64,000 nt of DNA from Nitrospirota bacterium (lineage in GTDB: Bacteria; Nitrospirota; Thermodesulfovibrionia; Thermodesulfovibrionales; UBA6898). Of the stretch, positions 1 to 64,000 are shown piece after piece; position 1 is the first letter of the stretch, and each line of letters starts with the position of its first letter. The stretch covers positions 62,001 through 126,000 of the forward strand of contig JAKAHR010000004.1 in assembly GCA_021825365.1 (NCBI GenBank). Direction: 5' to 3'. The notes beneath the pieces were generated by a model that searched no databases, was not told the origin of the DNA, and saw only the letters and a list, made by a program, of their open reading frames with translations. The translations under genes and the position numbers were made by a program.

Positions 1-528
1 TACCTGAAGATCGAAGGGGAGGACTTCGACGCATCCGTCCCTGCCGGCAGGATCGTCAGGCAGGACATACCGGCAGGCAACAAGGTGAAGGAGAGGCGGC
101 CGATCAAGGTGATCGTCAGCAAAGGGCCGCGGATAAACTCCGTCCCCTCGATCGTCAATGAAACCCTTCCGAACGCCGAGGCGGCCCTCATGCAGAAGGG
201 GCTGAAGATCGGGAAGGTGGTAAAGGTGCATTCCGACACCATTGAAAAGGGAAGGATAGTCGCTCAGAGGCCTGAACCCGACGAACGGCTGACGGACGTT
301 ATCACCGCCCTTGTCAGCGCCGGCCCTCATGAGGTAACGTATTACTGCCCTGACTTCCAGGGAAAGAGCCTGGAGAACGCCCGGGAGCTGGCCGGAAAGA
401 TGGGATTGTCCGTCGAGACGAAGGGGACAGGGGAGATCGTCAGGTCTCAAAAGCCGAAGCCGGGCGCCCTGGTCAGGGGCGGCGACACCGTGTATCTTGA
501 AACGAAAGAGGCCTCCGGAAATGATTAA
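1..528 (+). CDS. PASTA-domain protein, C-terminal part (5' end outside the window)
   Basis: The frame is open from base 1, so the true start lies upstream; the GTG at 85 is internal because the PASTA fold runs through it. The visible 175 residues hold the end of one PASTA repeat and two complete ones (about residues 44-110 and 112-172), with the usual helix of the type NAEAALMQKGLKIG and turns such as QRPEPDERL. PASTA repeats bind muropeptides or sit at the ends of Ser/Thr kinases and penicillin-binding proteins. Whether a kinase or transpeptidase domain precedes them cannot be seen. The TAA stop overlaps the rpe start by 8 bases, so the two are surely cotranscribed. Confidence 0.88.
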   Translation, partial: YLKIEGEDFDASVPAGRIVRQDIPAGNKVKERRPIKVIVSKGPRINSVPSIVNETLPNAEAALMQKGLKIGKVVKVHSDTIEKGRIVAQRPEPDERLTDVITALVSAGPHEVTYYCPDFQGKSLENARELAGKMGLSVETKGTGEIVRSQKPKPGALVRGGDTVYLETKEASGND

Positions 529-1177
529 GATCGCACCGTCCATATTGTCTTCAGACTTCTCCCGCCTCGGCGAGGAGATACGCGCTGCCGAGGCGGCGGG
601 CGCACACCTGATACACGTCGACGTGATGGACGGCCACTTCGTGCCGAACATCACCATAGGTCCCCCGGTGGTCGAGTCGATACGGAAGATAACGGCCCTT
701 CCCCTGGACGTTCATCTCATGATCTCGGACCCGGATTTCTTCCTCGTCGATTTCGTGAAGGCGGGCGCCGACATCCTCACCGTCCACTACGAGGCGACGG
801 TCCACCTGCACCGTACGGTCCAATGCATCAGGGAAAACGGCGCGAAGGCGGGAGTCTCCATCAACCCGGCGACACCGGTCTGGAACCTCGAATCGATCCT
901 GTCTGACGTGGATATGGTGCTGATCATGTCCGTTAACCCAGGCTTCGGGGGCCAGAAGTTCATCCCCGGAAGCATCCATAAACTAAGGCAACTGCAGAAG
1001 ATGCTTGCGGATGCCGGCCTCTCCGTGCCGGTGGAGGTGGACGGCGGCGTGACCCCGAAGAACGCGGCAGAGATCGTCGCTGCCGGAGCGGATATCCTCG
1101 TCATGGGCTCCGCCTTCTTCGGTTCAGGCGACTACACAAAGACGATGAAGGAACTGCATGCTGTACTCGGCGACTGA
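521..1177 (+). CDS. rpe: Ribulose-phosphate 3-epimerase
   Basis: Interconverts ribulose 5-phosphate and xylulose 5-phosphate in the cytoplasmic pentose phosphate pathway. It has 218 residues, normal for the family. Visible signatures are SILSSDFSRL near the N-terminus, HVDVMDGHFVPN (metal His and a catalytic Asp), HLMI, the phosphate loop VNPGFGGQKF, and EVDGGV with the second catalytic Asp. ATG 521 gives the expected N-terminus (M-I-K-I-A-P); an in-frame ATG at 497 would add eight residues not seen in the family. It overlaps the PASTA gene upstream and the TPR gene downstream. Confidence 0.97.
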   Translation: MIKIAPSILSSDFSRLGEEIRAAEAAGAHLIHVDVMDGHFVPNITIGPPVVESIRKITALPLDVHLMISDPDFFLVDFVKAGADILTVHYEATVHLHRTVQCIRENGAKAGVSINPATPVWNLESILSDVDMVLIMSVNPGFGGQKFIPGSIHKLRQLQKMLADAGLSVPVEVDGGVTPKNAAEIVAAGADILVMGSAFFGSGDYTKTMKELHAVLGD

Positions 1178-2243
1178 TAAAGAGTTCGAAAGGGCCGAAA
1201 GACTCCGCGAAAAGAGCGAGTACGCAAAGGCCCTCAGCCTGTACAGAAAGGCCCTGAAGGGCTATCGAAAAGACCGCGAGGACCAGGGTGTGCTTCACTG
1301 TCTTCTGGCAATCGGTGATGTCTGCCGGATGACCGGGGACTTCCGCTCCGCGGAGAAGTCGTATGCCGGGGCGGAGGAGGTTGCGCAGGCATCAGGAAAC
1401 CGCGTCGCAGCGGCGGACGCGCAGCTCAACAGGGGGCTCTCCCTCCGCGGCATGGGAGACTGGAAGTCGGCGCTAAAGCTGTCACGGCAGGCGCTGCGAC
1501 TGTACCGGAAAAACGATGACCGCCATGCGGTCGCCTTTACGCTGTGGGCGATGGCGGGCGCCCTCCGCATCAAGGGCGACATACCCGGGGCGATCCGCGC
1601 GTATCAGGAATCGCGGGAGATCTTCAGCATGCTCAGGATCAGGCCGGCCGCCGGCTACTGCCTCTGCGGCCTTGGCGGCACCCACCGCATCGCCGGTCTC
1701 TTCTCAGACTCGCTGAAATACTACCGCTCCGCCAACAGGCTCTTCAGCTCGATCAACGACCGCTTCGGCACGGCCTATTCCTACTGTGGAATAGGCAACG
1801 CGCTGCGGATGCTCGGCAAGTATCGCGAGGGCCTCCAGAGCTTTGCCCGCGCATCGGCCATCTATAAGAAGATCGGTGACCGGGTCAGCTATGCCTATAC
1901 CCTCTGGAGCATCGGTACGACCTACAAGATGCTCGGACAATACTCCCCTGCCCTGCGCCATTTCAAAATGGCGCAGGCATTCTTCACCCGCACGAAGGAC
2001 CCCCGGGGGATCATTTACTGCCGTCTCGGTTTCGGGGAGGTGGCGATGCTGCAGGGAAAGAAGGCGGTTGCAAAGAAATATTTCGAAACGTCGGTTGAAG
2101 AGGCCGGCCGGTTCGGATTCAGGGTGGAGGGATGTCATGCCCGGATGCTCCTGTCGTATCTGTCGGGGAGACAGGGGACCGGCTGTTACCGGAAACTGGG
2201 GCTGAAGCTGGACCTCGGCAGTGCCCCCTTCAACTTACCCTGA
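1158..2243 (+). CDS. TPR-repeat protein
   Basis: A 361-residue protein made almost entirely of tandem tetratricopeptide repeats (about eight) of roughly 40 residues, each with an A-x-x-x-Y/F or G-x-x-Y pattern such as ALSLYRKALKGYR, AIRAYQESREIF, SLKYYRSANRLF and ALRHFKMAQAFF. The longer spacing and the G-DR between helices resemble the Tpr_12 class. There is no signal peptide or membrane helix, so it is probably a cytoplasmic scaffold; its partner is unknown. The start overlaps the last 20 bases of rpe, so it is translated as part of that operon. The C-terminus (about residues 335-361) leaves the repeat pattern. Confidence 0.85.
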   Translation: MLYSATDKEFERAERLREKSEYAKALSLYRKALKGYRKDREDQGVLHCLLAIGDVCRMTGDFRSAEKSYAGAEEVAQASGNRVAAADAQLNRGLSLRGMGDWKSALKLSRQALRLYRKNDDRHAVAFTLWAMAGALRIKGDIPGAIRAYQESREIFSMLRIRPAAGYCLCGLGGTHRIAGLFSDSLKYYRSANRLFSSINDRFGTAYSYCGIGNALRMLGKYREGLQSFARASAIYKKIGDRVSYAYTLWSIGTTYKMLGQYSPALRHFKMAQAFFTRTKDPRGIIYCRLGFGEVAMLQGKKAVAKKYFETSVEEAGRFGFRVEGCHARMLLSYLSGRQGTGCYRKLGLKLDLGSAPFNLP

Positions 2244-2276
2244 CGCAAAGACAGAGAAGGCAGGCGAAGACAAAAA

Positions 2277-2819
2277 GTGCATGTCCTGAATGTCCCCAAC
2301 TCCCTCACCATGCTGAGGATCGTCATCATCCCGATCTTTGTCACCATGCTTATCTACGGCAGGTATCGCTACGCCCTCTACCTCTTCATCGCGGCCGGCC
2401 TCACCGACCTGCTCGACGGCCTGTTCGCGAGGCTCGCTGACCAGAAGACCCCTCTGGGGACATTCCTCGACCCCCTTGCAGACAAGTTCCTCCTCGTCAC
2501 CTCCTTCATCCTCTTTGCCCTGTACGGATGGATACCCAAGTGGCTTGCCATCGCCGTAATCAGCAGGGACCTGATCGTGGTGATCGGCTGGTTCCTGCTC
2601 TTCATGATAACGCACAGCGCTGCGGTTGAGCCGCTCATCACCGGCAAGATCGCCATAGCCCTTGAGCTCGTCGTCCTGGCATACATACTATTGAGCATCA
2701 ACGACAGCAGTCTCTTTCCGCCGCTGCCCAAGGCGGTCTTTCTCCTGACGGCTGTCGTAACGTCTGTTTCCGGGCTTCATTATATCTACCGGGGGTTCAA
2801 GCTGACCCATGCGGGCTAG
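2277..2819 (+). CDS. pgsA: CDP-diacylglycerol--glycerol-3-phosphate 3-phosphatidyltransferase
   Basis: Integral membrane enzyme that makes phosphatidylglycerol phosphate from CDP-diacylglycerol. Its 180 residues begin with NVPNSLTMLRI, typical of PgsA, and contain the CDP-alcohol phosphotransferase motif D-G-x2-A-R-x8-G-x3-D-x3-D: DGLFARLADQKTPLG followed by FLDPLADK. About five or six hydrophobic helices are visible. The start is GTG 2277, 33 bases after the TPR stop; AAGGCAGG further upstream is a modest ribosome site. Its end overlaps the next gene by 11 bases. Related CDP-alcohol transferases (PssA, Cls-like) are less likely given the N-terminal pattern. Confidence 0.92.
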   Translation: MHVLNVPNSLTMLRIVIIPIFVTMLIYGRYRYALYLFIAAGLTDLLDGLFARLADQKTPLGTFLDPLADKFLLVTSFILFALYGWIPKWLAIAVISRDLIVVIGWFLLFMITHSAAVEPLITGKIAIALELVVLAYILLSINDSSLFPPLPKAVFLLTAVVTSVSGLHYIYRGFKLTHAG

Positions 2820-4104
2820 GACCGGCATAGAGATCGAATCCATTTCTCCGGGCAGCCCGGCTGAAAGGGCGGGACTCAGGCCGGGTGACGTCCTTCTGTC
2901 CGCTGACGGCCGTCCCCTCCATGATGCGATCGACTTCATGTTTCTGCTGACAGCCGGTCAGCTCAGGATCGGGTATTCCCGGGCCGGCGCTGTCTCCGCC
3001 GCGACGGTCGAGATGGGGGAGAACGACAGCATGGGGATCACCTTCCTTCCCTTCAAGGTAAAGACCTGCAGGAACAATTGTGTCTTCTGCTTTGTGAGGC
3101 AGCTTCCCGGGGGGCTGCGGCGTTCCCTCTACATCAAGGACGAGGACTACCGCCTCTCCTTCCTCTACGGGAACTACATGACCCTTTCGAATATCACCGC
3201 AGCCGACCGCAAGCGTATCGTGGAGCAGCGTCTGAGCCCGCTGTATATTTCGGTGCATACCACGAACCGTTCCCTCCGCAACAGGATGCTGGGTAACCCG
3301 AAGGCGACGGACATCATGAAAGAGTTGAAGTTCTTCGCCGACAACAAGATACGTCTGCACACGCAGATCGTCCTCTGCCCGGGGCTGAATGACGGGAAGG
3401 AGCTGCAAAAGACGATCGCCGACCTCTACCGGTTCTATCCCTACGTGTCTTCCATCGCGGTCGTCCCCGTCGGCCTCACCATGCACCGGAAACAGCAACT
3501 CGCTCCGGTCGGCAGGGAGGAGGCGGCGAAGGCGATCGCGACCGCAGCGTCGTTCCAGAAGCGCTTCAGAAAGAAGCACGGGGAACCCATCGTCTTTTGT
3601 TCCGACGAGATGTTCATCAAGGCAGAGCAGGCCTTCCCTGCACTGAAGGAGTACGGCAGCCTTTCCCAGATCGAAAACGGGGTCGGCATGGTCCCCCTCT
3701 TCCTGAGCCAGTCCAGGAGGATCAAGGTGCAAAAGGCCCCGGGGAAGGCGAAACGGTTCGTCACCTTCACCGGTACGTCCTTCTATCCCATCCTGAAGCG
3801 TTTTACTGACAGACTGGCTGAAAAAGAGGGGTTGCAGGTGACCCTGCTGCCGGTTGAAAACCGTTTCTTCGGCGCAACCGTGACCGTCGCGGGTCTGCTG
3901 ACAGGACGGGACGTGATCAAGGCGATCCAGGACCAGACCGATTCCTTCGATGCGATCCTCGTGCCCGACGTCGTCCTCCGGGAGGACCAGGACATCTTCC
4001 TCGATGACGTCGGCCTCGCTGATATCGAAGAGGCGACGAGTCTCAGGACAGTGCGCATCGAGTCGACTCCCCAGGGGTTGGTCGATGCCCTGACAGAGGG
4101 ATAG
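2809..4104 (+). CDS. PDZ / radical SAM / DUF512 protein
   Basis: A 431-residue protein of the DUF512 radical SAM family (TIGR03279 type). Residues 1-60 form a PDZ-like domain (SPGSPAERAGLRPGDVLLSA). The radical SAM cluster motif follows at about residue 84 as C-R-N-N-C-V-F-C, with FVRQLP directly after it, which is characteristic of this family. The DUF512 part covers roughly residues 215-430. The family is widespread and was first noted in cyanobacteria and clostridia; its reaction is not known to me. It is the last gene of the rpe-pgsA operon and overlaps pgsA. Confidence 0.9.
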   Translation: MRARTGIEIESISPGSPAERAGLRPGDVLLSADGRPLHDAIDFMFLLTAGQLRIGYSRAGAVSAATVEMGENDSMGITFLPFKVKTCRNNCVFCFVRQLPGGLRRSLYIKDEDYRLSFLYGNYMTLSNITAADRKRIVEQRLSPLYISVHTTNRSLRNRMLGNPKATDIMKELKFFADNKIRLHTQIVLCPGLNDGKELQKTIADLYRFYPYVSSIAVVPVGLTMHRKQQLAPVGREEAAKAIATAASFQKRFRKKHGEPIVFCSDEMFIKAEQAFPALKEYGSLSQIENGVGMVPLFLSQSRRIKVQKAPGKAKRFVTFTGTSFYPILKRFTDRLAEKEGLQVTLLPVENRFFGATVTVAGLLTGRDVIKAIQDQTDSFDAILVPDVVLREDQDIFLDDVGLADIEEATSLRTVRIESTPQGLVDALTEG

Positions 4105-4132
4105 CCGCGAGCCTCTCCGTTTTCAGGGACGG

Positions 4133-4792
4133 CTATGTCCTTCTGGCCGCACCAACCCTGGCGACGCCGTACATGGATACTGCAAGCGCCGCGAGACTTC
4201 CGGCGATGACCAACGGACTCCAGACATGTTTCGGCAGGTTTTCGTAGAGTCCGTGCCCCCCGAATGCGATGAATATGAGGGCCGAGGCCCATTTGATCGC
4301 CCGTTCGGGGATATGCTTGCCCATCACGTTCCCCACAATAATGCCGAAGCCGTCGGAGATGATCATGCCGAGAGTCGTGCCCATCCATACGGTGATGATC
4401 GTGTTGTATTCAACAGCGAGTGCGATCGTTGCAAGCTGCGTCTTGTCTCCCATCTCGGCCATGAAGAAGGCGATCGTGACGGTCCAGAAGGGACTGAATG
4501 TATATTTTTCATCTTCGCCCTCCAAGGTATCGCCGCGGATCGTCCAGAGGCCGAAGATGATAAAGGAGGCCGCTGCGGCGATCTTGATATACGTCAGGGG
4601 AACAATCGAGGCGAGATAGCTGCCGGCTGAGGCGGCCATCAGGTGGTTGGCCGCCGTTGCTACGAAGACGCCCCACATGACCGTCTGCCATCTGATCCTG
4701 CAGGCAAAGGCCATCGCAAGGAGCTGGGTCTTATCTCCCATCTCGGCAAGGACGACGAAGATAAGGGAAGCAATAAACGCTGTCATGAACAC
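4133..4792 (-). CDS. TMEM165/GDT1 family (UPF0016) divalent cation exporter, probably Mn2+
   Basis: A 219-residue membrane protein with the two diagnostic repeats of the family: AEMGDKTQLLAMAFA near residue 17 and AEMGDKTQLATIALA near residue 115, each followed by hydrophobic helices (six or seven in total). Bacterial members export Mn2+ (MneA/Mnx type) and the eukaryotic ones handle Mn/Ca in the Golgi. Here the leader carries an apparent yybP-ykoY manganese riboswitch with a terminator, which argues for Mn2+ as the substrate. It is transcribed alone, convergent with the rpe operon. Confidence 0.92.
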   Translation of the reverse strand: MFMTAFIASLIFVVLAEMGDKTQLLAMAFACRIRWQTVMWGVFVATAANHLMAASAGSYLASIVPLTYIKIAAAASFIIFGLWTIRGDTLEGEDEKYTFSPFWTVTIAFFMAEMGDKTQLATIALAVEYNTIITVWMGTTLGMIISDGFGIIVGNVMGKHIPERAIKWASALIFIAFGGHGLYENLPKHVWSPLVIAGSLAALAVSMYGVARVGAARRT

Positions 4793-4811
4793 TATCCTTT
4801 CTCCAACAAAG

Positions 4812-4861
4812 AAAAAAGCGAGGCTTTAGCATGACATTACTGTCACACCAAAGTTCTCGCT
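4812..4861 (-). terminator. Intrinsic terminator, expression platform of the Mn riboswitch
   Basis: On the minus strand AGCGAG (4856-4861) pairs with CTCGCT (4817-4822), with inner pairs CTTT/AAAG and TGACA/TGTCA, followed by a run of six U. It stands between the riboswitch aptamer and the exporter start. This is the layout of a transcriptional switch in which ligand binding prevents termination. Confidence 0.8.
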
Positions 4862-4945
4862 TATTGGTCCTTGAAACCAACGACAGGGCCAGGCTTGCGC
4901 CAGCATGTTGACCGTGTCTTTGTAAGCTACTCCGCTTCAGTGAAA
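4862..4945 (-). promoter_or_regulatory. yybP-ykoY (Mn2+) riboswitch aptamer
   Basis: On the minus strand the conserved blocks of the class appear in order: GGAGTAGC (4926-4933), GTCAACATGCTGG (about 4899-4911), a GGC-GCAA-GCC hairpin, and TTTCAAGGACC near 4866-4876, matching the known GGGGAGUAGC ... GUCAACAU ... GCAAGACC pattern approximately. The position in front of an UPF0016 exporter is a textbook context for this class. The third block departs from consensus (CAAGGACC rather than CAAGACC), so a covariance-model search is worth running. Confidence 0.72.
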
Positions 4946-5140
4946 GATACTAGCAGCTTCCTCAAGGGGAAATCAAGCCGCACGCCCGGTGACGCCTTCA
5001 ACTTCGCTGACGACGCATGCCGGGGAAATCGGACTCATTGACAGGCCCCATGATTGATGATACATATAAGCACTGGAAACGTTGGTCAGTCTCGCATAAT
5101 AACTATTCAGATGTCGTTGTCGTTATGAAAGGAGATGCGT

Positions 5141-6016
5141 ATGCCGAAAGGAACCAGAAAGTCTTCTCGCGGATGGTGGGTGTTTGTCGTTACGATTCCC
5201 CTTCTTGTGCTCAGCCTGGGCATTGCCGGGGCGTTTGCGGCCCAGGCAAAGTCCTCGGTGGATCTCAATACCGCATCGCAGCAGGACCTCGAAGCGCTTA
5301 AGGGTATCGGTGCCGCAACGGCAAAAAAGATCATCGAGAACCGGCCCTACAAGTCTGTGGATGAACTTTCAAAGGCGGGTATCCCCGCAAAGAAGATAGA
5401 GGCATTGAAGCCGTTTGTTACGGTTGGACCGGCGGCTCAACAGCCTGCCAAGGCAGCGACAAAGCCCGCTGCAACCACTCCGTCTCCTGAGAAGGCTGCA
5501 TCAAAGGCGGCGGCAAAGGCCCCGGCCGGACCCGTTGACCTGAACACATCCGATCTGAAGACCCTCGAATCATTACCGGGGGTCGGGCCCAAAACGGCTA
5601 TGGAGATCATCAAGGGCAGGCCGTACAGGACGGTCGATGACCTGAGCAAGGTCAAAGGCATCAGCAAGGGTAAAATGGACGCCCTCAAGGGCATGGTGAC
5701 GGTCAGCACGCCGAAGAGCGCCCAGCCGGCAGCCCCTTCAGCCGCCCCTGCTGCCCCTGCAAAGGCAACGGCTGCCCCCAAGGCCGCCTCCGGGGTCGAG
5801 AAGCAGGCTGCCCCCCTCAAGCTGGCCCCCGGAGAGAAGGTGAACATCAATACCGCCAGCAAGGAGCAGCTTGAGGCGCTGCCCGGGATAGGGCCGGTGA
5901 AGGCCCAGGCGATTATTGACGGGAGACCCTACAAGGCCCCTGAGGATGTCATGAGGGTAAAGGGGATCAAGGAGGGAAGCTTCAGCAAGATCAAGGATTT
6001 AATTACCGTAAAGTAA
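5141..6016 (+). CDS. Exported protein with three ComEA-type helix-hairpin-helix domains
   Basis: A 291-residue protein. Residues about 14-36 form a signal peptide or anchor (WVFVVTIPLLVLSLGIAG, then AFAAQA). Three ComEA-like HhH units of about 57 residues follow, starting VDLNTASQQDLEAL, VDLNTSDLKTLESL and VNINTASKEQLEAL, each with a G-IG or G-VG hairpin and a 'GRPY' turn, separated by Ala/Pro/Lys-rich linkers. ComEA binds DNA in the periplasm for transformation; most ComEA proteins have one unit, so three is unusual. ATG 5141 is chosen because AAAGGAG ends six bases upstream; ATG 5135 touches that site. There are no other competence genes nearby. Confidence 0.88.
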   Translation: MPKGTRKSSRGWWVFVVTIPLLVLSLGIAGAFAAQAKSSVDLNTASQQDLEALKGIGAATAKKIIENRPYKSVDELSKAGIPAKKIEALKPFVTVGPAAQQPAKAATKPAATTPSPEKAASKAAAKAPAGPVDLNTSDLKTLESLPGVGPKTAMEIIKGRPYRTVDDLSKVKGISKGKMDALKGMVTVSTPKSAQPAAPSAAPAAPAKATAAPKAASGVEKQAAPLKLAPGEKVNINTASKEQLEALPGIGPVKAQAIIDGRPYKAPEDVMRVKGIKEGSFSKIKDLITVK

Positions 6017-6076
6017 GAGAAGGCTCAGTTTATGTGTCCCTGGGGCACTGAAACAATAGATACAAAGGAGGAACTG

Positions 6077-6361
6077 ATGAAACGCTTCATGGTATTGCTC
6101 CTGGCATTTCTTTTGTTTGCTTCATTCTCGTTCGCCGGCACAACAGCCTATCAGGTCACCGGACCCGTGCTTGAGGTAACCAATGATTCAGTCACCGTCG
6201 AAAAGGGCAAAGAGAAGTGGCAGATCGCCCGTGACAAGGACACCAAGATAACCGGCGACCTCAAGGTGGGTTCCAAGGTCACCATCCACTATACGATGAA
6301 GGCGACCAGTGTTGAGGTTAAGGGAGACGAAAAGAAGAAGACTGAAAAGAAGAAGAAATAA
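6077..6361 (+). CDS. Small exported protein, beta-rich with Lys-rich tail
   Basis: A 94-residue protein with a clear signal peptide (MKRFMVLLLAFLLFASFSFA, cleavage after FA-G). The mature part has short beta-type segments (GPVLEVTNDSVTVEKG, VGSKVTIHYTMKA) and ends in a Lys/Glu tail. The same plan, including 'V-G/A-G-(S/D)-K-V-T-(I/V)', is found in the larger protein at 28720-29241, so the two are probably paralogous OB-like or DUF5666-like exported proteins. Function unknown. ATG 6077 has an ideal AAAGGAGG site seven bases upstream; the longer in-frame GTG start would bury the signal peptide. Confidence 0.8.
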   Translation: MKRFMVLLLAFLLFASFSFAGTTAYQVTGPVLEVTNDSVTVEKGKEKWQIARDKDTKITGDLKVGSKVTIHYTMKATSVEVKGDEKKKTEKKKK

Positions 6362-6377
6362 CGATCGTTTTCATTCC

Positions 6378-6425
6378 TGATGGGGAGGCCGTTCAATCAC
6401 CGTGAACTACCTCCCCATCACTTTT
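6378..6425 (+). terminator. Rho-independent terminator
   Basis: TGATGGGGAGG (6378-6388) pairs perfectly with CCTCCCCATCA (6410-6420), with an inner GTTCA/TGAAC pairing, and is followed by CTTTT. It ends the 5141-6361 transcription unit. Confidence 0.85.
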
Positions 6426-6503
6426 CCGGCAGGCCGGACATGCTGTCCGGTCACGTGAATGGAGAACACTCATCAAGATGGCATGAAAGCCGAGGAGGAA
6501 GAC

Positions 6504-6908
6504 ATGGGAGTGTTTGATGAACTTACCGGCGGATTGTTGGGAAAGCTGTTCGGCGGCGATAAGAACGCCCTGTTGGAGAGTGTCATGGGGTTGATCAACA
6601 ATCCCCAGGCAGGCGGGCTCTCCGGTCTGGCCCAGACATTCAAGGAAAAGGGTCTCGGCGATGCCGTGTCGTCATGGATCAGCACGGGCAAGAACCTGCC
6701 TGTTTCACCGGATCAGATAAAGGACGTACTCGGCGCTGACCGGATTCAACAGATATCGAAGGACGCCGGGGTCTCCCCGGATGATGCGTCCAGGGGATTG
6801 GCCAGTCTGCTTCCGGATATTATCGATAAGCTGACGCCCGACGGAAAAGTGCCGGATAGTGACATGCTGGCCAAGGGTCTGCAGATGCTCAAGAGCAAGT
6901 TGTCGTGA
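6504..6908 (+). CDS. YidB-family (DUF937) protein
   Basis: 134 residues, soluble, resembling the E. coli YidB family: an N-terminal MGVFDELTGGLLGKLFGG, a 'GLSGLAQTFKEKGLGDAVSSW' helix-type region with the related 'P-V-S-P-D-Q-I' and a C-terminal four-helix part ending LPDIIDKLTPDG. The family's role is unknown. ATG 6504 follows GAGGAGG by four or five bases and gives the usual family N-terminus; the 15-residue upstream extension from 6459 has no family support. It stands alone between a terminator and an inverted repeat. Confidence 0.85.
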   Translation: MGVFDELTGGLLGKLFGGDKNALLESVMGLINNPQAGGLSGLAQTFKEKGLGDAVSSWISTGKNLPVSPDQIKDVLGADRIQQISKDAGVSPDDASRGLASLLPDIIDKLTPDGKVPDSDMLAKGLQMLKSKLS

Positions 6909-6954
6909 CATTTCTCCAGGGAAGTAATCGTCTGCGCATGAAACTGGCCGCACG

Positions 6955-6987
6955 CCCCTTTTTGTTGTCGCTGACAACAAAAAGGGG
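6955..6987. repeat. Perfect 15-bp inverted repeat with 3-base centre
   Basis: CCCCTTTTTGTTGTC (6955-6969) and GACAACAAAAAGGGG (6973-6987) are exact reverse complements around GCT. On either strand the T tract is inside the stem and not after it, so it is not a normal intrinsic terminator. It sits 46 bases after the YidB-like gene and 45 bases before the riboswitch promoter. Confidence 0.8.
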
Positions 6988-7031
6988 GGAGGGAAGACTT
7001 CCCCCCGGCCCTGCCCCGATAACCTGCCTGC

Positions 7032-7060
7032 TTGAATACCCTCCCCGCGCGCGATAAAAT
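7032..7060 (+). promoter_or_regulatory. Sigma70-like promoter for the riboswitch-controlled gene
   Basis: TTGAAT (7032-7037), 17-base spacer, TAAAAT (7055-7060); an overlapping TATAAT lies at 7060-7065. The predicted start of transcription is near 7067, just before the first paired element of the riboswitch. Confidence 0.5.
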
Positions 7061-7071
7061 ATAATCAAACA

Positions 7072-7170
7072 GGGTGATTCCCGAAAAGGCCGAACCCTTC
7101 GGAAGAAGGGGGCGGAAAGCGGCGGATCTTCCCAAGATGGAGAGATGGCCGAGCTGCCGAAGGAATTAAT
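7072..7170 (+). promoter_or_regulatory. GEMM-I type cyclic-dinucleotide riboswitch aptamer
   Basis: P1 is TGATTCC (7075-7081) with GGAATTA (7162-7168). The joining segment AAAAGGCCGAACC parallels the GEMM ACAGGGCAAACC core. P2 is CCCTTC-GGAA-GAAGGG (7095-7110) with a GNRA loop. Then comes GGCGGAAAGC (class consensus GACGCAAAGC), a P3 built from ATCTTCC/GGAGAGAT, and GGCCGAGCTGCCGAAGG (class AGCGGGGUUACCGAUGG or, in Geobacter-like examples, AGCCGGGUUGCCGAAG). GEMM-I binds c-di-GMP, or cGAMP in a Geobacter subclass; which one applies here cannot be read off. The alignment is by eye from memory. Confidence 0.65.
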
Positions 7171-7195
7171 CTCAAGGCAGCCCGGCCTTATTTTT
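7147..7195 (+). terminator. Terminator overlapping the riboswitch core
   Basis: GGCCGAGCTGCC (7147-7158) pairs with GGCAGCCCGGCC (7176-7187) with one A/C mismatch and is followed by TTATTTTT. The 5' arm is the conserved 3' core of the aptamer, so aptamer and terminator exclude each other, predicting an ON switch with ligand. Confidence 0.75.
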
Positions 7196-7227
7196 GGGCG
7201 GGCATGCCGTTGGAAAGGAGAAATTCC

Positions 7228-7926
7228 ATGAATGATGCTGAACATGCAGCAGACAAAAGGATAAAGATAATCGTCGGCGTTGTTCTATTGCTCTGGCTCG
7301 TCCTTACCTTGATCTTCGGCTTAAACGAGGCCTATGTGAGGCAGCCGGGGGCGTTGCCTCTTCCGATCCTCGTTGGAGTGCTCACGCCTGTCATCGTCTT
7401 TCTTGTCGCATTTTGGACAGCGGGTCCGTTCCGGGACTTCGTGATGTCCATGGATCTTCCCGCGGTGGCGGTGATACAGGCCTGGCGGTTCGGGGGACTG
7501 GGGTTCATCGCGCTTTATGTGTATGGAGTATTGCCCGGCCTGTTTGCCTGGCCGGCAGGACTCGGTGACATGGCGATAGGGATAACCGCCCCGCTGGTGG
7601 TGCTCGCCCTGAGGCGGCGGCCCGCCTTTGCAGCCGGCAGGCTCTATGCGGCCTGGAACCTTCTCGGGATATTGGACCTCCTCGTGGCGGTAAGCCTTGG
7701 AGGGCTGAGTTCCGTTCTGGGCATCGGCATCTCCGATGCGATCACCACATTCCCGATGGCACAGATGCCTCTGGTTCTTGTTCCGGCATTCCTCGTGCCG
7801 CTGTTTGTGATGCTGCACATCTCCTCGCTGCTCCAGGCGAGACAGCTGAAGGCGGCCGGGAAGGTCTGCGGATGGACAGAGCCGGCGCTCCGGTGCGAAT
7901 CCCTGGGGAGTATGCACAAGGCATAA
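7228..7926 (+). CDS. Six-helix membrane protein of unknown function under riboswitch control
   Basis: 232 residues with about six hydrophobic helices (IIVGVVLLLWLVLTLIFG, ILVGVLTPVIVFLVAFW, the GFIALYVYGVLPGLF region, MAIGITAPLVVLAL, LLGILDLLVAVSLGG, LVLVPAFLVPLFVMLHISSL) and a conserved-looking W-R-F-G-G-L-G-F region near residue 90. I do not recognise the family beyond a general resemblance to small uncharacterised membrane proteins annotated only as 'hypothetical'. ATG 7228 follows GGAAAGGAG at a good distance. It is monocistronic: a terminator follows at 7955. The GEMM-like leader suggests expression tied to c-di-GMP or cGAMP, hence to surface life. Confidence 0.85.
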   Translation: MNDAEHAADKRIKIIVGVVLLLWLVLTLIFGLNEAYVRQPGALPLPILVGVLTPVIVFLVAFWTAGPFRDFVMSMDLPAVAVIQAWRFGGLGFIALYVYGVLPGLFAWPAGLGDMAIGITAPLVVLALRRRPAFAAGRLYAAWNLLGILDLLVAVSLGGLSSVLGIGISDAITTFPMAQMPLVLVPAFLVPLFVMLHISSLLQARQLKAAGKVCGWTEPALRCESLGSMHKA

Positions 7927-7954
7927 GGATAAGAGGCGAAATCACGCGTAGCAT

Positions 7955-7985
7955 GGAGGACGGACATCCCGTCCTCCTTCTTTTT
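7955..7985 (+). terminator. Rho-independent terminator
   Basis: GGAGGACGG (7955-7963) pairs with CCGTCCTCC (7969-7977), loop ACATC, followed by TTCTTTTT. Confidence 0.9.
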
Positions 7986-8178
7986 GCTGGCGGTTACTAT
8001 CATGAGACCCGCAGATACGCCATATGCCCGCCTGAACTTGCACAGAAAAGATATATGTAATAAACTGATCCTGTGTCGTTACCATTGATTCGGTCCGGAG
8101 CGCAGTGCCGGTCTGCCTTCAGGGGGAGAGAATTTTGACAGCAGAGACAGGGAAGTGTTTCCCGGAGAGAGGCATAAC

Positions 8179-8721
8179 ATGTATGTAGCTTCCAGGATGT
8201 TCCTCACAAAAGGGGTCGGCCAGAGCAAGGAGAAACTCGTGAGCTTCGAACTCGCTCTGCGTGCCGCGCAGATCGCGCCTTTCAATATCGTCCGGGTATC
8301 GAGCATCTTTCCACCCCGCTGTGAGATTGTCACCATACGGAAGGGCTTGAAGGAACTGACGCCGGGGCAGATTGTCCATGCGGTGCTGTCCGAGGCATCG
8401 ACAAACGAGCGCCACCGCCTCATAGGCTCTTCCATAGGCGTGGCCATACCCAAGGACAGGGACCGCTTCGGCTACCTCTCGGAGCACCACAGCTTCGGCG
8501 ACGACGACAAGACCACCGGAGATTATGCCGAAGACATTGCCGCACAGATGCTGGCCACGATCCTGGGCCTTGACTTCGACGTCGACGAGAGTTACAACAA
8601 GCGTCTCGACCAGTGGAGGTTGAGCGACCAGATAGTCAAGACGCGCAACATCACGCAAACGAGCATCGGCAAGACCGGGCTCTGGACGACCGTTGTGGCT
8701 GCAGCCGTCCTGATACCGTGA
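8179..8721 (+). CDS. pdaD: Pyruvoyl-dependent arginine decarboxylase
   Basis: Converts arginine to agmatine. The 180-residue proenzyme is expected to cleave itself inside the family motif, here [10 protein letters not shown] (residues about 37-46), giving a beta chain and an alpha chain with an N-terminal pyruvoyl group from the second Ser. The N-terminus [20 protein letters not shown] fits the family. ATG 8179 gives the normal length; an upstream GTG at 8155 would add eight residues. It is followed after 4 bases by a deoxyhypusine-synthase-like gene and then agmatinase, which together read as arginine to agmatine to putrescine and onward. Confidence 0.93.
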
Positions 8722-8725
8722 GGCT

Positions 8726-9823
8726 ATGGTGAGCGGGAGCGGCTACCTCAGGACAAAACCCATCAGACCGAAAAAGATCGTCAGCGGGGTCTCTGCCGCT
8801 GAATTGATCGATGAGGCCTTCCTGGCTTATAACGCCGGCCGCCTCCGCGAGGCATGCAGGCTGTTCTCGCGCAAGATGCTGGAGCCCAATGTAACCGTGG
8901 GGATGAGCATCACCGGCGCCCTGACCCCTGCCGGGCTCGGCATGTCTTCCCTCATCCCTCTTATAGAGGCCGGATTCATCGACTGGATTGTGAGCACCGG
9001 CGCGAACCTCTACCACGATACCCACTTCGCACTGGGACACACCCTGCACCCGGGCAGTCCCTTTCTGGATGACCGGAAACTCCGGCAGGAAGGTGTCATC
9101 CGCATCTACGACATCCTGTTTGATTACAACGTCCTCCTCTCGACCGACGCCTTTTATATGAAGATCCTGAAGGAACCTGAGTTCAACGGGGAAATGTCCA
9201 CTGCGGAGTTCCATTACAGGATCGGCAGATATGTCAATGAACTGGAGGCCCTCCCCGGCGTAGGAAGGGTGAGCATCCTGGCGGCGGCTTACCGGACAGG
9301 AGTGCCGATATACACGTCCTCCCCAGGGGACAGTTCCATCGGGATGAACGTGGCAAGGTGCGTGCTGGAGGGCAGCGGGCTACGTCTTGATATGGCCAGG
9401 GACGTGAACGAAACAGCCGCTATCGTGCTGGGCGCCAAGGAAAAGGGGAAGAGCGGCATTCTCATGCTGGGAGGGGGGTCCCCGAAGAATTTTGTGCTTC
9501 AGACCGAGCCCCATATCCAGGAGGTCCTGGGGATCAGGGAGGCGGGCCATGATTACTACCTGCAACTGACCGACGCCCGCCCGGATACCGGCGGCCTCTC
9601 AGGGGCGACACCGAGCGAGGCGGTGACCTGGGGCAAGGTGGACCCCGATCATCTTCCGGATGCCGTCGTCTGCTATGCCGACACGACCATAGCCCTGCCC
9701 CTTCTGACCGCATACGCCCTCACCTCGCGCACGCCCCGGACCCCCTCCCGCCTGTACGACCGGCGCGAGGACCTTTATCAGCGGCTTCTCGCAAAATATG
9801 CTGAAGCGAAGACAGAGGAGTGA
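8726..9823 (+). CDS. Deoxyhypusine synthase-like protein
   Basis: 365 residues, family of NAD-dependent aminobutyl transferases. Visible signatures: [20 protein letters not shown], the NAD-binding [30 protein letters not shown], and the active-site region [18 protein letters not shown], whose final Lys is the one that forms the enzyme-imine intermediate in true DHS. Bacteria lack eIF5A, so the bacterial DHS-like enzymes are thought to transfer the aminobutyl group to small amines (homospermidine synthesis) or to an unknown protein. Its place between arginine decarboxylase and agmatinase supports a polyamine product. GTG/ATGA-type overlap with agmatinase. Confidence 0.92.
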
Positions 9824-10728
9824 TTCTCCTTCCGCGTGACAATTTTCTCGCCCTCCCGGAAGAATGGTCGGGATTCGAACGGTCGCGGGTGGTTGTCCTT
9901 CCGGCATCCTATGAGCACACGACGAGCTTCGGAAAAGGCACGGCATCCGGTCCCGAATCGATTTTGGAGGCCTCCGGACAGGTGGAGCTGTACGACGAGG
10001 AACTGGATACCGACATTTATACATCAACGGGCGGGATCGCCACGCTTAGACCCATAGACTTCGGCGGGAGCGATGCCGTTGCGGTGGAATCCATTCGGAA
10101 ACACGTCCACGGCCTTATCGGACAGGACAAGACCGTCGTCTGCATCGGCGGCGAGCATACAATTTCCGTAGGCCCCGTCCGGGCCTACTCCGGGCGGTAT
10201 CCTGACCTGTCGGTCCTTCAACTGGACGCTCACTCAGACCTCCGGGAAGAATACGAGGGCAACCGTTACAGCCACGCCTGCGTTATGGCCCGGGTGTATG
10301 AGTTCAACAAGAATATCGTACAGGTCGGCATACGGAGCCAGTGCAGGGAGGAAGCCGACTTCATAAGGCAAAAGAAGATCGCCACCTTTTATGCATTTGA
10401 CATCAAGAGCGGGCGTTACGGTCCGGACCACGACTCATGGCACGATGCGGTCATCAGTTCCCTCGGGGAACATGTCTATCTTACCATCGACTGCGATTTC
10501 TTCGATCCGGGGATCATGCCCGCCGTAGGGACACCCGAGCCCGGCGGGTTCGGATGGCATGAGACCGTCTCCTTCCTGCGCCGTCTCGCCCAACGACGCA
10601 GGATAGTCGGGTTCGACATCACGGAGCTGGCGCCGATACCCGGCCTCATACATCCCCAGTTTATCATGGCGAAACTGATCTATAAGCTGATAGGGTATAT
10701 TTCTTTCCGCTCACCTGCCAAGGATTGA
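9820..10728 (+). CDS. speB: Agmatinase (ureohydrolase family)
   Basis: Hydrolyses agmatine to putrescine and urea in the cytoplasm. 302 residues with the binuclear Mn motifs of ureohydrolases: [24 protein letters not shown], a following [26 protein letters not shown] and FDITELAP. Arginase is an alternative by family, but the neighbouring arginine decarboxylase makes agmatine the logical substrate. The start is GTG 9820, overlapping the previous stop by four bases, so translation is coupled. Confidence 0.93.
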
Positions 10729-10877
10729 AAGCAGACAAGAAATAATGACCACGCATCAGCCTGTTTCTCAATCTTCGCTGGAAGGTCTTTTCCTGGCTAC
10801 CCTTCCTGAATACCCACCCTTCCCGCTGTGAAAAGGGAGCCCGCCGATGGATATGAAACATGTCGCATAAGTCCGCC

Positions 10878-10907
10878 TTGCCGCCTGACGCAACGATAAG
10901 GTACAAT
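10878..10907 (+). promoter_or_regulatory. Promoter of aroE, nearly leaderless
   Basis: TTGCCG (10878-10883), 18-base spacer, TACAAT (10902-10907). Only 10 bases separate the -10 box from the aroE ATG and no Shine-Dalgarno sequence lies between, so the mRNA would have about four leader bases. Confidence 0.5.
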
Positions 10908-10917
10908 CTCTATCGTC

Positions 10918-11742
10918 ATGAAGATTACCGGCCGCACAAGGATAACAGGACTCTTCGGATACCCGGTTGAACACACCCTCTCGCCGGCCATGCACAACGC
11001 CGCCTTCGAACGTCTCGGCATGGACTACTGTTATGTCCCCTTTCTCGTTCATCCCGATTCCCTCGGCCAGGCTGTGGCAGCCGTCAGGTCTCTGAACCTT
11101 GCGGGCGTCAATGTCACGGTGCCCCACAAGGAGGCAGTCATCCCTCTTCTCGACCAGGTCGATGAAGAGGCAACTTTTATCGGAGCGGTCAACACTATTG
11201 TCCATACAGGCGGGAGACTCAGCGGGTACAACACCGACGGCAGGGGGTTCATGCGTTCTCTTGAGGAAAAGGGCATCTCTGTTGAAGGAAAGAACATCCT
11301 GGTCGCCGGCGCAGGCGGAGCATCCCGCGCCGTGGGCTACTATCTGAGTGAAAAGGCGGCCGCCTTGCACCTGTATGACACCGACAGCAGGCGCCTCGGC
11401 AGGCTCGTTGCGGACCTGGGGAAGATTCGCGCCAATGTCAGGGGCCTCGACGCTCCGGCAGCCCTGAAGGAATACCAGATCATCATCAATGCTACGCCGC
11501 TGGGGCTGAAGAAAGAGGACCCCTCTCCCTTCGACCTCACCTCCCTGTCGCAAGACCACGTCGTATGCGACCTCATTTACAAGGAGACGCGCCTCCTCCA
11601 CGAGGCGGGGGAAAAGGGATGTGTCACGATGGACGGCCTCGGCATGCTCCTCTGGCAGGGCGTACTCGCCTTCGAGCGCTGGACAGGTGTCCTGCCGCCG
11701 GTCGACGTGATGCGAACTGCTCTTCTTTCGTCAATAGCCTGA
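10918..11742 (+). CDS. aroE: Shikimate dehydrogenase
   Basis: NADP-dependent reduction of 3-dehydroshikimate in aromatic amino acid synthesis. 274 residues with GLFGYPVEHTLSPAMHNAAF at the N-terminus, the catalytic-Lys motif NVTVPHKEAV, the substrate motif YNTDGRGF, the dinucleotide-binding loop VAGAGGASRAVG, NATPLGL and the C-terminal MLLWQG. The start codon stands 10 bases after a -10 box. Transcription may continue into the lpt operon, but a sigma54 promoter and another sigma70-like promoter lie in the 62-base gap. Confidence 0.96.
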   Translation: MKITGRTRITGLFGYPVEHTLSPAMHNAAFERLGMDYCYVPFLVHPDSLGQAVAAVRSLNLAGVNVTVPHKEAVIPLLDQVDEEATFIGAVNTIVHTGGRLSGYNTDGRGFMRSLEEKGISVEGKNILVAGAGGASRAVGYYLSEKAAALHLYDTDSRRLGRLVADLGKIRANVRGLDAPAALKEYQIIINATPLGLKKEDPSPFDLTSLSQDHVVCDLIYKETRLLHEAGEKGCVTMDGLGMLLWQGVLAFERWTGVLPPVDVMRTALLSSIA

Positions 11743-11746
11743 AATC

Positions 11747-11762
11747 TGGCACATTATTTGCC
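11747..11762 (+). promoter_or_regulatory. Sigma54 (-24/-12) promoter before the lpt-rpoN operon
   Basis: TGGCACATTATTTGCC matches the RpoN consensus TGGCACG-N4-TTGCW at all key bases (GG at -24, TTGC at -12; deviations are A for G at the end of the -24 box and the last base). It starts 5 bases after the aroE stop; the predicted transcription start near 11773 leaves a 32-base leader to lptC. The operon it would drive contains rpoN itself. Confidence 0.55.
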
Positions 11763-11770
11763 TTCTCGGC

Positions 11771-11799
11771 TTTACTTACTGGCCCCCATGTGATAGAAT
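11771..11799 (+). promoter_or_regulatory. Sigma70-like promoter before lptC, leaderless
   Basis: TTTACT (11771-11776), exactly 17 bases, TAGAAT (11794-11799). Five bases separate the -10 box from the lptC ATG, so a transcript from here would start at or within the start codon. Confidence 0.4.
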
Positions 11800-11804
11800 T
11801 CTGC

Positions 11805-12314
11805 ATGAAGAAGGTTTTGCTCCTCCTCCTGTCAGTAGGCCTTTTTTCTCTTTTTTTTCTTATGGTTAATGGCGAACGTGCAGTCAAGACCGCTGTGTTG
11901 CAGAAGGGAGATTCCTATATGGAAGGCCTGCGGCTGGTCCATAAGAAGGAAGGCAGCCAGGACTGGACCCTGACGGCTCGCCGGGCGGACATTACCCCCC
12001 AGGGCGACCAGGCATTCCTGTCCGGAATCACCATGATCTTTGCCGGCAAGGGTGTCACGGTAACCGCGGACAAGGGCCTGTACCGCATCCCGGACCGGAG
12101 CCTGTCCGTTGACAGCAGGGTCGTGGCAAAGGGGGAGAACTTCACCGTAATTACCGAGGGAGCTGAATTCGACAGCTCTTCCGGAAATCTGAGGACCGGC
12201 GGGCCGGTTTTCATCGAAGGCAAGAAGTTCCGCGTGAAAGGCAGGGGCATGCTGGCCGAAAACTCCGGTCAGACGGTCAGGATACTCAATGATGTCACGG
12301 CATTTTTTAACTAG
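11805..12314 (+). CDS. lptC: LPS export protein LptC
   Basis: Bitopic inner-membrane protein that receives LPS from the LptBFG transporter and passes it to LptA. 169 residues: a single N-terminal anchor (VLLLLLSVGLFSLFFLMV) and a beta-jellyroll periplasmic domain (LTARRADITPQGDQAFLSGI, GKGVTVTADKGLY, KGENFTVITEGAEF). ATG 11805 starts the anchor; longer in-frame starts run back into aroE. No Shine-Dalgarno sequence is visible. It overlaps lptA by 26 bases, giving the standard lptC-lptA-lptB order. Confidence 0.9.
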   Translation: MKKVLLLLLSVGLFSLFFLMVNGERAVKTAVLQKGDSYMEGLRLVHKKEGSQDWTLTARRADITPQGDQAFLSGITMIFAGKGVTVTADKGLYRIPDRSLSVDSRVVAKGENFTVITEGAEFDSSSGNLRTGGPVFIEGKKFRVKGRGMLAENSGQTVRILNDVTAFFN

Positions 12315-12768
12315 CCTTCTTCTTGCCGGAATAGTCCTGGCCATACCAGCGCCGGAGGTCTTCGGGGCGCCTGAGGCTAAGGTAAAGGGACCCATCCGGG
12401 TGACCTCCGAGATGCTTACCGCGGACAACAAGGCGCATACCGCCCTGTTCGAGAAGAACGTCGTCGCCAAGACAGGCGAGATGATCATCTACGCAGACAC
12501 CATGCTCGTGCACTACACCGAGGGCAGCGGCGAGGTGACGCGGATCGACGCCACGGGGAATGTCCGGCTGCACCGGGGGACGCGCATCATCACCTCCCGG
12601 GAGGCGGTGTATCTCGCTGCAGAAGACAAGGTCGTCTTCACCGGCGATCCCAAGGCGGTTGATGGCGAAAACGTCGTCACCGGTACGGTCATGACCTACT
12701 TTATCACCGACGACCGTTCGATAGTCGAAAAAAGCAGAGTCCTTCTGAAGAATAAAAAGGAACCATAG
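12289..12768 (+). CDS. lptA: LPS export periplasmic bridge protein LptA
   Basis: OstA/LptA-family protein forming the periplasmic bridge that carries LPS to the outer membrane. 159 residues: signal peptide (FLTSLLLAGIVLAIPAPEVFG), then repeating beta strands typical of the fold (VTSEMLTADNKAHTALFEKNVVA split by turns, GEVTRIDATGNVRLHRG, GTRIITSREAVY). Two adjacent Met codons (12289, 12292) are possible starts. It overlaps lptC and touches lptB directly. Confidence 0.92.
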   Translation: MMSRHFLTSLLLAGIVLAIPAPEVFGAPEAKVKGPIRVTSEMLTADNKAHTALFEKNVVAKTGEMIIYADTMLVHYTEGSGEVTRIDATGNVRLHRGTRIITSREAVYLAAEDKVVFTGDPKAVDGENVVTGTVMTYFITDDRSIVEKSRVLLKNKKEP

Positions 12769-13491
12769 ATGCATCTCCTGGAAGTAAAAGGGCTGAACAA
12801 GACCTACCACAAGCGGGCGGTGATCCGGGGCATCTCGCTCCACGCCTCCACAGGCGAGATCGTCGGCCTCCTGGGACCCAACGGAGCGGGAAAAACAACC
12901 ACCTTTTACAGCATCCTCGGGCTGGTGAGGCCGGAGAGCGGGAGCATCACCCTCGACGGCCAGGACATCAGCAGACTGCCGATGTACCGCCGGGCCCTCA
13001 TGGGCATCAGCTATCTGCCCCAGGAGCCGTCCATATTCCGCAAGCTCTCGGTGGAAGACAACCTGAGGGCTGTGCTGGAGATCAAGGGGCAGCCCCAGGA
13101 TGAGATTGAGGCGGATGTCGCCCGCCTTCTCCGGGAATTCAACCTCGAGGAGTGCGCCGGCCGCAACGGCTACCGCCTTTCCGGCGGCGAGCGGAGACGG
13201 GCCGAGATCGCCCGCGCCCTTGCGACGCGGCCGACCTTCATCCTCTTTGACGAGCCGTTTGCCGGTATCGATCCCCTTGCCATCGTCGAGCTCAAGAAGA
13301 TGCTCACCTACCTGAGGGACCAGGGGCTGGGGGTGGTGATCACGGACCACAATGTCCGGGACACCCTTTCGATCACCGACCGGGCGTATATCATCAGCAA
13401 CGGCGAGATCCTGGACGAGGGCACGCCGGACAGGCTCATCTCGAACCCGCGGGTAAAAGAGGTTTACCTCGGAGAGGAATTCAGACTCTGA
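12769..13491 (+). CDS. lptB: LPS export ABC transporter ATP-binding protein LptB
   Basis: Cytoplasmic ATPase that powers LPS extraction with LptF and LptG (which are not in the window). 240 residues with Walker A GPNGAGKTT, Q-loop SYLPQEPSIFRKLSV, signature LSGGERRRAEIARAL, Walker B FILFDEPFAGIDP and the H-loop TDHNV. The sequence SYLPQEPSIFRKL is diagnostic for LptB. ATG 12769 follows the lptA stop without a gap, and the stop overlaps the rpoN start by one base. Confidence 0.97.
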   Translation: MHLLEVKGLNKTYHKRAVIRGISLHASTGEIVGLLGPNGAGKTTTFYSILGLVRPESGSITLDGQDISRLPMYRRALMGISYLPQEPSIFRKLSVEDNLRAVLEIKGQPQDEIEADVARLLREFNLEECAGRNGYRLSGGERRRAEIARALATRPTFILFDEPFAGIDPLAIVELKKMLTYLRDQGLGVVITDHNVRDTLSITDRAYIISNGEILDEGTPDRLISNPRVKEVYLGEEFRL

Positions 13492-14927
13492 TGGCACTCG
13501 AAAGCCGTCTCGAACTCAGACTCTCGCAAAAGCTGGTGCTCACGCCCCAGCTGCAGATGGCGATCAAGCTCCTGCAGATGCCGCAGCTGGAGCTTACCCA
13601 GACTCTCAACCAGGAGCTGGTGGAAAATCCGTTCCTCGAGGAATCGATCGACTTCGAGGCCCAGGAGGAGCCGACCCGTGAAGAGCAGGAGTCGGCCGAG
13701 CCTGCGGAGGAGGAGCACGACGACACCGAAAGGCCCCTCGAGGCCCTCTCCAACTTCTCTGCCGAGGACTATTTCGAAGAGCGGAGCTACGACGGCAAGG
13801 ATCTCGGGTATTTCAACCCCGGCACGGTCACGCAGCCGTCCTTCGAGTACTTCCTCTCCAAGCCCTCAGACCTCTTCGACCACCTTCTCTGGCAGCTGCG
13901 GCTCTCCCGCGAGAGCGAACAGGTACGGTCGGTGGCAGAGGTGGTGGTCGGCAATCTGGATGAGAGCGGCTACCTCATGGTCTCTGACGAAGAGATCCGG
14001 GAGACGACCCAGGCGGATGCGGAGACCGTGGAACAGGCGGTGCGCCTCGTTCAGGGCTTCGACCCTCCCGGCATCGCCGCGCGGGACATCAAGGAGTGTC
14101 TCCTTCTGCAGCTGAGGCCCCTGGGCCTTCAAGGGACGCTGGTCGAAAAGATCATCCAGGGCGATCTCGACCTCGTCGGCAAGAGAAAATATGCCCACAT
14201 CGCCAAGCTGCACGAGGCCTCGCTCGAAGAGGTCATGGCTGCGGTAAAGGTGATCGAGGGACTCGACCCCAAGCCGGGGATAGGGTTTTCTCCGTCCTCC
14301 GCGGACTACATCGTCCCCGACGTCTACATCGTGAAGACCGACGAGGGGTACCAGATCGTCCTCAACGACGAAGGCCTGCCGAAGCTGCGCATCAACAGCT
14401 ACTACCAGAAGCTCCTCAGCCGCAAGAACGAGATCCCGAAGGAGGAGCGACAGTTCCTCGAGGACAAGCTCCGCTCGGCCGTCTGGCTGATGAAGAGCCT
14501 CGACCAGCGGAACAAGACGATCTACCGGGTGACCGAATGCATCCTGCGGTTCCAGGGGGACTTCTTCGACCACGGCGTCGACTCCCTGAAACCCCTGAAC
14601 CTCAAGGACATCGCCGCTGAGCTGAGCCTCCACGAGAGCACGATCAGCAGGGTCACCTCAAACAAGTACCTCTCCTGTCCCCGGGGCATCTTCGGCTTCC
14701 GGTTCTTTTTCAGCAATGCAATACCGAGCCAGACCGGAGAGATGTCCTCCACCACGGTCAAGGAGATGGTGAAGAAGATCATCTCCGAGGAAGACGTCCG
14801 GAAGCCCCTGAGCGACATGAATATCGTCGATATCTTCAAGAGCCAGAACATCACCATCGCACGGAGGACTATCGCCAAGTACAGGGAAGAGCTGAAGATA
14901 CCATCGCAGAGCCAGCGCAAGAGATGA
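13491..14927 (+). CDS. rpoN: RNA polymerase sigma54 factor
   Basis: 478 residues. Region I at the N-terminus shows the Q-rich activator-binding part (RLSQKLVLTPQLQMAIKLLQ), followed by an acidic region II, the core-binding domain, a helix-turn-helix near SLHESTISRVTSNKYLS, and the C-terminal RpoN box ARRTIAKYRE that reads the -24 element. The gene follows lptB as in many Proteobacteria. Candidate targets in this window are its own operon (site at 11747), amt (44227) and the partner activator at 31542. Confidence 0.97.
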   Translation: MALESRLELRLSQKLVLTPQLQMAIKLLQMPQLELTQTLNQELVENPFLEESIDFEAQEEPTREEQESAEPAEEEHDDTERPLEALSNFSAEDYFEERSYDGKDLGYFNPGTVTQPSFEYFLSKPSDLFDHLLWQLRLSRESEQVRSVAEVVVGNLDESGYLMVSDEEIRETTQADAETVEQAVRLVQGFDPPGIAARDIKECLLLQLRPLGLQGTLVEKIIQGDLDLVGKRKYAHIAKLHEASLEEVMAAVKVIEGLDPKPGIGFSPSSADYIVPDVYIVKTDEGYQIVLNDEGLPKLRINSYYQKLLSRKNEIPKEERQFLEDKLRSAVWLMKSLDQRNKTIYRVTECILRFQGDFFDHGVDSLKPLNLKDIAAELSLHESTISRVTSNKYLSCPRGIFGFRFFFSNAIPSQTGEMSSTTVKEMVKKIISEEDVRKPLSDMNIVDIFKSQNITIARRTIAKYREELKIPSQSQRKR

Positions 14928-14966
14928 GCGCTGGGGCAAACGCTATTTTATATAGGAGGCAGACAT

Positions 14967-15494
14967 ATGAAGATCACCGTCAACGGAAGACACCTTGACA
15001 TTACGCCCGCGCTGAAGAGTTACGCCGAAGACAAGGTCAGCAAGCTCGACCATTATCTCTCGGATATCTCCGAGGCTGTCGTGACGCTCAGCATAGAGAA
15101 GAAATACCGCCACAAGGCAGAGGTACTCCTCAGGGCAAACGGCATTCTCATACAGGCCGAAGGAGTGACCGCCGAGATATACTCCGCCATAGACGAGGTG
15201 GCGGAGAAACTCGAACGCAGGATCAAGAAGTACAAGGAGAAGCTGGTCGCCAAGAGGAAGACGCCGGCCAAACAGGCGGGTGCTGAGACAGCTGCCCCTG
15301 AACCGGCGGCAGGGGGCTCCATCATCAAGAATAAGCGGTTTGAGCTGAAGCCGATGAGCCCGGATGAGGCCTCCATGCAGATGGAACTCCTCGACAAGAA
15401 CTTCTTCGTCTTCCTCAACGACAAGAGCGGAGACATCAACGTCATCTACCTCAGGCGGGACGGCAACTTCGGCCTCATCGAGCCGGTGAAGTAA
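14967..15494 (+). CDS. hpf: Ribosome hibernation promoting factor, long form
   Basis: 175 residues. The N-terminal 95 residues are the HPF/YfiA domain (KITVNGRHLDITPALKSYAE, KKYRHKAEVLLRANG), and a C-terminal domain follows (KRFELKPMSPDEASMQMELL, FFVFLNDKSGDINVIYLRRD) that dimerises 70S ribosomes into 100S particles. Having both makes it the long type. It sits between rpoN and rapZ, as expected for the rpoN cluster. A TATAGGAGG site precedes the ATG. Confidence 0.95.
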   Translation: MKITVNGRHLDITPALKSYAEDKVSKLDHYLSDISEAVVTLSIEKKYRHKAEVLLRANGILIQAEGVTAEIYSAIDEVAEKLERRIKKYKEKLVAKRKTPAKQAGAETAAPEPAAGGSIIKNKRFELKPMSPDEASMQMELLDKNFFVFLNDKSGDINVIYLRRDGNFGLIEPVK

Positions 15495-15502
15495 CGCCGG
15501 CC

Positions 15503-16402
15503 GTGGCACGCCGGAACCCTCCTCTTCCCGGCCGCGCCCGCAGCAGGGCCGCGGCCGGCCCGTCACGGGTCGTGATTATCACCGGGCTGTCCGGCTCAGG
15601 GAAGACGGTCGGTCTGCGGGCCGTGGAGGACCTCAATTTCTTCTGCGTTGACAACCTCCCGGTCTCCCTCATCGGGTCCCTTGTAACAAAGACCGCTCGC
15701 GCAGCCCGGGGCCGTAATATCGCCATAGGAATCGACATCAGGGAACAGGAGTTCCTCTCCGGCATCCACCGCGTGCTCGGCTCTCTGAGGAAGAAACACC
15801 GCGTCGAGGTCCTCTTCCTCGATGCTGAAACCGACGTGCTCATCAGGAGGTTCAAGGAGACGCGGCGGCCCCACCCTCTCGGCGGCGGCCTCGATGAGGC
15901 GATAGAAAAGGAGCGGAAGAGCCTCGCGCCGCTAAAGAGAGAGGCGGACCGCGTCATCGACACCTCTTCCCTTTCTCCCCATCAGCTGAGGAGGCTGATC
16001 ACCTCGCTGTACCTGCCCAAGGGAAGCATACACGGCATGGCCGTCACCCTCACGTCATTTGGGTTTAAGTACGGGGCGCCACAGAATATCGACCTCCTCT
16101 TCGACGTCCGGTTCCTGCCGAACCCTCACTTCATCGCCGGTCTCAGGCAGTTAACCGGCCGGGACAGGAAGGTCGTGGATTTCATCTTCAGCCACGGCGA
16201 AACAAAGGAGTTCATGAAAAAGACGCTGGGGCTGATCAGATTCCTGCTCCCCCTCTATCAGAAAGAGGGAAGGTCCTACCTGTCGATCGCCGTCGGCTGC
16301 ACCGGCGGGAGGCACCGCTCGCCGGCTATCGTCGAAAAGATCGGGACTGCCCTGAAGAAAGAGCCGATAGACCTGCAGATCATCCACCGGGATATTTCCT
16401 AA
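15503..16402 (+). CDS. rapZ: RapZ-family nucleotide-binding protein (RNase adapter)
   Basis: 299 residues. N-terminal P-loop ATPase/kinase-like domain with Walker A TGLSGSGKTV and FFCVDNLPVSLI; C-terminal domain with SFGFKYGAP, VRFLPNPH, and IAVGCTGGRHRS, the conserved block of the family. In E. coli RapZ guides RNase E to GlmZ and controls GlmS; other RapZ/YvcJ proteins bind nucleotides with a less clear role. The start is GTG 15503, 8 bases after hpf. No ptsN homologue separates the two as it does in E. coli. Confidence 0.94.
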   Translation: MARRNPPLPGRARSRAAAGPSRVVIITGLSGSGKTVGLRAVEDLNFFCVDNLPVSLIGSLVTKTARAARGRNIAIGIDIREQEFLSGIHRVLGSLRKKHRVEVLFLDAETDVLIRRFKETRRPHPLGGGLDEAIEKERKSLAPLKREADRVIDTSSLSPHQLRRLITSLYLPKGSIHGMAVTLTSFGFKYGAPQNIDLLFDVRFLPNPHFIAGLRQLTGRDRKVVDFIFSHGETKEFMKKTLGLIRFLLPLYQKEGRSYLSIAVGCTGGRHRSPAIVEKIGTALKKEPIDLQIIHRDIS

Positions 16403-16450
16403 GAACAGGGACATCCTCTCCCCCCCTGCCGGAAGGCAGGTACATCCGCA

Positions 16451-16478
16451 TTGACAACCGCAGCAGGTCTGCTACAAT
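16451..16478 (+). promoter_or_regulatory. Sigma70-like promoter of bfr
   Basis: TTGACA (16451-16456), 16-base spacer, TACAAT (16473-16478), followed by a 65-base leader with an AGAGGAGG ribosome site. A CCTGCC-GGAA-GGCAGG hairpin just upstream (16425-16440) may end the rapZ transcript. Confidence 0.7.
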
Positions 16479-16549
16479 TTCTCCATGCACCCGGACGGCG
16501 CGCCTTTGCAGCTATCCGGGCTCATCATAACTTCACCAGAGGAGGTCTC

Positions 16550-17017
16550 ATGAAAGGAAACGAAAAGCTCATCAAGCAGCTGAACGACCGTCTCGCCGAG
16601 GAACTGACCGCCATCAACCAATATATGGTCCATTCCGAGATGTGCGACAACTGGATGTACGCGAAGCTGCATAAGAGCATCGAGAAGCGCGCCATCGACG
16701 AGATGAAGCATGCTGAAAAGCTCATTGCACGGATACTGTTCCTCGAAGGCCGACCCATCGTCAGCGAACTGGGCAAGATGCACATCGGCGCCGAAGTGCC
16801 GAAGATGCACCAGAACGACCGCACCGCCGAGGAAGCGGCGATCAAGGGCTACAACGAGAGCATCAAGCTGGCTGCGGAGGTAGGAGACAACGGCACCCGT
16901 GACCTGCTCACGGCGATCCTGAAGGAAGAGGAAGACCACATCGACTGGATCGAGGCGCAGCTCGATCAGATAACGCAGATAGGAGCGCAAAACTACCTCG
17001 TGGAGCAGATGGACTGA
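16550..17017 (+). CDS. bfr: Bacterioferritin
   Basis: Iron-storage ferritin of 155 residues forming 24-mers with ferroxidase centres and haem at the dimer interface. The first ferroxidase helix carries E in RLAEELTAINQYMVHSE, the second has IDEMKHAEKLI (Glu, haem-ligand Met, and His), and the last has EEEDHIDWIEAQLD (Glu and His). It ends QNYLVEQMD, as in other bacterioferritins. ATG 16550 follows AGAGGAGG; upstream in-frame starts precede this site. Monocistronic, with its own promoter. Confidence 0.95.
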   Translation: MKGNEKLIKQLNDRLAEELTAINQYMVHSEMCDNWMYAKLHKSIEKRAIDEMKHAEKLIARILFLEGRPIVSELGKMHIGAEVPKMHQNDRTAEEAAIKGYNESIKLAAEVGDNGTRDLLTAILKEEEDHIDWIEAQLDQITQIGAQNYLVEQMD

Positions 17018-17027
17018 TTACAGTCAG

Positions 17028-17069
17028 CACGGGGGGATGATGTGCTGCAGAGGCCATCGTCCCCCCGTG
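17028..17069. terminator. Long GC-rich hairpin after bfr
   Basis: CACGGGGGGATGATG (17028-17042) pairs with the complementary CATCGTCCCCCCGTG (17055-17069). There is no U tract on either side, so it could act as a bidirectional terminator only with help or as an mRNA-stabilising structure. Confidence 0.5.
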
Positions 17070-17103
17070 ACGGACAGCAGGGCCCCTGTTCCTTAATCCT
17101 CGC

Positions 17104-17313
17104 GTGGAAGAATTCAGACTTACCGGCAGCGAATACATCGAACTGCACCGTCTCCTGAAGGTCACCGGCCTCTGCGCCACCGGCGGCATGGCGAAGAATA
17201 TGATCGCAGAGGGAAAGGTCTCGGTAGACGGGACCGTGGAGTTACGTAAAAGATGCAAGATACGACCGGGTCAGACCGTCGCTTTTGAAGGCCATACCCT
17301 ATCTGTCGTCTGA
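17104..17313 (+). CDS. S4-domain RNA-binding protein (YbcJ family)
   Basis: 69 residues forming a single S4 RNA-binding fold: IELHRLLKVTGLCATGGMAK, then MIAEGKVSVDGTVELRKRCKI and RPGQTVAFEG. This is the pattern of the small YbcJ/YaaA-like stand-alone S4 proteins, which probably bind rRNA or tRNA; the exact target is unknown. The start is GTG 17104. Its last 15 bases overlap, tail to tail, the extended (selenoprotein) reading of arsS on the other strand. Confidence 0.88.
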   Translation: MEEFRLTGSEYIELHRLLKVTGLCATGGMAKNMIAEGKVSVDGTVELRKRCKIRPGQTVAFEGHTLSVV

Positions 17314-18375
17314 TCGCTCCACCATCATCCCACCCGGTTCCTTCTTCTGCAGGCCACCTGCCTGCTGCGGGATTGCGCCTCCTCAGGTCGACCCCTGCCC
17401 TGCGGTGCATGCATAGCAGTGGTCAGCCACATTTATTTCCCTGCCACTCAGCCTGGCCGGGTCGAACTCTTCGATAGTCCGGGGATATCCGGCGGTGACA
17501 CCGACCCCAAGCGCCAGGTTAAAATCGCAGTCGTGGAGCCTTCCGTCCCAGCCGACGCTGACGATACGCCTGCACATCAACCCGGAGGTCGTCCCGGGGT
17601 TGAATGCGCCCGACAGCAACTCCATATATCCCTGAAGGCCGTTGGTCTGAAGAAGAAAATCCCTGAACCTGCCGGCAGGCACGTTCGAAAAGGCATACAA
17701 CCGGTCAAACGATACGCCGTACCTGCTGCCCAGTTCTCTCCGGAAATCGTCTTCGAGTGACTGCTGCGGCGCGGGCAAAAAGGCGCCCGCGGGGTTATAT
17801 ACGAGGCACAGTCTTCTGTCCTCCCTGCCGCCGCCATATCCAAGCGCATTTAATTTCCGGAGGGCCGCGATGCATCGCTCGAACGTCCCCCTGCCGCGCA
17901 CCTGATCCACCCCCCGCGGCGTATAGCAGGGAAGCGAGGCGACCACCTCGACCGAGTGGCCTGCCAGGAACGAAGGCAATCGCTCCATGCCGGCCTGCAG
18001 AAGGACCGTAAGGTTCGTCCTCACCAGCACATGGCATCCTGCTCCGGTGGCGCCCGCAACCAGGTCCGCAAATAAAGGGTTCATCTCCGGCGCACCGCCG
18101 GTAATGTCAAGCGTGCGTATGCCCGAGGCCTTCACCGCCCGGAGGACCGCCCCGGCTACGTCCCTGCTCATCTGCCGCTTTCCGCCCGGCCCGGAGTTGA
18201 CATGGCAATGCCTGCACGCCATATTGCAGCGGTCGCCGAGATTCATCTGAAGGACATCAACGGCGAGGGCAGTCAACGGGGCTGACCGGACATCAAACAG
18301 CCTCTCCCTGAATGCCCTAATGGTACCGGTCGCCTCGTTTGCGGTGCCCTGTCTCGTCGCGGCGTGGATAATCAT
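17299..18375 (-). CDS. arsS: Arsenosugar biosynthesis radical SAM selenoprotein ArsS (UGA read as Sec331)
   Basis: Radical SAM enzyme of the ArsS family, thought to transfer the 5'-deoxyadenosyl group to methylated arsenic. The cluster motif C-N-M-A-C-R-H-C begins at residue 50; DITGGAPEMNP and the C-terminal DCDFNLALG follow. An ordinary call stops at TGA 17383-17385, just after HCYACTAGQGST. Reading through gives Sec-Gly-Gly and 25 more residues to TAG 17299. This is the place where the family, named as a (seleno)protein in TIGR04167, has Cys or Sec before Gly-Gly. A SECIS-like hairpin lies 23 bases after the UGA. No arsM is visible. A GTG at 18378 is an alternative start. Confidence 0.85.
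17347..17367 (-). other. Bacterial SECIS-like hairpin in arsS
   Basis: On the minus strand GCAGGC pairs with GCCTGC around the loop AGGTG, with one further C-G pair below an A/A mismatch. The loop starts 24 bases after the UGA and its AGGU equals the start of the E. coli fdhF SECIS loop (AGGUCU). Distance, stem length and loop G fit the general bacterial SECIS pattern. Confidence 0.7.
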
Positions 18376-18388
18376 CACGTCTTATCCC

Positions 18389-18416
18389 ATTATAAAAAAT
18401 GCATCGGAGATTTCAA
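18389..18416 (-). promoter_or_regulatory. Promoter of arsS, nearly leaderless
   Basis: On the minus strand TTGAAA (18411-18416), 16-base spacer, TATAAT (18389-18394). The -10 box ends 13 bases before ATG 18375 (10 before GTG 18378), leaving a leader of only a few bases. It diverges from the cysteine desulfurase promoter. Confidence 0.65.
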
Positions 18417-18509
18417 CTTTTTTATTCGCAACGCCATCCGCGGCTGTTTCGTTTGCAGAGGGTTGGTGCAGACACGCTCTCCTCATCTCGCGTCTCGTCC
18501 GTTACGTGA

Positions 18510-18515
18510 TATAAT
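18510..18515 (+). promoter_or_regulatory. -10 element of the cysteine desulfurase promoter
   Basis: A perfect TATAAT stands seven bases before ATG 18523, with no Shine-Dalgarno sequence; no clear -35 box is visible. Transcription would start at or next to the start codon. Confidence 0.5.
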
Positions 18516-18522
18516 AGACGCG

Positions 18523-19653
18523 ATGATCTATCTGGATAACAACGCGACCACACCGGTCGACCCCGAAGTTTACGACGCGGTCTTCTCTTCTCTGAAAAGA
18601 GATATCGGAAATCCCTCAAGCAGCCATGCGGCGGGCCTTCGCGCGCGGGAGACGATAGCAAGGGGCAGGGCACAGGTAGCGGAACTCATCGGCTGCGGAC
18701 CAGAAGAGATCGTCTTCACCTCAGGGGGAACGGAGTCGAACAACCTCTCGATCCTCGGGACCGCCCTGCGACAGGAAAAGGGGCATATCATCACCTCTGC
18801 CATCGAACACCCCTCGGTGCTGAATGCCTGCAGGCATCTCGAGTCACTCGGCTACTCCGTTACGTACGCCCCGGCCGACGCCGACGGCTTCGTGAGTGTC
18901 GATGCGATACGCAAGGCGGTCCGCAGGGACACCCTCCTCATTACCGTGATGCATGCCAACAATGAGACTGGCGTGATCCAGCCGGTTGCCGAAATCGGCG
19001 GCATCGCACAGGAGCAGGCCATCGCCTTTCATACCGATGCAGCACAGTCCGTCGGCAAGATGCCCTTCAGTGTCTCCGACGCACCCGTCAGTCTCATGAC
19101 GCTGGTGTCCCACAAGTTTTACGGACCCAAGGGGATTGGCGCCCTGTATGTCAGGAAAGAAACGCCCCTTACGCCGATACTCTTCGGTGCGGGACATGAA
19201 CAGGGGCTGCGGCCGGGCACGGAAAACGTCGCCGGTATCGTCGGGATGGGCAAGGCATGTCAGATAGCCCTCCGCGACATGAAGCTGCGCATCTCCCACA
19301 CGCGGGGACTGCGCGATCTGCTGTTCTCTGTTCTGAAGGAGAAGATTCCCGGCGTATCACTCAACGGACACGCCGCCCATAGGCTGCCCAATACCCTCAG
19401 CATCCGGTTTCCCGGGATACGGGCCCTTGATCTTATCGAGAGGCTCAAGGACAGCGTCGCCGCCTCGGCCGGATCGGCCTGCCACGCCGGCAGGGATGTC
19501 CCTTCGGCGGTGCTGAAGGCGATGGGGCTGACGGACGATGATGCCCTCTCCTCGGTGAGACTCAGCGTCGGCAAAGACAATACAGAGGAAGAAGTGCGCG
19601 AAGCCGCGGGGATCATATCGCTTGCAGCCGCTGCCCTCGGAAGCGGACAGTAG
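18523..19653 (+). CDS. Cysteine desulfurase (NifS/IscS family)
   Basis: PLP enzyme that takes sulfur (or selenium) from cysteine (selenocysteine) for Fe-S clusters, thiolated tRNA or selenophosphate. 376 residues: N-terminal MIYLDNNATTPVDPEV, FTSGGTESNN, HANNETGVIQPV, HTDAAQSVGK, the PLP lysine in SHKFYGPKGIGALY, RPGTENVAG, and the catalytic-loop Cys in SAGSACHAG. No iscU, iscR or sufBCD lies next to it. ATG 18523 is the family start; an in-frame extension to 18364 has no family support. It is divergent from arsS. Confidence 0.94.
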   Translation: MIYLDNNATTPVDPEVYDAVFSSLKRDIGNPSSSHAAGLRARETIARGRAQVAELIGCGPEEIVFTSGGTESNNLSILGTALRQEKGHIITSAIEHPSVLNACRHLESLGYSVTYAPADADGFVSVDAIRKAVRRDTLLITVMHANNETGVIQPVAEIGGIAQEQAIAFHTDAAQSVGKMPFSVSDAPVSLMTLVSHKFYGPKGIGALYVRKETPLTPILFGAGHEQGLRPGTENVAGIVGMGKACQIALRDMKLRISHTRGLRDLLFSVLKEKIPGVSLNGHAAHRLPNTLSIRFPGIRALDLIERLKDSVAASAGSACHAGRDVPSAVLKAMGLTDDDALSSVRLSVGKDNTEEEVREAAGIISLAAAALGSGQ

Positions 19654-19659
19654 CGCACG

Positions 19660-21222
19660 GTGAACCTTCGAGCCGAACCGGCCTTCATGCCACGGCTGCT
19701 CCTCCCTATCCTGGCCGTCACCCTTCTCCTTTCCCTCTTCAGGCTCGGCTCTGTCCCCCTCTTCGATGTTGATGAAGCCGTCTTTTCCGAGGCGACGCGG
19801 GAGATGGTTGAAGGCGGCGACTGGGTAACACCGACTTACAACGGGGTCAACCGCTATGACAAGCCGATCCTTTTTTACTGGGTGATGGCAGCGTCCTACC
19901 GCATCTTCGGCGTAAACGAATTCGGCGCGAGGTTCCCCTCCGCGCTCGCCGGGGGATTACTGGTACTCTTTCTCTTCCTCTTCAGCCTTCGCTCCGCCGG
20001 CAGGGAGGAGGCGCTGTATGCTCCGGTAGTCGCCGCCCTCTCCCTCTATTTCGTCGCCTATGCGAGGGCAGCGGTCACGGACATGACCCTTACCCTCTTT
20101 ATCGGCCTGTCCCTCTTTTCGTTCTACGTATGGTCCGGCGAGACGGGGGACAAGCGATACCTTTACGGGTTTTACCTCTTTTCGGCCCTCGCCTTCCTTA
20201 CGAAGGGGCTGATAGGCATCCTCTTCCCCTTCAGCATAGCGATTATCTACACGCTGACTACCGGGGGATTCGGGGCACTGAAGAGGATGATCAGTCCGGC
20301 CGGGGCCGTCCTCTTCATCGCGGTCTCCGGTCCGTGGTACGTTGCGCAGCTCCTTATCAACGGCCGCGAATTCGTGGAACTGTTTTTCATCAAGCATCAT
20401 TTCACCAGATTCACGGGCGTCATATCCGGCCACCGGGGCCCCCTGTACTATTACGTACCCGTCCTCCTCGCCGGCCTCTTCCCCTGGGTAGCCTTTCTGC
20501 CCGCGGGCATCGGCCGGGTATTTGCCTCAAGGGAACGGGTGCACATCTTTGCCTTTGTCTGGTTTTCCGTCGTGTTCCTTTTCTTTTCTCTTTCGACGAC
20601 GAAACTGCCCAACTACATCCTCCCCTCCCTTCCCGCAGCCTCTCTCCTGATCGCAGCGGGAATGACCCGGGAGGACACCACCTGGGGCCGGGTTTCTGAC
20701 ATTACTCTCTGCCTCCTCGCCGGCCTGCTCTGCGCCGGATCCGTCCTGGCGCGGACGTACATCGCCCGTCTGGGGATCCCCGATCCGGACTGGCTGACCG
20801 TGATATCTGGGCTGCTGCTTCTCATGGCGATCGTCAGCCTCTATTCGGCACTCGGGGGTAAACGCCGCGCGGATATCCTCTCCGGCCTGATGCTCGTCTT
20901 TCTCCTCGCGGTCCTGGTGAAGGGGCTCCCCCTTGCCGGCGGTCTTCTGCAGGGCAGCCTGCACCGGTACAGCCTCTATGCAAGAGAGCATCTTTCTCCC
21001 GGGGGCAGGCTCGCCGCATATGCCATAAATAACCCGAGCGTTGTCTTTTATTCCCGTCACCGTATCCTGACGCCCGGTGACCCTGGTGCGCTTCGTGCAC
21101 TCGCGGCGGCGCCCGGCCAGATGATCGTCATTACCCGGGCGGCAGAAGCCGGGGCACTGACCGGTCTTGGTTTCACGATTCTCGAAAAGGATGACCGCTA
21201 TGCGCTTCTTGAAAGAAAATAG
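19660..21222 (+). CDS. Membrane glycosyltransferase, PMT/ArnT family (GT39/GT83)
   Basis: 520 residues with about 11-12 membrane helices. The N-terminus after the first helix has LFDVDEAVFSEATREM, the acidic DE motif of ArnT/PMT enzymes, followed by DWVTPTYNGVNRYDKPILFY, which is the ArnT hallmark. Such enzymes transfer a sugar from undecaprenyl phosphate to lipid A or other acceptors in the periplasm. The start is GTG 19660 (or ATG 19687), seven bases after the desulfurase. A PAP2 phosphatase gene overlaps its end, a combination that fits lipid A or undecaprenyl-phosphate chemistry. Confidence 0.9.
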   Translation: MNLRAEPAFMPRLLLPILAVTLLLSLFRLGSVPLFDVDEAVFSEATREMVEGGDWVTPTYNGVNRYDKPILFYWVMAASYRIFGVNEFGARFPSALAGGLLVLFLFLFSLRSAGREEALYAPVVAALSLYFVAYARAAVTDMTLTLFIGLSLFSFYVWSGETGDKRYLYGFYLFSALAFLTKGLIGILFPFSIAIIYTLTTGGFGALKRMISPAGAVLFIAVSGPWYVAQLLINGREFVELFFIKHHFTRFTGVISGHRGPLYYYVPVLLAGLFPWVAFLPAGIGRVFASRERVHIFAFVWFSVVFLFFSLSTTKLPNYILPSLPAASLLIAAGMTREDTTWGRVSDITLCLLAGLLCAGSVLARTYIARLGIPDPDWLTVISGLLLLMAIVSLYSALGGKRRADILSGLMLVFLLAVLVKGLPLAGGLLQGSLHRYSLYAREHLSPGGRLAAYAINNPSVVFYSRHRILTPGDPGALRALAAAPGQMIVITRAAEAGALTGLGFTILEKDDRYALLERK

Positions 21223-21847
21223 TCTTCTTCTCCTGCTTGTCCTCGCGCTGCCTCTTTTCATCTTCTACCTGGACAGCGCCGTCATCCGCGCGGTCAGGGA
21301 ATTTCACCGTGCGGGTTCTGACCTGTACGTCTTTCTGTCCTCCCTTGATGCGGTCATTAATTTCCTGTCCCATGGATCGACCCTCATCGTCATCGCGCTG
21401 GCGATGCTTGTTGCCGGGAAATACCGGAGCAGGAAGATCTTCGAGGCGGGCAAGGCCCTGGTCGTGAGCTTCGTCGCATCAGGCATCCTGGCACAGGTGC
21501 TGAAACATCTCATCGGCAGGGCGAGGCCGCGGGTTACCGACACCCTCCTGTTCATCGGGCCGACCTTCAGGGGAGGATACGACTCCTTCCCTTCCGGTCA
21601 CACCACCGTTGCCTTCTGTTTTGCCTACGCCCTTTCGCAGCACTTTCCCCGGTACCGGGTCTTTTTTTACATCTTTGCGGCGGTCGCCGGCTTCGAGCGG
21701 GTCGAGAACACCGCCCATTTTTTCTCTGATGTCATCGCCGGCGCGTTTGTAGGCATCATCTCGGGCCAGCTGGTATTCCGGTATCTCCTGCCCGCACTCG
21801 AAAAAGGCCCCCTCTCCTCCCCGTCCGATAAAACGGTCGGGGCATGA
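21200..21847 (+). CDS. PAP2-family membrane phosphatase
   Basis: 215 residues with five or six membrane helices and the three PAP2 phosphatase motifs: K-x6-R-P (KHLIGRARPR), PSGH (SFPSGHTTVAF) and R-x5-H-x3-D (RVENTAHFFSD). Likely a lipid phosphatase for undecaprenyl pyrophosphate, phosphatidylglycerol phosphate or lipid A. ATG 21200 lies inside the end of the glycosyltransferase gene (23-base overlap) and begins directly before the first hydrophobic helix. Confidence 0.92.
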   Translation: MRFLKENSLLLLLVLALPLFIFYLDSAVIRAVREFHRAGSDLYVFLSSLDAVINFLSHGSTLIVIALAMLVAGKYRSRKIFEAGKALVVSFVASGILAQVLKHLIGRARPRVTDTLLFIGPTFRGGYDSFPSGHTTVAFCFAYALSQHFPRYRVFFYIFAAVAGFERVENTAHFFSDVIAGAFVGIISGQLVFRYLLPALEKGPLSSPSDKTVGA

Positions 21848-21944
21848 ACCTTATTCACCACCGTCTCCCCTCCATCTGAGGATTGCACCAGCCGTCTTTT
21901 TGTGTTAATCATGTAGAAGACCATATATCCTGAGGCGGTGTCCC

Positions 21945-22508
21945 GTGCAAATGCTCATATCTCTCATAACAGGGATGATCCTTCCCCCAGCCGGCAGTCG
22001 CTGGTGCGCCGGCACGCGGCTACAACCGGCGCCGGGTTCCGCGTGTCCAGCCGAAAGCGGAGTCTGCCTGAGGGCGCTCCGGGTGAGGGACTGCCGGAAA
22101 TTCGTCAGGTGGGCCGCCGGGGAGGGCGATGCCACCATTCCGGAGGGTCTCTCCGGCTTCGGCCTTTGGTGGTGGATTCATCGCCGCTTTGATCTGGCCT
22201 GCTGTATCGTTGCGGACGGCACACCGCGGGGAATTGTCGGCATCTACGATGCAGGAAACGACAAGACCGCATGGGTGGGCCTCACCATCTTCGACGCTGC
22301 GGCAAGGCGTCTCGGCATCGGCTCGACCGCGCTGAGGCTCCTCGCCCGCCTCCTGCGTGACGGCGGCGTACTGCGGCTTTCCGCGGAGGTGAAGGCCGGA
22401 AACGATGCGGCCCGGGAATTCTGGACACAAAACGGTTTTTCCGTCACCGCCGGGGATGGGGACAGGACGATCCTGACGGCTAATCCGGGTACTCTTGGAC
22501 GGAGGTAA
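21945..22508 (+). CDS. GNAT-family acetyltransferase-like protein
   Basis: The part from about residue 40 looks like a GNAT fold: CLRALRVRDCRKF, GIVGIYDAGNDKTAWVGLTI, the acetyl-CoA loop in the region AARRLGIGSTALRLL (R-x2-G-x-G-x-A) and AEVKAGNDAAREFWTQNGF. Substrate unknown. The first 40 residues from GTG 21945 have no family similarity I can see and the true start may lie further in, though no later start codon with a good ribosome site is obvious. It stands 3 bases before the glucan phosphorylase gene and may be cotranscribed. Confidence 0.7.
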   Translation: MQMLISLITGMILPPAGSRWCAGTRLQPAPGSACPAESGVCLRALRVRDCRKFVRWAAGEGDATIPEGLSGFGLWWWIHRRFDLACCIVADGTPRGIVGIYDAGNDKTAWVGLTIFDAAARRLGIGSTALRLLARLLRDGGVLRLSAEVKAGNDAAREFWTQNGFSVTAGDGDRTILTANPGTLGRR

Positions 22509-22511
22509 GCG

Positions 22512-24647
22512 GTGGTAGATGAACTCAGGATCCGTTTTCCCAACCTGCCCGAGCAACTCGCCGGCCTGCCTGAACTGGCGTACAACCTCTGGTGGAGCTG
22601 GAATCCGCAGGCGCGGATGCTCTTTAAAAAGCTGGACCGCGTCGCCTGGAAAGAGAGCGGCCACAACCCGGTGAGGATGCTGAAGGAACTCCCCCAAGGG
22701 GTTCTGGAACATGCCGCCCGGGACGCCGAATACCTGCACCATTATAATGCCGTGATCGCCCGTTACCGCAGGGAGATTGCATCGCGGAGCGGATGGTTCC
22801 AGGAGGACGTGATGGACGCCGGGGAAAAGACGATCGCCTATTTCTCGGCGGAATACGGGCTGCACCACTCCCTGCCCTTCTACGCGGGTGGCCTGGGCTT
22901 CCTCGCAGGAGACCACCTGAAGGAGTGCAGCGACCTCCGGGTCCCGCTCTTTGCGGTAGGGTTCATGTATCCCGAGGGCTACCTCAGGCAAAGGATACGT
23001 TCCGACGGGTGGCAGGAGAATGTGGACGAGGTCCTGGTGCGTGATGCGGCACCGATCCTCAGGGTCCTCGACGGCACGGGCGAGCAACTCCTGGTGAAAG
23101 TCCCCCTCATCGAGCCTGCCGTCCATGTCGCCCTCTGGAAGGTATCCGTCGGCCGCGTCTCCCTGTACCTCCTCGATACGGACATCGACGAAAACGACCC
23201 GTGGAACCGCTCCATATCCGCCCACCTGTACATCGGCGACATCGAGCAGAGACTGAGGCAGGAGATCGTGCTGGGTATAGGCGGCAGCGAGGCGCTCAGC
23301 ATCATGGGAGTGGCGCATTCCGTGCTCCACCTGAACGAGGGACACCCCGCCTTCGCGATCCTCGAGCGCATCAGGATGCGGGTGGCCGAGGGCGCCACCT
23401 TCGAAGAGGCCTCTGCCGCCGTGCGCGCGACAACGGTCTTCACGACGCACACGCCGGTACCCGCCGGCCATGACGTATTCCCCTTCACCCTCATGGACAA
23501 GTACTTCAGCAAATACTATCCTCTCCTCGGCCTCAGCCGTGAGGCATTCCTCCAGCTGGGCGTGCACCCCGCAGAGCCTTCGGCCGGCTTCAACATGACC
23601 GCATTCGCCCTCCGGATGTCCACCCATCACAACGGCGTCAGCATACGCCACGGAGAGGTTGCGCGACGCATGTGGATGTCCCTCTGGCCGGACAGAAAGG
23701 AGGAAGACGTCCCCATCTCCTCCGTCACCAACGGAGTCCATGTCCCCTCGTGGATCGAACCGAAGATGGAACTCCTTTTCAACAGATACCTGGGTCCCGG
23801 ATGGCTCGACGACCATGACAGCCCCGTCATCTGGGAACTGGTGAATGACATCCCTGACGAGGAACTCTGGAAGGCCCATTTCTGGCTGAAGATGAAGTTG
23901 CACAACTTCATCCGCGAGCAGGTGCGCAAGAGGTGGGTGGACGACCGCATCAGCGCGACAAACGTCGTCGCCGGGGGAACGATCCTCGACCCGACGACCC
24001 TCACCATCGGCTTTGCCCGGCGGTTCGCCACGTATAAGAGGGCTGACCTGATCTTCCGGGACCTCGAACGCCTCAGGCCGCTGCTGAGCAACCGCTGGCA
24101 GCCGGTGCAGATCATCTTCGCCGGCAAGGCGCATCCGGCTGACGACGCGGGAAAAAGGATCCTGCAGAAGATCTTCTCCTTCGCCATCGACCCCGGGATG
24201 AGCGGCCGCATCGCCTTTGTGGAAAACTACGACGAACAGCTCGCCCAGTACCTGATCCACGGGGTCGACGTGTGGATGAACAATCCCCTGCCTCCCCTTG
24301 AGGCAAGCGGCACGTCAGGAATGAAGGCGGCGGTCAACGGCATCCCTCACCTGAGCATCGCCGACGGCTGGTGGATCGAAGGATTCACCGGTGACAACGG
24401 CTGGTCCTTCGGCCTGCGGGACGGTCCTCCCGGGGACCGCGATGGGGCAGACGCCGACGAACTCTACGGCATCATCGAAAAGAAGATCGTCCCTCTCTAT
24501 TATGACGTGGATGAAAACGGCATCCCCCGGGGATGGATACGCTTCATGAAAAAGTCGATCATCAACTGCGCACCCCGATTCAGCGCACGCAGGATGGTGA
24601 AGGAATATACCACGAGGTTTTATCAGGCCGCCCTGAAGGCAGTGTAG
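22512..24647 (+). CDS. glgP: Alpha-glucan phosphorylase
   Basis: Phosphorolysis of glycogen or maltodextrins to glucose 1-phosphate with PLP. 711 residues, the shorter TIGR02094 type: N-terminal LAYNLWWSWNPQARMLFKKL (split pattern W-W-S-W), AYFSAEYGLHHSLPFYAGGLG, NEGHPAFAILER, TTHTPVPAGHD, TNGVHVPSWI, GFARRFATYKR, and the PLP region EASGTSGMKAAVNG (the Lys binds PLP). GTG 22512 follows GGAGG by six bases. A 746-codon open frame on the opposite strand is only a shadow of GC-rich codon use. Confidence 0.94.
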   Translation: MVDELRIRFPNLPEQLAGLPELAYNLWWSWNPQARMLFKKLDRVAWKESGHNPVRMLKELPQGVLEHAARDAEYLHHYNAVIARYRREIASRSGWFQEDVMDAGEKTIAYFSAEYGLHHSLPFYAGGLGFLAGDHLKECSDLRVPLFAVGFMYPEGYLRQRIRSDGWQENVDEVLVRDAAPILRVLDGTGEQLLVKVPLIEPAVHVALWKVSVGRVSLYLLDTDIDENDPWNRSISAHLYIGDIEQRLRQEIVLGIGGSEALSIMGVAHSVLHLNEGHPAFAILERIRMRVAEGATFEEASAAVRATTVFTTHTPVPAGHDVFPFTLMDKYFSKYYPLLGLSREAFLQLGVHPAEPSAGFNMTAFALRMSTHHNGVSIRHGEVARRMWMSLWPDRKEEDVPISSVTNGVHVPSWIEPKMELLFNRYLGPGWLDDHDSPVIWELVNDIPDEELWKAHFWLKMKLHNFIREQVRKRWVDDRISATNVVAGGTILDPTTLTIGFARRFATYKRADLIFRDLERLRPLLSNRWQPVQIIFAGKAHPADDAGKRILQKIFSFAIDPGMSGRIAFVENYDEQLAQYLIHGVDVWMNNPLPPLEASGTSGMKAAVNGIPHLSIADGWWIEGFTGDNGWSFGLRDGPPGDRDGADADELYGIIEKKIVPLYYDVDENGIPRGWIRFMKKSIINCAPRFSARRMVKEYTTRFYQAALKAV

Positions 24648-24835
24648 AAGGCGACTGTAAGGACGTTACCGTTGCCTTCCATGCCGCCGGGATGGCAGTT
24701 CCCGCAGCGCCGGTCCCCGATGAGCCTTTCGGTCACGACGCGTTCCTCTGTTTGTCCCCCAGCCTGCCCTGCGGGAGGGGTATGTGACCCGCATTGGGGA
24801 GGCAGGACAGGGGGACATCCTGCCCTGAGCAGGCA

Positions 24836-25297
24836 TTACGTCACGAAAACAGTCGCCCGCTTCAGGTCGTCAAGCCTGCTGAGGAGGTTGTGGTGCTTCT
24901 GTTCATCCGCGATGAGGTACGAAAGGATATACTTCGTCACGAAGAGCTCGCTGTTCTTGAGGGCCTCGTCCGCAAGCTCCAGGGACTTGGCCTCAGCGGT
25001 CAGATGCTTGTTCAGGCCGTTTCCCAGTGCTGCAAGGTCATCGGGGCTCAGAATGAAGGGTTCTTTCGTAACGCTGTCGATAAGCATCTGCTGCATGATC
25101 TTGTGCTTCTGGGAGTCGTGCTTGATCATCTCCATCGTAATCCTGACGAGCTTGTTCCGCGTTTTCTTCATCAGATCGTCGGCATACAGGATGGTCTGGT
25201 CCTCCAGCCTCTGCCACTCCTGCATCAGGGTAAGAAACTCCCGGGAAAGTTCCGCGGGTTTCCTCGTCTTAGCGTTTTTTGCCGTCCTTGCTGACAT
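24836..25297 (-). CDS. Ferritin-like helical protein
   Basis: 153 residues, all helical, without signal peptide. Two D/E-x-x-H motifs (D-S-Q-K-H and D-E-Q-K-H-H) about 67 residues apart, each with preceding acidic residues on a helix (LMQEWQRLEDQ and the SLELADEALKNSE region), suggest a ferritin-like di-iron four-helix bundle. Which metal or substrate is bound is unknown. The start ATG 25297 has an AAGGAGG site five bases upstream. It is the first gene of a short minus-strand pair region with the small protein at 25423-25629 upstream. Confidence 0.75.
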   Translation of the reverse strand: MSARTAKNAKTRKPAELSREFLTLMQEWQRLEDQTILYADDLMKKTRNKLVRITMEMIKHDSQKHKIMQQMLIDSVTKEPFILSPDDLAALGNGLNKHLTAEAKSLELADEALKNSELFVTKYILSYLIADEQKHHNLLSRLDDLKRATVFVT

Positions 25298-25422
25298 GTG
25301 GTCCTCCTTCCCCGAGACCGAATTCATTTACATAACATTTTCGGGGGATTCCGTTTATCTCCATGCTATCAGATACGACCCGGATGTCAAGATGCCGGGG
25401 ACAGCGGAGTGATATCCGGCTT

Positions 25423-25629
25423 CTACCACGATTTGCGGTCGCAGACCTCGCCTTCCGAGCAGATCTCCTCATCGATTATCCTGGCGATCCTGATCGCATC
25501 GGCAACCGACTTCGCGAGATTGCCTCCCTCTTCTCCGGCACCCGACTTGCCGACATACGCGCTGAATATCTGACAGGCGCCGAGAAAGATGGTCTTTTTG
25601 TCATCAGTCAATGAAATCTGTTCAGCCAC
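25423..25629 (-). CDS. Small conserved-looking protein of unknown function
   Basis: 68 residues, start GTG 25629 with GGGAGG seven bases upstream, so translation is well supported. The sequence is helical (KSVADAIRIARIIDEEI) with a Gly-rich stretch (GKSGAGEEGG) and two Cys (one near residue 19, one in EVCDRKSW). I do not recognise the family. It reads in the same direction as the ferritin-like gene 126 bases downstream. Confidence 0.65.
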   Translation of the reverse strand: MAEQISLTDDKKTIFLGACQIFSAYVGKSGAGEEGGNLAKSVADAIRIARIIDEEICSEGEVCDRKSW

Positions 25630-25782
25630 AGTAAACCTCCCTGGTAGACCTCATATCATACGGGCATGCCGGGCATCCACTTCCCTGCCTGCTTCCCGCC
25701 AGTCCCCTTCCTGTTCCTATCTTCCCATGCCGCGGGGAACCCGTCAACAACGAACTGTGCCCCGGATACGCGGCTGGTTTTA

Positions 25783-25811
25783 TTGACTCGCAACAGACCG
25801 GGTGTTACTCT
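25783..25811 (+). promoter_or_regulatory. Promoter of the archease-rtcB operon, leaderless
   Basis: TTGACT (25783-25788), exactly 17 bases, TACTCT (25806-25811). Five bases separate the -10 box from the archease ATG at 25817, and no ribosome site is present. Confidence 0.6.
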
Positions 25812-25816
25812 GTAGT

Positions 25817-26272
25817 ATGCCCACGCCGGATAGATATGAAACGCTCGACATCCCGGGCGATGCGGGCATCCGGGCGTTCGGCTCTACCCTGAAGGAACTC
25901 TTCGTCAACGCTGCAACCGGCACGTACAGCCTGATGACTGATGTCAGGCCGATGGCTGAAAGAGAGACAGCCCTGGTCTCGGTGGAAGGTCATTCCATCG
26001 AAGGGCTCCTCGTCGCGTGGCTTAATGAGTTGGTCTTCCGTTTCGATGCGTACGGATTCGCCGGAAAGAGCATCAGCATCGTCTCATTGAGCCCCGGTGA
26101 CAGGGACGCGGCCGAAGCAGAGGCCTTTTCCCTCTCTGCAACGGTTGCGGGGGAGACGTTCGATCCCCGTCGTCATGAGGGGAGGCTGCTGATCAAGGCG
26201 GCGACGTACCACAACCTGAAGGTGGAAAACCGTGACGGGGTATGGACAGCCGAGATCATCTTTGATATCTGA
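25817..26272 (+). CDS. Archease, activator of the RNA ligase RtcB
   Basis: 151 residues of the archease family (DUF101): [21 protein letters not shown] at the start (the metal-binding D region; split E-x-L-x-I-x-x-D-A-G), [12 protein letters not shown] in the middle and the C-terminal [13 protein letters not shown] with the conserved H-x-L, ending in D-I. Archease speeds guanylylation of RtcB and broadens NTP use; here it lies directly upstream of rtcB (46-base gap). ATG 25817 is preferred over the TTG/GTG codons upstream because the family starts here. Confidence 0.93.
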
Positions 26273-26318
26273 ACAGAGGGACAGGGGCGGGCGCATGCAG
26301 ACTCATGGAGGTGAGGAA

Positions 26319-27764
26319 ATGGGTATCGAACGTCTCAGGAGGATCGACGAAACACGACTAGAAGTTCCCATCGACTACCGCGAGGGGATGCGCGTGCACG
26401 GGATCATCTATGCTGACAGCGTCCTTGAAAAAGGCCTCGAGGTCCAGTGCGTCAACCAGGTGGCGAACGTCGCCACCCTCCCCGGCATTGTCAGGGCATC
26501 ATCCGCCATGCCGGATATCCATATGGGCTACGGCTTTCCGATAGGCGGGGTTGCCGCCTTTGATGTCAGGGATGGCATCATATCACCGGGCGGTGTGGGG
26601 TACGACATCAACTGAGGGGTACGGCTCCTCAGGAGCAGCCTCTCCAGGGGAGAGGCGCTTCCGAGGATCAGGGACCTCGTGGAGGTCCTTTACAGCGACG
26701 TCCCCTCGGGGGTCGGATCGAAGGGCAGGATCAGGCTCGGCTCTGACGACGAACGGAAGCTCCTGCTGAAAGGCGCGCGATGGGCGGTCGAACACGGCAT
26801 GGGCGAGGAATCGGACCTCGAAAAGACGGAGTCAGGAGGCATGATCGACGGCGCCGACCCCTCGCTCATAAGCACCAAGGCGTATGAACGGGGCCGCAGC
26901 CAGCAGGGCACCCTGGGGTCTGGCAACCACTTCCTTGAGATACAATATGTCGACGAGATCTACGACGAGAAGGCGGCGAACAGCCTCGGCCTTTTCCCGG
27001 ACCAGGTCACGGTAATGATCCATACCGGATCACGGGGATTCGGACACCAGGTATGCACGGACTTTCTCGAGGTGATGGAGAGGGCGGTCGGCAAATACGG
27101 CATCTCGCTTCCTGACAGGGAATTGGCCTGTGCTCCTTTCAGCAGCCCCGAGGCCGGGGATTACCTTGCAGCGATGCGGGCGGCCGCAAACTATGCATGG
27201 GCCAACCGCCAGTGCATCACGCACTGGACGCGGGAGGCCTTCATGAAGGTGCTCGGAAGATCGCCTCAGTCACTCGGCATGGGGCTGGTGTATGACGTTG
27301 CCCACAATATCGCAAAAGTGGAGGACCATGTGGTAAACGGGAAGAAGATGAAACTGGTAGTGCACCGGAAGGGAGCCACGCGGGCCTTCCCGCCGGGACA
27401 CCCTGAACTGCCCGCTGCATACCGCCACATAGGCCAGCCGGTCCTCATCCCCGGGGACATGGGCAGGGCATCCTTCGTCCTCCTCGGCACGGAAAAGGCG
27501 ATGGAAGAGACCTTCGGCTCCACCTGCCACGGAGCAGGAAGGGTGATGTCCCGCCATCAGGCGATCAGGAAGGCCAAAGGCAGGGCGATCTGGAGAGAAC
27601 TTGCAGACCGTGGTATCATTGTCCGGTCCGCCGGACGGGAGACCCTGGCAGAGGAGATGAGCGAGGCCTACAAGGATATCTCGGAGGTGGTTGATGTCGT
27701 ACACCGGGCGGGGATATCGAAGAAGGTGGCAAGGCTCAGGCCCCTCGGCGTGGTGAAAGGATAG
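26319..27764 (+). CDS. rtcB: RNA-splicing ligase RtcB, predicted selenoprotein with Sec99 at the active-site Cys position
   Basis: Joins RNA 2',3'-cyclic phosphate and 5'-OH ends with GTP and Mn2+. The frame is continuous over 481 residues except for TGA 26613-26615, codon 99. It interrupts the invariant active-site block [16 protein letters not shown] exactly at the metal-binding Cys (Cys98 in the Pyrococcus enzyme). Everything else is intact: the [10 protein letters not shown] His (204), [10 protein letters not shown] His (235), VAHNIAK His (329), and His404 in STCHGAGR that carries GMP; length equals the family norm. A SECIS-like hairpin follows the UGA. Reading it as Sec fits better than a pseudogene. 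ATG 26319 has a GGAGGTGAGG site. Archease lies upstream and mqnA follows. Confidence 0.9.
26634..26659 (+). other. Bacterial SECIS-like hairpin in rtcB
   Basis: AGC (26634-26636), bulged A, GCCTCTCC (26638-26645), loop AGG, GGAGAGGC (26649-26656), GCT (26657-26659): eleven base pairs with one bulge. The loop begins 31 bases after the UGA and has G at its second position. This fits the published general features of bacterial SECIS elements as I recall them (UGA to loop 16-37 bases, G among the first two loop bases). Confidence 0.72.
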
Positions 27765-27769
27765 TGCTG

Positions 27770-28564
27770 ATGATGAAACTGCGGATAGGGAGGTTCTCGT
27801 ACTCAAACCTCTTCCCCCTGTTTTTCATGCTCGACAGCGAGGCTGACTGCTCTTCGTACGAGTTTATCGAAGGCGTCCCCTCTGAACTCAACAGAAAGAT
27901 CCGTCAGGGCGAGATAGACGTGAGTCCGTCGTCATCCATCGAGTACCTGAGGAACCAGGAGCTCTACGATCTGATCCCGAACCATTCGATCAGCTCCCGG
28001 GGACCGGTGGGCAGCATCTTCCTCTTCAGCAAGAGGCCTATCGAGACGCTCGATGGTCTGACCGTGCTCACCACGTCCCAGTCCGAGACCTCGGTTGTCC
28101 TCCTGCACATCATCCTGACGAAATTCTACAACATCTTCTGCCACCTCATGCCGACCTCTGAGCCGATAGCATCTGCCCTGCGGTCTCACGAGGCGTATCT
28201 GCTCATCGGAGACGACGCCCTGACCGAGGCGCTGAAATGGCCCGGATTGCATATCTACGACCTGGGAGACCTCTGGTACAAGAACACGGGGCTTCCATCT
28301 GTCTTCGCCCTCTGGATCGCCCGCAGGCAGTGCTGCATGGACCGGCCCGGGCTCCTGGAGCGCTTCAGGGAAGACCTCGACCGGGCAAAAGACAGGGCGC
28401 TCAGGGACCTTCCCGCCGTGGCCGCGGTATCGCCTCTCAGACATGTCCTGACTCAGGAAGAGCTGGTCGCGTACTGGAAAGGCATATCCTTCGATTTCGG
28501 ACAGGAGCACAGGCAGGGCCTTGACCTCTTCAGCCGATACGCCCGGCAACTCGGCCTCATGTGA
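27770..28564 (+). CDS. mqnA: Chorismate dehydratase MqnA (futalosine menaquinone pathway)
   Basis: 264 residues of the MqnA/MqnD fold (periplasmic-binding-protein-like, but cytoplasmic). Visible: KLRIGRFSYSNLFPLFFML, VPSELNRKIRQGEIDVSPSSS-type S-S-x-E-Y, LIPNHSISSRGPVGSIFLFS, and YLLIGDDAL. It makes 3-enolpyruvoyl-benzoate from chorismate. The deaminase at 59982 could serve the same pathway. GAAAGGA lies eight bases before ATG 27770. It begins 5 bases after rtcB and is presumably cotranscribed. Confidence 0.9.
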   Translation: MMKLRIGRFSYSNLFPLFFMLDSEADCSSYEFIEGVPSELNRKIRQGEIDVSPSSSIEYLRNQELYDLIPNHSISSRGPVGSIFLFSKRPIETLDGLTVLTTSQSETSVVLLHIILTKFYNIFCHLMPTSEPIASALRSHEAYLLIGDDALTEALKWPGLHIYDLGDLWYKNTGLPSVFALWIARRQCCMDRPGLLERFREDLDRAKDRALRDLPAVAAVSPLRHVLTQEELVAYWKGISFDFGQEHRQGLDLFSRYARQLGLM

Positions 28565-28654
28565 GGCCACAAACCTCTTCCTAAAAAAAGGACCCTTTTT
28601 CTCAAAAGAGAAACAAGTCCCTATCCTTGGCTTTAGTTTACCTGCTTTTTTGTA

Positions 28655-28684
28655 TTGGCATAAATATTGTAAATGGTTTACAAT
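28655..28684 (+). promoter_or_regulatory. Promoter with overlapping palindromic operator
   Basis: TTGGCA (28655-28660), 18-base spacer, TACAAT (28679-28684). A perfect palindrome ATTGTAAATGGTTTACAAT (28666-28684) fills the spacer and covers the -10 box, the classic place for a repressor. A sigma54-like TGGCATA-N4-TTGTA overlaps but lacks the -12 GC. Confidence 0.6.
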
Positions 28685-28719
28685 AGCGTCCATTATTGAA
28701 ACGAAAGGAGGTGATTCGG

Positions 28720-29241
28720 ATGAAGAAGGCGATAGCAATCGTAATTTCCCTTATCTTTGTATTGGCGATCGCGTCAGTGACCTTCGCTGCTGAGGCGAAG
28801 AAGGAGGCAGCTCCTGCTGAAAAGAAGGAGGCTCCCGCCAAGGCCGAGAAGAAGGCAGCCGAGAAGAAGGCAGCCCACAAGCAGGTCACCGGTGAGGTGG
28901 CAGCTGTAGATGCAAAGGCAAACACCCTGACCGTAAAGGGCAAGAAGGGTGATGTCACCGTCTCCGTGGATGACAAGACCAAGGTCATGGCCGGCAAGGA
29001 CAAGAAGTCCCTGGCCGACGTGAAGGCTGGCGACAAGGTCACCGTGAAGTACGTGGAGGCTGACGGCAAGAACACGGCCAAGAACGTGGATATCAAGGCG
29101 GCTCCTGCTAAGAAGGAGGAGAAGAAGAAGGCCGAGAAGGCAGCTCCTGCTAAGAAGGAAGAGCCCAAGAAGGAGGCAGCTCCTGCAGCAGCTCCCGCTG
29201 CAAAGCCTGCAGAGAAGAAGCCCAAGGCAGCTGGTTATTAA
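28720..29241 (+). CDS. Exported Ala/Lys/Glu-rich protein with a central beta domain
   Basis: 173 residues. Signal peptide (MKKAIAIVISLIFVLAIASV, cleavage after FAA). Low-complexity Lys/Ala/Glu/Pro arms flank a central domain of about 70 residues (QVTGEVAAVDAKANTLTVKG, VTVSVDDKTKVMAG, VKAGDKVTVKYVEADG), which resembles the small protein at 6077-6361 and DUF5666-like OB folds. AAAGGAGGTGAT, a full match to the 16S anti-SD, precedes ATG 28720, and the promoter is strong, so it is likely abundant. Role unknown; perhaps envelope stress or metal binding. Confidence 0.85.
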   Translation: MKKAIAIVISLIFVLAIASVTFAAEAKKEAAPAEKKEAPAKAEKKAAEKKAAHKQVTGEVAAVDAKANTLTVKGKKGDVTVSVDDKTKVMAGKDKKSLADVKAGDKVTVKYVEADGKNTAKNVDIKAAPAKKEEKKKAEKAAPAKKEEPKKEAAPAAAPAAKPAEKKPKAAGY

Positions 29242-29269
29242 TTCGGCTGTTGAGTCTTTATTTATATGG

Positions 29270-29320
29270 ATACCTCCTCAGGGAGTGGACATACAAGGCG
29301 CCCTGAGGAGGTATTTCTTT
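29270..29320 (+). terminator. Strong Rho-independent terminator
   Basis: ATACCTCCTCAGGG (29270-29283) pairs exactly with CCCTGAGGAGGTAT (29301-29314), followed by TTCTTTT. Confidence 0.92.
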
Positions 29321-29341
29321 TAGCTAGGCGAAAATGGCATC

Positions 29342-29986
29342 ATGGATAAAGAGATGGAAATAGTCGTATCCTTCCCCCCGAGAGGCCCGTTGATCTCACT
29401 GATGACAGGCATCGTCCTGCTCATGCTCTTTTCCGGATGCACCCGGCAGCCCGTTGAGGCCGTCAACGCAGCCCGTGCCGCCGTCGATTCGGCCGCCGGA
29501 GAGGGGTCTGAGAAATATGCTCCCGCTGACGCCCGGAGGGTCAATACCGAACTCGCAGCAGCCCTGACCGAGGTGAAGATACAGGATGCAAAGCTGTTGA
29601 AGGACTATAAGAAGGCTGTCGAGATGCTCAACCGGGTAAAGGCCGACGCGGAAGCGGTGAAGGCCTCTCTGCCCTCAAAAAAGGAAGAAGCGCGCAAGAA
29701 GGCGGTGGAGTCCGTAGAGACCGCGATCGCGGCGGTGGACGAGACGAAAATCGTGATCGTCAGGACGGCCAGGAAGAGCGTAAAGGATGGCGTTGAAGCG
29801 ATCGCCGCTGATGTCAAGGGCCTGGATGAGGCCCTCGCCGATATCCGGCGGTTCATGAAGCAGGAGGACTATCTGGCAGCTGCTGAAAAGGCCTCCGCAC
29901 TCCAGGAGAAGGCTGCCGGCATCACCCGGACGTTCCGGCAGCATGATGAAAAAAGATCGCTCCAGAAGACAGCCCGCCTGAAGTAG
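29342..29986 (+). CDS. Lipoprotein with coiled-coil region (DUF4398-like)
   Basis: 214 residues. A signal sequence (TGIVLLMLFSGC) ends in a lipobox with Cys33, so it should be lipidated. The mature part is nearly all helical and Ala/Lys/Glu-rich (VEAVNAARAAVDSAAGEGSE, APADARRVNTELAAALTEVK), a pattern of DUF4398-type envelope lipoproteins. Function unknown. The start may be ATG 29342, 29354 or 29402; no clear ribosome site separates them. Confidence 0.75.
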   Translation: MDKEMEIVVSFPPRGPLISLMTGIVLLMLFSGCTRQPVEAVNAARAAVDSAAGEGSEKYAPADARRVNTELAAALTEVKIQDAKLLKDYKKAVEMLNRVKADAEAVKASLPSKKEEARKKAVESVETAIAAVDETKIVIVRTARKSVKDGVEAIAADVKGLDEALADIRRFMKQEDYLAAAEKASALQEKAAGITRTFRQHDEKRSLQKTARLK

Positions 29987-30052
29987 GTCCCCGCGTCGCT
30001 GCGCGACGGGCATCACCCTGGCCCTGAAGCCGCGGGAAAACGGTATTCCGGA

Positions 30053-30083
30053 TTGACCTTCCAATGGATCTTTAAGATACAAT
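30053..30083 (+). promoter_or_regulatory. Promoter of the sensor-kinase/regulator pair, leaderless
   Basis: TTGACC (30053-30058), 19-base spacer, TACAAT (30078-30083), then five bases to ATG 30089. The spacer is long, so the -35 is uncertain. Confidence 0.45.
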
Positions 30084-30088
30084 AGGCT

Positions 30089-31540
30089 ATGCGTCTCGAC
30101 ACACATATCTTCAAGGACTACTTCCTCCGGATGTCCCTGAACAAGAAGCTGACCTCGATGATGCTCCTGCTGAGTCTGAGCCTCATATCGATCTACGTAT
30201 TCCTGTACTATCAGACGGAGCGGGCGGTCTACCGGGAACTGGCCCAGCAGACCTCCGAGCTCTCCAAGGCGATCCAGGTCGGCGTCGAAGAGGTGACCAG
30301 CAGCGGGGCAACAGATGAAAAAAGGCTCCAGAATTATCTTCAGAAGCTCAACACCAGGGGCGTCAAGGAACTCTCCGTCATCAGCAACACCGACAAGATC
30401 ATCTCCAGCTCCAACCCCAAGAACGTCGGGAAATGGATCACCACGAAGAGGAAAGACCTGATCTTCAAGGCCGAACTGGGCGAGCCGGTCACCGGCGAGG
30501 GAGGCCATTCCTACAACGTCATCATCCCGGTGGTTGCAGGTGAGAAGCATTACGGCTATATCCATCTCACGATAAACACCGAGGATTTTTCGGGTCTTAT
30601 GCGCAAGCGGCTTTTACAGAGGATGTTGGCTGCCGTCGTTGTCTTCGGCTTCGGCATCGTCTTCATCGTCTATCTTGCAAAACGCTACACCAAGCCGATC
30701 GAAGAGGTGGTGGAGGCCGCCCGCATGGTCGCCGGTGGCGACCTCAATCAGTCTCTCGAGACCGAGCGGAAGGATGAGATCGGCGAACTCACGCACAGCT
30801 TCAACTATATGGTGCAGAGGCTGCGGGAGGAGCGGGAACTCGAGGAGAGGCTCCGCAAGGCCGAGCACCTTGCCGGTATCGGCCAGTTTTCGACGAGCAT
30901 CGCCCACGAGATACGCAATCCCCTCAACTTTATCAGTCTCTCGATCGACCACATGAAGGAACGATACCGTCCGGCGGAGCCAGACAAGAGCAAGGCTTTC
31001 GACTCTCTTATCAGCAATATCAAGAAGGAGATCCAGAGGGTGAGCGGCTTTGCGGAGAGCTTTCTCGAATACGGCAGGCCCCTGGAACTGCGTCTTGAAA
31101 AGACCAGGATCGTAGAGCTGATCGAGGACGTCCTGAGCCTTGTCATGGCAAAGGCCGAGAAGGAGAACATCCGGATCGTCAGGGAGTACGAGACAGAGCC
31201 GGAGCTCCTCATGGACAGCGAATTCATCAAGACCTGCCTTTATAACGTGATCCTCAACGCCTTCCAGGCGATGCCCCGGGGAGGCACCCTCACCATCACA
31301 ACGACGCCCCAGGACCGCTGGTGCTGCGTCACCATCGCCGACACAGGGGTGGGTATTTCCGAGGAGAAGGCAGCCCGGATCTTCACCCCCTTCTTCACGA
31401 CGAAGAGCAAGGGGCTGGGGCTCGGTCTCGCCCTCACCAAGCGGGTCATCGAGGAGCACGGGGGCAAGGTCGATTTCAGGTCAACAGAGGGCGCGGGAAG
31501 CACGGTGACGATATTATTGCCCACGGAAAAGGAGATCTAA
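30089..31540 (+). CDS. Membrane sensor histidine kinase (HAMP-HisKA-HATPase)
   Basis: 483 residues. TM1 about residues 22-42 (MMLLLSLSLISIYVFLYY), a periplasmic sensor of about 125 residues, TM2 near residue 175-195, HAMP (YTKPIEEVVEAARMVAGGDL), H-box FSTSIAHEIRNPLNFISLS, N-box LYNVILNAFQAMP, and G-boxes DTGVGISEE and GLGLGLALTKRVIEEHGG. It phosphorylates the NtrC-type regulator whose gene follows after 1 base. The signal is unknown; the neighbours are exported proteins and cytochromes. Confidence 0.95.
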   Translation: MRLDTHIFKDYFLRMSLNKKLTSMMLLLSLSLISIYVFLYYQTERAVYRELAQQTSELSKAIQVGVEEVTSSGATDEKRLQNYLQKLNTRGVKELSVISNTDKIISSSNPKNVGKWITTKRKDLIFKAELGEPVTGEGGHSYNVIIPVVAGEKHYGYIHLTINTEDFSGLMRKRLLQRMLAAVVVFGFGIVFIVYLAKRYTKPIEEVVEAARMVAGGDLNQSLETERKDEIGELTHSFNYMVQRLREERELEERLRKAEHLAGIGQFSTSIAHEIRNPLNFISLSIDHMKERYRPAEPDKSKAFDSLISNIKKEIQRVSGFAESFLEYGRPLELRLEKTRIVELIEDVLSLVMAKAEKENIRIVREYETEPELLMDSEFIKTCLYNVILNAFQAMPRGGTLTITTTPQDRWCCVTIADTGVGISEEKAARIFTPFFTTKSKGLGLGLALTKRVIEEHGGKVDFRSTEGAGSTVTILLPTEKEI

Positions 31541-31541
31541 G

Positions 31542-32945
31542 ATGCCGGTCGTTCTTGTGGTGGATGACGAGCCCCTGCAGCGTGACATTCTCAAGACCAT
31601 ACTCCAGGACGAAGGGTTCGAAACGCATGTCGCGGCCTCGGGCGAGGAGGCCGTGACGATCGCCCGCGAGTTCAGGCCGGATGTGATCCTGAGTGACCTG
31701 AAGATGGAAGGCATGGACGGAATCGAGCTTATCGAGCGGGTATCAGAGCTCAAGTCGTCCGCCACGGAGTTCTTCGACCCCACCATCATCATCATGACGG
31801 CGCACGGTACTATATCCTCGGCGGTCGAGGCGATGCGCCGGGGCGCCTTCGACTACCTTACCAAACCCCTCAACAAGGACTCCCTCATCCTCACCGTCCG
31901 GCGGGGCACCGAGAGGACAGACCTCCTCCGGGAGAACCTCCAGCTCCACCGCGAACTCTATGACCGGTTCAGGATGGAGGGCATCGTCGGCAAGTCCCCG
32001 AAAATGCAGGAGGCGATCGAGATCATGAGAAAGGTCTCCGGAAGTCCGGCGACCGTCCTCATCCTCGGCGAAAGCGGCACGGGGAAGGAACTGGTCGCTC
32101 GGGCCATTCACTACAACAGCCCGAGGAGATCGAAGGCGTTCACCGCCCTGAACTGCGCTTCCATCCCGGAGAACCTCTTCGAAAGCGAGCTCTTCGGGTA
32201 TGAGCCGGGCGCCTTCACCGGAGCCTCCACCCGAAGGATAGGTCTCTTCGAGGCGACCAACGGGGGCACCCTCTTCCTCGATGAGATCGGGGACATGCCG
32301 CCGCTGATGCAGTCGAAGCTCCTGCGGGTGATACAGGACCGGGAGATCCGCCGTCTCGGGGGAAAGGACGCCATCAAGGTGGACGTGCGGATCATCAGCG
32401 CGACGAACAAGGACCTCGAGAAGGAGCTGGCAAAGGGCAATTTCAGGGAAGACCTCTACTACCGCCTCCGTGTCGTCAGCATCGACCTGCCGCCCTTGCG
32501 AGACCGGAAGAACGATGTCCCCGAGCTGGTCGCCTTCTTCATCAACAAGTACAATGCTGAATTCGGAAAACGCCTCAAGAGCGCGGAGCCGGCCGCCGTC
32601 AAGGCCCTCAGTGAGTATACCTGGCCCGGGAATATCCGGCAGCTCGAGTCGGTAATCGAACGCGCGGTCATCATGAGCGACGGTGACAGCGTCCGGCTGA
32701 AGGACATCAAGGGCGAACTGAGGACCTTCCAGTCGCCCGACTGCTTTGACTTCGATCTGCCGGAGGAGGGGCTGAACTTCGAAGAGCTCGAAGAAAAACT
32801 CCTCCGCAAGGCGATGACAAAGGCGAACGGGGTCGTGGCAAAGGCCGCCAAGCTCCTCGGTATGAGCTACAAAACCTTCTGGTACCGGTGGGAGAAGCTC
32901 ACCCCGAACAGCCCCCCGGGCAAGAAGGACGCGCCTCCCGAATAG
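31542..32945 (+). CDS. Sigma54-dependent response regulator (NtrC family)
   Basis: 467 residues: receiver domain with Asp in VILSDLKMEG, AAA+ domain with Walker A GESGTGKE, the sigma54-contacting GAFTGA loop (EPGAFTGASTRRIGLFE), Walker B GGTLFLDEIGDM, and a Fis-type helix-turn-helix at the C-terminus (VVAKAAKLLGMSYKTFWYR). Activates RpoN promoters, with RpoN encoded at 13491. Its own targets are not evident next to it. Cotranscribed with the kinase upstream. Confidence 0.96.
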   Translation: MPVVLVVDDEPLQRDILKTILQDEGFETHVAASGEEAVTIAREFRPDVILSDLKMEGMDGIELIERVSELKSSATEFFDPTIIIMTAHGTISSAVEAMRRGAFDYLTKPLNKDSLILTVRRGTERTDLLRENLQLHRELYDRFRMEGIVGKSPKMQEAIEIMRKVSGSPATVLILGESGTGKELVARAIHYNSPRRSKAFTALNCASIPENLFESELFGYEPGAFTGASTRRIGLFEATNGGTLFLDEIGDMPPLMQSKLLRVIQDREIRRLGGKDAIKVDVRIISATNKDLEKELAKGNFREDLYYRLRVVSIDLPPLRDRKNDVPELVAFFINKYNAEFGKRLKSAEPAAVKALSEYTWPGNIRQLESVIERAVIMSDGDSVRLKDIKGELRTFQSPDCFDFDLPEEGLNFEELEEKLLRKAMTKANGVVAKAAKLLGMSYKTFWYRWEKLTPNSPPGKKDAPPE

Positions 32946-33129
32946 TCGTGATGATCCCTCCCGGCGGCTTCGTCGCCCTTTCTGTCGGCATTTCACACGA
33001 CGAGCGGGAGGGTGCGCCGCCGATCCACCGCCTGCCCGACGCATCCCTTTCCGGCCGGTCGTTCTTTTCGGCTGGAATTGTCGTCCAAATCCGTTATAAT
33101 GTTTTGGAGTTCACTACGAGGAGGCCTAC

Positions 33130-33624
33130 ATGAGTAAGAAGGTTATTCTTGCGATCGCATCGTGTGCCGTTGCGGTCCTGGTTGCCGGCGTTGCGCTGTC
33201 GGCAGAAAGCGTGAAGTACACCATCCATTACCCGGCCGGATATCGCAACTGGGCCCACGTGAAATCCATGGTCATCCAGAAAGGTCATCCCCTGTTCGAG
33301 ACCTTCGGCGGGATACACCATGTCTACGCCAACAGCAGGGCCCTGGAGGCGATGAAGACGGGCACCCCCTATCCCAACGGATCGATCCTCGTCTTCGACC
33401 TCCTGGAGGCAAAATCTGAGAACAACGCGGTCACCGAGGGGCCCCGCAAGATGCTCTACGTCATGCAGAAGGGGGCCACAAAATTCGCCGTTACCGGAGG
33501 ATGGGGGTTCGGCGGCTTCAAGGACGATTCAAAAGAGCGCGCAGAGATCGACCCCGTGAAGGCCTGTTTTGCCTGCCACGAAGAAAAAAAGAAGAACGAC
33601 TACGTGTTCACCAACTACCGGTGA
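33130..33624 (+). CDS. Cytochrome P460-family protein
   Basis: 164 residues with a signal peptide (VILAIASCAVAVLVAGVALS). The domain (HYPAGYRNWAHVKSMVI, HHVYANSRALEAMKTG, YPNGSILVFDLLE, MQKGATKF, GGWGFGGF) matches cytochrome P460, and one haem motif C-F-A-C-H is near the end. Family members oxidise hydroxylamine or are periplasmic haem proteins of unknown role. GAGGAGG precedes the ATG, and TATAAT at 33095-33100 may be its -10 box. Followed by a trihaem cytochrome. Confidence 0.9.
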   Translation: MSKKVILAIASCAVAVLVAGVALSAESVKYTIHYPAGYRNWAHVKSMVIQKGHPLFETFGGIHHVYANSRALEAMKTGTPYPNGSILVFDLLEAKSENNAVTEGPRKMLYVMQKGATKFAVTGGWGFGGFKDDSKERAEIDPVKACFACHEEKKKNDYVFTNYR

Positions 33625-33665
33625 TGAACCCCGACAGGACCCCCGGGATGAATAAGGGAGAGACA

Positions 33666-34034
33666 ATGCACGGGATTGCGACAGCTTTTTTCGCGGCGTT
33701 CATGTGCCTTCCGGCAGCGGCCCTTGCCGTACCCTCCGGCAAGACACTCACCTGGCCGGACGGGACTCAGGGCACCGTCGCCTTCGAGGGGAAGGAGCAT
33801 GCTGAGAAGGGACTGAAATGCGATGCCTGCCATCCGGGCCTCTTCCCGATGAAGAAGGGCGCAGCAAAGATGACGATGGAGGCGCTGAACCAGGGCAGGT
33901 TCTGCGGCGCGTGCCATAACGGGACCGCAGCCTTCAGCACGGCCGACCCGAAGAAATGTCACAAGTGCCACAAGGCAGAATCAGGGAAGAAGCATAAGGA
34001 GAAACACGGCGAGAGCCACGGACATCACGACTGA
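33666..34034 (+). CDS. Trihaem c-type cytochrome (c7/c3-like)
   Basis: 122 residues: signal peptide (MHGIATAFFAAFMCLPAAALA), and three CxxCH motifs (CDACH, CGACH, CHKCH) in a small periplasmic domain; the phrase FEGKEHAEKGLKCDACH is typical of the cytochrome c7-like proteins next to respiratory genes. The C-terminus is His/Lys-rich. AAGGGAGAG precedes ATG 33666; an in-frame ATG 18 bases earlier is less well placed. Forms a two-gene unit with the P460 protein. Confidence 0.9.
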   Translation: MHGIATAFFAAFMCLPAAALAVPSGKTLTWPDGTQGTVAFEGKEHAEKGLKCDACHPGLFPMKKGAAKMTMEALNQGRFCGACHNGTAAFSTADPKKCHKCHKAESGKKHKEKHGESHGHHD

Positions 34035-34056
34035 GGCGGAGGAGCCCCTGGGCGAA

Positions 34057-35226
34057 TTAATCGACCAGGAGAAAGGCGCACTTCAGATATTCCGTCTCCG
34101 GCATGGAGAGCAGCACCGGATGGTCCCTGTCCTGGGAGCGCAGGTCAAGGAGCCTTATGCTCCTCCGCGCATCCCGCGACGCATCCCTGATCATATCGAG
34201 GAACATGTCTCTTCCGAGGTGATACGAGCACGAGGACGTGGAAAGCAGCCCTCCCCTCCTGAGAAGCCTCATGCAGAGCCCATTCAGCTCGCGGTAGGCC
34301 TTCACCGCCTCCTTCAACCTTGCGCTGCTCTTCACAAAGGCGGGCGGATCGAGGACGATAAAGTCGTATCTTTCCTCCCCCTCGCGCACCTCCGACCCGG
34401 CGAATGAAAAGACATCGCCTCTGAGAAACCGGGCGCTGCCTTTGAGGTTGTTGAGTGAGGCATTTCGCTCCGCCTGACCGACCGCACGCTCCGACTCATC
34501 GACGCCAGTCACCTCAGCACCCGCAGCTGCCGCTGCCAGAGACCATGGACCCGTGTAACAGAAAAGATCGAGTCCCCTGCCTCCCGAGATCAGACCGCCG
34601 AACATCCGCCTGTTTTCCTTCTGGTCGAGAAAATATCCCGTCTTCTGGCCTTCAAGAAGGTCCACCTCGAGGAGAACGCCATCTTCGTGCACCAGCGGCA
34701 ACGGTCGCGGACCTCCCTTCACCACCTCCCTGTACCGGGGAAGCCCTTCCAGGTCCCTGCTCCTGCCCTCATTCTTTATCACGATCGCATCGGGATTGAG
34801 TATCTCATCGAGGAGGCTGATGAGCATATCCTTCATCCGATCCATGCCGAGGGTCAGGATCTGGACGGCGATGCTGCCGGCATACCGGTCCACGATGAGG
34901 CCGGGGAGGTAATCGGCCTCGCTGAAAACGAGACGTACGGCGTCCCGGCCCCGGAAGAACCGCTCCCGCATCTTTACCGCGGCCATTATCCTTGCCCTGA
35001 GGAATTCCCGGTCAATCTGCCTGCGCTCATGCGTAAGGATGCGGACCGCTATGAGGCTGCTGGGATTGATGTATCCCGTGCCGAGAAAATTCTCCTGCAT
35101 GTCGAGGACCTCGACAACCGACCCCGGCTCATATCCCCGGACAGGCTCGCTGATTTCATTGGAGAAGACCCATAGATGACCGCTGTGCAGCCTCTTCGTC
35201 CTCCTGACATGAACCTTCTGTGTCAT
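34057..35226 (-). CDS. rlmI: 23S rRNA (cytosine-5)-methyltransferase, RlmI family
   Basis: 389 residues: N-terminal PUA domain (KRLHSGHLWVFSNEI, PGSVVEVLDMQENFLGTGYI), a middle EEHEA-type domain (GLIVDRYAGSIAVQ, LLEGQKTGYFLDQKENRR) and a Rossmann methyltransferase domain with DLFCYTGPWSLAAAAAGA and the catalytic VLDPPAF. These are the features of RlmI/YccW, which makes m5C1962. The ATG overlaps the stop of the upstream DUF4337 gene (ATGA). Confidence 0.9.
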   Translation of the reverse strand: MTQKVHVRRTKRLHSGHLWVFSNEISEPVRGYEPGSVVEVLDMQENFLGTGYINPSSLIAVRILTHERRQIDREFLRARIMAAVKMRERFFRGRDAVRLVFSEADYLPGLIVDRYAGSIAVQILTLGMDRMKDMLISLLDEILNPDAIVIKNEGRSRDLEGLPRYREVVKGGPRPLPLVHEDGVLLEVDLLEGQKTGYFLDQKENRRMFGGLISGGRGLDLFCYTGPWSLAAAAAGAEVTGVDESERAVGQAERNASLNNLKGSARFLRGDVFSFAGSEVREGEERYDFIVLDPPAFVKSSARLKEAVKAYRELNGLCMRLLRRGGLLSTSSCSYHLGRDMFLDMIRDASRDARRSIRLLDLRSQDRDHPVLLSMPETEYLKCAFLLVD

Positions 35227-35765
35227 TGCTTCAGGAAGAGCAGGAAGCCGTTTGCAAAGTAGACGAGGCCGAGGACCCCGGTCACCAGGCCGGCGTACCA
35301 GACGGGCTTCTTCTTCAGAAGGGCTGCAATGGAGGACAGGAGGATGGCTATCTGGAGAAAGATGACAGCCATACCGAACGCCTTGGAATGGATCTGCGCA
35401 TCGTCACGCACCTTCTCGAGATTCCTCGCGTCCTTCTCGATCGTCGCCTTCTCCTCGTCGTATTTCTTTATCTTCTTGCCGTAGGCATCGATCCTCTTTT
35501 GATAGTCTTCGGCAACCGGCCGGGACGACCTCGGCCCCATCGCCTTCAGCTCGAGTTCCAGCTTGTCCTTCTGCATCTCGTAGATATACCCCTTGATGCT
35601 CTTCGCCTGATAGAAGGCCCACATGTCCGACGCCTGCGTCTGGCTCAGGATGGACCGCGTCGAAAAGTTGCCGCCCTTGAAGGTCGAGAGAGTCGCACAG
35701 ACCGCCAGGATGACCGTCGTAAGGGCGAGGTAGTTAAGCCATTTTTCCTTCTTTTCTTCTGCCAT
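35223..35765 (-). CDS. DUF4337 membrane protein
   Basis: 180 residues. N-terminal helix (WLNYLALTTVILAVCATLSTF), a coiled-coil centre (about residues 45-120) with the family phrase QASDMWAFYQAKSIKGYIYE, and two C-terminal helices (MAVIFLQIAILLSSIAALL, YAGLVTGVLGLVYFANGFLL). DUF4337 has no assigned role. Transcribed with rlmI. Confidence 0.88.
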   Translation of the reverse strand: MAEEKKEKWLNYLALTTVILAVCATLSTFKGGNFSTRSILSQTQASDMWAFYQAKSIKGYIYEMQKDKLELELKAMGPRSSRPVAEDYQKRIDAYGKKIKKYDEEKATIEKDARNLEKVRDDAQIHSKAFGMAVIFLQIAILLSSIAALLKKKPVWYAGLVTGVLGLVYFANGFLLFLKQ

Positions 35766-35934
35766 GCCTTGATTTCCTTTCCGTGCCTTGAAATCGGGGA
35801 CTCGTCGGGCCCGCGATGCGGTGTTCCATTATATCCGAAGAGACAGGGGGAACGGTACAGGATACGGGAAGAAGGCTAAACAGGAAGCGCAGGCCGGGAA
35901 GCCGGCCGCCCTGACCTTCCCGGGAGCAGCAGGA

Positions 35935-36504
35935 CTACTGTTTCAGCTTCTTGAGGGGCTCGAGGCACTCCACAAGCTGCTGGCACTTCTGCTTGGCCAG
36001 CTCCGGCCTGTCTCCAACGTATTCGAGCACATCGATCGTCCGGGAGGCCTCGGAGAGACTGTCGCCGAGCTGTCTGAAATCTGAACGGAATGAGGCGAGC
36101 ATACGGTTCAGTTCGTATGCGGTTTCCTTGAAGTCGTCCTCTCTTCGGAGCCATATATTGAAGGCCAGATTTCCATCGGCAGCATTCTCTATGTCCTTGC
36201 TCAGCCGGTAGAGCGGGCCGGCGGACTTGTGATGCACATATCTGAGATAGATAAAGAGGGCGGCTATGGTAAAGATGATCGCAAATATGCTGGAGTATAT
36301 CAGATAGGTCCGCGTAATCTCTCCAAGGGTCTCGGCGCTGATGTGGCTCCGCCACCGCATCGACTCCATGTTCCGGTAAGACAGAACGTTGAACAGGCCG
36401 AGCTCGAGGAGGAGTCCGGCAGAACATATCATGATGATCCGCAGGATGATCCTGCCCTGGTAATCCCTGTCGATGAAATAGTTCCTCCGTTTGTAGTCCG
36501 CCAT
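35935..36504 (-). CDS. Two-helix HAMP-type membrane protein without output domain (b)
   Basis: 189 residues. TM1 about 21-41 (IILRIIMICSAGLLLELGLF), a short periplasmic loop, TM2 about 70-90 (YSSIFAIIFTIAALFIYLRY), then a HAMP-like helix pair (KSAGPLYRLSKDIENAADGN, FKETAYELNRMLASF) and a helical tail. There is no kinase, methyl-accepting or cyclase domain, so it cannot signal alone by a known output. Third gene of the operon 37861-35935, 8 bases after a heptahaem cytochrome. Confidence 0.8.
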   Translation of the reverse strand: MADYKRRNYFIDRDYQGRIILRIIMICSAGLLLELGLFNVLSYRNMESMRWRSHISAETLGEITRTYLIYSSIFAIIFTIAALFIYLRYVHHKSAGPLYRLSKDIENAADGNLAFNIWLRREDDFKETAYELNRMLASFRSDFRQLGDSLSEASRTIDVLEYVGDRPELAKQKCQQLVECLEPLKKLKQ

Positions 36505-36512
36505 GGCCCCTC

Positions 36513-37289
36513 CTATTTATCGTGGCACGAGGTGCAGAGAGTTGCATTGCTCGTGGCCAGCTTCTTCGGCAGTTTCGAATACATATCATGGCACGTCCCG
36601 CAACCGATCCTCCCGCTGAAGAGCCTCAGCTTCCTGTCCAGCATCGACACCGGCTGCAGCCCTCCCTTCCTCATGCGGCTCTCCCGGTAATTGACGCCGA
36701 TCGGATGGGAACCGCTGTCGTGGCTCCAGACCCCCTCCCCGAAGTTGAAGCTGGCCGCCCTGCCGATATTGCCGTCATGACAACTGATACATTCCATGGA
36801 CATGGGATCGAGCGGCCTGGTCTGATCAGTCACCGTATACCTGCTTCCCAGGTGGGCGGTCGAAACCATCTCGATATGACTGTCCAGGCTCCGCTTGGTC
36901 TGATGGCAGGACAGGCAGAAATCCCTGCCGACAACAGGCCGCCTCAGGAAGTAGGTCTTGCTGCCAAACGAGGAAAAACGGTTCTCGTGGATATTGTGGC
37001 AGGTATTGCAGGTAATCCTGCCGTTTGACAGGGGCAGGTCAGCGGGCACCTTCACCAACTCGGGAAGGGTATCGACCGGGTGGGAAGAGTTCTTCGTGAG
37101 CTTCCGGTGGCAGCTCTGGCACATCGTGGTGATGGACGTCCTCATCGCCTTAGGATTCTCTGATGCGTCAATATGGCATTTCTGACACTCGTCCTCGGAA
37201 AACGCATGAGGACTTTCCGACACCGTATGGGCGATATAAGCAGTCGCCGCAAGCACCACCACGGCAAGAAGGAAAAGCAGCACCTTCAT
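36513..37289 (-). CDS. Heptahaem c-type cytochrome
   Basis: 258 residues with one N-terminal hydrophobic segment (VLLFLLAVVVLAATAYIAHT), probably a membrane anchor or signal peptide, and seven CxxCH motifs in order: CQKCH, CQSCH, CNTCH, CLSCH, CISCH, CGTCH and CTSCH. The spacing suits a doubled-CxxCH/NapC-NrfH-like electron carrier, though I cannot place it in a named family. Its ATG overlaps the stop of the upstream HAMP gene (ATGA), so both are translationally coupled. Confidence 0.9.
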   Translation of the reverse strand: MKVLLFLLAVVVLAATAYIAHTVSESPHAFSEDECQKCHIDASENPKAMRTSITTMCQSCHRKLTKNSSHPVDTLPELVKVPADLPLSNGRITCNTCHNIHENRFSSFGSKTYFLRRPVVGRDFCLSCHQTKRSLDSHIEMVSTAHLGSRYTVTDQTRPLDPMSMECISCHDGNIGRAASFNFGEGVWSHDSGSHPIGVNYRESRMRKGGLQPVSMLDRKLRLFSGRIGCGTCHDMYSKLPKKLATSNATLCTSCHDK

Positions 37290-37861
37290 ACCTTTATCCC
37301 CGCGAGCACCTTCTTCAGCTCCTGCATGCGCTCCGCCATCTTGAGCCTCGTGGCGGCAGCCCCCTCCATGTTCCCCGCCTCGATCAGCTCCCTGAGGGCA
37401 AGGGCATCCCGCTGCATGTCCTGGACGCTGTTCCTCACCTGCTGGTACCGGTTCCCGTATATGCGGGCGAAATTGTTCAGGGAATCGGCCATGGTATGGA
37501 TCATATCGTCTTCCCTGAACCGGATGGGCATATCGAACTTTCCTTCGGTGAGCTGCCGCGCGGCCATCCTCGTCCTGACGAGGGGCCCCACGATCTTGTG
37601 GGTATGAAGTACCCCGATCACCGCGATTCCGAACATGGAAAGCAGCCCAAAGCCGATAAAAATAAAGGCGCTTTCCCTGATAACCTCAGTCTTGTAAAGA
37701 GACAGCTGGGCGATCTTCTGTTCGTAGGTCTGGCCTATACCCTGTCCTGAACTGAAATAGAAGAAGCCTGCCGATACAAGGGCGCTGAGAATAACCACCA
37801 AAACAGTGAGGGTAACGAGCTTAACGGAAAAGGACTTGTGAACCACATCAAGAGGATGCAT
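37286..37861 (-). CDS. Two-helix HAMP-type membrane protein without output domain (a)
   Basis: 191 residues. TM1 (LVTLTVLVVILSALVSAGFF), a loop of about 40 residues, TM2 (SAFIFIGFGLLSMFGIAVIG), HAMP (HKIVGPLVRTRMAARQLTEG, MPIRFREDDMIHTMADSL) and a C-terminal coiled coil. As in the companion gene there is no catalytic output. First gene of the operon; AAAGGAGG precedes the ATG, and the promoter is at 37947-37974. Confidence 0.82.
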   Translation of the reverse strand: MHPLDVVHKSFSVKLVTLTVLVVILSALVSAGFFYFSSGQGIGQTYEQKIAQLSLYKTEVIRESAFIFIGFGLLSMFGIAVIGVLHTHKIVGPLVRTRMAARQLTEGKFDMPIRFREDDMIHTMADSLNNFARIYGNRYQQVRNSVQDMQRDALALRELIEAGNMEGAAATRLKMAERMQELKKVLAGIKV

Positions 37862-37946
37862 GGTCCTCCTTTGTCATGATGTAATTAGCGCTCTATGCCT
37901 CTTATCGGAATGCATCGTCAGAAACTTTAGTCCTCCTTTGATTATA

Positions 37947-37974
37947 ATTTTATCACCTCTGGGGGTGAAAGCAA
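37947..37974 (-). promoter_or_regulatory. Promoter of the HAMP-cytochrome operon with inverted repeat
   Basis: On the minus strand TTGCTT (37969-37974), 16-base spacer, TAAAAT (37947-37952). The spacer is TCACC-N6-GGTGA, an inverted repeat that could bind a regulator. Confidence 0.5.
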
Positions 37975-38018
37975 GTTTTGACGGTGCCGAATACCAGGAG
38001 ATGTTCATAAGGCGTCGT

Positions 38019-38047
38019 TTGCCTTCACCGAAAAAGTGTGCTACATA
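38019..38047 (+). promoter_or_regulatory. Promoter of the glycine-zipper lipoprotein gene
   Basis: TTGCCT (38019-38024), exactly 17 bases, TACATA (38042-38047), followed by a 45-base leader with CAAGGAGG. Confidence 0.45.
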
Positions 38048-38092
38048 GGAACTGACAAAGGCGATGCCAGGCAAACTCAAGGAGGAAATATC

Positions 38093-38509
38093 ATGAAACA
38101 GGCTGTTGCCCTGCTGGTTCTCGTTTCCCTGCTGGGGTTATCCCTCGGCTGCACACCATACCACACTGAAGGGGCGGGCGCGGGCGCTGCAGTCGGAGGA
38201 GTGACCGGAGCGATCCTGGACAGCAGGAACCCCTGGCGCGGAGGCGTTATCGGCGGCATCCCCGGAGCCATTCCGGGGGCCACCATAGCCGATGTCTCCC
38301 ATAAGGCCTCGCGGGAGGCTGCCCTGCATGACAGGCCGGTTGAATACCGCACCGAGGACGGAAGGGGCGTCTACCGCGCAGACCCGCTCGGGTATGATCA
38401 AAGGACCCGATGCAAAAAGGTGCATGAGCGGGTGTGGGAAGACGGCCGGCTGGTGAGGGACCAGGTCCGGGAGGTCTGCGAGAGCGAACGGTACGAGAAA
38501 AGCAACTGA
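38093..38509 (+). CDS. Glycine-zipper lipoprotein
   Basis: 138 residues. Signal sequence with lipobox (LVSLLGLSLGC, Cys20), then a glycine-zipper segment (GAGAGAAVGGVTGAILDSRN, GGVIGGIPGAIPGATIADV) that may insert into or span the outer membrane, and a charged C-terminal part (YDQRTRCKKVHERVWEDGRL). Similar to small YMGG/SlyB-like proteins of unknown role. ATG 38093 follows CAAGGAGG. Confidence 0.85.
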   Translation: MKQAVALLVLVSLLGLSLGCTPYHTEGAGAGAAVGGVTGAILDSRNPWRGGVIGGIPGAIPGATIADVSHKASREAALHDRPVEYRTEDGRGVYRADPLGYDQRTRCKKVHERVWEDGRLVRDQVREVCESERYEKSN

Positions 38510-38527
38510 CCCGGCCTGAAGGAAAAA

Positions 38528-38561
38528 GGCCCGTGGCGCCGCTCCCGTGGCGCCACGGGCC
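38528..38561. terminator. Bidirectional-type terminator hairpin
   Basis: GGCCCGTGGCGCC (38528-38540) pairs exactly with GGCGCCACGGGCC (38549-38561). It lies between the converging lipoprotein and ilvA genes, with AAAAA before and a weak AT stretch after it. Confidence 0.7.
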
Positions 38562-38575
38562 TGATAATTCGCGCC

Positions 38576-39760
38576 CTATCTTCCTTTTGCCTCGAACCCG
38601 GCCGCAGCAAGTCCGCTGATGATCTCATCCAGATGCCCTTTTCCCCTGATCTCGACCGTAAAGATCACCCTGGTTTTGACTACCGGGAGATCCGAGCCGA
38701 GACGGTCGTGGACAACATTCACGATATTCCCCTTGCGCGAGGCGATGACGCCGGTCAGGGCATGGAGCCTCCCGGGCGCGTCATCGACAACCACCTCAAA
38801 GACCCCGACACGTCCGGACGTCACCAGGCCCTTGTGGATGATGCGGTCGATCAGGGTGAAGTCGATATTGCCGCCGCTGACCACAAGGACGACACGGCTG
38901 CCCCGGTAGCGCTCCCTGTCCGAAAGAAGCGCCGCCAGGGGGACTGCGCCGGCACCCTCGACGACCAGCTTCTTTCTCTCCAGAAAGAGCAATATCGACA
39001 TGGCTATCGACTCTTCGTCAACGACGACCATGTCGTCAACGTATCTCTGCACCGCCTCAAAAGGCCTGTCGCCCATCCGGCCGACGGCGATGCCGTCTGC
39101 GATAGTGGCCTCAGGCGCGATCTCGGTCAGTTTCTTGTCCCTGAATGACCAATAGCCCGCGGCAGCGGACCGAGTCTGGACCCCGATCACCCTTGCCTTC
39201 GGAGAAAGTTCCTTTGCAGCCGCGGCGACCCCCGCAATGAGGCCTCCTCCGCCCACGGGGACGAAGACGCAGTCAGCATCAGGCAGCTCATCGAGTATCT
39301 CGACCCCCACCGTCCCCTGTCCGGCGATGATCTCCTCATCGTCAAAGGCATGGATGAAGGCATGATCCCTCAGGGAGAGGGCATACTCCAGGGCGTCCGC
39401 AAAGCTCTCCCCCCGCAGTACAACGTCGGCTCCGTATCCCCGGGTCGCCTCCTGCTTGACGATCGGCGCGGTGACCGGCATGACGATGGTGGCGTGTTTC
39501 CCGCACCGGGCTGCCGCAAAGGCAACACCCTGGGCATGATTGCCCATGGAGGCGGCGGACACCCGCGTACCGCTGACGCGGGACACCTTGTTGAAGGCGC
39601 CCCTCACCTTGAAGGAACCGGTCTTCTGCAGGTTTTCGACCTTCAGAAAGACCTCTGCCCCGGTCATCGAGCTGAAGGAACTGGAATAGATCAGCGGGGT
39701 CCGGTGAACATGCGTCCGGATCCTCTCGCCGGCTGCCCGTATTTCACGAAGAGTCACCAT
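38576..39760 (-). CDS. ilvA: Threonine ammonia-lyase
   Basis: PLP enzyme converting threonine to 2-oxobutanoate for isoleucine synthesis or catabolism. 394 residues: HVHRTPLIYSSSFSSMTG, the PLP lysine in GSFKVRGAFNKV, ASMGNHAQGVAFAA, PVGGGGLIAGVA, and a C-terminal ACT domain (GVFEVVVDDAPGRLHALTGV). The single short ACT domain matches the TdcB/IlvA type of about 400 residues. ATG 39760 starts 16 bases after lgt; a longer in-frame start inside lgt has no family support. Confidence 0.93.
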   Translation of the reverse strand: MVTLREIRAAGERIRTHVHRTPLIYSSSFSSMTGAEVFLKVENLQKTGSFKVRGAFNKVSRVSGTRVSAASMGNHAQGVAFAAARCGKHATIVMPVTAPIVKQEATRGYGADVVLRGESFADALEYALSLRDHAFIHAFDDEEIIAGQGTVGVEILDELPDADCVFVPVGGGGLIAGVAAAAKELSPKARVIGVQTRSAAAGYWSFRDKKLTEIAPEATIADGIAVGRMGDRPFEAVQRYVDDMVVVDEESIAMSILLFLERKKLVVEGAGAVPLAALLSDRERYRGSRVVLVVSGGNIDFTLIDRIIHKGLVTSGRVGVFEVVVDDAPGRLHALTGVIASRKGNIVNVVHDRLGSDLPVVKTRVIFTVEIRGKGHLDEIISGLAAAGFEAKGR

Positions 39761-39776
39761 GGTCCCGGACCGCCCG

Positions 39777-40547
39777 TCAGCCCCGATCCCCCTGCTTCCG
39801 TAGCCGAAACAGCATGACTGCGGCACCCAGAAACATGATGAGGCTGATGCCCTGGGACGTAGAGACGTGGGGCATGATAAAACCCCTCACCTCGTCGCCC
39901 CGGTAGACCTCCACCACCGAGCGGATGACCGAATAATTCAGGATGTATACCCAAAAGAGCCTGCCGTTGAAAGACTCCCGCCTGCCGAGAAACATAAGGA
40001 CAAGAAAATTCAGAATCTCGGCGCCGGACTCATACAGCTGCGACGGATGAAGCGGCACGCCGCGTATCGCAAGGGTCTCGGGATGGGAAAAGGTAACCGC
40101 CCAGGGAAGGCCGTCAGCCGGCTTCCCGTAACAGCACCCGGCGCAAAAGCATCCCAGCCGCCCGATCGCGTGTCCTATGGCTATGGACGGGGCCCACACA
40201 TCAGCGGTCTTCCAGATAGGCAGGCCCTGCTTTCGCGTATACCAGAGGGCGGTGGGAATGGCAAGCAGTACGCCGCCGTAAAAGACGAGTCCGCCCTCCC
40301 ATATCTTCACGATATCCAGCGGACGGGAAGAAAAAAATGACCAGTTCTGGCCGACGAAAAAAATCCGCGAACCCACGATCGCCGCCAGAAGACTGTAAAA
40401 ACCTATATCCGTGATCTTCTCCGGCGACAACCCCGCCCTCTTCGCCCTCATCACCGCAAAGCCCAGGGCGACCAGGAATCCTATGGCTATCAGAAACCCA
40501 TACGTATGGATGGTAAGCGGTCCTATCTTGATCAGTACGGGAAACAT
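39777..40547 (-). CDS. lgt: Prolipoprotein diacylglyceryl transferase
   Basis: Membrane enzyme that attaches diacylglycerol to lipobox Cys. 256 residues with about seven helices, N-terminal MFPVLIKIGPLTIHTYGFLI, EGGLVFYGGVL, the Lgt signature region GRLGCFCAGCCYGKP, and HPSQLYE. It is the enzyme that would process the lipoproteins at 29342 and 38093. Probably cotranscribed with ilvA. Confidence 0.95.
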   Translation of the reverse strand: MFPVLIKIGPLTIHTYGFLIAIGFLVALGFAVMRAKRAGLSPEKITDIGFYSLLAAIVGSRIFFVGQNWSFFSSRPLDIVKIWEGGLVFYGGVLLAIPTALWYTRKQGLPIWKTADVWAPSIAIGHAIGRLGCFCAGCCYGKPADGLPWAVTFSHPETLAIRGVPLHPSQLYESGAEILNFLVLMFLGRRESFNGRLFWVYILNYSVIRSVVEVYRGDEVRGFIMPHVSTSQGISLIMFLGAAVMLFRLRKQGDRG

Positions 40548-40700
40548 GCTCTCCTCTTACATGCGGATGTATTTGCTCATTCATTATACCATCCCGGCGA
40601 TGCAGTCCGATGCCCGGAGGGACGCGGTAGAGAGAACGACTGCCGGCATCTTCATGCCCGGCCGGATCTGCTGTCTCCAAGTGTCGAACTCCCCGGGGTA

Positions 40701-40729
40701 TTGAGCAAAATCAGACAATATCGTATTAT
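40701..40729 (+). promoter_or_regulatory. Promoter of the HEAT/HD-GYP pair
   Basis: TTGAGC (40701-40706), exactly 17 bases, TATTAT (40724-40729); 24 bases to ATG 40754. Confidence 0.55.
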
Positions 40730-40753
40730 GTCTGAGAGATTGGGCAGGGTATC

Positions 40754-42940
40754 ATGTCTGAAGCACCCGACACCCGGAAAGAAGAAAAAGAAGAAAAAAG
40801 GGAAAGACTCCCCCTGGACGCTCGGCTCCTGGCCGATGCGGTCATTGAGCTGAATATTTCCCGCAGAAGCGTCTCTATCTACCCGCCTGATCATCCCGTA
40901 ACCAGGGAGTCTGTGGGCCGGGCCTTTGAATTTCTCCTGAAGCTCTTCGAACTCAGAGGAACCATCACCCTCGGCATCGCCAAAGATATCCTCGTGGTGG
41001 ATGAACACGTGCTCGACAGAAAAAATCCGGTCTTCAGGGAGTTCGCCCTGAGCCTCCATGAAAAGGGCATAGCAGCAGTCACCTTTGTCCTCGGCCTCAC
41101 CGTGGACGAATTGCAGGGTCTCCACGAGATCATCACGGACAGGGGGTTTACCCATAAGGAAATAGGCGAGTCGGCGCAGAAGAAAGGGATCAGGAACATC
41201 CGGATCACCCCCCTCGATGTGTCGAAGTTCGGATTTGTCGAGGGAAAGGCAAGGCAGTCCGAGGATGACACCGGGCTCTGGATGACGTACGTCTCCAGCC
41301 TTCTTGAGGGAAGACTTCCCGATGACTACAGCGAAGGACTGCTTCTGTCTATCCCCCCCGAACAGATGGCGACTGCAGTCATGGGGCGTCTCGACCCGGA
41401 CCAGACACCTGTCGAGACCTATGACCGCGTCATCACGTCCTACCTGAAAAAGAACGAGAGGACGGGCGTGCGGCCGGAACTCTTCAGCCGTTTTCTCGAT
41501 TTCATCGACAAACTCGGCCCGGGACTCAAACAACAGTTTCTCAGCCGGGCCCTCGGCCGCCGGGCCCTGGATGCAGCGGAGATGGAGCACCTCGTCAGAG
41601 AAATTTCCCGGGATGAATTTGACCGTCTCATGAAGCTCTTCGCCGACCACTCGGCCCTCATACCCGAAAGCATCCGCAACCTCCTGGACAAGCTCGACAA
41701 AACCAAGGCGGGACGCCCCCTTCAGAATCCGACCGGGCACGACGCGGTCATTGACGATATCTCGATCAGTGAGGAAATCTCCTCCCTTTTCGGCACAGAC
41801 AGCTTCACAAACTTCGTCTCCGGGGACTACCGCACCGATCTCAGGAAAATGCTCTCCGGACCGCGTACGCGATCCGTGTTCCTGACTGAACAGCTCGAGC
41901 GGGAATGCCGGTCCGAGGCGGTTGAGGCGCGATTCTCGGAACTCGTCCTCGAACTCATCGAAGCGGAGTCTCTTACCCGGGATGATTACCTGAGGTTTCT
42001 CACCGGCATGTCCGCTCTCGCATCCGGGTTTCTCGATACCGGACGGTTCCGCCAGATATCCGACATATACAACACCCTGTATTCCCATACACTCACCGGA
42101 CGGTTCAGGGAAGAGGCGAAGAGCATGCTTGAGTTTTACTTTAATTCAGCCGATTTCATAAACCGGTTCGTGGCAGCCGTGAAAATGTGGGGCAGGTTCG
42201 ACCGCGAGGGCGTCATCAGGATGGTGAGGGTGCAGAAGCTCCACCTGATAGACCCCCTCATGAACTCCCTCGTTGAGGAAAAGGACGCAGCCATCCGGAG
42301 GTTTCTCCTGCAGGTGCTCGCCAGTCTCGGAAGTGACATTCTGCCCGAAGCCGGCAAGAGACTCGAGGACGGCCGATGGTACGTTGTGCGGAACATGCTC
42401 TATCTGATCAGGGAGGCCCGCGGGACGAAGCTGCTTCAACGGGTGAGGCGGCTTGCCCGGCATGAGGACAGCCGTGTCTGCATCGAGGCTGTCAGGACAC
42501 TGATGCAGTTCGGCACAACCGACGCCCTTACCTATCTGCGCCATTACCTCCGCAGCAGCGATCAGGAGCTCAAAGAACAGGCGGTGAGGCTCGCCGGCAT
42601 TCACCGTTGCGAAGGGCTGATGCCCGAACTGCTCGAAATACTGCAAAAGAAGACCCTCCTTGGTGACGACACGCCGGTGAAGTTGTCGGCGACAAAAGCC
42701 CTGGCCGAGATCGGCGACCCGCGGTCCGTTCCGGTGCTCATGAAGGTCTGCACCTCCCGCCCCATCCTGTACCGCCGGGCCGGCGATGCCCTGAAGCTTG
42801 AGATATTCAGGAGCCTGGCCCACTATCCCCGCTCGGCAGTGGCCCTTCTTCTGGATCTTGGCCTCAAATCCGGGAATGAGGAAATACGCGCCATCTGCAC
42901 CCTCCTGACCGATGAAGGAAATGCCGATGCAGCCACCTAA
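40754..42940 (+). CDS. HEAT-repeat protein with an N-terminal domain shared with the next gene
   Basis: 728 residues, no signal peptide. After a Lys/Glu-rich start, residues about 20-130 contain a domain (SIYPPDHPVTRESVGRAFEF, ILVVDEHVLDRKNPVFREFA, GLTVDELQGLHEIITDRG) whose pattern recurs at the start of the HD-GYP protein downstream. The middle is helical, and the last 200 residues carry HEAT repeats (HEDSRVCIEAVRTLMQFGTT, STATKALAEIGDPRSVPVLM-type). Likely a scaffold working with the HD-GYP partner. It overlaps that gene by 14 bases. Confidence 0.82.
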   Translation: MSEAPDTRKEEKEEKRERLPLDARLLADAVIELNISRRSVSIYPPDHPVTRESVGRAFEFLLKLFELRGTITLGIAKDILVVDEHVLDRKNPVFREFALSLHEKGIAAVTFVLGLTVDELQGLHEIITDRGFTHKEIGESAQKKGIRNIRITPLDVSKFGFVEGKARQSEDDTGLWMTYVSSLLEGRLPDDYSEGLLLSIPPEQMATAVMGRLDPDQTPVETYDRVITSYLKKNERTGVRPELFSRFLDFIDKLGPGLKQQFLSRALGRRALDAAEMEHLVREISRDEFDRLMKLFADHSALIPESIRNLLDKLDKTKAGRPLQNPTGHDAVIDDISISEEISSLFGTDSFTNFVSGDYRTDLRKMLSGPRTRSVFLTEQLERECRSEAVEARFSELVLELIEAESLTRDDYLRFLTGMSALASGFLDTGRFRQISDIYNTLYSHTLTGRFREEAKSMLEFYFNSADFINRFVAAVKMWGRFDREGVIRMVRVQKLHLIDPLMNSLVEEKDAAIRRFLLQVLASLGSDILPEAGKRLEDGRWYVVRNMLYLIREARGTKLLQRVRRLARHEDSRVCIEAVRTLMQFGTTDALTYLRHYLRSSDQELKEQAVRLAGIHRCEGLMPELLEILQKKTLLGDDTPVKLSATKALAEIGDPRSVPVLMKVCTSRPILYRRAGDALKLEIFRSLAHYPRSAVALLLDLGLKSGNEEIRAICTLLTDEGNADAAT

Positions 42941-44024
42941 ATTCGCCGAGTTTGTTTCCTGTCTCATGACCGCGATATCGAGTTGTGCGCTGTATGGCGA
43001 ATCACATCCCCTGATCCGGGAATTCTCTTCGCGGGCGCTCACGCTCCTCCCCGATCTCTGCGAGAATGACGCTCTCAGCATCGTGATGATCGGCGGGAGC
43101 CTCATCGTCAACGATGAGCCCTGCGTCGAAAAAGGGGTCCAGGTAACCGGCTTCATGACACGAATGAAGAAGAAGAGGATCGACAGGATCGTCTTTCGGG
43201 CCGGTCTTGACGAGGAGGAACTCCGGCGTTTCTTCTCCACGGTCGCATCCCGTGATGCGCTGTCCTCGAGTCCCCATATCGCGGTGGGAACCATCGAGGT
43301 GAAGCTGGGCCGCGAGGGCCTGGAGGCCGGCACCCTTCTTGACGAGGGTGCGGGCCGGGTCAAAGAAGCGATCGCCGGGGTCTCACGTTTCAGGCCCCTT
43401 GACATGACAGGTCTCGAAGATGCAGTGGTCTCTTTTCTGTCGGCGCTCAGGAGAGAGAGCAAGATGCTCCGCATCATCAGCCCGGTCAAAACCCATAACG
43501 AGTATACGTACATCCATGCCACGAACGTCTCCGTTCTCACCATTTTCCAGGCCGAAACCCTGGGCATGAAGGGAGAGGAGCTGCACGATATCGGCCTGGC
43601 GGGCCTTCTTCACGACATAGGGAAGATGTTCGTCGCAACGGAGGTGCTGGACAAACCCGGCGGGCTCGACCCCGCGGAGTGGAATGAGCTGAAACAGCAT
43701 CCCCTGGAAGGCGCCGTCTATCTGTCGCGTCTTGCCGATGTCCCCCCCCTGGCATCCATCGTCGCCTTCGAACATCATATGAAGTTCGACGGCAGCGGCT
43801 ATCCTGATACCAGGAAGATCGGCAGGACGCAGCACCTCGTCAGCCAGATGGTCGCCATCTCCGATGTCTTTGACGCGCTGAGGACCGAGCGGCCGTACCG
43901 GAAGGCGCTCGATGTCAGGGTCATCGCCGGCATGCTCAGGGAAGGGGCTCAGAGGCGCGAGTTCAACCCCGTCCTCGTAGACTCCTTTCTTTCTTCCCTC
44001 GCGGCGATTGCCTGCGTAATGTGA
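42927..44024 (+). CDS. HD-GYP domain phosphohydrolase
   Basis: 365 residues. The N-terminal domain (ALYGESHPLIREFSSRALTL, GGSLIVNDEPCVEKGVQVTG, GLDEEELRRFFSTVASRD) resembles that of the upstream HEAT protein. The C-terminal part is HD-GYP: GLLHDIGKMFVATEVLDKPG with the HD pair, HPLEGAVYLSRL, and HHMKFDGSGYP with the GYP element. Such domains usually degrade c-di-GMP or, in some Geobacter-like proteins, cGAMP. AAGGA six bases upstream favours ATG 42927 over 42912. A PilZ protein and a GEMM-like riboswitch in the window belong to the same signalling theme. Confidence 0.9.
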   Translation: MQPPKFAEFVSCLMTAISSCALYGESHPLIREFSSRALTLLPDLCENDALSIVMIGGSLIVNDEPCVEKGVQVTGFMTRMKKKRIDRIVFRAGLDEEELRRFFSTVASRDALSSSPHIAVGTIEVKLGREGLEAGTLLDEGAGRVKEAIAGVSRFRPLDMTGLEDAVVSFLSALRRESKMLRIISPVKTHNEYTYIHATNVSVLTIFQAETLGMKGEELHDIGLAGLLHDIGKMFVATEVLDKPGGLDPAEWNELKQHPLEGAVYLSRLADVPPLASIVAFEHHMKFDGSGYPDTRKIGRTQHLVSQMVAISDVFDALRTERPYRKALDVRVIAGMLREGAQRREFNPVLVDSFLSSLAAIACVM

Positions 44025-44073
44025 CCCTCGCCCTCCCGGGCGAACCGGGCCGGCGGAATCAATGCACAGGAGG

Positions 44074-44104
44074 CTACAATTTTGTAGGTACGACAAAATT
44101 GCAG
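44074..44104. repeat. Imperfect inverted repeat upstream of amt
   Basis: CTACAATTTTGT (44074-44085) and ACAAAATTGCAG (44093-44104) are complementary at 11 of 12 positions around a seven-base centre. It lies 123 bases upstream of the sigma54 promoter, a fitting place for an enhancer-binding site or a hairpin after the previous gene. Confidence 0.65.
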
Positions 44105-44226
44105 GTCCGGTCTATCGTCCCATCATAAAAGAGTTGTTTCCGCTTCGGAGTTGCCGGTCCTACAATAATGTGGCTTCCACGGGCCCGCCGCCCGACTATT
44201 CTCCTTATTATTCGGGCGGTAACCCT

Positions 44227-44242
44227 TGGCATGCTTTTGGCT
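44227..44242 (+). promoter_or_regulatory. Sigma54 promoter of amt
   Basis: TGGCATGCTTTTGGCT fits TGGCAYG-N4-TTGCW with G for T inside the -12 box and the required GG/GC spacing. The predicted start near 44253 is 28 bases before ATG 44281. Sigma54 control is usual for ammonium transporters. Confidence 0.6.
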
Positions 44243-44280
44243 ACATCAATGCAAAATATAAACCATCTCGAGGTGCCCCG

Positions 44281-45585
44281 ATGAAAACCGTTTCCGTGCT
44301 GCTTCTCCTGCCCTTTCTCATGCTCTTGACGCCCTTAGGCGCTCTTGCTGCCGAGGCGCCAAGGGTCGATGCGGGCGACACCGCATTCGTCCTCGTCTCT
44401 GCTGCTCTTGTCATGCTCATGACGCCCGGACTCGCCATGTTCTACGGCGGCATGGTCAGGAGGAAGAACGTCCTGGGCACCATTATGCACAGCTACGTGG
44501 CTATCGCGCTCGTCAGCCTCCAGTGGATACTCGCAGGGTACAGCCTCTCCTTCGGTCCCGATGTTTCAGGCATTATCGGGAATCTCGACTGGGCATTCCT
44601 CAGGGGGGTCGGCACCTCCCCCAATCCTGATTACGCCGCAACGGTGCCTCATCTCGCCTTCATGATATACCAGGCGATGTTTGCGGTCATTACGCCTGCG
44701 CTCATCAGCGGCGCGATAGCCGAACGCATGAAATTCTCCGCCTATCTGCTGTTCACTCTCGCGTGGACGACTCTCGTATATGATCCCGTTGCGCACTGGG
44801 TATGGGGCAACGGCGGATGGCTCAGGAATCTGGGCGCCCTGGACTTTGCAGGAGGCATCGTCGTTCATATAACCTCCGGCATCTCGGCCCTTGCGGCGGC
44901 CCTCTACCTGGGCAGGAGGAAGAACTACCAGCGCGAACCGATGCCTCCTCACAATCTGCCGATGACCGTGCTGGGAGCCGGGCTCCTCTGGTTCGGCTGG
45001 TTCGGGTTCAACGCAGGCAGCGCGCTGGCGTCGGGAGGGCTCAGCGTCATCGCCTTTGTCACGACCCATGCCGCCGCGGTATCGGCAACCCTTACATGGA
45101 TGCTGATCGAATGGTTCCACCGCGGCAAGCCGACCATGTTCGGCGCCGCAACCGGCTCCATTGCAGGACTTGCCACCATCACGCCCGCATCGGGATTCGT
45201 CGGGCCGATGTCGGCTTTGGTCATCGGGATGCTTGCCGGGGGCCTCTGCTATGTGTCCCTGAACGTGAAAGGCAGATTCGGGTATGACGATTCCCTCGAC
45301 GCCTTCGGCGTACACGGCGTGGGAGGTATCCTGGGCACGTTCGGGGCCGGCCTCTTCGCCCAGAAGATGATCAATGCATCCGGCGCCGACGGACTCTTCT
45401 TCGGCAACCCGCGGCTGCTGCTGATTCAGATGGCCGCCATACTCTCCGTTGTCATCTACTCGTTCGTCGTCACCTTCATCCTCCTGAAACTTGTCGGAAT
45501 GATTGCCGGGCTCAGGGTCTCGGAAGAAGACGAGGTGCTCGGCCTGGACATCAGCCAGCACGAGGAAAGCGGGTATACCCTGTAG
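44281..45585 (+). CDS. amt: Ammonium transporter
   Basis: 434 residues. A cleavable signal peptide (VLLLLPFLMLLTPLGALA, then AEAP) is followed by the Amt core of 11 helices: DTAFVLVSAALVMLMTPGLA, FYGGMVRRKNVLGTI, AGGIVVHITSGISALAAALY, LLWFGWFGFNAGSA, HAAAVSATLTWM, and DAFGVHGVGGILGTFGAGLF with the pore His. No glnB/glnK follows within the window, which is unusual because amt is normally paired with glnK. ATG 44281 is preceded by CGAGGTG. Confidence 0.95.
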   Translation: MKTVSVLLLLPFLMLLTPLGALAAEAPRVDAGDTAFVLVSAALVMLMTPGLAMFYGGMVRRKNVLGTIMHSYVAIALVSLQWILAGYSLSFGPDVSGIIGNLDWAFLRGVGTSPNPDYAATVPHLAFMIYQAMFAVITPALISGAIAERMKFSAYLLFTLAWTTLVYDPVAHWVWGNGGWLRNLGALDFAGGIVVHITSGISALAAALYLGRRKNYQREPMPPHNLPMTVLGAGLLWFGWFGFNAGSALASGGLSVIAFVTTHAAAVSATLTWMLIEWFHRGKPTMFGAATGSIAGLATITPASGFVGPMSALVIGMLAGGLCYVSLNVKGRFGYDDSLDAFGVHGVGGILGTFGAGLFAQKMINASGADGLFFGNPRLLLIQMAAILSVVIYSFVVTFILLKLVGMIAGLRVSEEDEVLGLDISQHEESGYTL

Positions 45586-45668
45586 CAGGCTGAAACCTTT
45601 ACTCCGCCCCGTAAGGTATAATTGATGATCCTGTCGATCAGGAACTCAATCGCGGGGGAATAATCGTC

Positions 45669-46412
45669 ATGAACCAGACCCGGTGGTATACCATACTGGC
45701 TGCCTCACTCATCGCCGCCTCCGCGGTGTCATATCTGACACAAATCGTCCTCTTCCAACGCACGGAGGACACGTTCTTTTACATGCTCCAGGACATCGCC
45801 TTCGTGCCTATTCAGGTACTGCTCGTCACCCTCATCCTCAACCAGCTCCTGTCTTCTCGGGAGAGGCGAGCCCTGATGAAGAAGCTGAACATGCTTATCG
45901 GCACCTTCCATATCGAGGCGGGAGCGGAGCTGATACGGCGGTGTTCGGCCTTCACCGGTGACCTGAACGAAATCCGGAGGCAGCTGAACGTCGACCCCCG
46001 ATGGACCTCGCGGGAATTTCATGCCGCAGCGGCCTTCGTGAAGGGCAGGGACCTGAGGATCGACAGCAGATCCGGCGATCTCAACAGCCTCAAGGCCCTG
46101 CTGGAGTCAAAACGGCATTTTCTCCTCAGCCTTCTGGCCAATCCGAATCTTCTTGAGCATGATTCCTTCACCGACCTGCTCTGGGCGGTCTTCCATCTGG
46201 CCGAGGAACTTTCGGCACGCAAGAGTCTCGATGGGCTGCCCCGGGTGGATTATGACCATCTCTCCGGGGACATTAAACGTGCCTATGCGCAGCTGCTGGT
46301 GGAGTGGCTTTACTACATGAAGCACCTCAAGGAAGATTATCCGTACCTCTTTTCGCTGGCAGTGAGGATGAACCCCCTGGACCCCGAGGCCGACGCCGTG
46401 GTGAAGGGGTGA
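45669..46412 (+). CDS. Membrane protein of unknown function
   Basis: 247 residues. Two N-terminal helices (TILAASLIAASAVSYLTQIV and YMLQDIAFVPIQVLLVTLIL) and a helical cytoplasmic domain (SSRERRALMKKLNMLIGTFH, SLKALLESKRHFLLSLLANP, LLVEWLYYMKHLKEDYPYLF). I recall similar uncharacterised proteins that begin with an inner-membrane hairpin and the phrase LNMLIGTF, but no function. ATG 45669 is preceded at 10 bases by CGGGGG; TATAAT at 45619-45624 may be its -10 box. Confidence 0.82.
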   Translation: MNQTRWYTILAASLIAASAVSYLTQIVLFQRTEDTFFYMLQDIAFVPIQVLLVTLILNQLLSSRERRALMKKLNMLIGTFHIEAGAELIRRCSAFTGDLNEIRRQLNVDPRWTSREFHAAAAFVKGRDLRIDSRSGDLNSLKALLESKRHFLLSLLANPNLLEHDSFTDLLWAVFHLAEELSARKSLDGLPRVDYDHLSGDIKRAYAQLLVEWLYYMKHLKEDYPYLFSLAVRMNPLDPEADAVVKG

Positions 46413-46489
46413 CTGCGGTTAAGGGCAATCGGACGATATTCGGCGCTTCTCCGTGACGGCGGCAGACCTGTTGATTAAATAAAGATAAT

Positions 46490-46519
46490 TTGACATTCAG
46501 CTGACAGGCGAATTAGAGT
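46490..46519 (+). promoter_or_regulatory. Promoter of the PilZ gene, leaderless
   Basis: TTGACA (46490-46495), 18-base spacer, TAGAGT (46514-46519), then seven bases to ATG 46527 without a ribosome site. Confidence 0.55.
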
Positions 46520-46526
46520 AAAACAT

Positions 46527-46817
46527 ATGTACGCCGGTCTGTATGCGGTTCCAAGAATAGATGAAAGAAGGACCTTTGTCGGCGCCATCGAGTACTTCCT
46601 GCCCGCCCGTTCCCGCGAGTTTCTGCTCGGCTTGACCGTCAACATAAGCGATTCCGGACTCTGCATCAAGACTTCGGCTTCTCTTGGGGTGGGGGAAATA
46701 GTGGTGATACGAAATAAGCTTCCCGTGCCGTGCAAGAAGGCGGCGATCATGTGGGTCAGGAAAGATCCGAAGAACTTCTATAGGGCGGGACTTCGTTTCC
46801 TCAGGGACGGCCCCTGA
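46527..46817 (+). CDS. PilZ-domain protein, c-di-GMP receptor
   Basis: 96 residues consisting of one PilZ domain: the R-x3-R-like motif near the start (PRIDERRTFVGAIEY) and NISDSGLCIKTSA, the N/D-x-S-x-x-G motif, then GEIVVIRNKLP and FYRAGLRF. It should bind c-di-GMP; the partner is unknown. The short single-domain form suggests an adaptor. No ribosome site is present, in line with a leaderless message. Confidence 0.88.
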   Translation: MYAGLYAVPRIDERRTFVGAIEYFLPARSREFLLGLTVNISDSGLCIKTSASLGVGEIVVIRNKLPVPCKKAAIMWVRKDPKNFYRAGLRFLRDGP

Positions 46818-46835
46818 TGCGTCTTCCCTGCTGCA

Positions 46836-48461
46836 TCAGGATGTAAGGGCCTCCCGCGTCATCCGCTCCGCTGTCTCAAAGACCGCCTTCTTTCCTTCCA
46901 CGGTCCTGGCCTCGATATAGAACCTTACCTTCGGCTCGGTGCCGGACGGACGTATCATGAGCCAGGAGCCGTCGTCAAAGACAAGCTTGGTGCCGTCCAC
47001 GGTGATAACGTCCTTTACCGTGCGGCTATTCCCCCCGATGGTGAGTAAAGAGCCTTTCCGATATCTCTCCCGGATCACCGAGAGTTTCTTTGAGAGGGGC
47101 TCACCCACGAGCGACTTGTCGACGGATATGCCCGAGCGGTCAGGGTAATAATATCCGAACTCCTCCATAATGTCGTGGAGATAGGCGCTCAGGTTCCTGC
47201 CGGTAACCGCCATCATCTCGACGGCCAGGAGAAACCCGAAGAGCGCGTCTTTCTCCAGGGTGTGGTTGTACCCCGAAATGCCGTCAGACTCTTCGAAACA
47301 GACGATGGCCCGCTCGGGTGCGCCCTTCAGCATGTAGGGTCTGAAGTTCTTGAACCCCACCTTCGTCTCCCTCACCGGGATACCGAGCCTTTCGGCAACC
47401 GCGTTGACGAGATTGCTGGTGCCGACGGACTTGGCGACGACCCCCTTCATCCCCTTGTGGACACGAAGGAAATGCAGTGCCATCGCCCCGAAATAGTTCA
47501 TGGATATCTGCTCGGATCCGTCCGAAAAACGGATACGGTCACCGTCAGGGTCCATGATAACACCCAGCCGAAAGGCCGAGCCGCTGGCGGAGAGCACCGC
47601 CTCGACGCCGGCCATATTCTTCTCTGAAGGTTCAGGGGCAACGCCGCCGAATAGATAATCATCCCCGGTGCGGAGGTAACGGATATTTCCGCTTTCGCCG
47701 ATGATCCTCTGCACGCGGCCCCTCGTCGAGCCGTGGACATTGTCGACGCAGATGAGGCAGTCCTGGTTGCGCACGAAGCTGCGTATCCTTTCCAGGTCAA
47801 GGGTCTTCCGTTCTTCCAGGTATCTGACATAGAGTCCGGTCAGATCAACCGCGGAAACCTCCCCCGGCATGGACGGCGACGGCTTCACCCCGTCCCGCAT
47901 CATGGCATTGGCGATCTCTTCGATCTTCGCGGTGATCTCACTGCCTGCCGGTCCGCCGTCTGCCGGGTTGAATTTGAAGCCCGCGTAATTGGCCGGGTTG
48001 TGCGACGGCGTAAGGTTTATCGAACAGGCCGCACCGAGCATCTCGATGCCCGCCGAGAACTCGGGGGTAGGCGCCTCGCCGGCATACCACGTCCTGATGC
48101 CTTCCTTCTGGAGGAGACCGATCACCTCATGGGCAAAGGCATCGCCAAGGAACCGGTTATCGTGACCGACGATCACGCCCCGCCTCGTAACTTCCTCCAT
48201 GTCCGAAACCCCCAGGGCATCCATCACCCGCCGGTCGCCGACCCTGAACATGCGGACAATGGCGGACGCAACGACCCGGACGTTGTTGAACGTATACTCG
48301 GTTCCGATTTCCCCTCTCCAGCCGGATGTTCCGAAAACCACGTCAGCGGCCGCCTGGTTCTCCCTCGCAAATTTTTCAATAAGAGAAAGCATCGCCCTGT
48401 TATTCTCGACATCGGAAAGAATCGACTTCCAGCATGTGGCGGCATCAGGTAATCCCTGCAT
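46836..48461 (-). CDS. Phosphoglucomutase / phosphomannomutase family protein
   Basis: 541 residues of the alpha-D-phosphohexomutase family: GTSGWRGEIGTEYTFNNVR at the N-terminus, the phosphoserine loop LTPSHNPANYAGFKFNPADG, the metal loop MDPDGDRIRFSD, the sugar loop CFEESDGISGYNHT, and the phosphate site IRPSGTEPKVRFYIEA. The serine loop is TPSHNP, the PGM1-like form, suggesting glucose 1-phosphate to glucose 6-phosphate conversion downstream of glgP. GGAGG lies five bases before the ATG. Confidence 0.92.
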   Translation of the reverse strand: MQGLPDAATCWKSILSDVENNRAMLSLIEKFARENQAAADVVFGTSGWRGEIGTEYTFNNVRVVASAIVRMFRVGDRRVMDALGVSDMEEVTRRGVIVGHDNRFLGDAFAHEVIGLLQKEGIRTWYAGEAPTPEFSAGIEMLGAACSINLTPSHNPANYAGFKFNPADGGPAGSEITAKIEEIANAMMRDGVKPSPSMPGEVSAVDLTGLYVRYLEERKTLDLERIRSFVRNQDCLICVDNVHGSTRGRVQRIIGESGNIRYLRTGDDYLFGGVAPEPSEKNMAGVEAVLSASGSAFRLGVIMDPDGDRIRFSDGSEQISMNYFGAMALHFLRVHKGMKGVVAKSVGTSNLVNAVAERLGIPVRETKVGFKNFRPYMLKGAPERAIVCFEESDGISGYNHTLEKDALFGFLLAVEMMAVTGRNLSAYLHDIMEEFGYYYPDRSGISVDKSLVGEPLSKKLSVIRERYRKGSLLTIGGNSRTVKDVITVDGTKLVFDDGSWLMIRPSGTEPKVRFYIEARTVEGKKAVFETAERMTREALTS

Positions 48462-48600
48462 CAGGTCCTCCGCTCGTGAAGAATAGGATTATTGTATCAC
48501 ACGCCGGGAGAGTCGCGGAGAGGATCGACACCAAGGGTAGAGCGCGCGGAGACGCAGTGACGGTGGCCTGAGGGCTACAATGTTGTCAACAAGAAATTTA

Positions 48601-48629
48601 TTGACTTGCCGCCTCACGGCCCCTACAAT
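48601..48629 (+). promoter_or_regulatory. Promoter of the HEAT membrane protein, leaderless
   Basis: TTGACT (48601-48606), exactly 17 bases, TACAAT (48624-48629), then six bases to ATG 48636 with no ribosome site. Confidence 0.65.
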
Positions 48630-48635
48630 AACGTC

Positions 48636-49253
48636 ATGAGCGGGGAGTCCTCCGGGGAGCGAAGGCTGCTCACACTCCTCTTCGCTGGGAAACAAGACGA
48701 CTTAACACTTCCGGATCCAAAGGAGTTTGACGAAAACATCTCCATGTCCGAGGCCAGGTGGCTAACATACTTCACCGGCATCTTCATCGCCGGCGCCTCC
48801 TTGTTCTTTATCCGGCATTTTTTTCTGACCCCGCCCGAGAAGGCGATGCGGGAGTTCTATGCTGTTGAAAGCACCCGCCCTGAAGAGATAATAGATCCGC
48901 TGATCCTTGCCGGCCGGAGGGTGGTACCCCTGCTGGTCCGGGAGGTCCCCAAAAAGGAGATGCCCCGCCGGAGGCAGGCGATCGCCGCGCTGGGCAATCT
49001 GGGAGACTGGCGTGCCATGCCTGTTCTTGAGACGATGCTCGCCGACACCTCGGAGCTCGACTGTTTCAGGGCAGACGCACTGGAGGCGATAGCGCTGATC
49101 GACAAGGACCTCGGCCACTTCTATGCGAAGAAATACGCTGAAAGCGACAGCGCCTACCTCGCCCGCTCGAGCAGGAACATCCTTTCAGGGGGAAGAGACT
49201 ACCCGCTGTACCGCAGGTCCTTTTTCGACGCGCTCTACAAGGGGCATGAGTGA
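48636..49253 (+). CDS. Single-span membrane protein with HEAT-like repeats
   Basis: 205 residues. A cytoplasmic N-terminus of about 50 residues, one membrane helix (WLTYFTGIFIAGASLFFIRH), then a domain with HEAT-like repeats (RRVVPLLVREVPKKEMPRRR, AIAALGNLGDWRAMPVLETM). I do not know its role. ATG 48636 is chosen because it directly follows the promoter; the upstream in-frame TTG at 48606 lies inside the -35 element. Confidence 0.78.
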   Translation: MSGESSGERRLLTLLFAGKQDDLTLPDPKEFDENISMSEARWLTYFTGIFIAGASLFFIRHFFLTPPEKAMREFYAVESTRPEEIIDPLILAGRRVVPLLVREVPKKEMPRRRQAIAALGNLGDWRAMPVLETMLADTSELDCFRADALEAIALIDKDLGHFYAKKYAESDSAYLARSSRNILSGGRDYPLYRRSFFDALYKGHE

Positions 49254-49397
49254 CCGTCCGGCCCTCGGATACATCCCGAAGACGGCCCTTTGGGGTGCAA
49301 GGCGATCCCACCCTGCTTTCGGGCGGTTTCGCGCCTCCCTGCGCCGTGGTAAGATAATACCGGGCAGGCTGATTCACGAACAGGCAAGGAGGTTTCC

Positions 49398-49565
49398 ATG
49401 CCGGCATACGACTATGACTGCAAGGACTGCAACATCAGCTTCACCATATATGTCAGCATCCAGGAGCATGATTCCGGTGCCAAGATCAAATGCCCGCACT
49501 GCGGCAGCGACAACGTGATAAAGAAGATCAGCGGTTTTTTCGCCAAGACGACCAGAAAATCATAG
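49398..49565 (+). CDS. FmdB-type zinc ribbon protein
   Basis: 55 residues: MPAYDYDCKDCNISFTIY begins as in FmdB/putative regulatory proteins (P-x-Y-x-Y-x-C-x2-C), and a second pair C-P-H-C lies in IKCPHCGSDNV, together a four-Cys zinc ribbon, with a basic C-terminal tail. CAAGGAGG precedes ATG 49398. Role unknown; members often sit near one-carbon, sulfur or nitrogen genes. Confidence 0.9.
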   Translation: MPAYDYDCKDCNISFTIYVSIQEHDSGAKIKCPHCGSDNVIKKISGFFAKTTRKS

Positions 49566-49730
49566 GCGCGATTGTCCGGCCCGGCACGAACCGGGCATTT
49601 GTTCCTGACACTGTGTCCTTCCCGATGTTCCTTCCTTCCGACCGGGACTGCCGTTCCGGCCCTATTCAAAGGATAAGTTCAGGGGCAATATGATAAAATA
49701 GAGGACTTTTTCAGCTATCAGGAGGATCCC

Positions 49731-50798
49731 ATGTCTAAAACCTATAATATTGCTGTTGTCCCCGGAGACGGCACCGGTCCCGAGGTTATTGCAGAAGGAC
49801 TCAAGGTGCTCGGAGCTGCTGCTGTCAGGTTCGGTTTCAGGCTGAACCTCTCCACTTTCGACTTCGGCGGAGACCGATACCTGAAGACAGGGGAGGTGCT
49901 GCCGGAGGGCGCTGCCGACGAACTCAGAAAGTTTGACGCCATCTACCTCGGCGCGATCGGCCATCCTGATGTCAAGCCCGGGATTCTCGAAAAAGGAATC
50001 CTTCTGAGGCTCCGGTTCGAGCTCGACCAGTACGTGAACCTCAGGCCGGTGAAGCTGTTCCCCGGCGTAGATTGTCCGCTCAAGGACAAGGGGCCGGAGC
50101 ATATTGATTTCGTGGTGGTGAGGGAAAATACGGAGGGGCTCTACGCGGGTGCGGGCGGCGTGCTCAAGAAAGGGACCCCGGATGAAGTCGCTATCCAGGA
50201 ATCCATCAATACGCGCAAGGGCGTCGAGAGGTGCATCCGCTATGCCTTCGAATACTGCGCCAGGCGGAAGAAGATGAACAAGCTCACTCTCTGCGGCAAG
50301 ACCAATGTCCTGACCTTCGCCTTTGACCTCTGGGAGCGGACCTTCTATGAAGTCGCCCGGGAGTATCCGGCGATCAAACCGGACTACGCCCACGTTGACG
50401 CCATCACCATGTGGTTCGTGAAGAACCCCGAGTGGTTCGACGTCATCGTCACGGACAACATGTTCGGAGATATCATCACGGATCTGGGTGCGATGATCCA
50501 GGGCGGCATGGGGATAGCGGCCGGAGGCAATATTAACCCCGAGGGGGTCTCGATGTTTGAGCCGATCGGCGGGTCAGCGCCCAAGTACAAGGGCAAGAAT
50601 GTCATCAATCCCCTGGCAGCCATCTGCGCTGCCGGCATGATGCTCGAACACCTCGGGGAGGAGACTGCGGGAAAGACTGTCGAAAAGGCGGCGATGGAGG
50701 TCACCGGCAGGCACATCAAGAGTCTCGCTGCCGGCCATATGGGACTCACCACGACGCAGGTGGGCGATCTCGTGGCAAACCTTACGGCGAAGCTCTAG
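49731..50798 (+). CDS. leuB: 3-isopropylmalate dehydrogenase family enzyme
   Basis: NAD-dependent beta-decarboxylating dehydrogenase of 355 residues: IAVVPGDGTGPEVIAEGLKV, LLRLRFELDQYVNLRPVKL (substrate Arg residues), FVVVRENTEGLYAG, TLCGKTNVL, VTDNMFGDIITDLGAMIQGG with the metal Asp residues, and EPIGGSAPKYKGK. Leucine synthesis is the most likely role; isocitrate or tartrate dehydrogenases of the family are alternatives. TCAGGAGG precedes the ATG. In several related genomes leuB is followed by asd, but here an 8-kb minus-strand block intervenes. Confidence 0.9.
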   Translation: MSKTYNIAVVPGDGTGPEVIAEGLKVLGAAAVRFGFRLNLSTFDFGGDRYLKTGEVLPEGAADELRKFDAIYLGAIGHPDVKPGILEKGILLRLRFELDQYVNLRPVKLFPGVDCPLKDKGPEHIDFVVVRENTEGLYAGAGGVLKKGTPDEVAIQESINTRKGVERCIRYAFEYCARRKKMNKLTLCGKTNVLTFAFDLWERTFYEVAREYPAIKPDYAHVDAITMWFVKNPEWFDVIVTDNMFGDIITDLGAMIQGGMGIAAGGNINPEGVSMFEPIGGSAPKYKGKNVINPLAAICAAGMMLEHLGEETAGKTVEKAAMEVTGRHIKSLAAGHMGLTTTQVGDLVANLTAKL

Positions 50799-50891
50799 AC
50801 AGGTCTCCCGAACACGCAGCGCGGGAACAAGGGGAAAGGACCTTTCCCTCAGAACCCTACTCCGGAAGACTTCCCGGGCCGGGAACGGGGA

Positions 50892-53141
50892 TCAGCCGGG
50901 GTTGTCCTTTTTTGACAACGCCTTCCTGAGGGCAAGAGCGATGTCGTAGCTGCCAAACGGCTTCTGGATAAACCCGTCGGCGCCTTCATTCATGAGATTT
51001 TCTATCCCCGCGTACCCATCCTGGCTGTACCCTGAACAGAGGACGACCTTCACCTCAGGCTTAATCGACTTCAGGAGCTGGAAAGCCTCTTTACCGCTCA
51101 TCTCGGGCATGATCATGTCGAGAATGACGAGGGATATCGCATCCTTCATCCTCCTGAACATGCCGAGCCCTTCGATACCGCCTCCGGCCAGCAGCACCCG
51201 GTAGCCGAGCCGCGTCAGCATGTCCTTGCTCATCTCTCCCACCGCGCTCTCGTCGTCGATGACCAGGATCGTTTCCGAGCCTTTCAGGGCCTCCCCCTCG
51301 AGCGGTGCAGTCTCCGCCACGCCCTTTACTACAGGGAGGTAGACGTTGACGAGTGTGCCCTCCCCCTGCTCGCTGTAGAGATTGATATGCCCTCCATGGT
51401 TGCTTACGATGGAATGAACGATATACAGCCCGAGGCCGGTGCCTTTTCCCGCCTCCTTGGTCGTAAAAAACGGGTCAAACACACGGTTCTGCGTCGCCTT
51501 CGACATGCCGACACCCGTGTCCGCAACGTAGAGTTTCAGGTGACCTGCCGGGGCGGGGCCTCCTGCGGACCTGTTTTCCTGTTCCGCCATCTCCACCCCG
51601 ATAGTCAACCTCCCCCCGTCCGCCATGGCGTCGCGCGCATTGATAGCCAGGTTGAGAATCACCTGCTGCATCTGGGAAGGATCAGCCATTATCCTCGGGA
51701 GGTCTTCGTCCGCCGCGGTGATTATCTCGATATTCTTCGGGATGCTTCTGCGGAGCAATTCAATGGAATTCCTGACGATATCATTCAGATCTACGGACCT
51801 GACCTCCATCTTTTCCTTCCGGGTTATGGCGAGTATCTTCATCGCAAGATCGGCCCCGCGCTTTGCCGCATTATGGATCGTCGTTATGGGCCGGTAAAAC
51901 GCATCTCCCATCTTTATCTCATCCAGCATCATTTCCGAATAACCGAGGATCGCTGCCAGGACGTTGTTGAAATCGTGCGCCATCCCGCCTGCCAGGGTGC
52001 CGACCGCCTCCAGTTTCTGGGACCTCAGCAGCCTCTCTTCCAGCCGTTTCTTCTCGGTTATGTCGATGATGTAACCGTCATACCCGCTGATCTCACCGCG
52101 CGGGTCGAACGCCGGGTACAGGGACAGCAATATGGTAAGTTCAGGCTCGTTCCTGCCGACCGCCTTTTCCTCCTGATGGACTACGCCCCCCGCAGAGGCG
52201 CGCCGGAAAGAGTCAAGGGCCTCAGCCTCGCCCGAAAGGATGCTGTTAAACATGCCCACATCCCCGAACAAATCGCGGAACTTCGAGTTGGCCTCGATAA
52301 TCGCCCCCTTCTCGTCGAGTCTGAAGATGGCGTGTTCCACTCTTTCGAATAACTCCCTCATCCTTTTTCCGGACGCCGTAAGGGCTGATTCCCTCTCCTT
52401 TATCGCCCTGCTCATCCTGTTGAAGGCGACGGAGAGTTCTCCTATTTCATCAGAGGATGAGATGTTCTCGACCTCGGGGAACTCTCCTTTTTCGAGCCTT
52501 TTCACCGCAAGGAAGAGCGCTGTGAGCGGCCTGGTGGCGAGGGTTATCAGGAAGAACACGGCAACGCTGCTGCCGAGCGTGAAGACCGCGGCAAGTATCA
52601 ATCCATGTGCAACGACCTTCCCGACGGCTTCGTTCATCGCCGTCTTCGAGAAACCGAGTCTCACCGCGCCTATCTTTTCCCTGACCTGTCTCGGCTGGTT
52701 TCCCTCGTGGAGTATGTCGATGTCCGCCGCTGACCTTACCGTAAAGATCGGCGCGTAAAAAACGAACAGCTGCCCGTCATCAACCATGGATGCGGAAGAA
52801 CCGGGCGGGGGAACCGGGGCCTTGCCGGAAATCGGCGCTCCGTCGTGGATCAGCAAGTTCATGCTGCTATCGAAAAAGGCTACCGAGGCCACCTCTGCAT
52901 TCGCCCTGAGGGTAGATACGGCGCCGTTGAGCAACTCCGTGCTGCCCGACAGGATAGGCAGCTCTCCTGTCCGTGTCGCGAGGGCCGTAATCGCCTCGGC
53001 CCTCTTGATGATCTCGCTTCGTACGATCTCCTTCTCCGTCTTGATCGCGTCATAGGTGTAAACCGCCGATACGATGCCCAGGATCGGGAGTATCAGAAGG
53101 AGCGCCTTTTTTCTGAACGTCAGTCGCACAGGCTCCACCAC
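50892..53141 (-). CDS. Hybrid sensor histidine kinase (HAMP-PAS-HisKA-HATPase-REC)
   Basis: 749 residues. TM1 (LLILPILGIVSAVYTYDAI), a periplasmic domain of about 150 residues, TM2 (LILAAVFTLGSSVAVFFLIT), HAMP (TRPLTALFLAVKRLEKGEFP), PAS near residues 260-370, H-box GGMAHDFNNVLAAILGYSEM of the NtrB-like class, HATPase (DTGVGMSKATQNRVFDPFFT, GTGLGLYIVHSIV) and a C-terminal receiver with Asp in LVILDMIMPEMSG. The gene upstream encodes a substrate-binding protein, which could present the ligand. A separate regulator is not adjacent. Confidence 0.93.
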   Translation of the reverse strand: MVEPVRLTFRKKALLLILPILGIVSAVYTYDAIKTEKEIVRSEIIKRAEAITALATRTGELPILSGSTELLNGAVSTLRANAEVASVAFFDSSMNLLIHDGAPISGKAPVPPPGSSASMVDDGQLFVFYAPIFTVRSAADIDILHEGNQPRQVREKIGAVRLGFSKTAMNEAVGKVVAHGLILAAVFTLGSSVAVFFLITLATRPLTALFLAVKRLEKGEFPEVENISSSDEIGELSVAFNRMSRAIKERESALTASGKRMRELFERVEHAIFRLDEKGAIIEANSKFRDLFGDVGMFNSILSGEAEALDSFRRASAGGVVHQEEKAVGRNEPELTILLSLYPAFDPRGEISGYDGYIIDITEKKRLEERLLRSQKLEAVGTLAGGMAHDFNNVLAAILGYSEMMLDEIKMGDAFYRPITTIHNAAKRGADLAMKILAITRKEKMEVRSVDLNDIVRNSIELLRRSIPKNIEIITAADEDLPRIMADPSQMQQVILNLAINARDAMADGGRLTIGVEMAEQENRSAGGPAPAGHLKLYVADTGVGMSKATQNRVFDPFFTTKEAGKGTGLGLYIVHSIVSNHGGHINLYSEQGEGTLVNVYLPVVKGVAETAPLEGEALKGSETILVIDDESAVGEMSKDMLTRLGYRVLLAGGGIEGLGMFRRMKDAISLVILDMIMPEMSGKEAFQLLKSIKPEVKVVLCSGYSQDGYAGIENLMNEGADGFIQKPFGSYDIALALRKALSKKDNPG

Positions 53142-53236
53142 GGCAGTGAGGTCTTATCCGGCTTGTTCATCCACGTCCTCTCCTGGTTCATCTGTTCCCC
53201 GCAGGCCGGACACTGCTTTGCAGGCCGGCGGGGCAC
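53120..53236 (-). CDS. Possible small Cys-pair protein between the binding protein and the kinase
   Basis: 38 codons from GTG 53236, which begins 2 bases after the stop of the substrate-binding protein, to TGA 53120. It overlaps the kinase start by 22 bases. The sequence has a C-P-A-C-G pair at about residues 9-13 and a single Cys near the end, with a Trp pair between. The zinc-knuckle-like CPACG and the tight spacing favour a real coupling peptide, but the coding evidence is thin. Confidence 0.4.
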   Translation of the reverse strand: MPRRPAKQCPACGEQMNQERTWMNKPDKTSLPWWSLCD

Positions 53237-53238
53237 TC

Positions 53239-54138
53239 CTACGGGTACACCTTCCTGGCCTTCCTCATGAGTTCGCCGGAGATGGGGATATTCATCTTTT
53301 CGGCGGTGGTCATATTAAGGTACATCTCGAATTTCTGGGGAGGCGATGGCGGAATCCGCCCCATGTCCATGCCGCGCATCGCATTCGTCGCCCCCTCCCC
53401 GATATGTCTTCCTACATTCACCGGGTCGAATACCAGGGCCAGGAGCGCTCCCTGCCGCACATTTTTTTCGGATACCCCCAGGATGGGGATGCCCCGCCTG
53501 AATGAGAAGAGGTAGATTTCCTCCAGCGCGGAGCTCGTCAGCAGAGAAACGTCCGGCAGCAGCATGATCGCGTCAGCGCGGTCGAGCTGCTTTACGGTCT
53601 CGACCAGCTCGAAGGAACTCCTCACCTTGTGGGAGACTACCTGCGAATCCCCCGCACTTTCCACCGCCCTGAGCAGGTCGGCGCTTCCGACGACAGCGAT
53701 GCGCTTCAGGGACGGCAGATACTTGCGGGCAACAGCCACATACTCCCTGACCGGGGTCGCCATATAGAACCCGGTCGTATTCGGCCTGTTGACTACCGGA
53801 GGCGAGATGACAAGATCATAAATGACAGGAATGGAAGAAGGCAGCCGGAGGGCCTCCTCCAAGGCGTCCTTGCCGAGGGCGACCACCACCTTGGCGTCCT
53901 CCTTCGCAGCGATGCCCCTCAGCCTGTCCTTCACACTCGAGGGGGGATATACCTTCACGGGAGTGTCAAGGGTTTCCCTGATACCCGAAATGATATGGGC
54001 CACCGGGGCGAGCTGGGTGTCGCCGATAACGATCACCTCAACAGACTCCGCGGATACGGCAAAAAAGAGGACAGCAAAAAGGACTGCAGGAAGAATGAAT
54101 CGCCCCGCAACTATTCTGTTACCCTTCCCCCCAAACAT
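53239..54138 (-). CDS. ABC-type substrate-binding protein (PF04392 family)
   Basis: 299 residues with a signal peptide (FILPAVLFAVLFFAVSAESV). The fold is that of PF04392: IIVIGDTQLAP-like start, VVALGKDALEEAL, IPVIYDLVISPPV, YLPSLKRIAVVGSADLL, DAIMLLPDVSLL and GIPILGVSEKNVRQGALLAL. There is no permease or ATPase gene beside it; the adjacent hybrid kinase suggests a sensory co-receptor rather than transport. Family members bind amino acids or are annotated TrpX-like. Confidence 0.88.
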   Translation of the reverse strand: MFGGKGNRIVAGRFILPAVLFAVLFFAVSAESVEVIVIGDTQLAPVAHIISGIRETLDTPVKVYPPSSVKDRLRGIAAKEDAKVVVALGKDALEEALRLPSSIPVIYDLVISPPVVNRPNTTGFYMATPVREYVAVARKYLPSLKRIAVVGSADLLRAVESAGDSQVVSHKVRSSFELVETVKQLDRADAIMLLPDVSLLTSSALEEIYLFSFRRGIPILGVSEKNVRQGALLALVFDPVNVGRHIGEGATNAMRGMDMGRIPPSPPQKFEMYLNMTTAEKMNIPISGELMRKARKVYP

Positions 54139-54201
54139 GTGCCTTACCCCGTCACCCGCTGCATAGAAATTGCCCTATTATATATATACAAGGTAAAAAC
54201 C

Positions 54202-54759
54202 TCAATCCTTCGCAGGCTCGCTCACGAAAAAAAGCAGGACCGTCGAACAGAAGATGATGAACGCGCCGAGATAGAATATCGACTCCAGTCCGTAAAACTT
54301 CGCCAGATATCCCCCCAGGGTAAACCCGACGGCCGTGAATACGCTCACCAGGGCATTGAACCTCCCGATCTCAGACCCCCGGCTTTCAACCTTGGTAAGG
54401 TCAGCCAGGAGCGAGCCCCGTATGGTCATGCTCACCGCGTTCGTGACGCCCAGGAGCGCCTGCAGGGTATATATCTGATAGGTCTGATCAATGACCGTGT
54501 AACACAAAAGGATCACCGCGTCCGCATAGGCTGCCGCAAAGAGAAAGGGTCTTCTCCCGAGCCTGTCCGAGTAATGCCCGACATAATACGAGGCAGCGGC
54601 CTGCACCAGTATCATGATACTGAAGGCGAACCCCAGCTTCTCCAGCCCCCCGCTCACCTTCGCGACGTACAGGGCGTAAAACGGGCCGATCATGCCATAG
54701 ACAACACCCCAGACCGAATTCACCAGCGTGAAGACAAGAAGGCTGTGGAGCTTTCTCAT
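54202..54759 (-). CDS. Half-size MFS transporter-like protein (six helices)
   Basis: 185 residues with six helices and the MFS loop-2/3 signature GHYSDRLGRRPFLFAAAYAD after helix 2. Usual MFS proteins have 12 helices and about 400 residues; here the frame ends after helix 6 with SEPAKD and a stop, and no second half follows in any frame in the 60 bases to the next gene. It is either a truncated gene or a genuine half transporter working as a dimer. Its place directly after the geopeptide maturase suggests peptide export. No good ribosome site before ATG 54759. Confidence 0.8.
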   Translation of the reverse strand: MRKLHSLLVFTLVNSVWGVVYGMIGPFYALYVAKVSGGLEKLGFAFSIMILVQAAASYYVGHYSDRLGRRPFLFAAAYADAVILLCYTVIDQTYQIYTLQALLGVTNAVSMTIRGSLLADLTKVESRGSEIGRFNALVSVFTAVGFTLGGYLAKFYGLESIFYLGAFIIFCSTVLLFFVSEPAKD

Positions 54760-54862
54760 CGCGCACCCGTAAGGTCCCGCGCATGCCCGGTCAGGGCGAT
54801 TGCAGACCGGACTCGTCCGTTGCGTGTGCCGACAGGAATAACTTCGCCCTCTTCATGCAGAA

Positions 54863-56197
54863 TCATTGTGGTCCTGCAGGCCGCCTGTATTTCATGTCCT
54901 GCCTGAGCATCGTCTCGAGCGCTGCATCGAGGTACGGCTTCTTGCAGTCGATATTGCCGATATGACCGTCCCTCAGAAAGGCCATATACCTGCAGCCGCC
55001 GAAGCAAAGGGGCAGGTACGCGCAGCCCAGGCACTCCTCGTTCTTCCAGATGTCGAGTCTGTACGTGTCCCGGTACTCGGCCGCTCCCCGCTTCAGGCTT
55101 CCTACGGCAAACCCCTCCCTGCCGATGAAGGTCGGGCATTTATAGAGAAGGCCGTCGTAATTCACTGTCCAGGCGTCCGTTATTTCGACCTGGCAGGGCA
55201 TCGGCATCACCTTCGATGTCGCATACCCCCTCCGCAATACCTCCTCCCTCAGGGCCGCATCCGCCTTCACCAGCCATGGTTCATTGATCGAGAAACAGCC
55301 GTCATGGTAATCAGTCGGGGAGGCATCTCCAGCCGGCCGCTTCATGACCGGGCTGAACTTCACCTCAGCGATGCGGTCAGGCGTCAGACCATCATCTTCG
55401 AGAAAATCAAGGAGCAGGACGAATTTCTCATGGTTCGTATTATCGAAGTTACCGCCGATCCCTATCTTGACGATGTCGCAGGTCTCCTTCAGGTTCCTGA
55501 TAATCGTATGAAAACTGCCTGCCCCGGTCTTAAACGGCCTATACCTGTCATGGACCTCCGCAGGACCATCCAGGGTCACCTTGATCGCCTTGAGCCCGAC
55601 CTCAGTGAGTTCCTCCGCCACCCTGCGCGTAAAGAGGGAACCGTTGGTGACGAGGGTGAAGGAATACTCCATACCCCTCTCCTGCGCAAAAGACTTCAGG
55701 GATACTGATATATCCTTAATGAGCCGCCTGCTGATCAGGGGCTCTCCGCCATAGAAATCAAGCGTAATCGTCTTCTTGTCAACACACCTCGCCTTGACGA
55801 AGCCGAGGAGATCCCGGGCTGTCTCATCCGACATGAAGAACTTGCCCTTTTGGCCCTGCTCATAGCAGTAAACGCATTCAAAATTACAGTCAAGGTTGAC
55901 GATGGCCGAGATGTTCAGGTTCCGGTTCTTCGCATTGAGCTGGTCGACATAGAAGCGCATCGAGCGCCTCTCCTCCTCCCTGTCGGGCACGATGATGCCG
56001 AGCCTCGAAAGGGTCCCGATGTCTTCGTCTGTCATGGGGCGGTCGCCGATGCAGCTGAATACGTCGTCAGGAAGGAGCGCCAGGGAGGTCTTCTTCGTCG
56101 AGTAGACTATCCGGCTGCCGAGCCCTTCTTCAAAGGGGAAGGTCTTGAGGTAATGAGAGAGCTGCATGAAATGGACAGGGTATCGCAGGGGCGGCAT
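54863..56197 (-). CDS. Geopeptide radical SAM maturase (SPASM type)
   Basis: 444 residues of the radical SAM/SPASM peptide-maturase class, most like the geopeptide maturase group (TIGR04280). The cluster motif C-N-F-E-C-V-Y-C-Y is near residue 104, preceded by a PqqD/RRE-like N-terminal part (about residues 1-75); YGGEPL, VTNGSLFT and KVTLDGPAEVHDRYRP follow; the C-terminal SPASM Cys set ends in C-L-G-C-A-Y-L-P-L-C-F-G-G-C. It should modify the 32-residue precursor encoded 39 bases upstream. GAGGAG precedes the ATG. Confidence 0.9.
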   Translation of the reverse strand: MPPLRYPVHFMQLSHYLKTFPFEEGLGSRIVYSTKKTSLALLPDDVFSCIGDRPMTDEDIGTLSRLGIIVPDREEERRSMRFYVDQLNAKNRNLNISAIVNLDCNFECVYCYEQGQKGKFFMSDETARDLLGFVKARCVDKKTITLDFYGGEPLISRRLIKDISVSLKSFAQERGMEYSFTLVTNGSLFTRRVAEELTEVGLKAIKVTLDGPAEVHDRYRPFKTGAGSFHTIIRNLKETCDIVKIGIGGNFDNTNHEKFVLLLDFLEDDGLTPDRIAEVKFSPVMKRPAGDASPTDYHDGCFSINEPWLVKADAALREEVLRRGYATSKVMPMPCQVEITDAWTVNYDGLLYKCPTFIGREGFAVGSLKRGAAEYRDTYRLDIWKNEECLGCAYLPLCFGGCRYMAFLRDGHIGNIDCKKPYLDAALETMLRQDMKYRRPAGPQ

Positions 56198-56236
56198 GAT
56201 CTCCTCAGAAGATGATGCCGCCCCCTGATCTTCTGT

Positions 56237-56335
56237 TTAGGTCCTCACCGCAACTACGGCGCCGTAACAGCAGCCCATGGGGCCTGCGATCTCATCGATC
56301 TCGATGCCGCAGTCAATGATAACGATTTTCTCCAC
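56237..56335 (-). CDS. Geopeptide precursor (RiPP)
   Basis: 32 residues from GTG 56335, too short for most gene callers. The N-terminus is M-E-K-I-V-I-I-D-C-G, then an acidic leader (EIDEIAGP) and a core G-C-C-Y-G followed by A-V-V-A-V-R-T. This is the pattern of the putative geopeptide family first described beside such maturases, with one Cys near residue 9 and the Cys-Cys-Tyr core. GGAGG lies 10 bases upstream and a good promoter precedes it. The product and its modification are unknown. Confidence 0.85.
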   Translation of the reverse strand: MEKIVIIDCGIEIDEIAGPMGCCYGAVVAVRT

Positions 56336-56384
56336 CGCCCTTGTTCCTCCCTCTATAGAAATTCTGTCTACGACAGTACCGCGT

Positions 56385-56413
56385 ATTAAATACAAAAAAA
56401 GACGGGAAGTCAA
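56385..56413 (-). promoter_or_regulatory. Promoter of the geopeptide operon
   Basis: On the minus strand TTGACT (56408-56413), exactly 17 bases, TTTAAT (56385-56390). A CTGTC-N3-GACAG palindrome (56364-56376) covers the predicted transcription start and could be an operator. Confidence 0.6.
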
Positions 56414-56454
56414 CAAAAAAAGCAGGGAAAACAGTTATGAAATCAATGGATTAG

Positions 56455-58464
56455 TTAGAACTTAAATCTCAGACCGGCCTCGACCCATCTGCCGGGGTTC
56501 TTTACGTCACCGATTGTGTATTGGGAGCCGCTGAAGATGTTGTGGCCGGTAAGGAAGAGCTCAGTCTCGGTCTTCTCAGTTGAGTAGATCCTCTTTCTGA
56601 TGTTCAGGTCCCAGATAAAGGCGTCATACTTCGCCTGCAAGACGTCACTCATGCCCCACCATACGTAATGGCCGAAGAGTTGGGCCATGAAGGATTTCCT
56701 GTCGTCATACTTGATGCCTATGTTGTAGGCATAGTTCACGACGGTATCAGGGGCAAGGGAGGGCTTCTTCTGCACATAGGCGAAGCCGGCCTTGAGAGAC
56801 AGGTTGTATACAGGCACGGTCTCTGCTTCGACCTCAACGCCCTGCCGCCGTATCTTGCCCTCATTGATAAAGATATCATTATAGGCGGGCGGCCCCCCGC
56901 CAAAGGCTACCGGCACAATCGCATCTCTCATGTCATGATAAAAGACCGCAGCCTTAAGCCACAGATAGTCGCAGACCCCTGATTCCACGCCCCCCTGGTA
57001 CGACCAGACCTTCTCAGGCCTGAGAGAAGGGTTCGGGTCGAGGAAGAGACCTCCGCCTGAGGTAAAGGCTAGCGGAGGGATCGTGAAACCGCGCGCAACT
57101 GACGCCCGGAGGATCGTCTTTTCAGCGAGCTTATAGGTTGCTCCCAGGCTGGGGCTGGTAAAGGAACCGGTGATATTGTTATGGTCATGACGTATTCCGG
57201 GGGTGATCGTAAACCTGCCGAAGGTTATCGTGTCGTTGGCATAGACAGCCCACTTATTGATGGATGGGTCGGTCCGCATCGTCTCCGGCACACCAATCGA
57301 TTGGAGCAAAGGCCCTGCGGTGAGCACCTGCTCCAGGGTCCCGTGGCTGTATTCAGCGCCGAAGACAGCGGTATGCGCCCCCCGGGTCCAGACCAGCCTG
57401 CCGCTGACACCGGTCGTCTTTTCGTCATAGACCGAATCCTGATAAAGGTCTCCTGCAGCGCCCATCAGGCCCATGCCCAGCACGCTATTATTCAGGTTAA
57501 ACTTCTGCTTGAAGGTATTAAACTGCACATTCAGTTTGAGTTCAGGGGAGATCGCGGCATCCAGGGAAGCGGTCCCGAAGAATGCACGGAAGAGGCCGCG
57601 ATTGAGCAGATCATAGCTCGGCAGGACGGCCAGGGTACCCTTCGGCTCGCTGTAGCCGGCGGCGACTCCGAGGGCAACATCCTTTGACAAGGGTATCTTC
57701 ACCTTCGAAAAGAGACTGTAGCTCCTGAAGTCCCTGTCATCCCTGAGGCCCTTGGACTCCTGCCTTCCTGCAAAGAGATAATATCCGACAGGACCCGCCT
57801 TGCCGGAAACCTCGGCGCTCTCGTCCTGCGACCTGGCCTCGCCGTACGATGCGCTCAGGGTGCCTGAGGGGTTCCGGGCATCGCCCGTATTCTTCGTGAT
57901 GATATTGACGACACCCCCGAGCGAGGAGCCCCAGGCAGAGGATGCCGGCCCCTTGATTACCTCGATCCGGTCAATGATCCTGACCGGTATGGTGATCGTC
58001 TCCGCCGAACCGCTGTTCATCGCGTTCCAGGCGATTCCGTCGAGCATGACGAGCACATGCCTCTCCTCAGACCCCTGTATGTGGAGAAGGGAGCTGCTCC
58101 CGAAATCATGCCCTGAGAAATCGACAAACACCCCGGAGATACGGTTGAGAACCTCCGCGACCGTGTGGGCGTTCATCTCCTCGATCTCTTTGGCTGTAAT
58201 CACCGTGATGTTTTCAGCAGCCTGGGAGATCGGTTTTTCATGCCTCGTCGCTGACTGGACATACAGGTCCTTCTCATCCCAGAACAGGAGGAGCTCATCC
58301 TTGGTGGTGTGGCTGCTGGCTATCCGGTTTCCGCTGGAAGAAGACGCATCAGGAGGTTGTGCAGAAGAAAACCCGGGGAGCAGGAGAAGGAGCAGGACGA
58401 AGAAATAAATGCGGCTGGTGCATCGTGTAACTGCCCTGCACTTATGGAAGAATAGTCTTTCCAC
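56455..58464 (-). CDS. TonB-dependent outer membrane receptor
   Basis: 669 residues with a signal peptide (FFVLLLLLLPGFSSAQPP). The plug domain shows ITVITAKEIEEMNAHTVAEV, LLHIQGSEERHVLVMLDGI and IEVIKGPASSAWGSSLGGVV, and a beta barrel follows to a C-terminal Phe (AGLRFKF). The plug resembles BtuB/FepA-type receptors; the substrate (cobalamin, siderophore, copper or a peptide) cannot be told. No TonB, ExbBD or riboswitch is seen. It lies directly upstream of the geopeptide gene but has its own promoter; the start is GTG 58464. Confidence 0.92.
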   Translation of the reverse strand: MERLFFHKCRAVTRCTSRIYFFVLLLLLLPGFSSAQPPDASSSSGNRIASSHTTKDELLLFWDEKDLYVQSATRHEKPISQAAENITVITAKEIEEMNAHTVAEVLNRISGVFVDFSGHDFGSSSLLHIQGSEERHVLVMLDGIAWNAMNSGSAETITIPVRIIDRIEVIKGPASSAWGSSLGGVVNIITKNTGDARNPSGTLSASYGEARSQDESAEVSGKAGPVGYYLFAGRQESKGLRDDRDFRSYSLFSKVKIPLSKDVALGVAAGYSEPKGTLAVLPSYDLLNRGLFRAFFGTASLDAAISPELKLNVQFNTFKQKFNLNNSVLGMGLMGAAGDLYQDSVYDEKTTGVSGRLVWTRGAHTAVFGAEYSHGTLEQVLTAGPLLQSIGVPETMRTDPSINKWAVYANDTITFGRFTITPGIRHDHNNITGSFTSPSLGATYKLAEKTILRASVARGFTIPPLAFTSGGGLFLDPNPSLRPEKVWSYQGGVESGVCDYLWLKAAVFYHDMRDAIVPVAFGGGPPAYNDIFINEGKIRRQGVEVEAETVPVYNLSLKAGFAYVQKKPSLAPDTVVNYAYNIGIKYDDRKSFMAQLFGHYVWWGMSDVLQAKYDAFIWDLNIRKRIYSTEKTETELFLTGHNIFSGSQYTIGDVKNPGRWVEAGLRFKF

Positions 58465-58473
58465 AGGTAAGCT

Positions 58474-58502
58474 ACGATAGCATTTCGGGTCTGACGTGTC
58501 AA
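58474..58502 (-). promoter_or_regulatory. Promoter of the TonB receptor, leaderless GTG
   Basis: On the minus strand TTGACA (58497-58502), exactly 17 bases, TATCGT (58474-58479), then nine bases to GTG 58464. Upstream on this strand AGGAGGAG and CTCCTCCT (about 58513-58554) can pair before TTATTTT and may shield it from read-through. Confidence 0.55.
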
Positions 58503-58754
58503 GGAATAAAATAAGGAGGAGCGCAGCAGGAAAAAATCGACCGAAGACTCCTCCTGAAGCCCCCCTGAGGCCTGATTCAGACAGTTTCGGCCACTTCCCT
58601 TTCGAAGGGGAATCGATTGACAGGAAACGGCCTTTATGTAAAGTTGGGCTGATTTAAGTATAATAAAGGCCTGTCTCCGTGGCAGTCGAAGATACGGCAT
58701 GTCATGACCGGAAAGGCATGACAATTCTCTCTATTATACAAGGAGTTTCAAGAG

Positions 58755-59867
58755 ATGATGCGAGTCGGTTTTGTGGGATGGCGTGGTATGGTCGGGTCGG
58801 TCCTCATGGGCCGCATGGCAGAGGAAAAGGATTTTGCGCTCGTTGACCCGGTCTTCTTCACAACCTCCAATGTTGGTGGAAAGGCGCCTGATGTAGGCAA
58901 GTCTGCCCCTTCGCTGAAAGATGCCAGGGACATCGCCGGACTGAAAGAGATGGAGATCATCGTCTCCTGCCAGGGAGGAGATTATACAAAAGAGATATTC
59001 CCTGCCCTGCGCAAAGCCGGCTGGAACGGCTACTGGATCGATGCAGCGTCGACGCTGAGGATGGAGAAGGACGCCATCATCATTCTCGATCCGGTCAACA
59101 TGAAGGTGATCAGGGAAGGGCTCGCAAAGGGCGTAAAGAACTACGTCGGCGGCAATTGCACCGTCTCCCTGATGCTGATCGCCCTGGGCGGGCTGTATGA
59201 GGCGGGGCTGGTTGAGTGGATGTCCGCCATGACCTACCAGGCTGCCTCGGGTGCCGGCGCCAAGAACATGCGTGAGCTGCTCACGCAGATGGGCTCAGCC
59301 CATGGGTCGGTGAAGGACCTGCTTGCCGATCCTGCCAGTGCGATCCTCGAAATAGACAGGAAGGTGGCTGAGCATGTCCGGTCAGACGTCTATCCGACGC
59401 AAAACTTCGGGGGTCCGCTTGCCTGCTCGCTCATCCCCTGGATAGACAGGCAGCTCGAAAACGGCCAGAGCCGCGAGGAGTGGAAAGGCCAGGCGGAGAC
59501 GAATAAGATCCTCGGCCGGGAGGACAGGCCGATCCCGATAGACGGCATCTGCGTTCGTGTCGGCTCGATGCGCTGCCACAGCCAGGCCCTCACCATCAAG
59601 CTGACCAGGGATGTGCCGCTGAAGGAGATCAGCGATATGCTCGCAGGACACAACCGATGGGTGAAGGTCGTGCCGAACGAGCGCGAGATAACGGTGCGGG
59701 AACTGACCCCTGCGGCGGTGACCGGCACTCTGACCGTCCCCGTCGGCCGCCTGCGCAAGATGAACATGGGTCCCGAGTACCTGGCTGCCTTTACCTGCGG
59801 GGACCAGCTCCTCTGGGGCGCTGCCGAACCCCTCCGCCGGATGCTTCGCATCCTCGTGGAGAAATAG
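58755..59867 (+). CDS. asd: Aspartate-semialdehyde dehydrogenase
   Basis: 370 residues, the proteobacterial Asd type: [27 protein letters not shown], the catalytic Cys in [50 protein letters not shown] and the C-terminal [14 protein letters not shown]. Makes aspartate semialdehyde for lysine, threonine, methionine and diaminopimelate. ATG 58755 is chosen for its AAGGAG site; a second ATG follows directly. Confidence 0.96.
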
Positions 59868-59981
59868 TTCGACCGCAGAGTTCACGGGATAAGAAACAGG
59901 ACCTGCTGCGCCGCGTGAGATGTCGTTACATCAAAAAGAACGTCTTGCGCGACTTCGGACGGCAGTGCTGACGAAGACCCT

Positions 59982-61295
59982 ATGAAGCCCGCAGATATTA
60001 TCATCCGAGCCGAGCATATCCTCACCATGGACAGGGACCTGAACGTGGTAAGGGACGGCGCCATCGCCGTTACCGACGGAAAGATCGTCTCCATCGGCCC
60101 GGCAGATGAAATTGCCCGGCAATACTCTGCCCCGGAAAAACTCGGCGGCGCAGCGACCGTCGCCTTCCCGGGCCTGGTAAATACCCACTGCCACTCCCCC
60201 ATGGTCTACTTCAGGGGCCTTGCGGATGACCTCCCCTTGCGCGACTGGCTCGAAAAGCACATCTGGCCGGCTGAGGAGAAATGGCTCAGCCCGGAATTCG
60301 TGGCCGATGCGGTCGAACTCGCCTGCCTCGAGATGCTCAGGGGTGGAGTCACCTTCTTCTGTGATATGTATTTCTACGGCGACGCGATAGCGACGACGGT
60401 CAAACGCATGGGCATGCGTGCCGTCGTGGCAGCGGGGATCGTCGACTTTCCGACCAGGACCGGCCGCAATGCGGACGAATATCTCGAAAAGGCGGAACGG
60501 TTTATCAGGGACTGGAAAGGCGATGGCCTCGTTACCCCCTGTGCAGCCCCGCACTCTGCCTATGCCTGCTGCCCGGACACCCTGCGAAAGACCAAGGCAT
60601 TGACCGAAAGGCACGGAGTGCCCCTCCATATTCACCTGTCCGAGACCGAGTGGGAGGTGGGTGAGCTCGTCTCCCGATTCCACAGCCGCCCTGTTATCCA
60701 CCTGGACTCCCTGGGATTTCTCGACAGCAGCGCAACAGCAGCGCACTGCATCTGGGTGGATGAGGAAGAGATCGGCATCCTGGCAAAGCGGGGTGTGGGT
60801 GTCGCCCACTGCATGGAGAGCAACCTGAAGCTTGCCTCCGGCTTCGCACCGGTCGTCCCGATGCTCAGGGCGGGAGTCAGGGTCACGTTCGGGACAGACG
60901 GGGCTGCAAGCAACAATGACCTGAACATGGTGAGCGAGATGTCGACCGCCGCCAGGGTGCATAAGGCGGTTGCGAAAGATCCGACCGTCCTGGATGCCCG
61001 ACAGGTGATGCTCATGGCAACGCGATGGGGGGCAGAGACATTCGGCATGGGGGGGATGACCGGCAGCCTGGAGGCAGGCAAGGCCGCGGACATCGTCATC
61101 GCTGATCTGAAAAAGCCCCATCTCCTACCTCTCTATGACATCTATTCCCATATCGTGTATTCGATGGACGCGGCTGATATCGACACCGTGCTCGTAAACG
61201 GCAGAGTTCTCCTGAAGGGCCGGAGGCTGACTGCAGGAGATGAATCAGGGATCATGGAGCGCGCGGCCGCGTGGGGAAAGAAGATACGGGGATAA
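59982..61295 (+). CDS. Amidohydrolase: SAH/MTA deaminase or aminofutalosine deaminase
   Basis: 437 residues of the cytosine-deaminase-like amidohydrolase family. Metal and catalytic motifs: PGLVNTHCHSPMVYFRGLAD, HIHLSETEWEVGEL, TAAHCIWVDEEEI, VAHCMESNLKLASGFAPV and VTFGTDGAASNNDLNMVSEM. The DLPLRDWLEKHIWPAEEKW loop is typical of S-adenosylhomocysteine/5'-methylthioadenosine deaminase (MtaD). The same family contains aminodeoxyfutalosine deaminase, which would fit mqnA at 27770, so the substrate is open. Confidence 0.9.
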   Translation: MKPADIIIRAEHILTMDRDLNVVRDGAIAVTDGKIVSIGPADEIARQYSAPEKLGGAATVAFPGLVNTHCHSPMVYFRGLADDLPLRDWLEKHIWPAEEKWLSPEFVADAVELACLEMLRGGVTFFCDMYFYGDAIATTVKRMGMRAVVAAGIVDFPTRTGRNADEYLEKAERFIRDWKGDGLVTPCAAPHSAYACCPDTLRKTKALTERHGVPLHIHLSETEWEVGELVSRFHSRPVIHLDSLGFLDSSATAAHCIWVDEEEIGILAKRGVGVAHCMESNLKLASGFAPVVPMLRAGVRVTFGTDGAASNNDLNMVSEMSTAARVHKAVAKDPTVLDARQVMLMATRWGAETFGMGGMTGSLEAGKAADIVIADLKKPHLLPLYDIYSHIVYSMDAADIDTVLVNGRVLLKGRRLTAGDESGIMERAAAWGKKIRG

Positions 61296-61308
61296 GGAGG
61301 CGGGCTGC

Positions 61309-61821
61309 ATGAGGCTTCTCTTTGCAGGCGATTCCCTCATAGAATACGGCGACTGGCAGGAGAGATTCCCCGGCCACGAGGTCTACCAGTACGGGATCGC
61401 CGGGGAGACGGTCGAAGGCCTTCTGTCGCGGCTGCAGACGGTCATGAAAGATGTCGTTGACGCGGACGGTGTCTTTCTTATGACCGGCATCAATAATCTC
61501 GCCATGGACGACCGCGGATTTGTCGTTGCCTACCGGAAGATCCTCGCTGCATTCAAGGCGCGCTACCCCTCTGCCAGGATATTCGTCAACAGCCTGCTGC
61601 CCGTCCGCTATCCCTTCATCTCAAATGAAGAAATCAGGAGAGTGAACCGGGAACTGAGGGCCCTGGCTGATACGGAAGGCGTCGACTACCTGGAGGTGCA
61701 TGTGCGGTTCCTGAACCATGAGGGCGACCCCAAATCCTCCTATTTCCTGGAAGACGGGGTACACCTGAGCCCTGAGGGTTACCGCGTCTGGGCCTCTGCC
61801 GTCGAGGAACGCATCTCCTGA
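61309..61821 (+). CDS. SGNH/GDSL hydrolase
   Basis: 170 residues: FAGDSLIEYGDWQERFP gives the GDS block with the nucleophile Ser, GIAGETVEGLLSRL the G block, MTGINNLAM the GxN block, and EDGVHLSPEGYRVWA the D-x-x-H block. Probably an esterase or lipase of the cytoplasm (no signal peptide). AAGGAGG is eight bases before ATG 61309; the in-frame extension to 61240 runs into the deaminase gene. It follows that gene by 13 bases. Confidence 0.92.
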   Translation: MRLLFAGDSLIEYGDWQERFPGHEVYQYGIAGETVEGLLSRLQTVMKDVVDADGVFLMTGINNLAMDDRGFVVAYRKILAAFKARYPSARIFVNSLLPVRYPFISNEEIRRVNRELRALADTEGVDYLEVHVRFLNHEGDPKSSYFLEDGVHLSPEGYRVWASAVEERIS

Positions 61822-62020
61822 TTGCGCGGCCCGATTTCGGGCATTCTCCTGGCAGGGATTTCATTTGACAACCATCCCCCTTTGCACTATAGTGAGGCTA
61901 TAGATACGCGCTTAAGAACCCTTATGATTGATTCCGATGTATTTCCGGTGATAAGACAAACTAACCCCGTGATGGGAATTCAATAAACAACCTCAATCAG
62001 ACAAGGAATGGGAGGCACCG

Positions 62021-63757
62021 ATGGACAAGATACTCCGGATTGACGTAGGAGCAGAGGGCGGTCCAAAAGCGACCGCCGGGGCGATGGGAGAATATGCAGG
62101 TTTTGCGGGCAGGGCGCTGACTTCGGCGATAGTCTCGAAAGAGGTCCCGCCCTTGTGCCACGCCCTCGGGGCGGAAAACAAGCTCGTTATAGCGCCGGGC
62201 ATGCTCAGCGGTACGACAGGCGCGATGTCAGGCAGGATCTCTGTCGGCTGCAAGAGCCCTCTTACCGGCGGCATCAAGGAGGCGAATGCGGGGGGACAGC
62301 CTTCTCAGGTGCTTGCGCGGCTCGGTTATGGCGCCATAGTCCTGGAAGGAAAACCCAAAGGGGATGACCTCTATAAGGTCTTTATCAACAAGGACGGGGT
62401 CAGGATTGCGGCTGACAACAGCCTGAAGATGCTCCCGAACTATGACCTGGTTGCGAAGATGAAGGCTGAATACGGAGACAAGATAGCCTGTATATCCATC
62501 GGTCCTGCCGGTGAGATGAAGATGAGCGCAGCCTCGATCGCCTGCACGGACATGGAGCTGCGGCCGACCCGCCACGCGGGCCGCGGCGGTGTAGGGGCTG
62601 TCATGGGCTCGAAGGGGATCAAGGTCATCGTGCTGGATGATACGGGCATGCAGATGAGGGCCCCGAAAGACCCGGAGAAATTCAAGGAGGCGAACAAGAG
62701 GTTTATCGAGGGTCTGAAGAAGCACCCGGTCACCGGTCAGGGCCTTCCTGCCTATGGCACCAATGTGCTGACCAACATACTCAACGAGGTGGGCGGATAT
62801 CCCACCTACAACTTCAGACAGGGCCGCTTCGACGGAGCTGCGAAGATCAGCGGCGAGACGCAGGCCGAGACCGAGACGAAACGGGGGGGCCTCGCTACCC
62901 ACGGCTGCCACCGCGGCTGCGTCATCCAGTGTTCCGGCACCTACCACGACAAGGACGGCCACTACCTCACCAAACAGCCGGAGTACGAGACCGTCTGGGC
63001 GCACGGCGGCAACTGCGGCATCAGCGACCTCGACGGGATAGCGATGCTCGATTTCCTGGATGATAATTACGGATTGGACACTATCGAAATGGGCGCCACC
63101 ATCGGCGTTGCCATGGAAGCGGGCCTTGCAAAATTCGGAGACGTGGAAGCTGCCATCAAGCTGGTGCACGAGGTGGGCAAGGGCACCCATCTCGGCCGCA
63201 TCCTCGGGAACGGGACCGCGTTTACCGCAAAGGCCTTCGGCGTGGAACACGCGCCCGTGGTGAAAGGCCAGGCGATGCCGGCCTATGACCCCCGTGCCGT
63301 GCAGGGCGTCGGCGTCACCTATGCCACGAGCCCGATGGGAGCTGACCATACGGCGGGATACGCTGTTGCCCAGAACGTCCTGAAGGTGGGAGGAGACGTC
63401 AACGCCCTCAAGCCGGAAGGCCAGGTGGAACTGTCGAGAAACCTCCAGATCGCGACTGCGGCCATCGACTCTACCGGCATGTGTCTGTTTATCGCCTTTG
63501 CGGTGCTGGATCAGCCGGAGACGTTCCAGGCCCTGCTCGACATGCTCAATGCCTTCTACGGTCTGAGCCTCACCGGAGACGGTGTGACCGACCTGGGGAA
63601 AAAAGTGCTCTCGATGGAGCGCGACTTCAACGCCCGGGCGGGCTTTACCGCTCAACAGGACCGTCTTCCCCGTTATTTCAAGATGGAAAAATTCGCGCCG
63701 CACAACGTCACCTTTGATGTGAAAGACGAAGACCTTGACAAGGTCTTTAACTGGTAG
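62021..63757 (+). CDS. Aldehyde:ferredoxin oxidoreductase family (tungsten) enzyme
   Basis: 578 residues of the AOR family. Tungstopterin-binding N-terminal part (KILRIDVGAEGG, APGMLSGTTGAMSGRISVGC, KSPLTGGIKEANAGG), RHAGRGGVGAVMGSKGIK, the cluster Cys group in HGCHRGCVIQCSG (spacing C-x3-C-x3-C) and a fourth Cys in DSTGMCLFIAF. The spacing differs slightly from the C-x2-C-x3-C of archaeal AOR. Oxidises aldehydes or aromatic aldehydes with ferredoxin. TGGGAGG precedes the ATG. Monocistronic up to the terminator at 63777. Confidence 0.92.
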   Translation: MDKILRIDVGAEGGPKATAGAMGEYAGFAGRALTSAIVSKEVPPLCHALGAENKLVIAPGMLSGTTGAMSGRISVGCKSPLTGGIKEANAGGQPSQVLARLGYGAIVLEGKPKGDDLYKVFINKDGVRIAADNSLKMLPNYDLVAKMKAEYGDKIACISIGPAGEMKMSAASIACTDMELRPTRHAGRGGVGAVMGSKGIKVIVLDDTGMQMRAPKDPEKFKEANKRFIEGLKKHPVTGQGLPAYGTNVLTNILNEVGGYPTYNFRQGRFDGAAKISGETQAETETKRGGLATHGCHRGCVIQCSGTYHDKDGHYLTKQPEYETVWAHGGNCGISDLDGIAMLDFLDDNYGLDTIEMGATIGVAMEAGLAKFGDVEAAIKLVHEVGKGTHLGRILGNGTAFTAKAFGVEHAPVVKGQAMPAYDPRAVQGVGVTYATSPMGADHTAGYAVAQNVLKVGGDVNALKPEGQVELSRNLQIATAAIDSTGMCLFIAFAVLDQPETFQALLDMLNAFYGLSLTGDGVTDLGKKVLSMERDFNARAGFTAQQDRLPRYFKMEKFAPHNVTFDVKDEDLDKVFNW

Positions 63758-63776
63758 GCGATCCAGGTCTCGCAAT

Positions 63777-63812
63777 AAAAAGGGAGAGACTCACCATCTC
63801 TCCCTTTTTATT
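63777..63812 (+). terminator. Rho-independent terminator after the AOR gene
   Basis: AAAAAGGGAGAGA (63777-63789) pairs exactly with TCTCTCCCTTTTT (63797-63809), a bidirectional type with A and T tracts. Confidence 0.92.
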
Positions 63813-63829
63813 TCCCCTAATGACATCTG

Positions 63830-64000
63830 ATGAACGACATTGCAGATAAGTGTCCGCAGCTCGGTCTTGTCTTGTCCGGGGCGATGCTGCCTCGATTCTT
63901 CCTCCTCTTCCAGCAGGGGGTGACGATCAGGGCGCGGGTCGGCTGCAGTCTGAAGGCCTTTCTCCTCGAAGAACTCGCGATTCGGCAGGATGCGGTCGAC
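63830..64000 (+). CDS. Start of a protein of unknown family (3' end outside the window)
   Basis: The frame from ATG 63830 stays open for 57 codons to the window edge. The sequence contains GAMLPRFFLLFQQGVTIRAR and CSLKAFLLEELAIRQDAVD, which look like a folded domain and not random frame. Genes after AOR-type enzymes often encode ThiS/MoaD-like or electron-transfer partners, but I do not recognise this one with certainty. The start could also be the ATG at 63884. Confidence 0.55.
   Translation, partial: MNDIADKCPQLGLVLSGAMLPRFFLLFQQGVTIRARVGCSLKAFLLEELAIRQDAVD

Follow-up and report, generated by a model that had tools for sequence, protein, structure and literature searches.

The window, by which we mean the whole stretch of 64,000 nucleotides analysed here, appears to carry a gene for an ArsS protein with a C-terminal selenocysteine (Sec), directed by an RNA hairpin at 17365-17349; the usual stop codon is lost, and the protein would end in an unstructured tail. 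We hold this reading to be right with a probability of nearly nine in ten. The protein is of an already known kind, from a selenoprotein family listed since 2005: TIGR04167 appears as a predicted selenoprotein family with the motif GxxU, credited to the bSECISearch work (PMC9312934, PMC13188914). What is mildly new is the place of the SECIS element, conserved in the 3' UTR or straddling the stop codon in ArsS genes, and its turning into coding sequence by stop loss. A literature search that covered few subscription papers found no report of this SECIS-at-stop arrangement.

Table 1. Features of the arsS region (positions in the window).
Feature	Position	Strand	Basis
arsS, radical SAM protein, TGA 17385-17383 very likely read as Sec	17299..18378	-	TIGR04167, Pfam DUF3641 and Radical_SAM
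UGA, probable Sec codon at invariant Cys/Sec position	17383..17385	-	C or U in all 65 aligned sequences
Apical hairpin of the putative SECIS, GCAGGC-AGGUG-GCCUGC, 6 bp	17349..17365	-	covariance model, covariation
CAG codon where relatives have a stop (mostly TAG)	17365..17367	-	27/33 Sec-ArsS of the order
Run-on of 22 extra codons from CAG 17367, then TAG 17301-17299	17299..17367	-	without counterpart in most relatives
Overlap of arsS with convergent S4-domain gene, 15 bases	17299..17313	both	3' end of S4 gene
Promoter-like site TTGAAA-16-TATAAT, 11/12 consensus	18389..18416	-	consensus scan only

The frame starts with a GTG at 18378 or an ATG at 18375, and its 3' part on the minus strand, translated with TGA as Sec, reads ...HCYACTAGQGST-TGA(17385-17383)-GGAIPQQAGGLQKKEPGGMMVERSDDR-TAG(17301-17299). 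Translation reproduces the Gly-Gly and 25 further codons that the first-pass annotation had described between TGA and TAG. The overlap that it had seen with an S4 gene on the opposite strand is there as well: the convergent plus-strand neighbour, which encodes an S4_2 domain (86.7 bits), has a TGA that ends at 17313. At the other end of arsS, the near-consensus promoter stops about 10 bases short of the start codon, so that the mRNA would be leaderless or nearly so.

Against TIGR04167, for which the curated cut-off is a whole-protein score of 300 bits, the product scores 394 bits, 94 above that limit. The match covers positions 3-303 of the 303 in the profile and reaches its last position, four residues past the Sec codon. 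Pfam matches are to Radical_SAM and DUF3641. The CxxxCxxC motif of the SAM cluster and the further conserved cysteines of TIGR04167 are present, as is the Cys/Sec position before the C-terminal xG motif, where GST-U-GG aligns with, and replaces, GSS-C-GG; the protein also differs from the family model in running 22 residues beyond the usual stop. Eight Cys positions are invariant in the alignment of 65 ArsS homologues (A2, numbered from ATG 18375): 50, 54, 57, 268, 283, 320, 323 and 331, the last being Sec in the window and either C or U throughout. The proposal that this gene is an ArsS with Sec at the C-terminal Cys position of its family is borne out by this alignment of C-termini, and none of the 65 homologues ends ahead of that position. 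As in other twitch/SPASM radical SAM proteins, whose folds are the closest to it, C50, C54 and C57 should bind the SAM cluster, and C268, C283, C320 and C323 an auxiliary cluster. With these seven given to clusters, position 331 would be free for chemistry, and its Sec or Cys is likely to be a ligand or a redox residue acting on arsenic. No solved ArsS structure came up in a sequence search, and the matches of a fold search were all to other enzymes of the radical SAM type, SkfB, EpeE and SuiB among them.

Is Sec decoded in this organism? The genome searched (91% complete, 52 contigs) contains selA (587 bits), selB (374 bits, positions 1-578 of the 581 in the profile), selD (353 bits) and a tRNA-Sec with the anticodon TCA (UCA), a full set for a Sec-decoding genome, as the first-pass annotation had supposed. 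Every full-length ArsS found in the taxonomic family of the window has one in-frame TGA. Both Sec and Cys members occur across the order and the phylum, and homologues with Cys at the Sec position are plentiful (50 Cys and 46 Sec rows on the tree). On these grounds of sequence, Sec decoding at the arsS UGA is very likely. ArsS had also been taken to support a claim of Sec in the RtcB protein of the window, and a Sec-decoding genome does lend that claim support, if indirectly. The RtcB gene (26457-27761 on the plus strand, 588 bits) has one in-frame TGA, at 26613-26615, within the motif DIN-U-GVR, which we take to be probably a conserved metal-binding Cys position. Hairpins lie downstream of this TGA, and the two features together are consistent with a Sec-containing RtcB. 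The selD gene of the genome itself carries an in-frame TGA (L012, C16:328-1254), and another contig holds a further selD-like stretch, partial and likewise with a TGA (L013, C38:13819-14130).

The hairpin behind the arsS UGA was described from the outset as a bacterial-type SECIS element at a normal distance, and this description stands. Its loop, AGGUG, lies 23 nt after the UGA, and its energy is -10.0 kcal/mol. It agrees with the published bSECIS criteria (PMC13188914) and shares with that consensus a 6-bp stem, a 5-nt loop with G at position 2, this loop distance and an energy below -7.5 kcal/mol. Taken alone, it is weak evidence, because an arbitrary TGA of the window is followed by an equally good hairpin in 2.0-3.5% of cases (22/1086 and 41/1159 by strand) and because its single-sequence folding is not better than that of shuffles (z-score -0.88). 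Comparison, by contrast, is decisive in pointing to a SECIS element. A covariance model (R1) built from 29 relatives, with the window left out, gives the hairpin 42.4 bits, to which conserved codons beside the UGA contribute a part (E 5e-11 in the window, 2.6e-9 in the genome). The second-best place in the whole genome reaches 14.9 bits. As that search for further SECIS elements yielded ArsS alone, the model is specific to ArsS and not a general SECIS finder. Among the 29 relatives the stem covaries: 94.8% of cells are paired, as against 27-46% when the stem is slid along the alignment, and none of 500 shuffles matches it in paired cells and covariation score. The loop G and the spacing from the UGA are conserved in Sec-arsS hairpins, the loop lying 21-26 nt after the UGA in nearly all of the 30 Sec arsS genes from the order whose ends could be read; two of the genes (L108 and L110) have weaker versions of the hairpin than the others. 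Only 4 of 47 Cys arsS genes of the order have a strong hairpin at the matching place. An Rfam scan of the window for SECIS elements matched none; its sole match was a c-di-GMP-I-GGC riboswitch aptamer at 7080-7162 on the plus strand (65.8 bits).

The UGA at 17385 might of course be an ordinary stop, which is its meaning in the standard code. The protein would then end ...GQGST, with its cluster cysteines already in place, and the remainder would be 3' UTR. We regard this as very improbable, since the Cys/Sec column never varies among the aligned homologues, the sel machinery is complete, and the UGA is followed by a conserved, covarying hairpin that most Cys members lack. Insertion of Sec into ArsS in vivo is what the comparisons would lead us to expect.

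Where the gene ought to stop is told by its relatives. The usual ending of a Sec-arsS gene is U-x-G-[AS]-[IV]-x-TAG, in which the hairpin stem opens with the final G of TAG; the SECIS element would thus be 3' UTR in most relatives. A tree of 96 ArsS sequences includes 33 Sec-ArsS genes from the order (the clade of the window). Of these, 27 have their stop (TAG, TAA or TGA, mostly TAG) six codons after Sec, and the hairpin begins at or just behind it. The six others have CAG in the window and in L110, GAG in L098, GGG in L027, GCC in L108 and GTG in L026; they are scattered on the tree, and their tails, compared by eye, differ from one another in length and sequence. Cys members, too, mostly end a few residues past the Cys. 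A short C-terminus being the norm for ArsS, the tail in the window is a stop-loss run-on, most likely accidental. Confidence in the AlphaFold model is good up to about residue 330, and pLDDT is below 50 for residues 336-352; the tail is unconserved and predicted to be disordered, and would be without function. The change from TAG to CAG could itself be a sequencing or assembly error.

This does not agree with one idea of the first-pass annotation, namely that the tail is there chiefly to carry the SECIS element: with their stop six codons after Sec and the hairpin behind it or across it, most relatives have no need of a tail. On that view a coding location would be the functional norm and the extension its consequence. 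Six of the 33 genes do read past the usual stop, yet the short ending of the other 27, the usual location of the stop codon (UAG or UGA) within the hairpin in the Geobacter/Desulfobacterota-type clade, and the dissimilarity of the existing tails leave it with very little credit; the SECIS element is inside the coding region in the window owing to stop loss, and not so in those 27 relatives. Least probable of all is that the hairpin, GC-rich and at a gene end as it is, might be an intrinsic transcription terminator rather than a SECIS element: no U run follows it (the longest run of T is 0 in this gene and 1-2 in most relatives), a terminator scan gave none at the end of arsS, loop G and UGA spacing are conserved, and most Cys members do without it.

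Some of these stops deserve a comment of their own. Four Desulfobacterota-type genes (L049, L051, L054 and L057) have a stop UGA inside the SECIS hairpin, so that two UGAs about 18 nt apart would be read differently, first as Sec, then as stop. Two genes of the same order as the window (L104 and L028) end in a UGA that stands immediately ahead of the SECIS element or within it; this UGA must terminate despite a SECIS element within a few bases.

Returning to the reading that we favour, a Sec-containing ArsS with a lost stop, its mechanism might run as follows. With the ribosome at UGA 17385, SelB with Sec-tRNA would bind the hairpin, and Sec would go in where the ArsS family has Cys. A T-to-C change would have made the stop TAG into CAG, whereupon the ribosome would pass through the hairpin and add 22 residues of unstructured tail. 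It is conceivable, though we think it unlikely, that a stop at the foot of the SECIS element or inside it is itself selected: release of the ribosome there would keep the hairpin folded, with SelB on it, for the ribosome that follows, raising Sec insertion. If this coupling to termination were true, the TAG-to-CAG change in the window would be a natural loss of it.

How does this compare with what is known elsewhere? Recent reviews assign bacterial SECIS elements to coding regions (among them PMC13188914), with PMC10778597 wording this location as 'often'. The ArsS family differs, its SECIS element lying at or behind the stop and being translated in the window through stop loss. In DUF466 (KCU-star) selenoproteins the UGA is directly followed by TAA or TAG, with the SECIS element downstream, past the stop (PMC4607533). 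As in ArsS, Sec is C-terminal and the element reaches past the stop; unlike ArsS, Sec is the last residue, and the protein family is a separate one. Mammalian TrxR has been produced recombinantly in E. coli with a SECIS element in the 3' UTR, which demonstrates that a bacterial SECIS element behind the stop works (PMC10778597), in an engineered and not a natural arrangement. Judged by its sequences, the ArsS family is a natural exception to the rule of coding SECIS elements, with a precedent in DUF466.

As for the role of the protein, other ArsS proteins have been reported to adenosylate dimethylarsenite, and by analogy the ArsS of the window would do the same. In five members of the same order (L121, L122, L123, L124 and L128) a Cys-type ArsS and an ArsM-like methyltransferase form one fused protein of about 660-690 aa, and the arsenosugar genes TIGR04282, TIGR04283 and TIGR04169 adjoin Sec-arsS in relatives. 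This context suggests that the ArsS of the window may make an arsenosugar intermediate from methylated arsenic. TIGR04283 is present in its genome (241 bits); ArsM was not found over its cut-off in that genome, 91% complete (best 58.8 against 263 bits), and a second search was empty, which counts against the favoured reading.

For the organism, the finding confirms Sec decoding. With reference to annotation, it is a warning: a gene model that ends at the Sec UGA drops the invariant Cys/Sec residue. It also corrects the rule given in recent reviews, as bacterial SECIS elements need not be coding. Finally, the ArsS genes offer a natural collection of SECIS elements on which only RNA selection acts, several of them secondarily translated; it could help to tell RNA constraints from protein constraints and to build better models for SECIS search.
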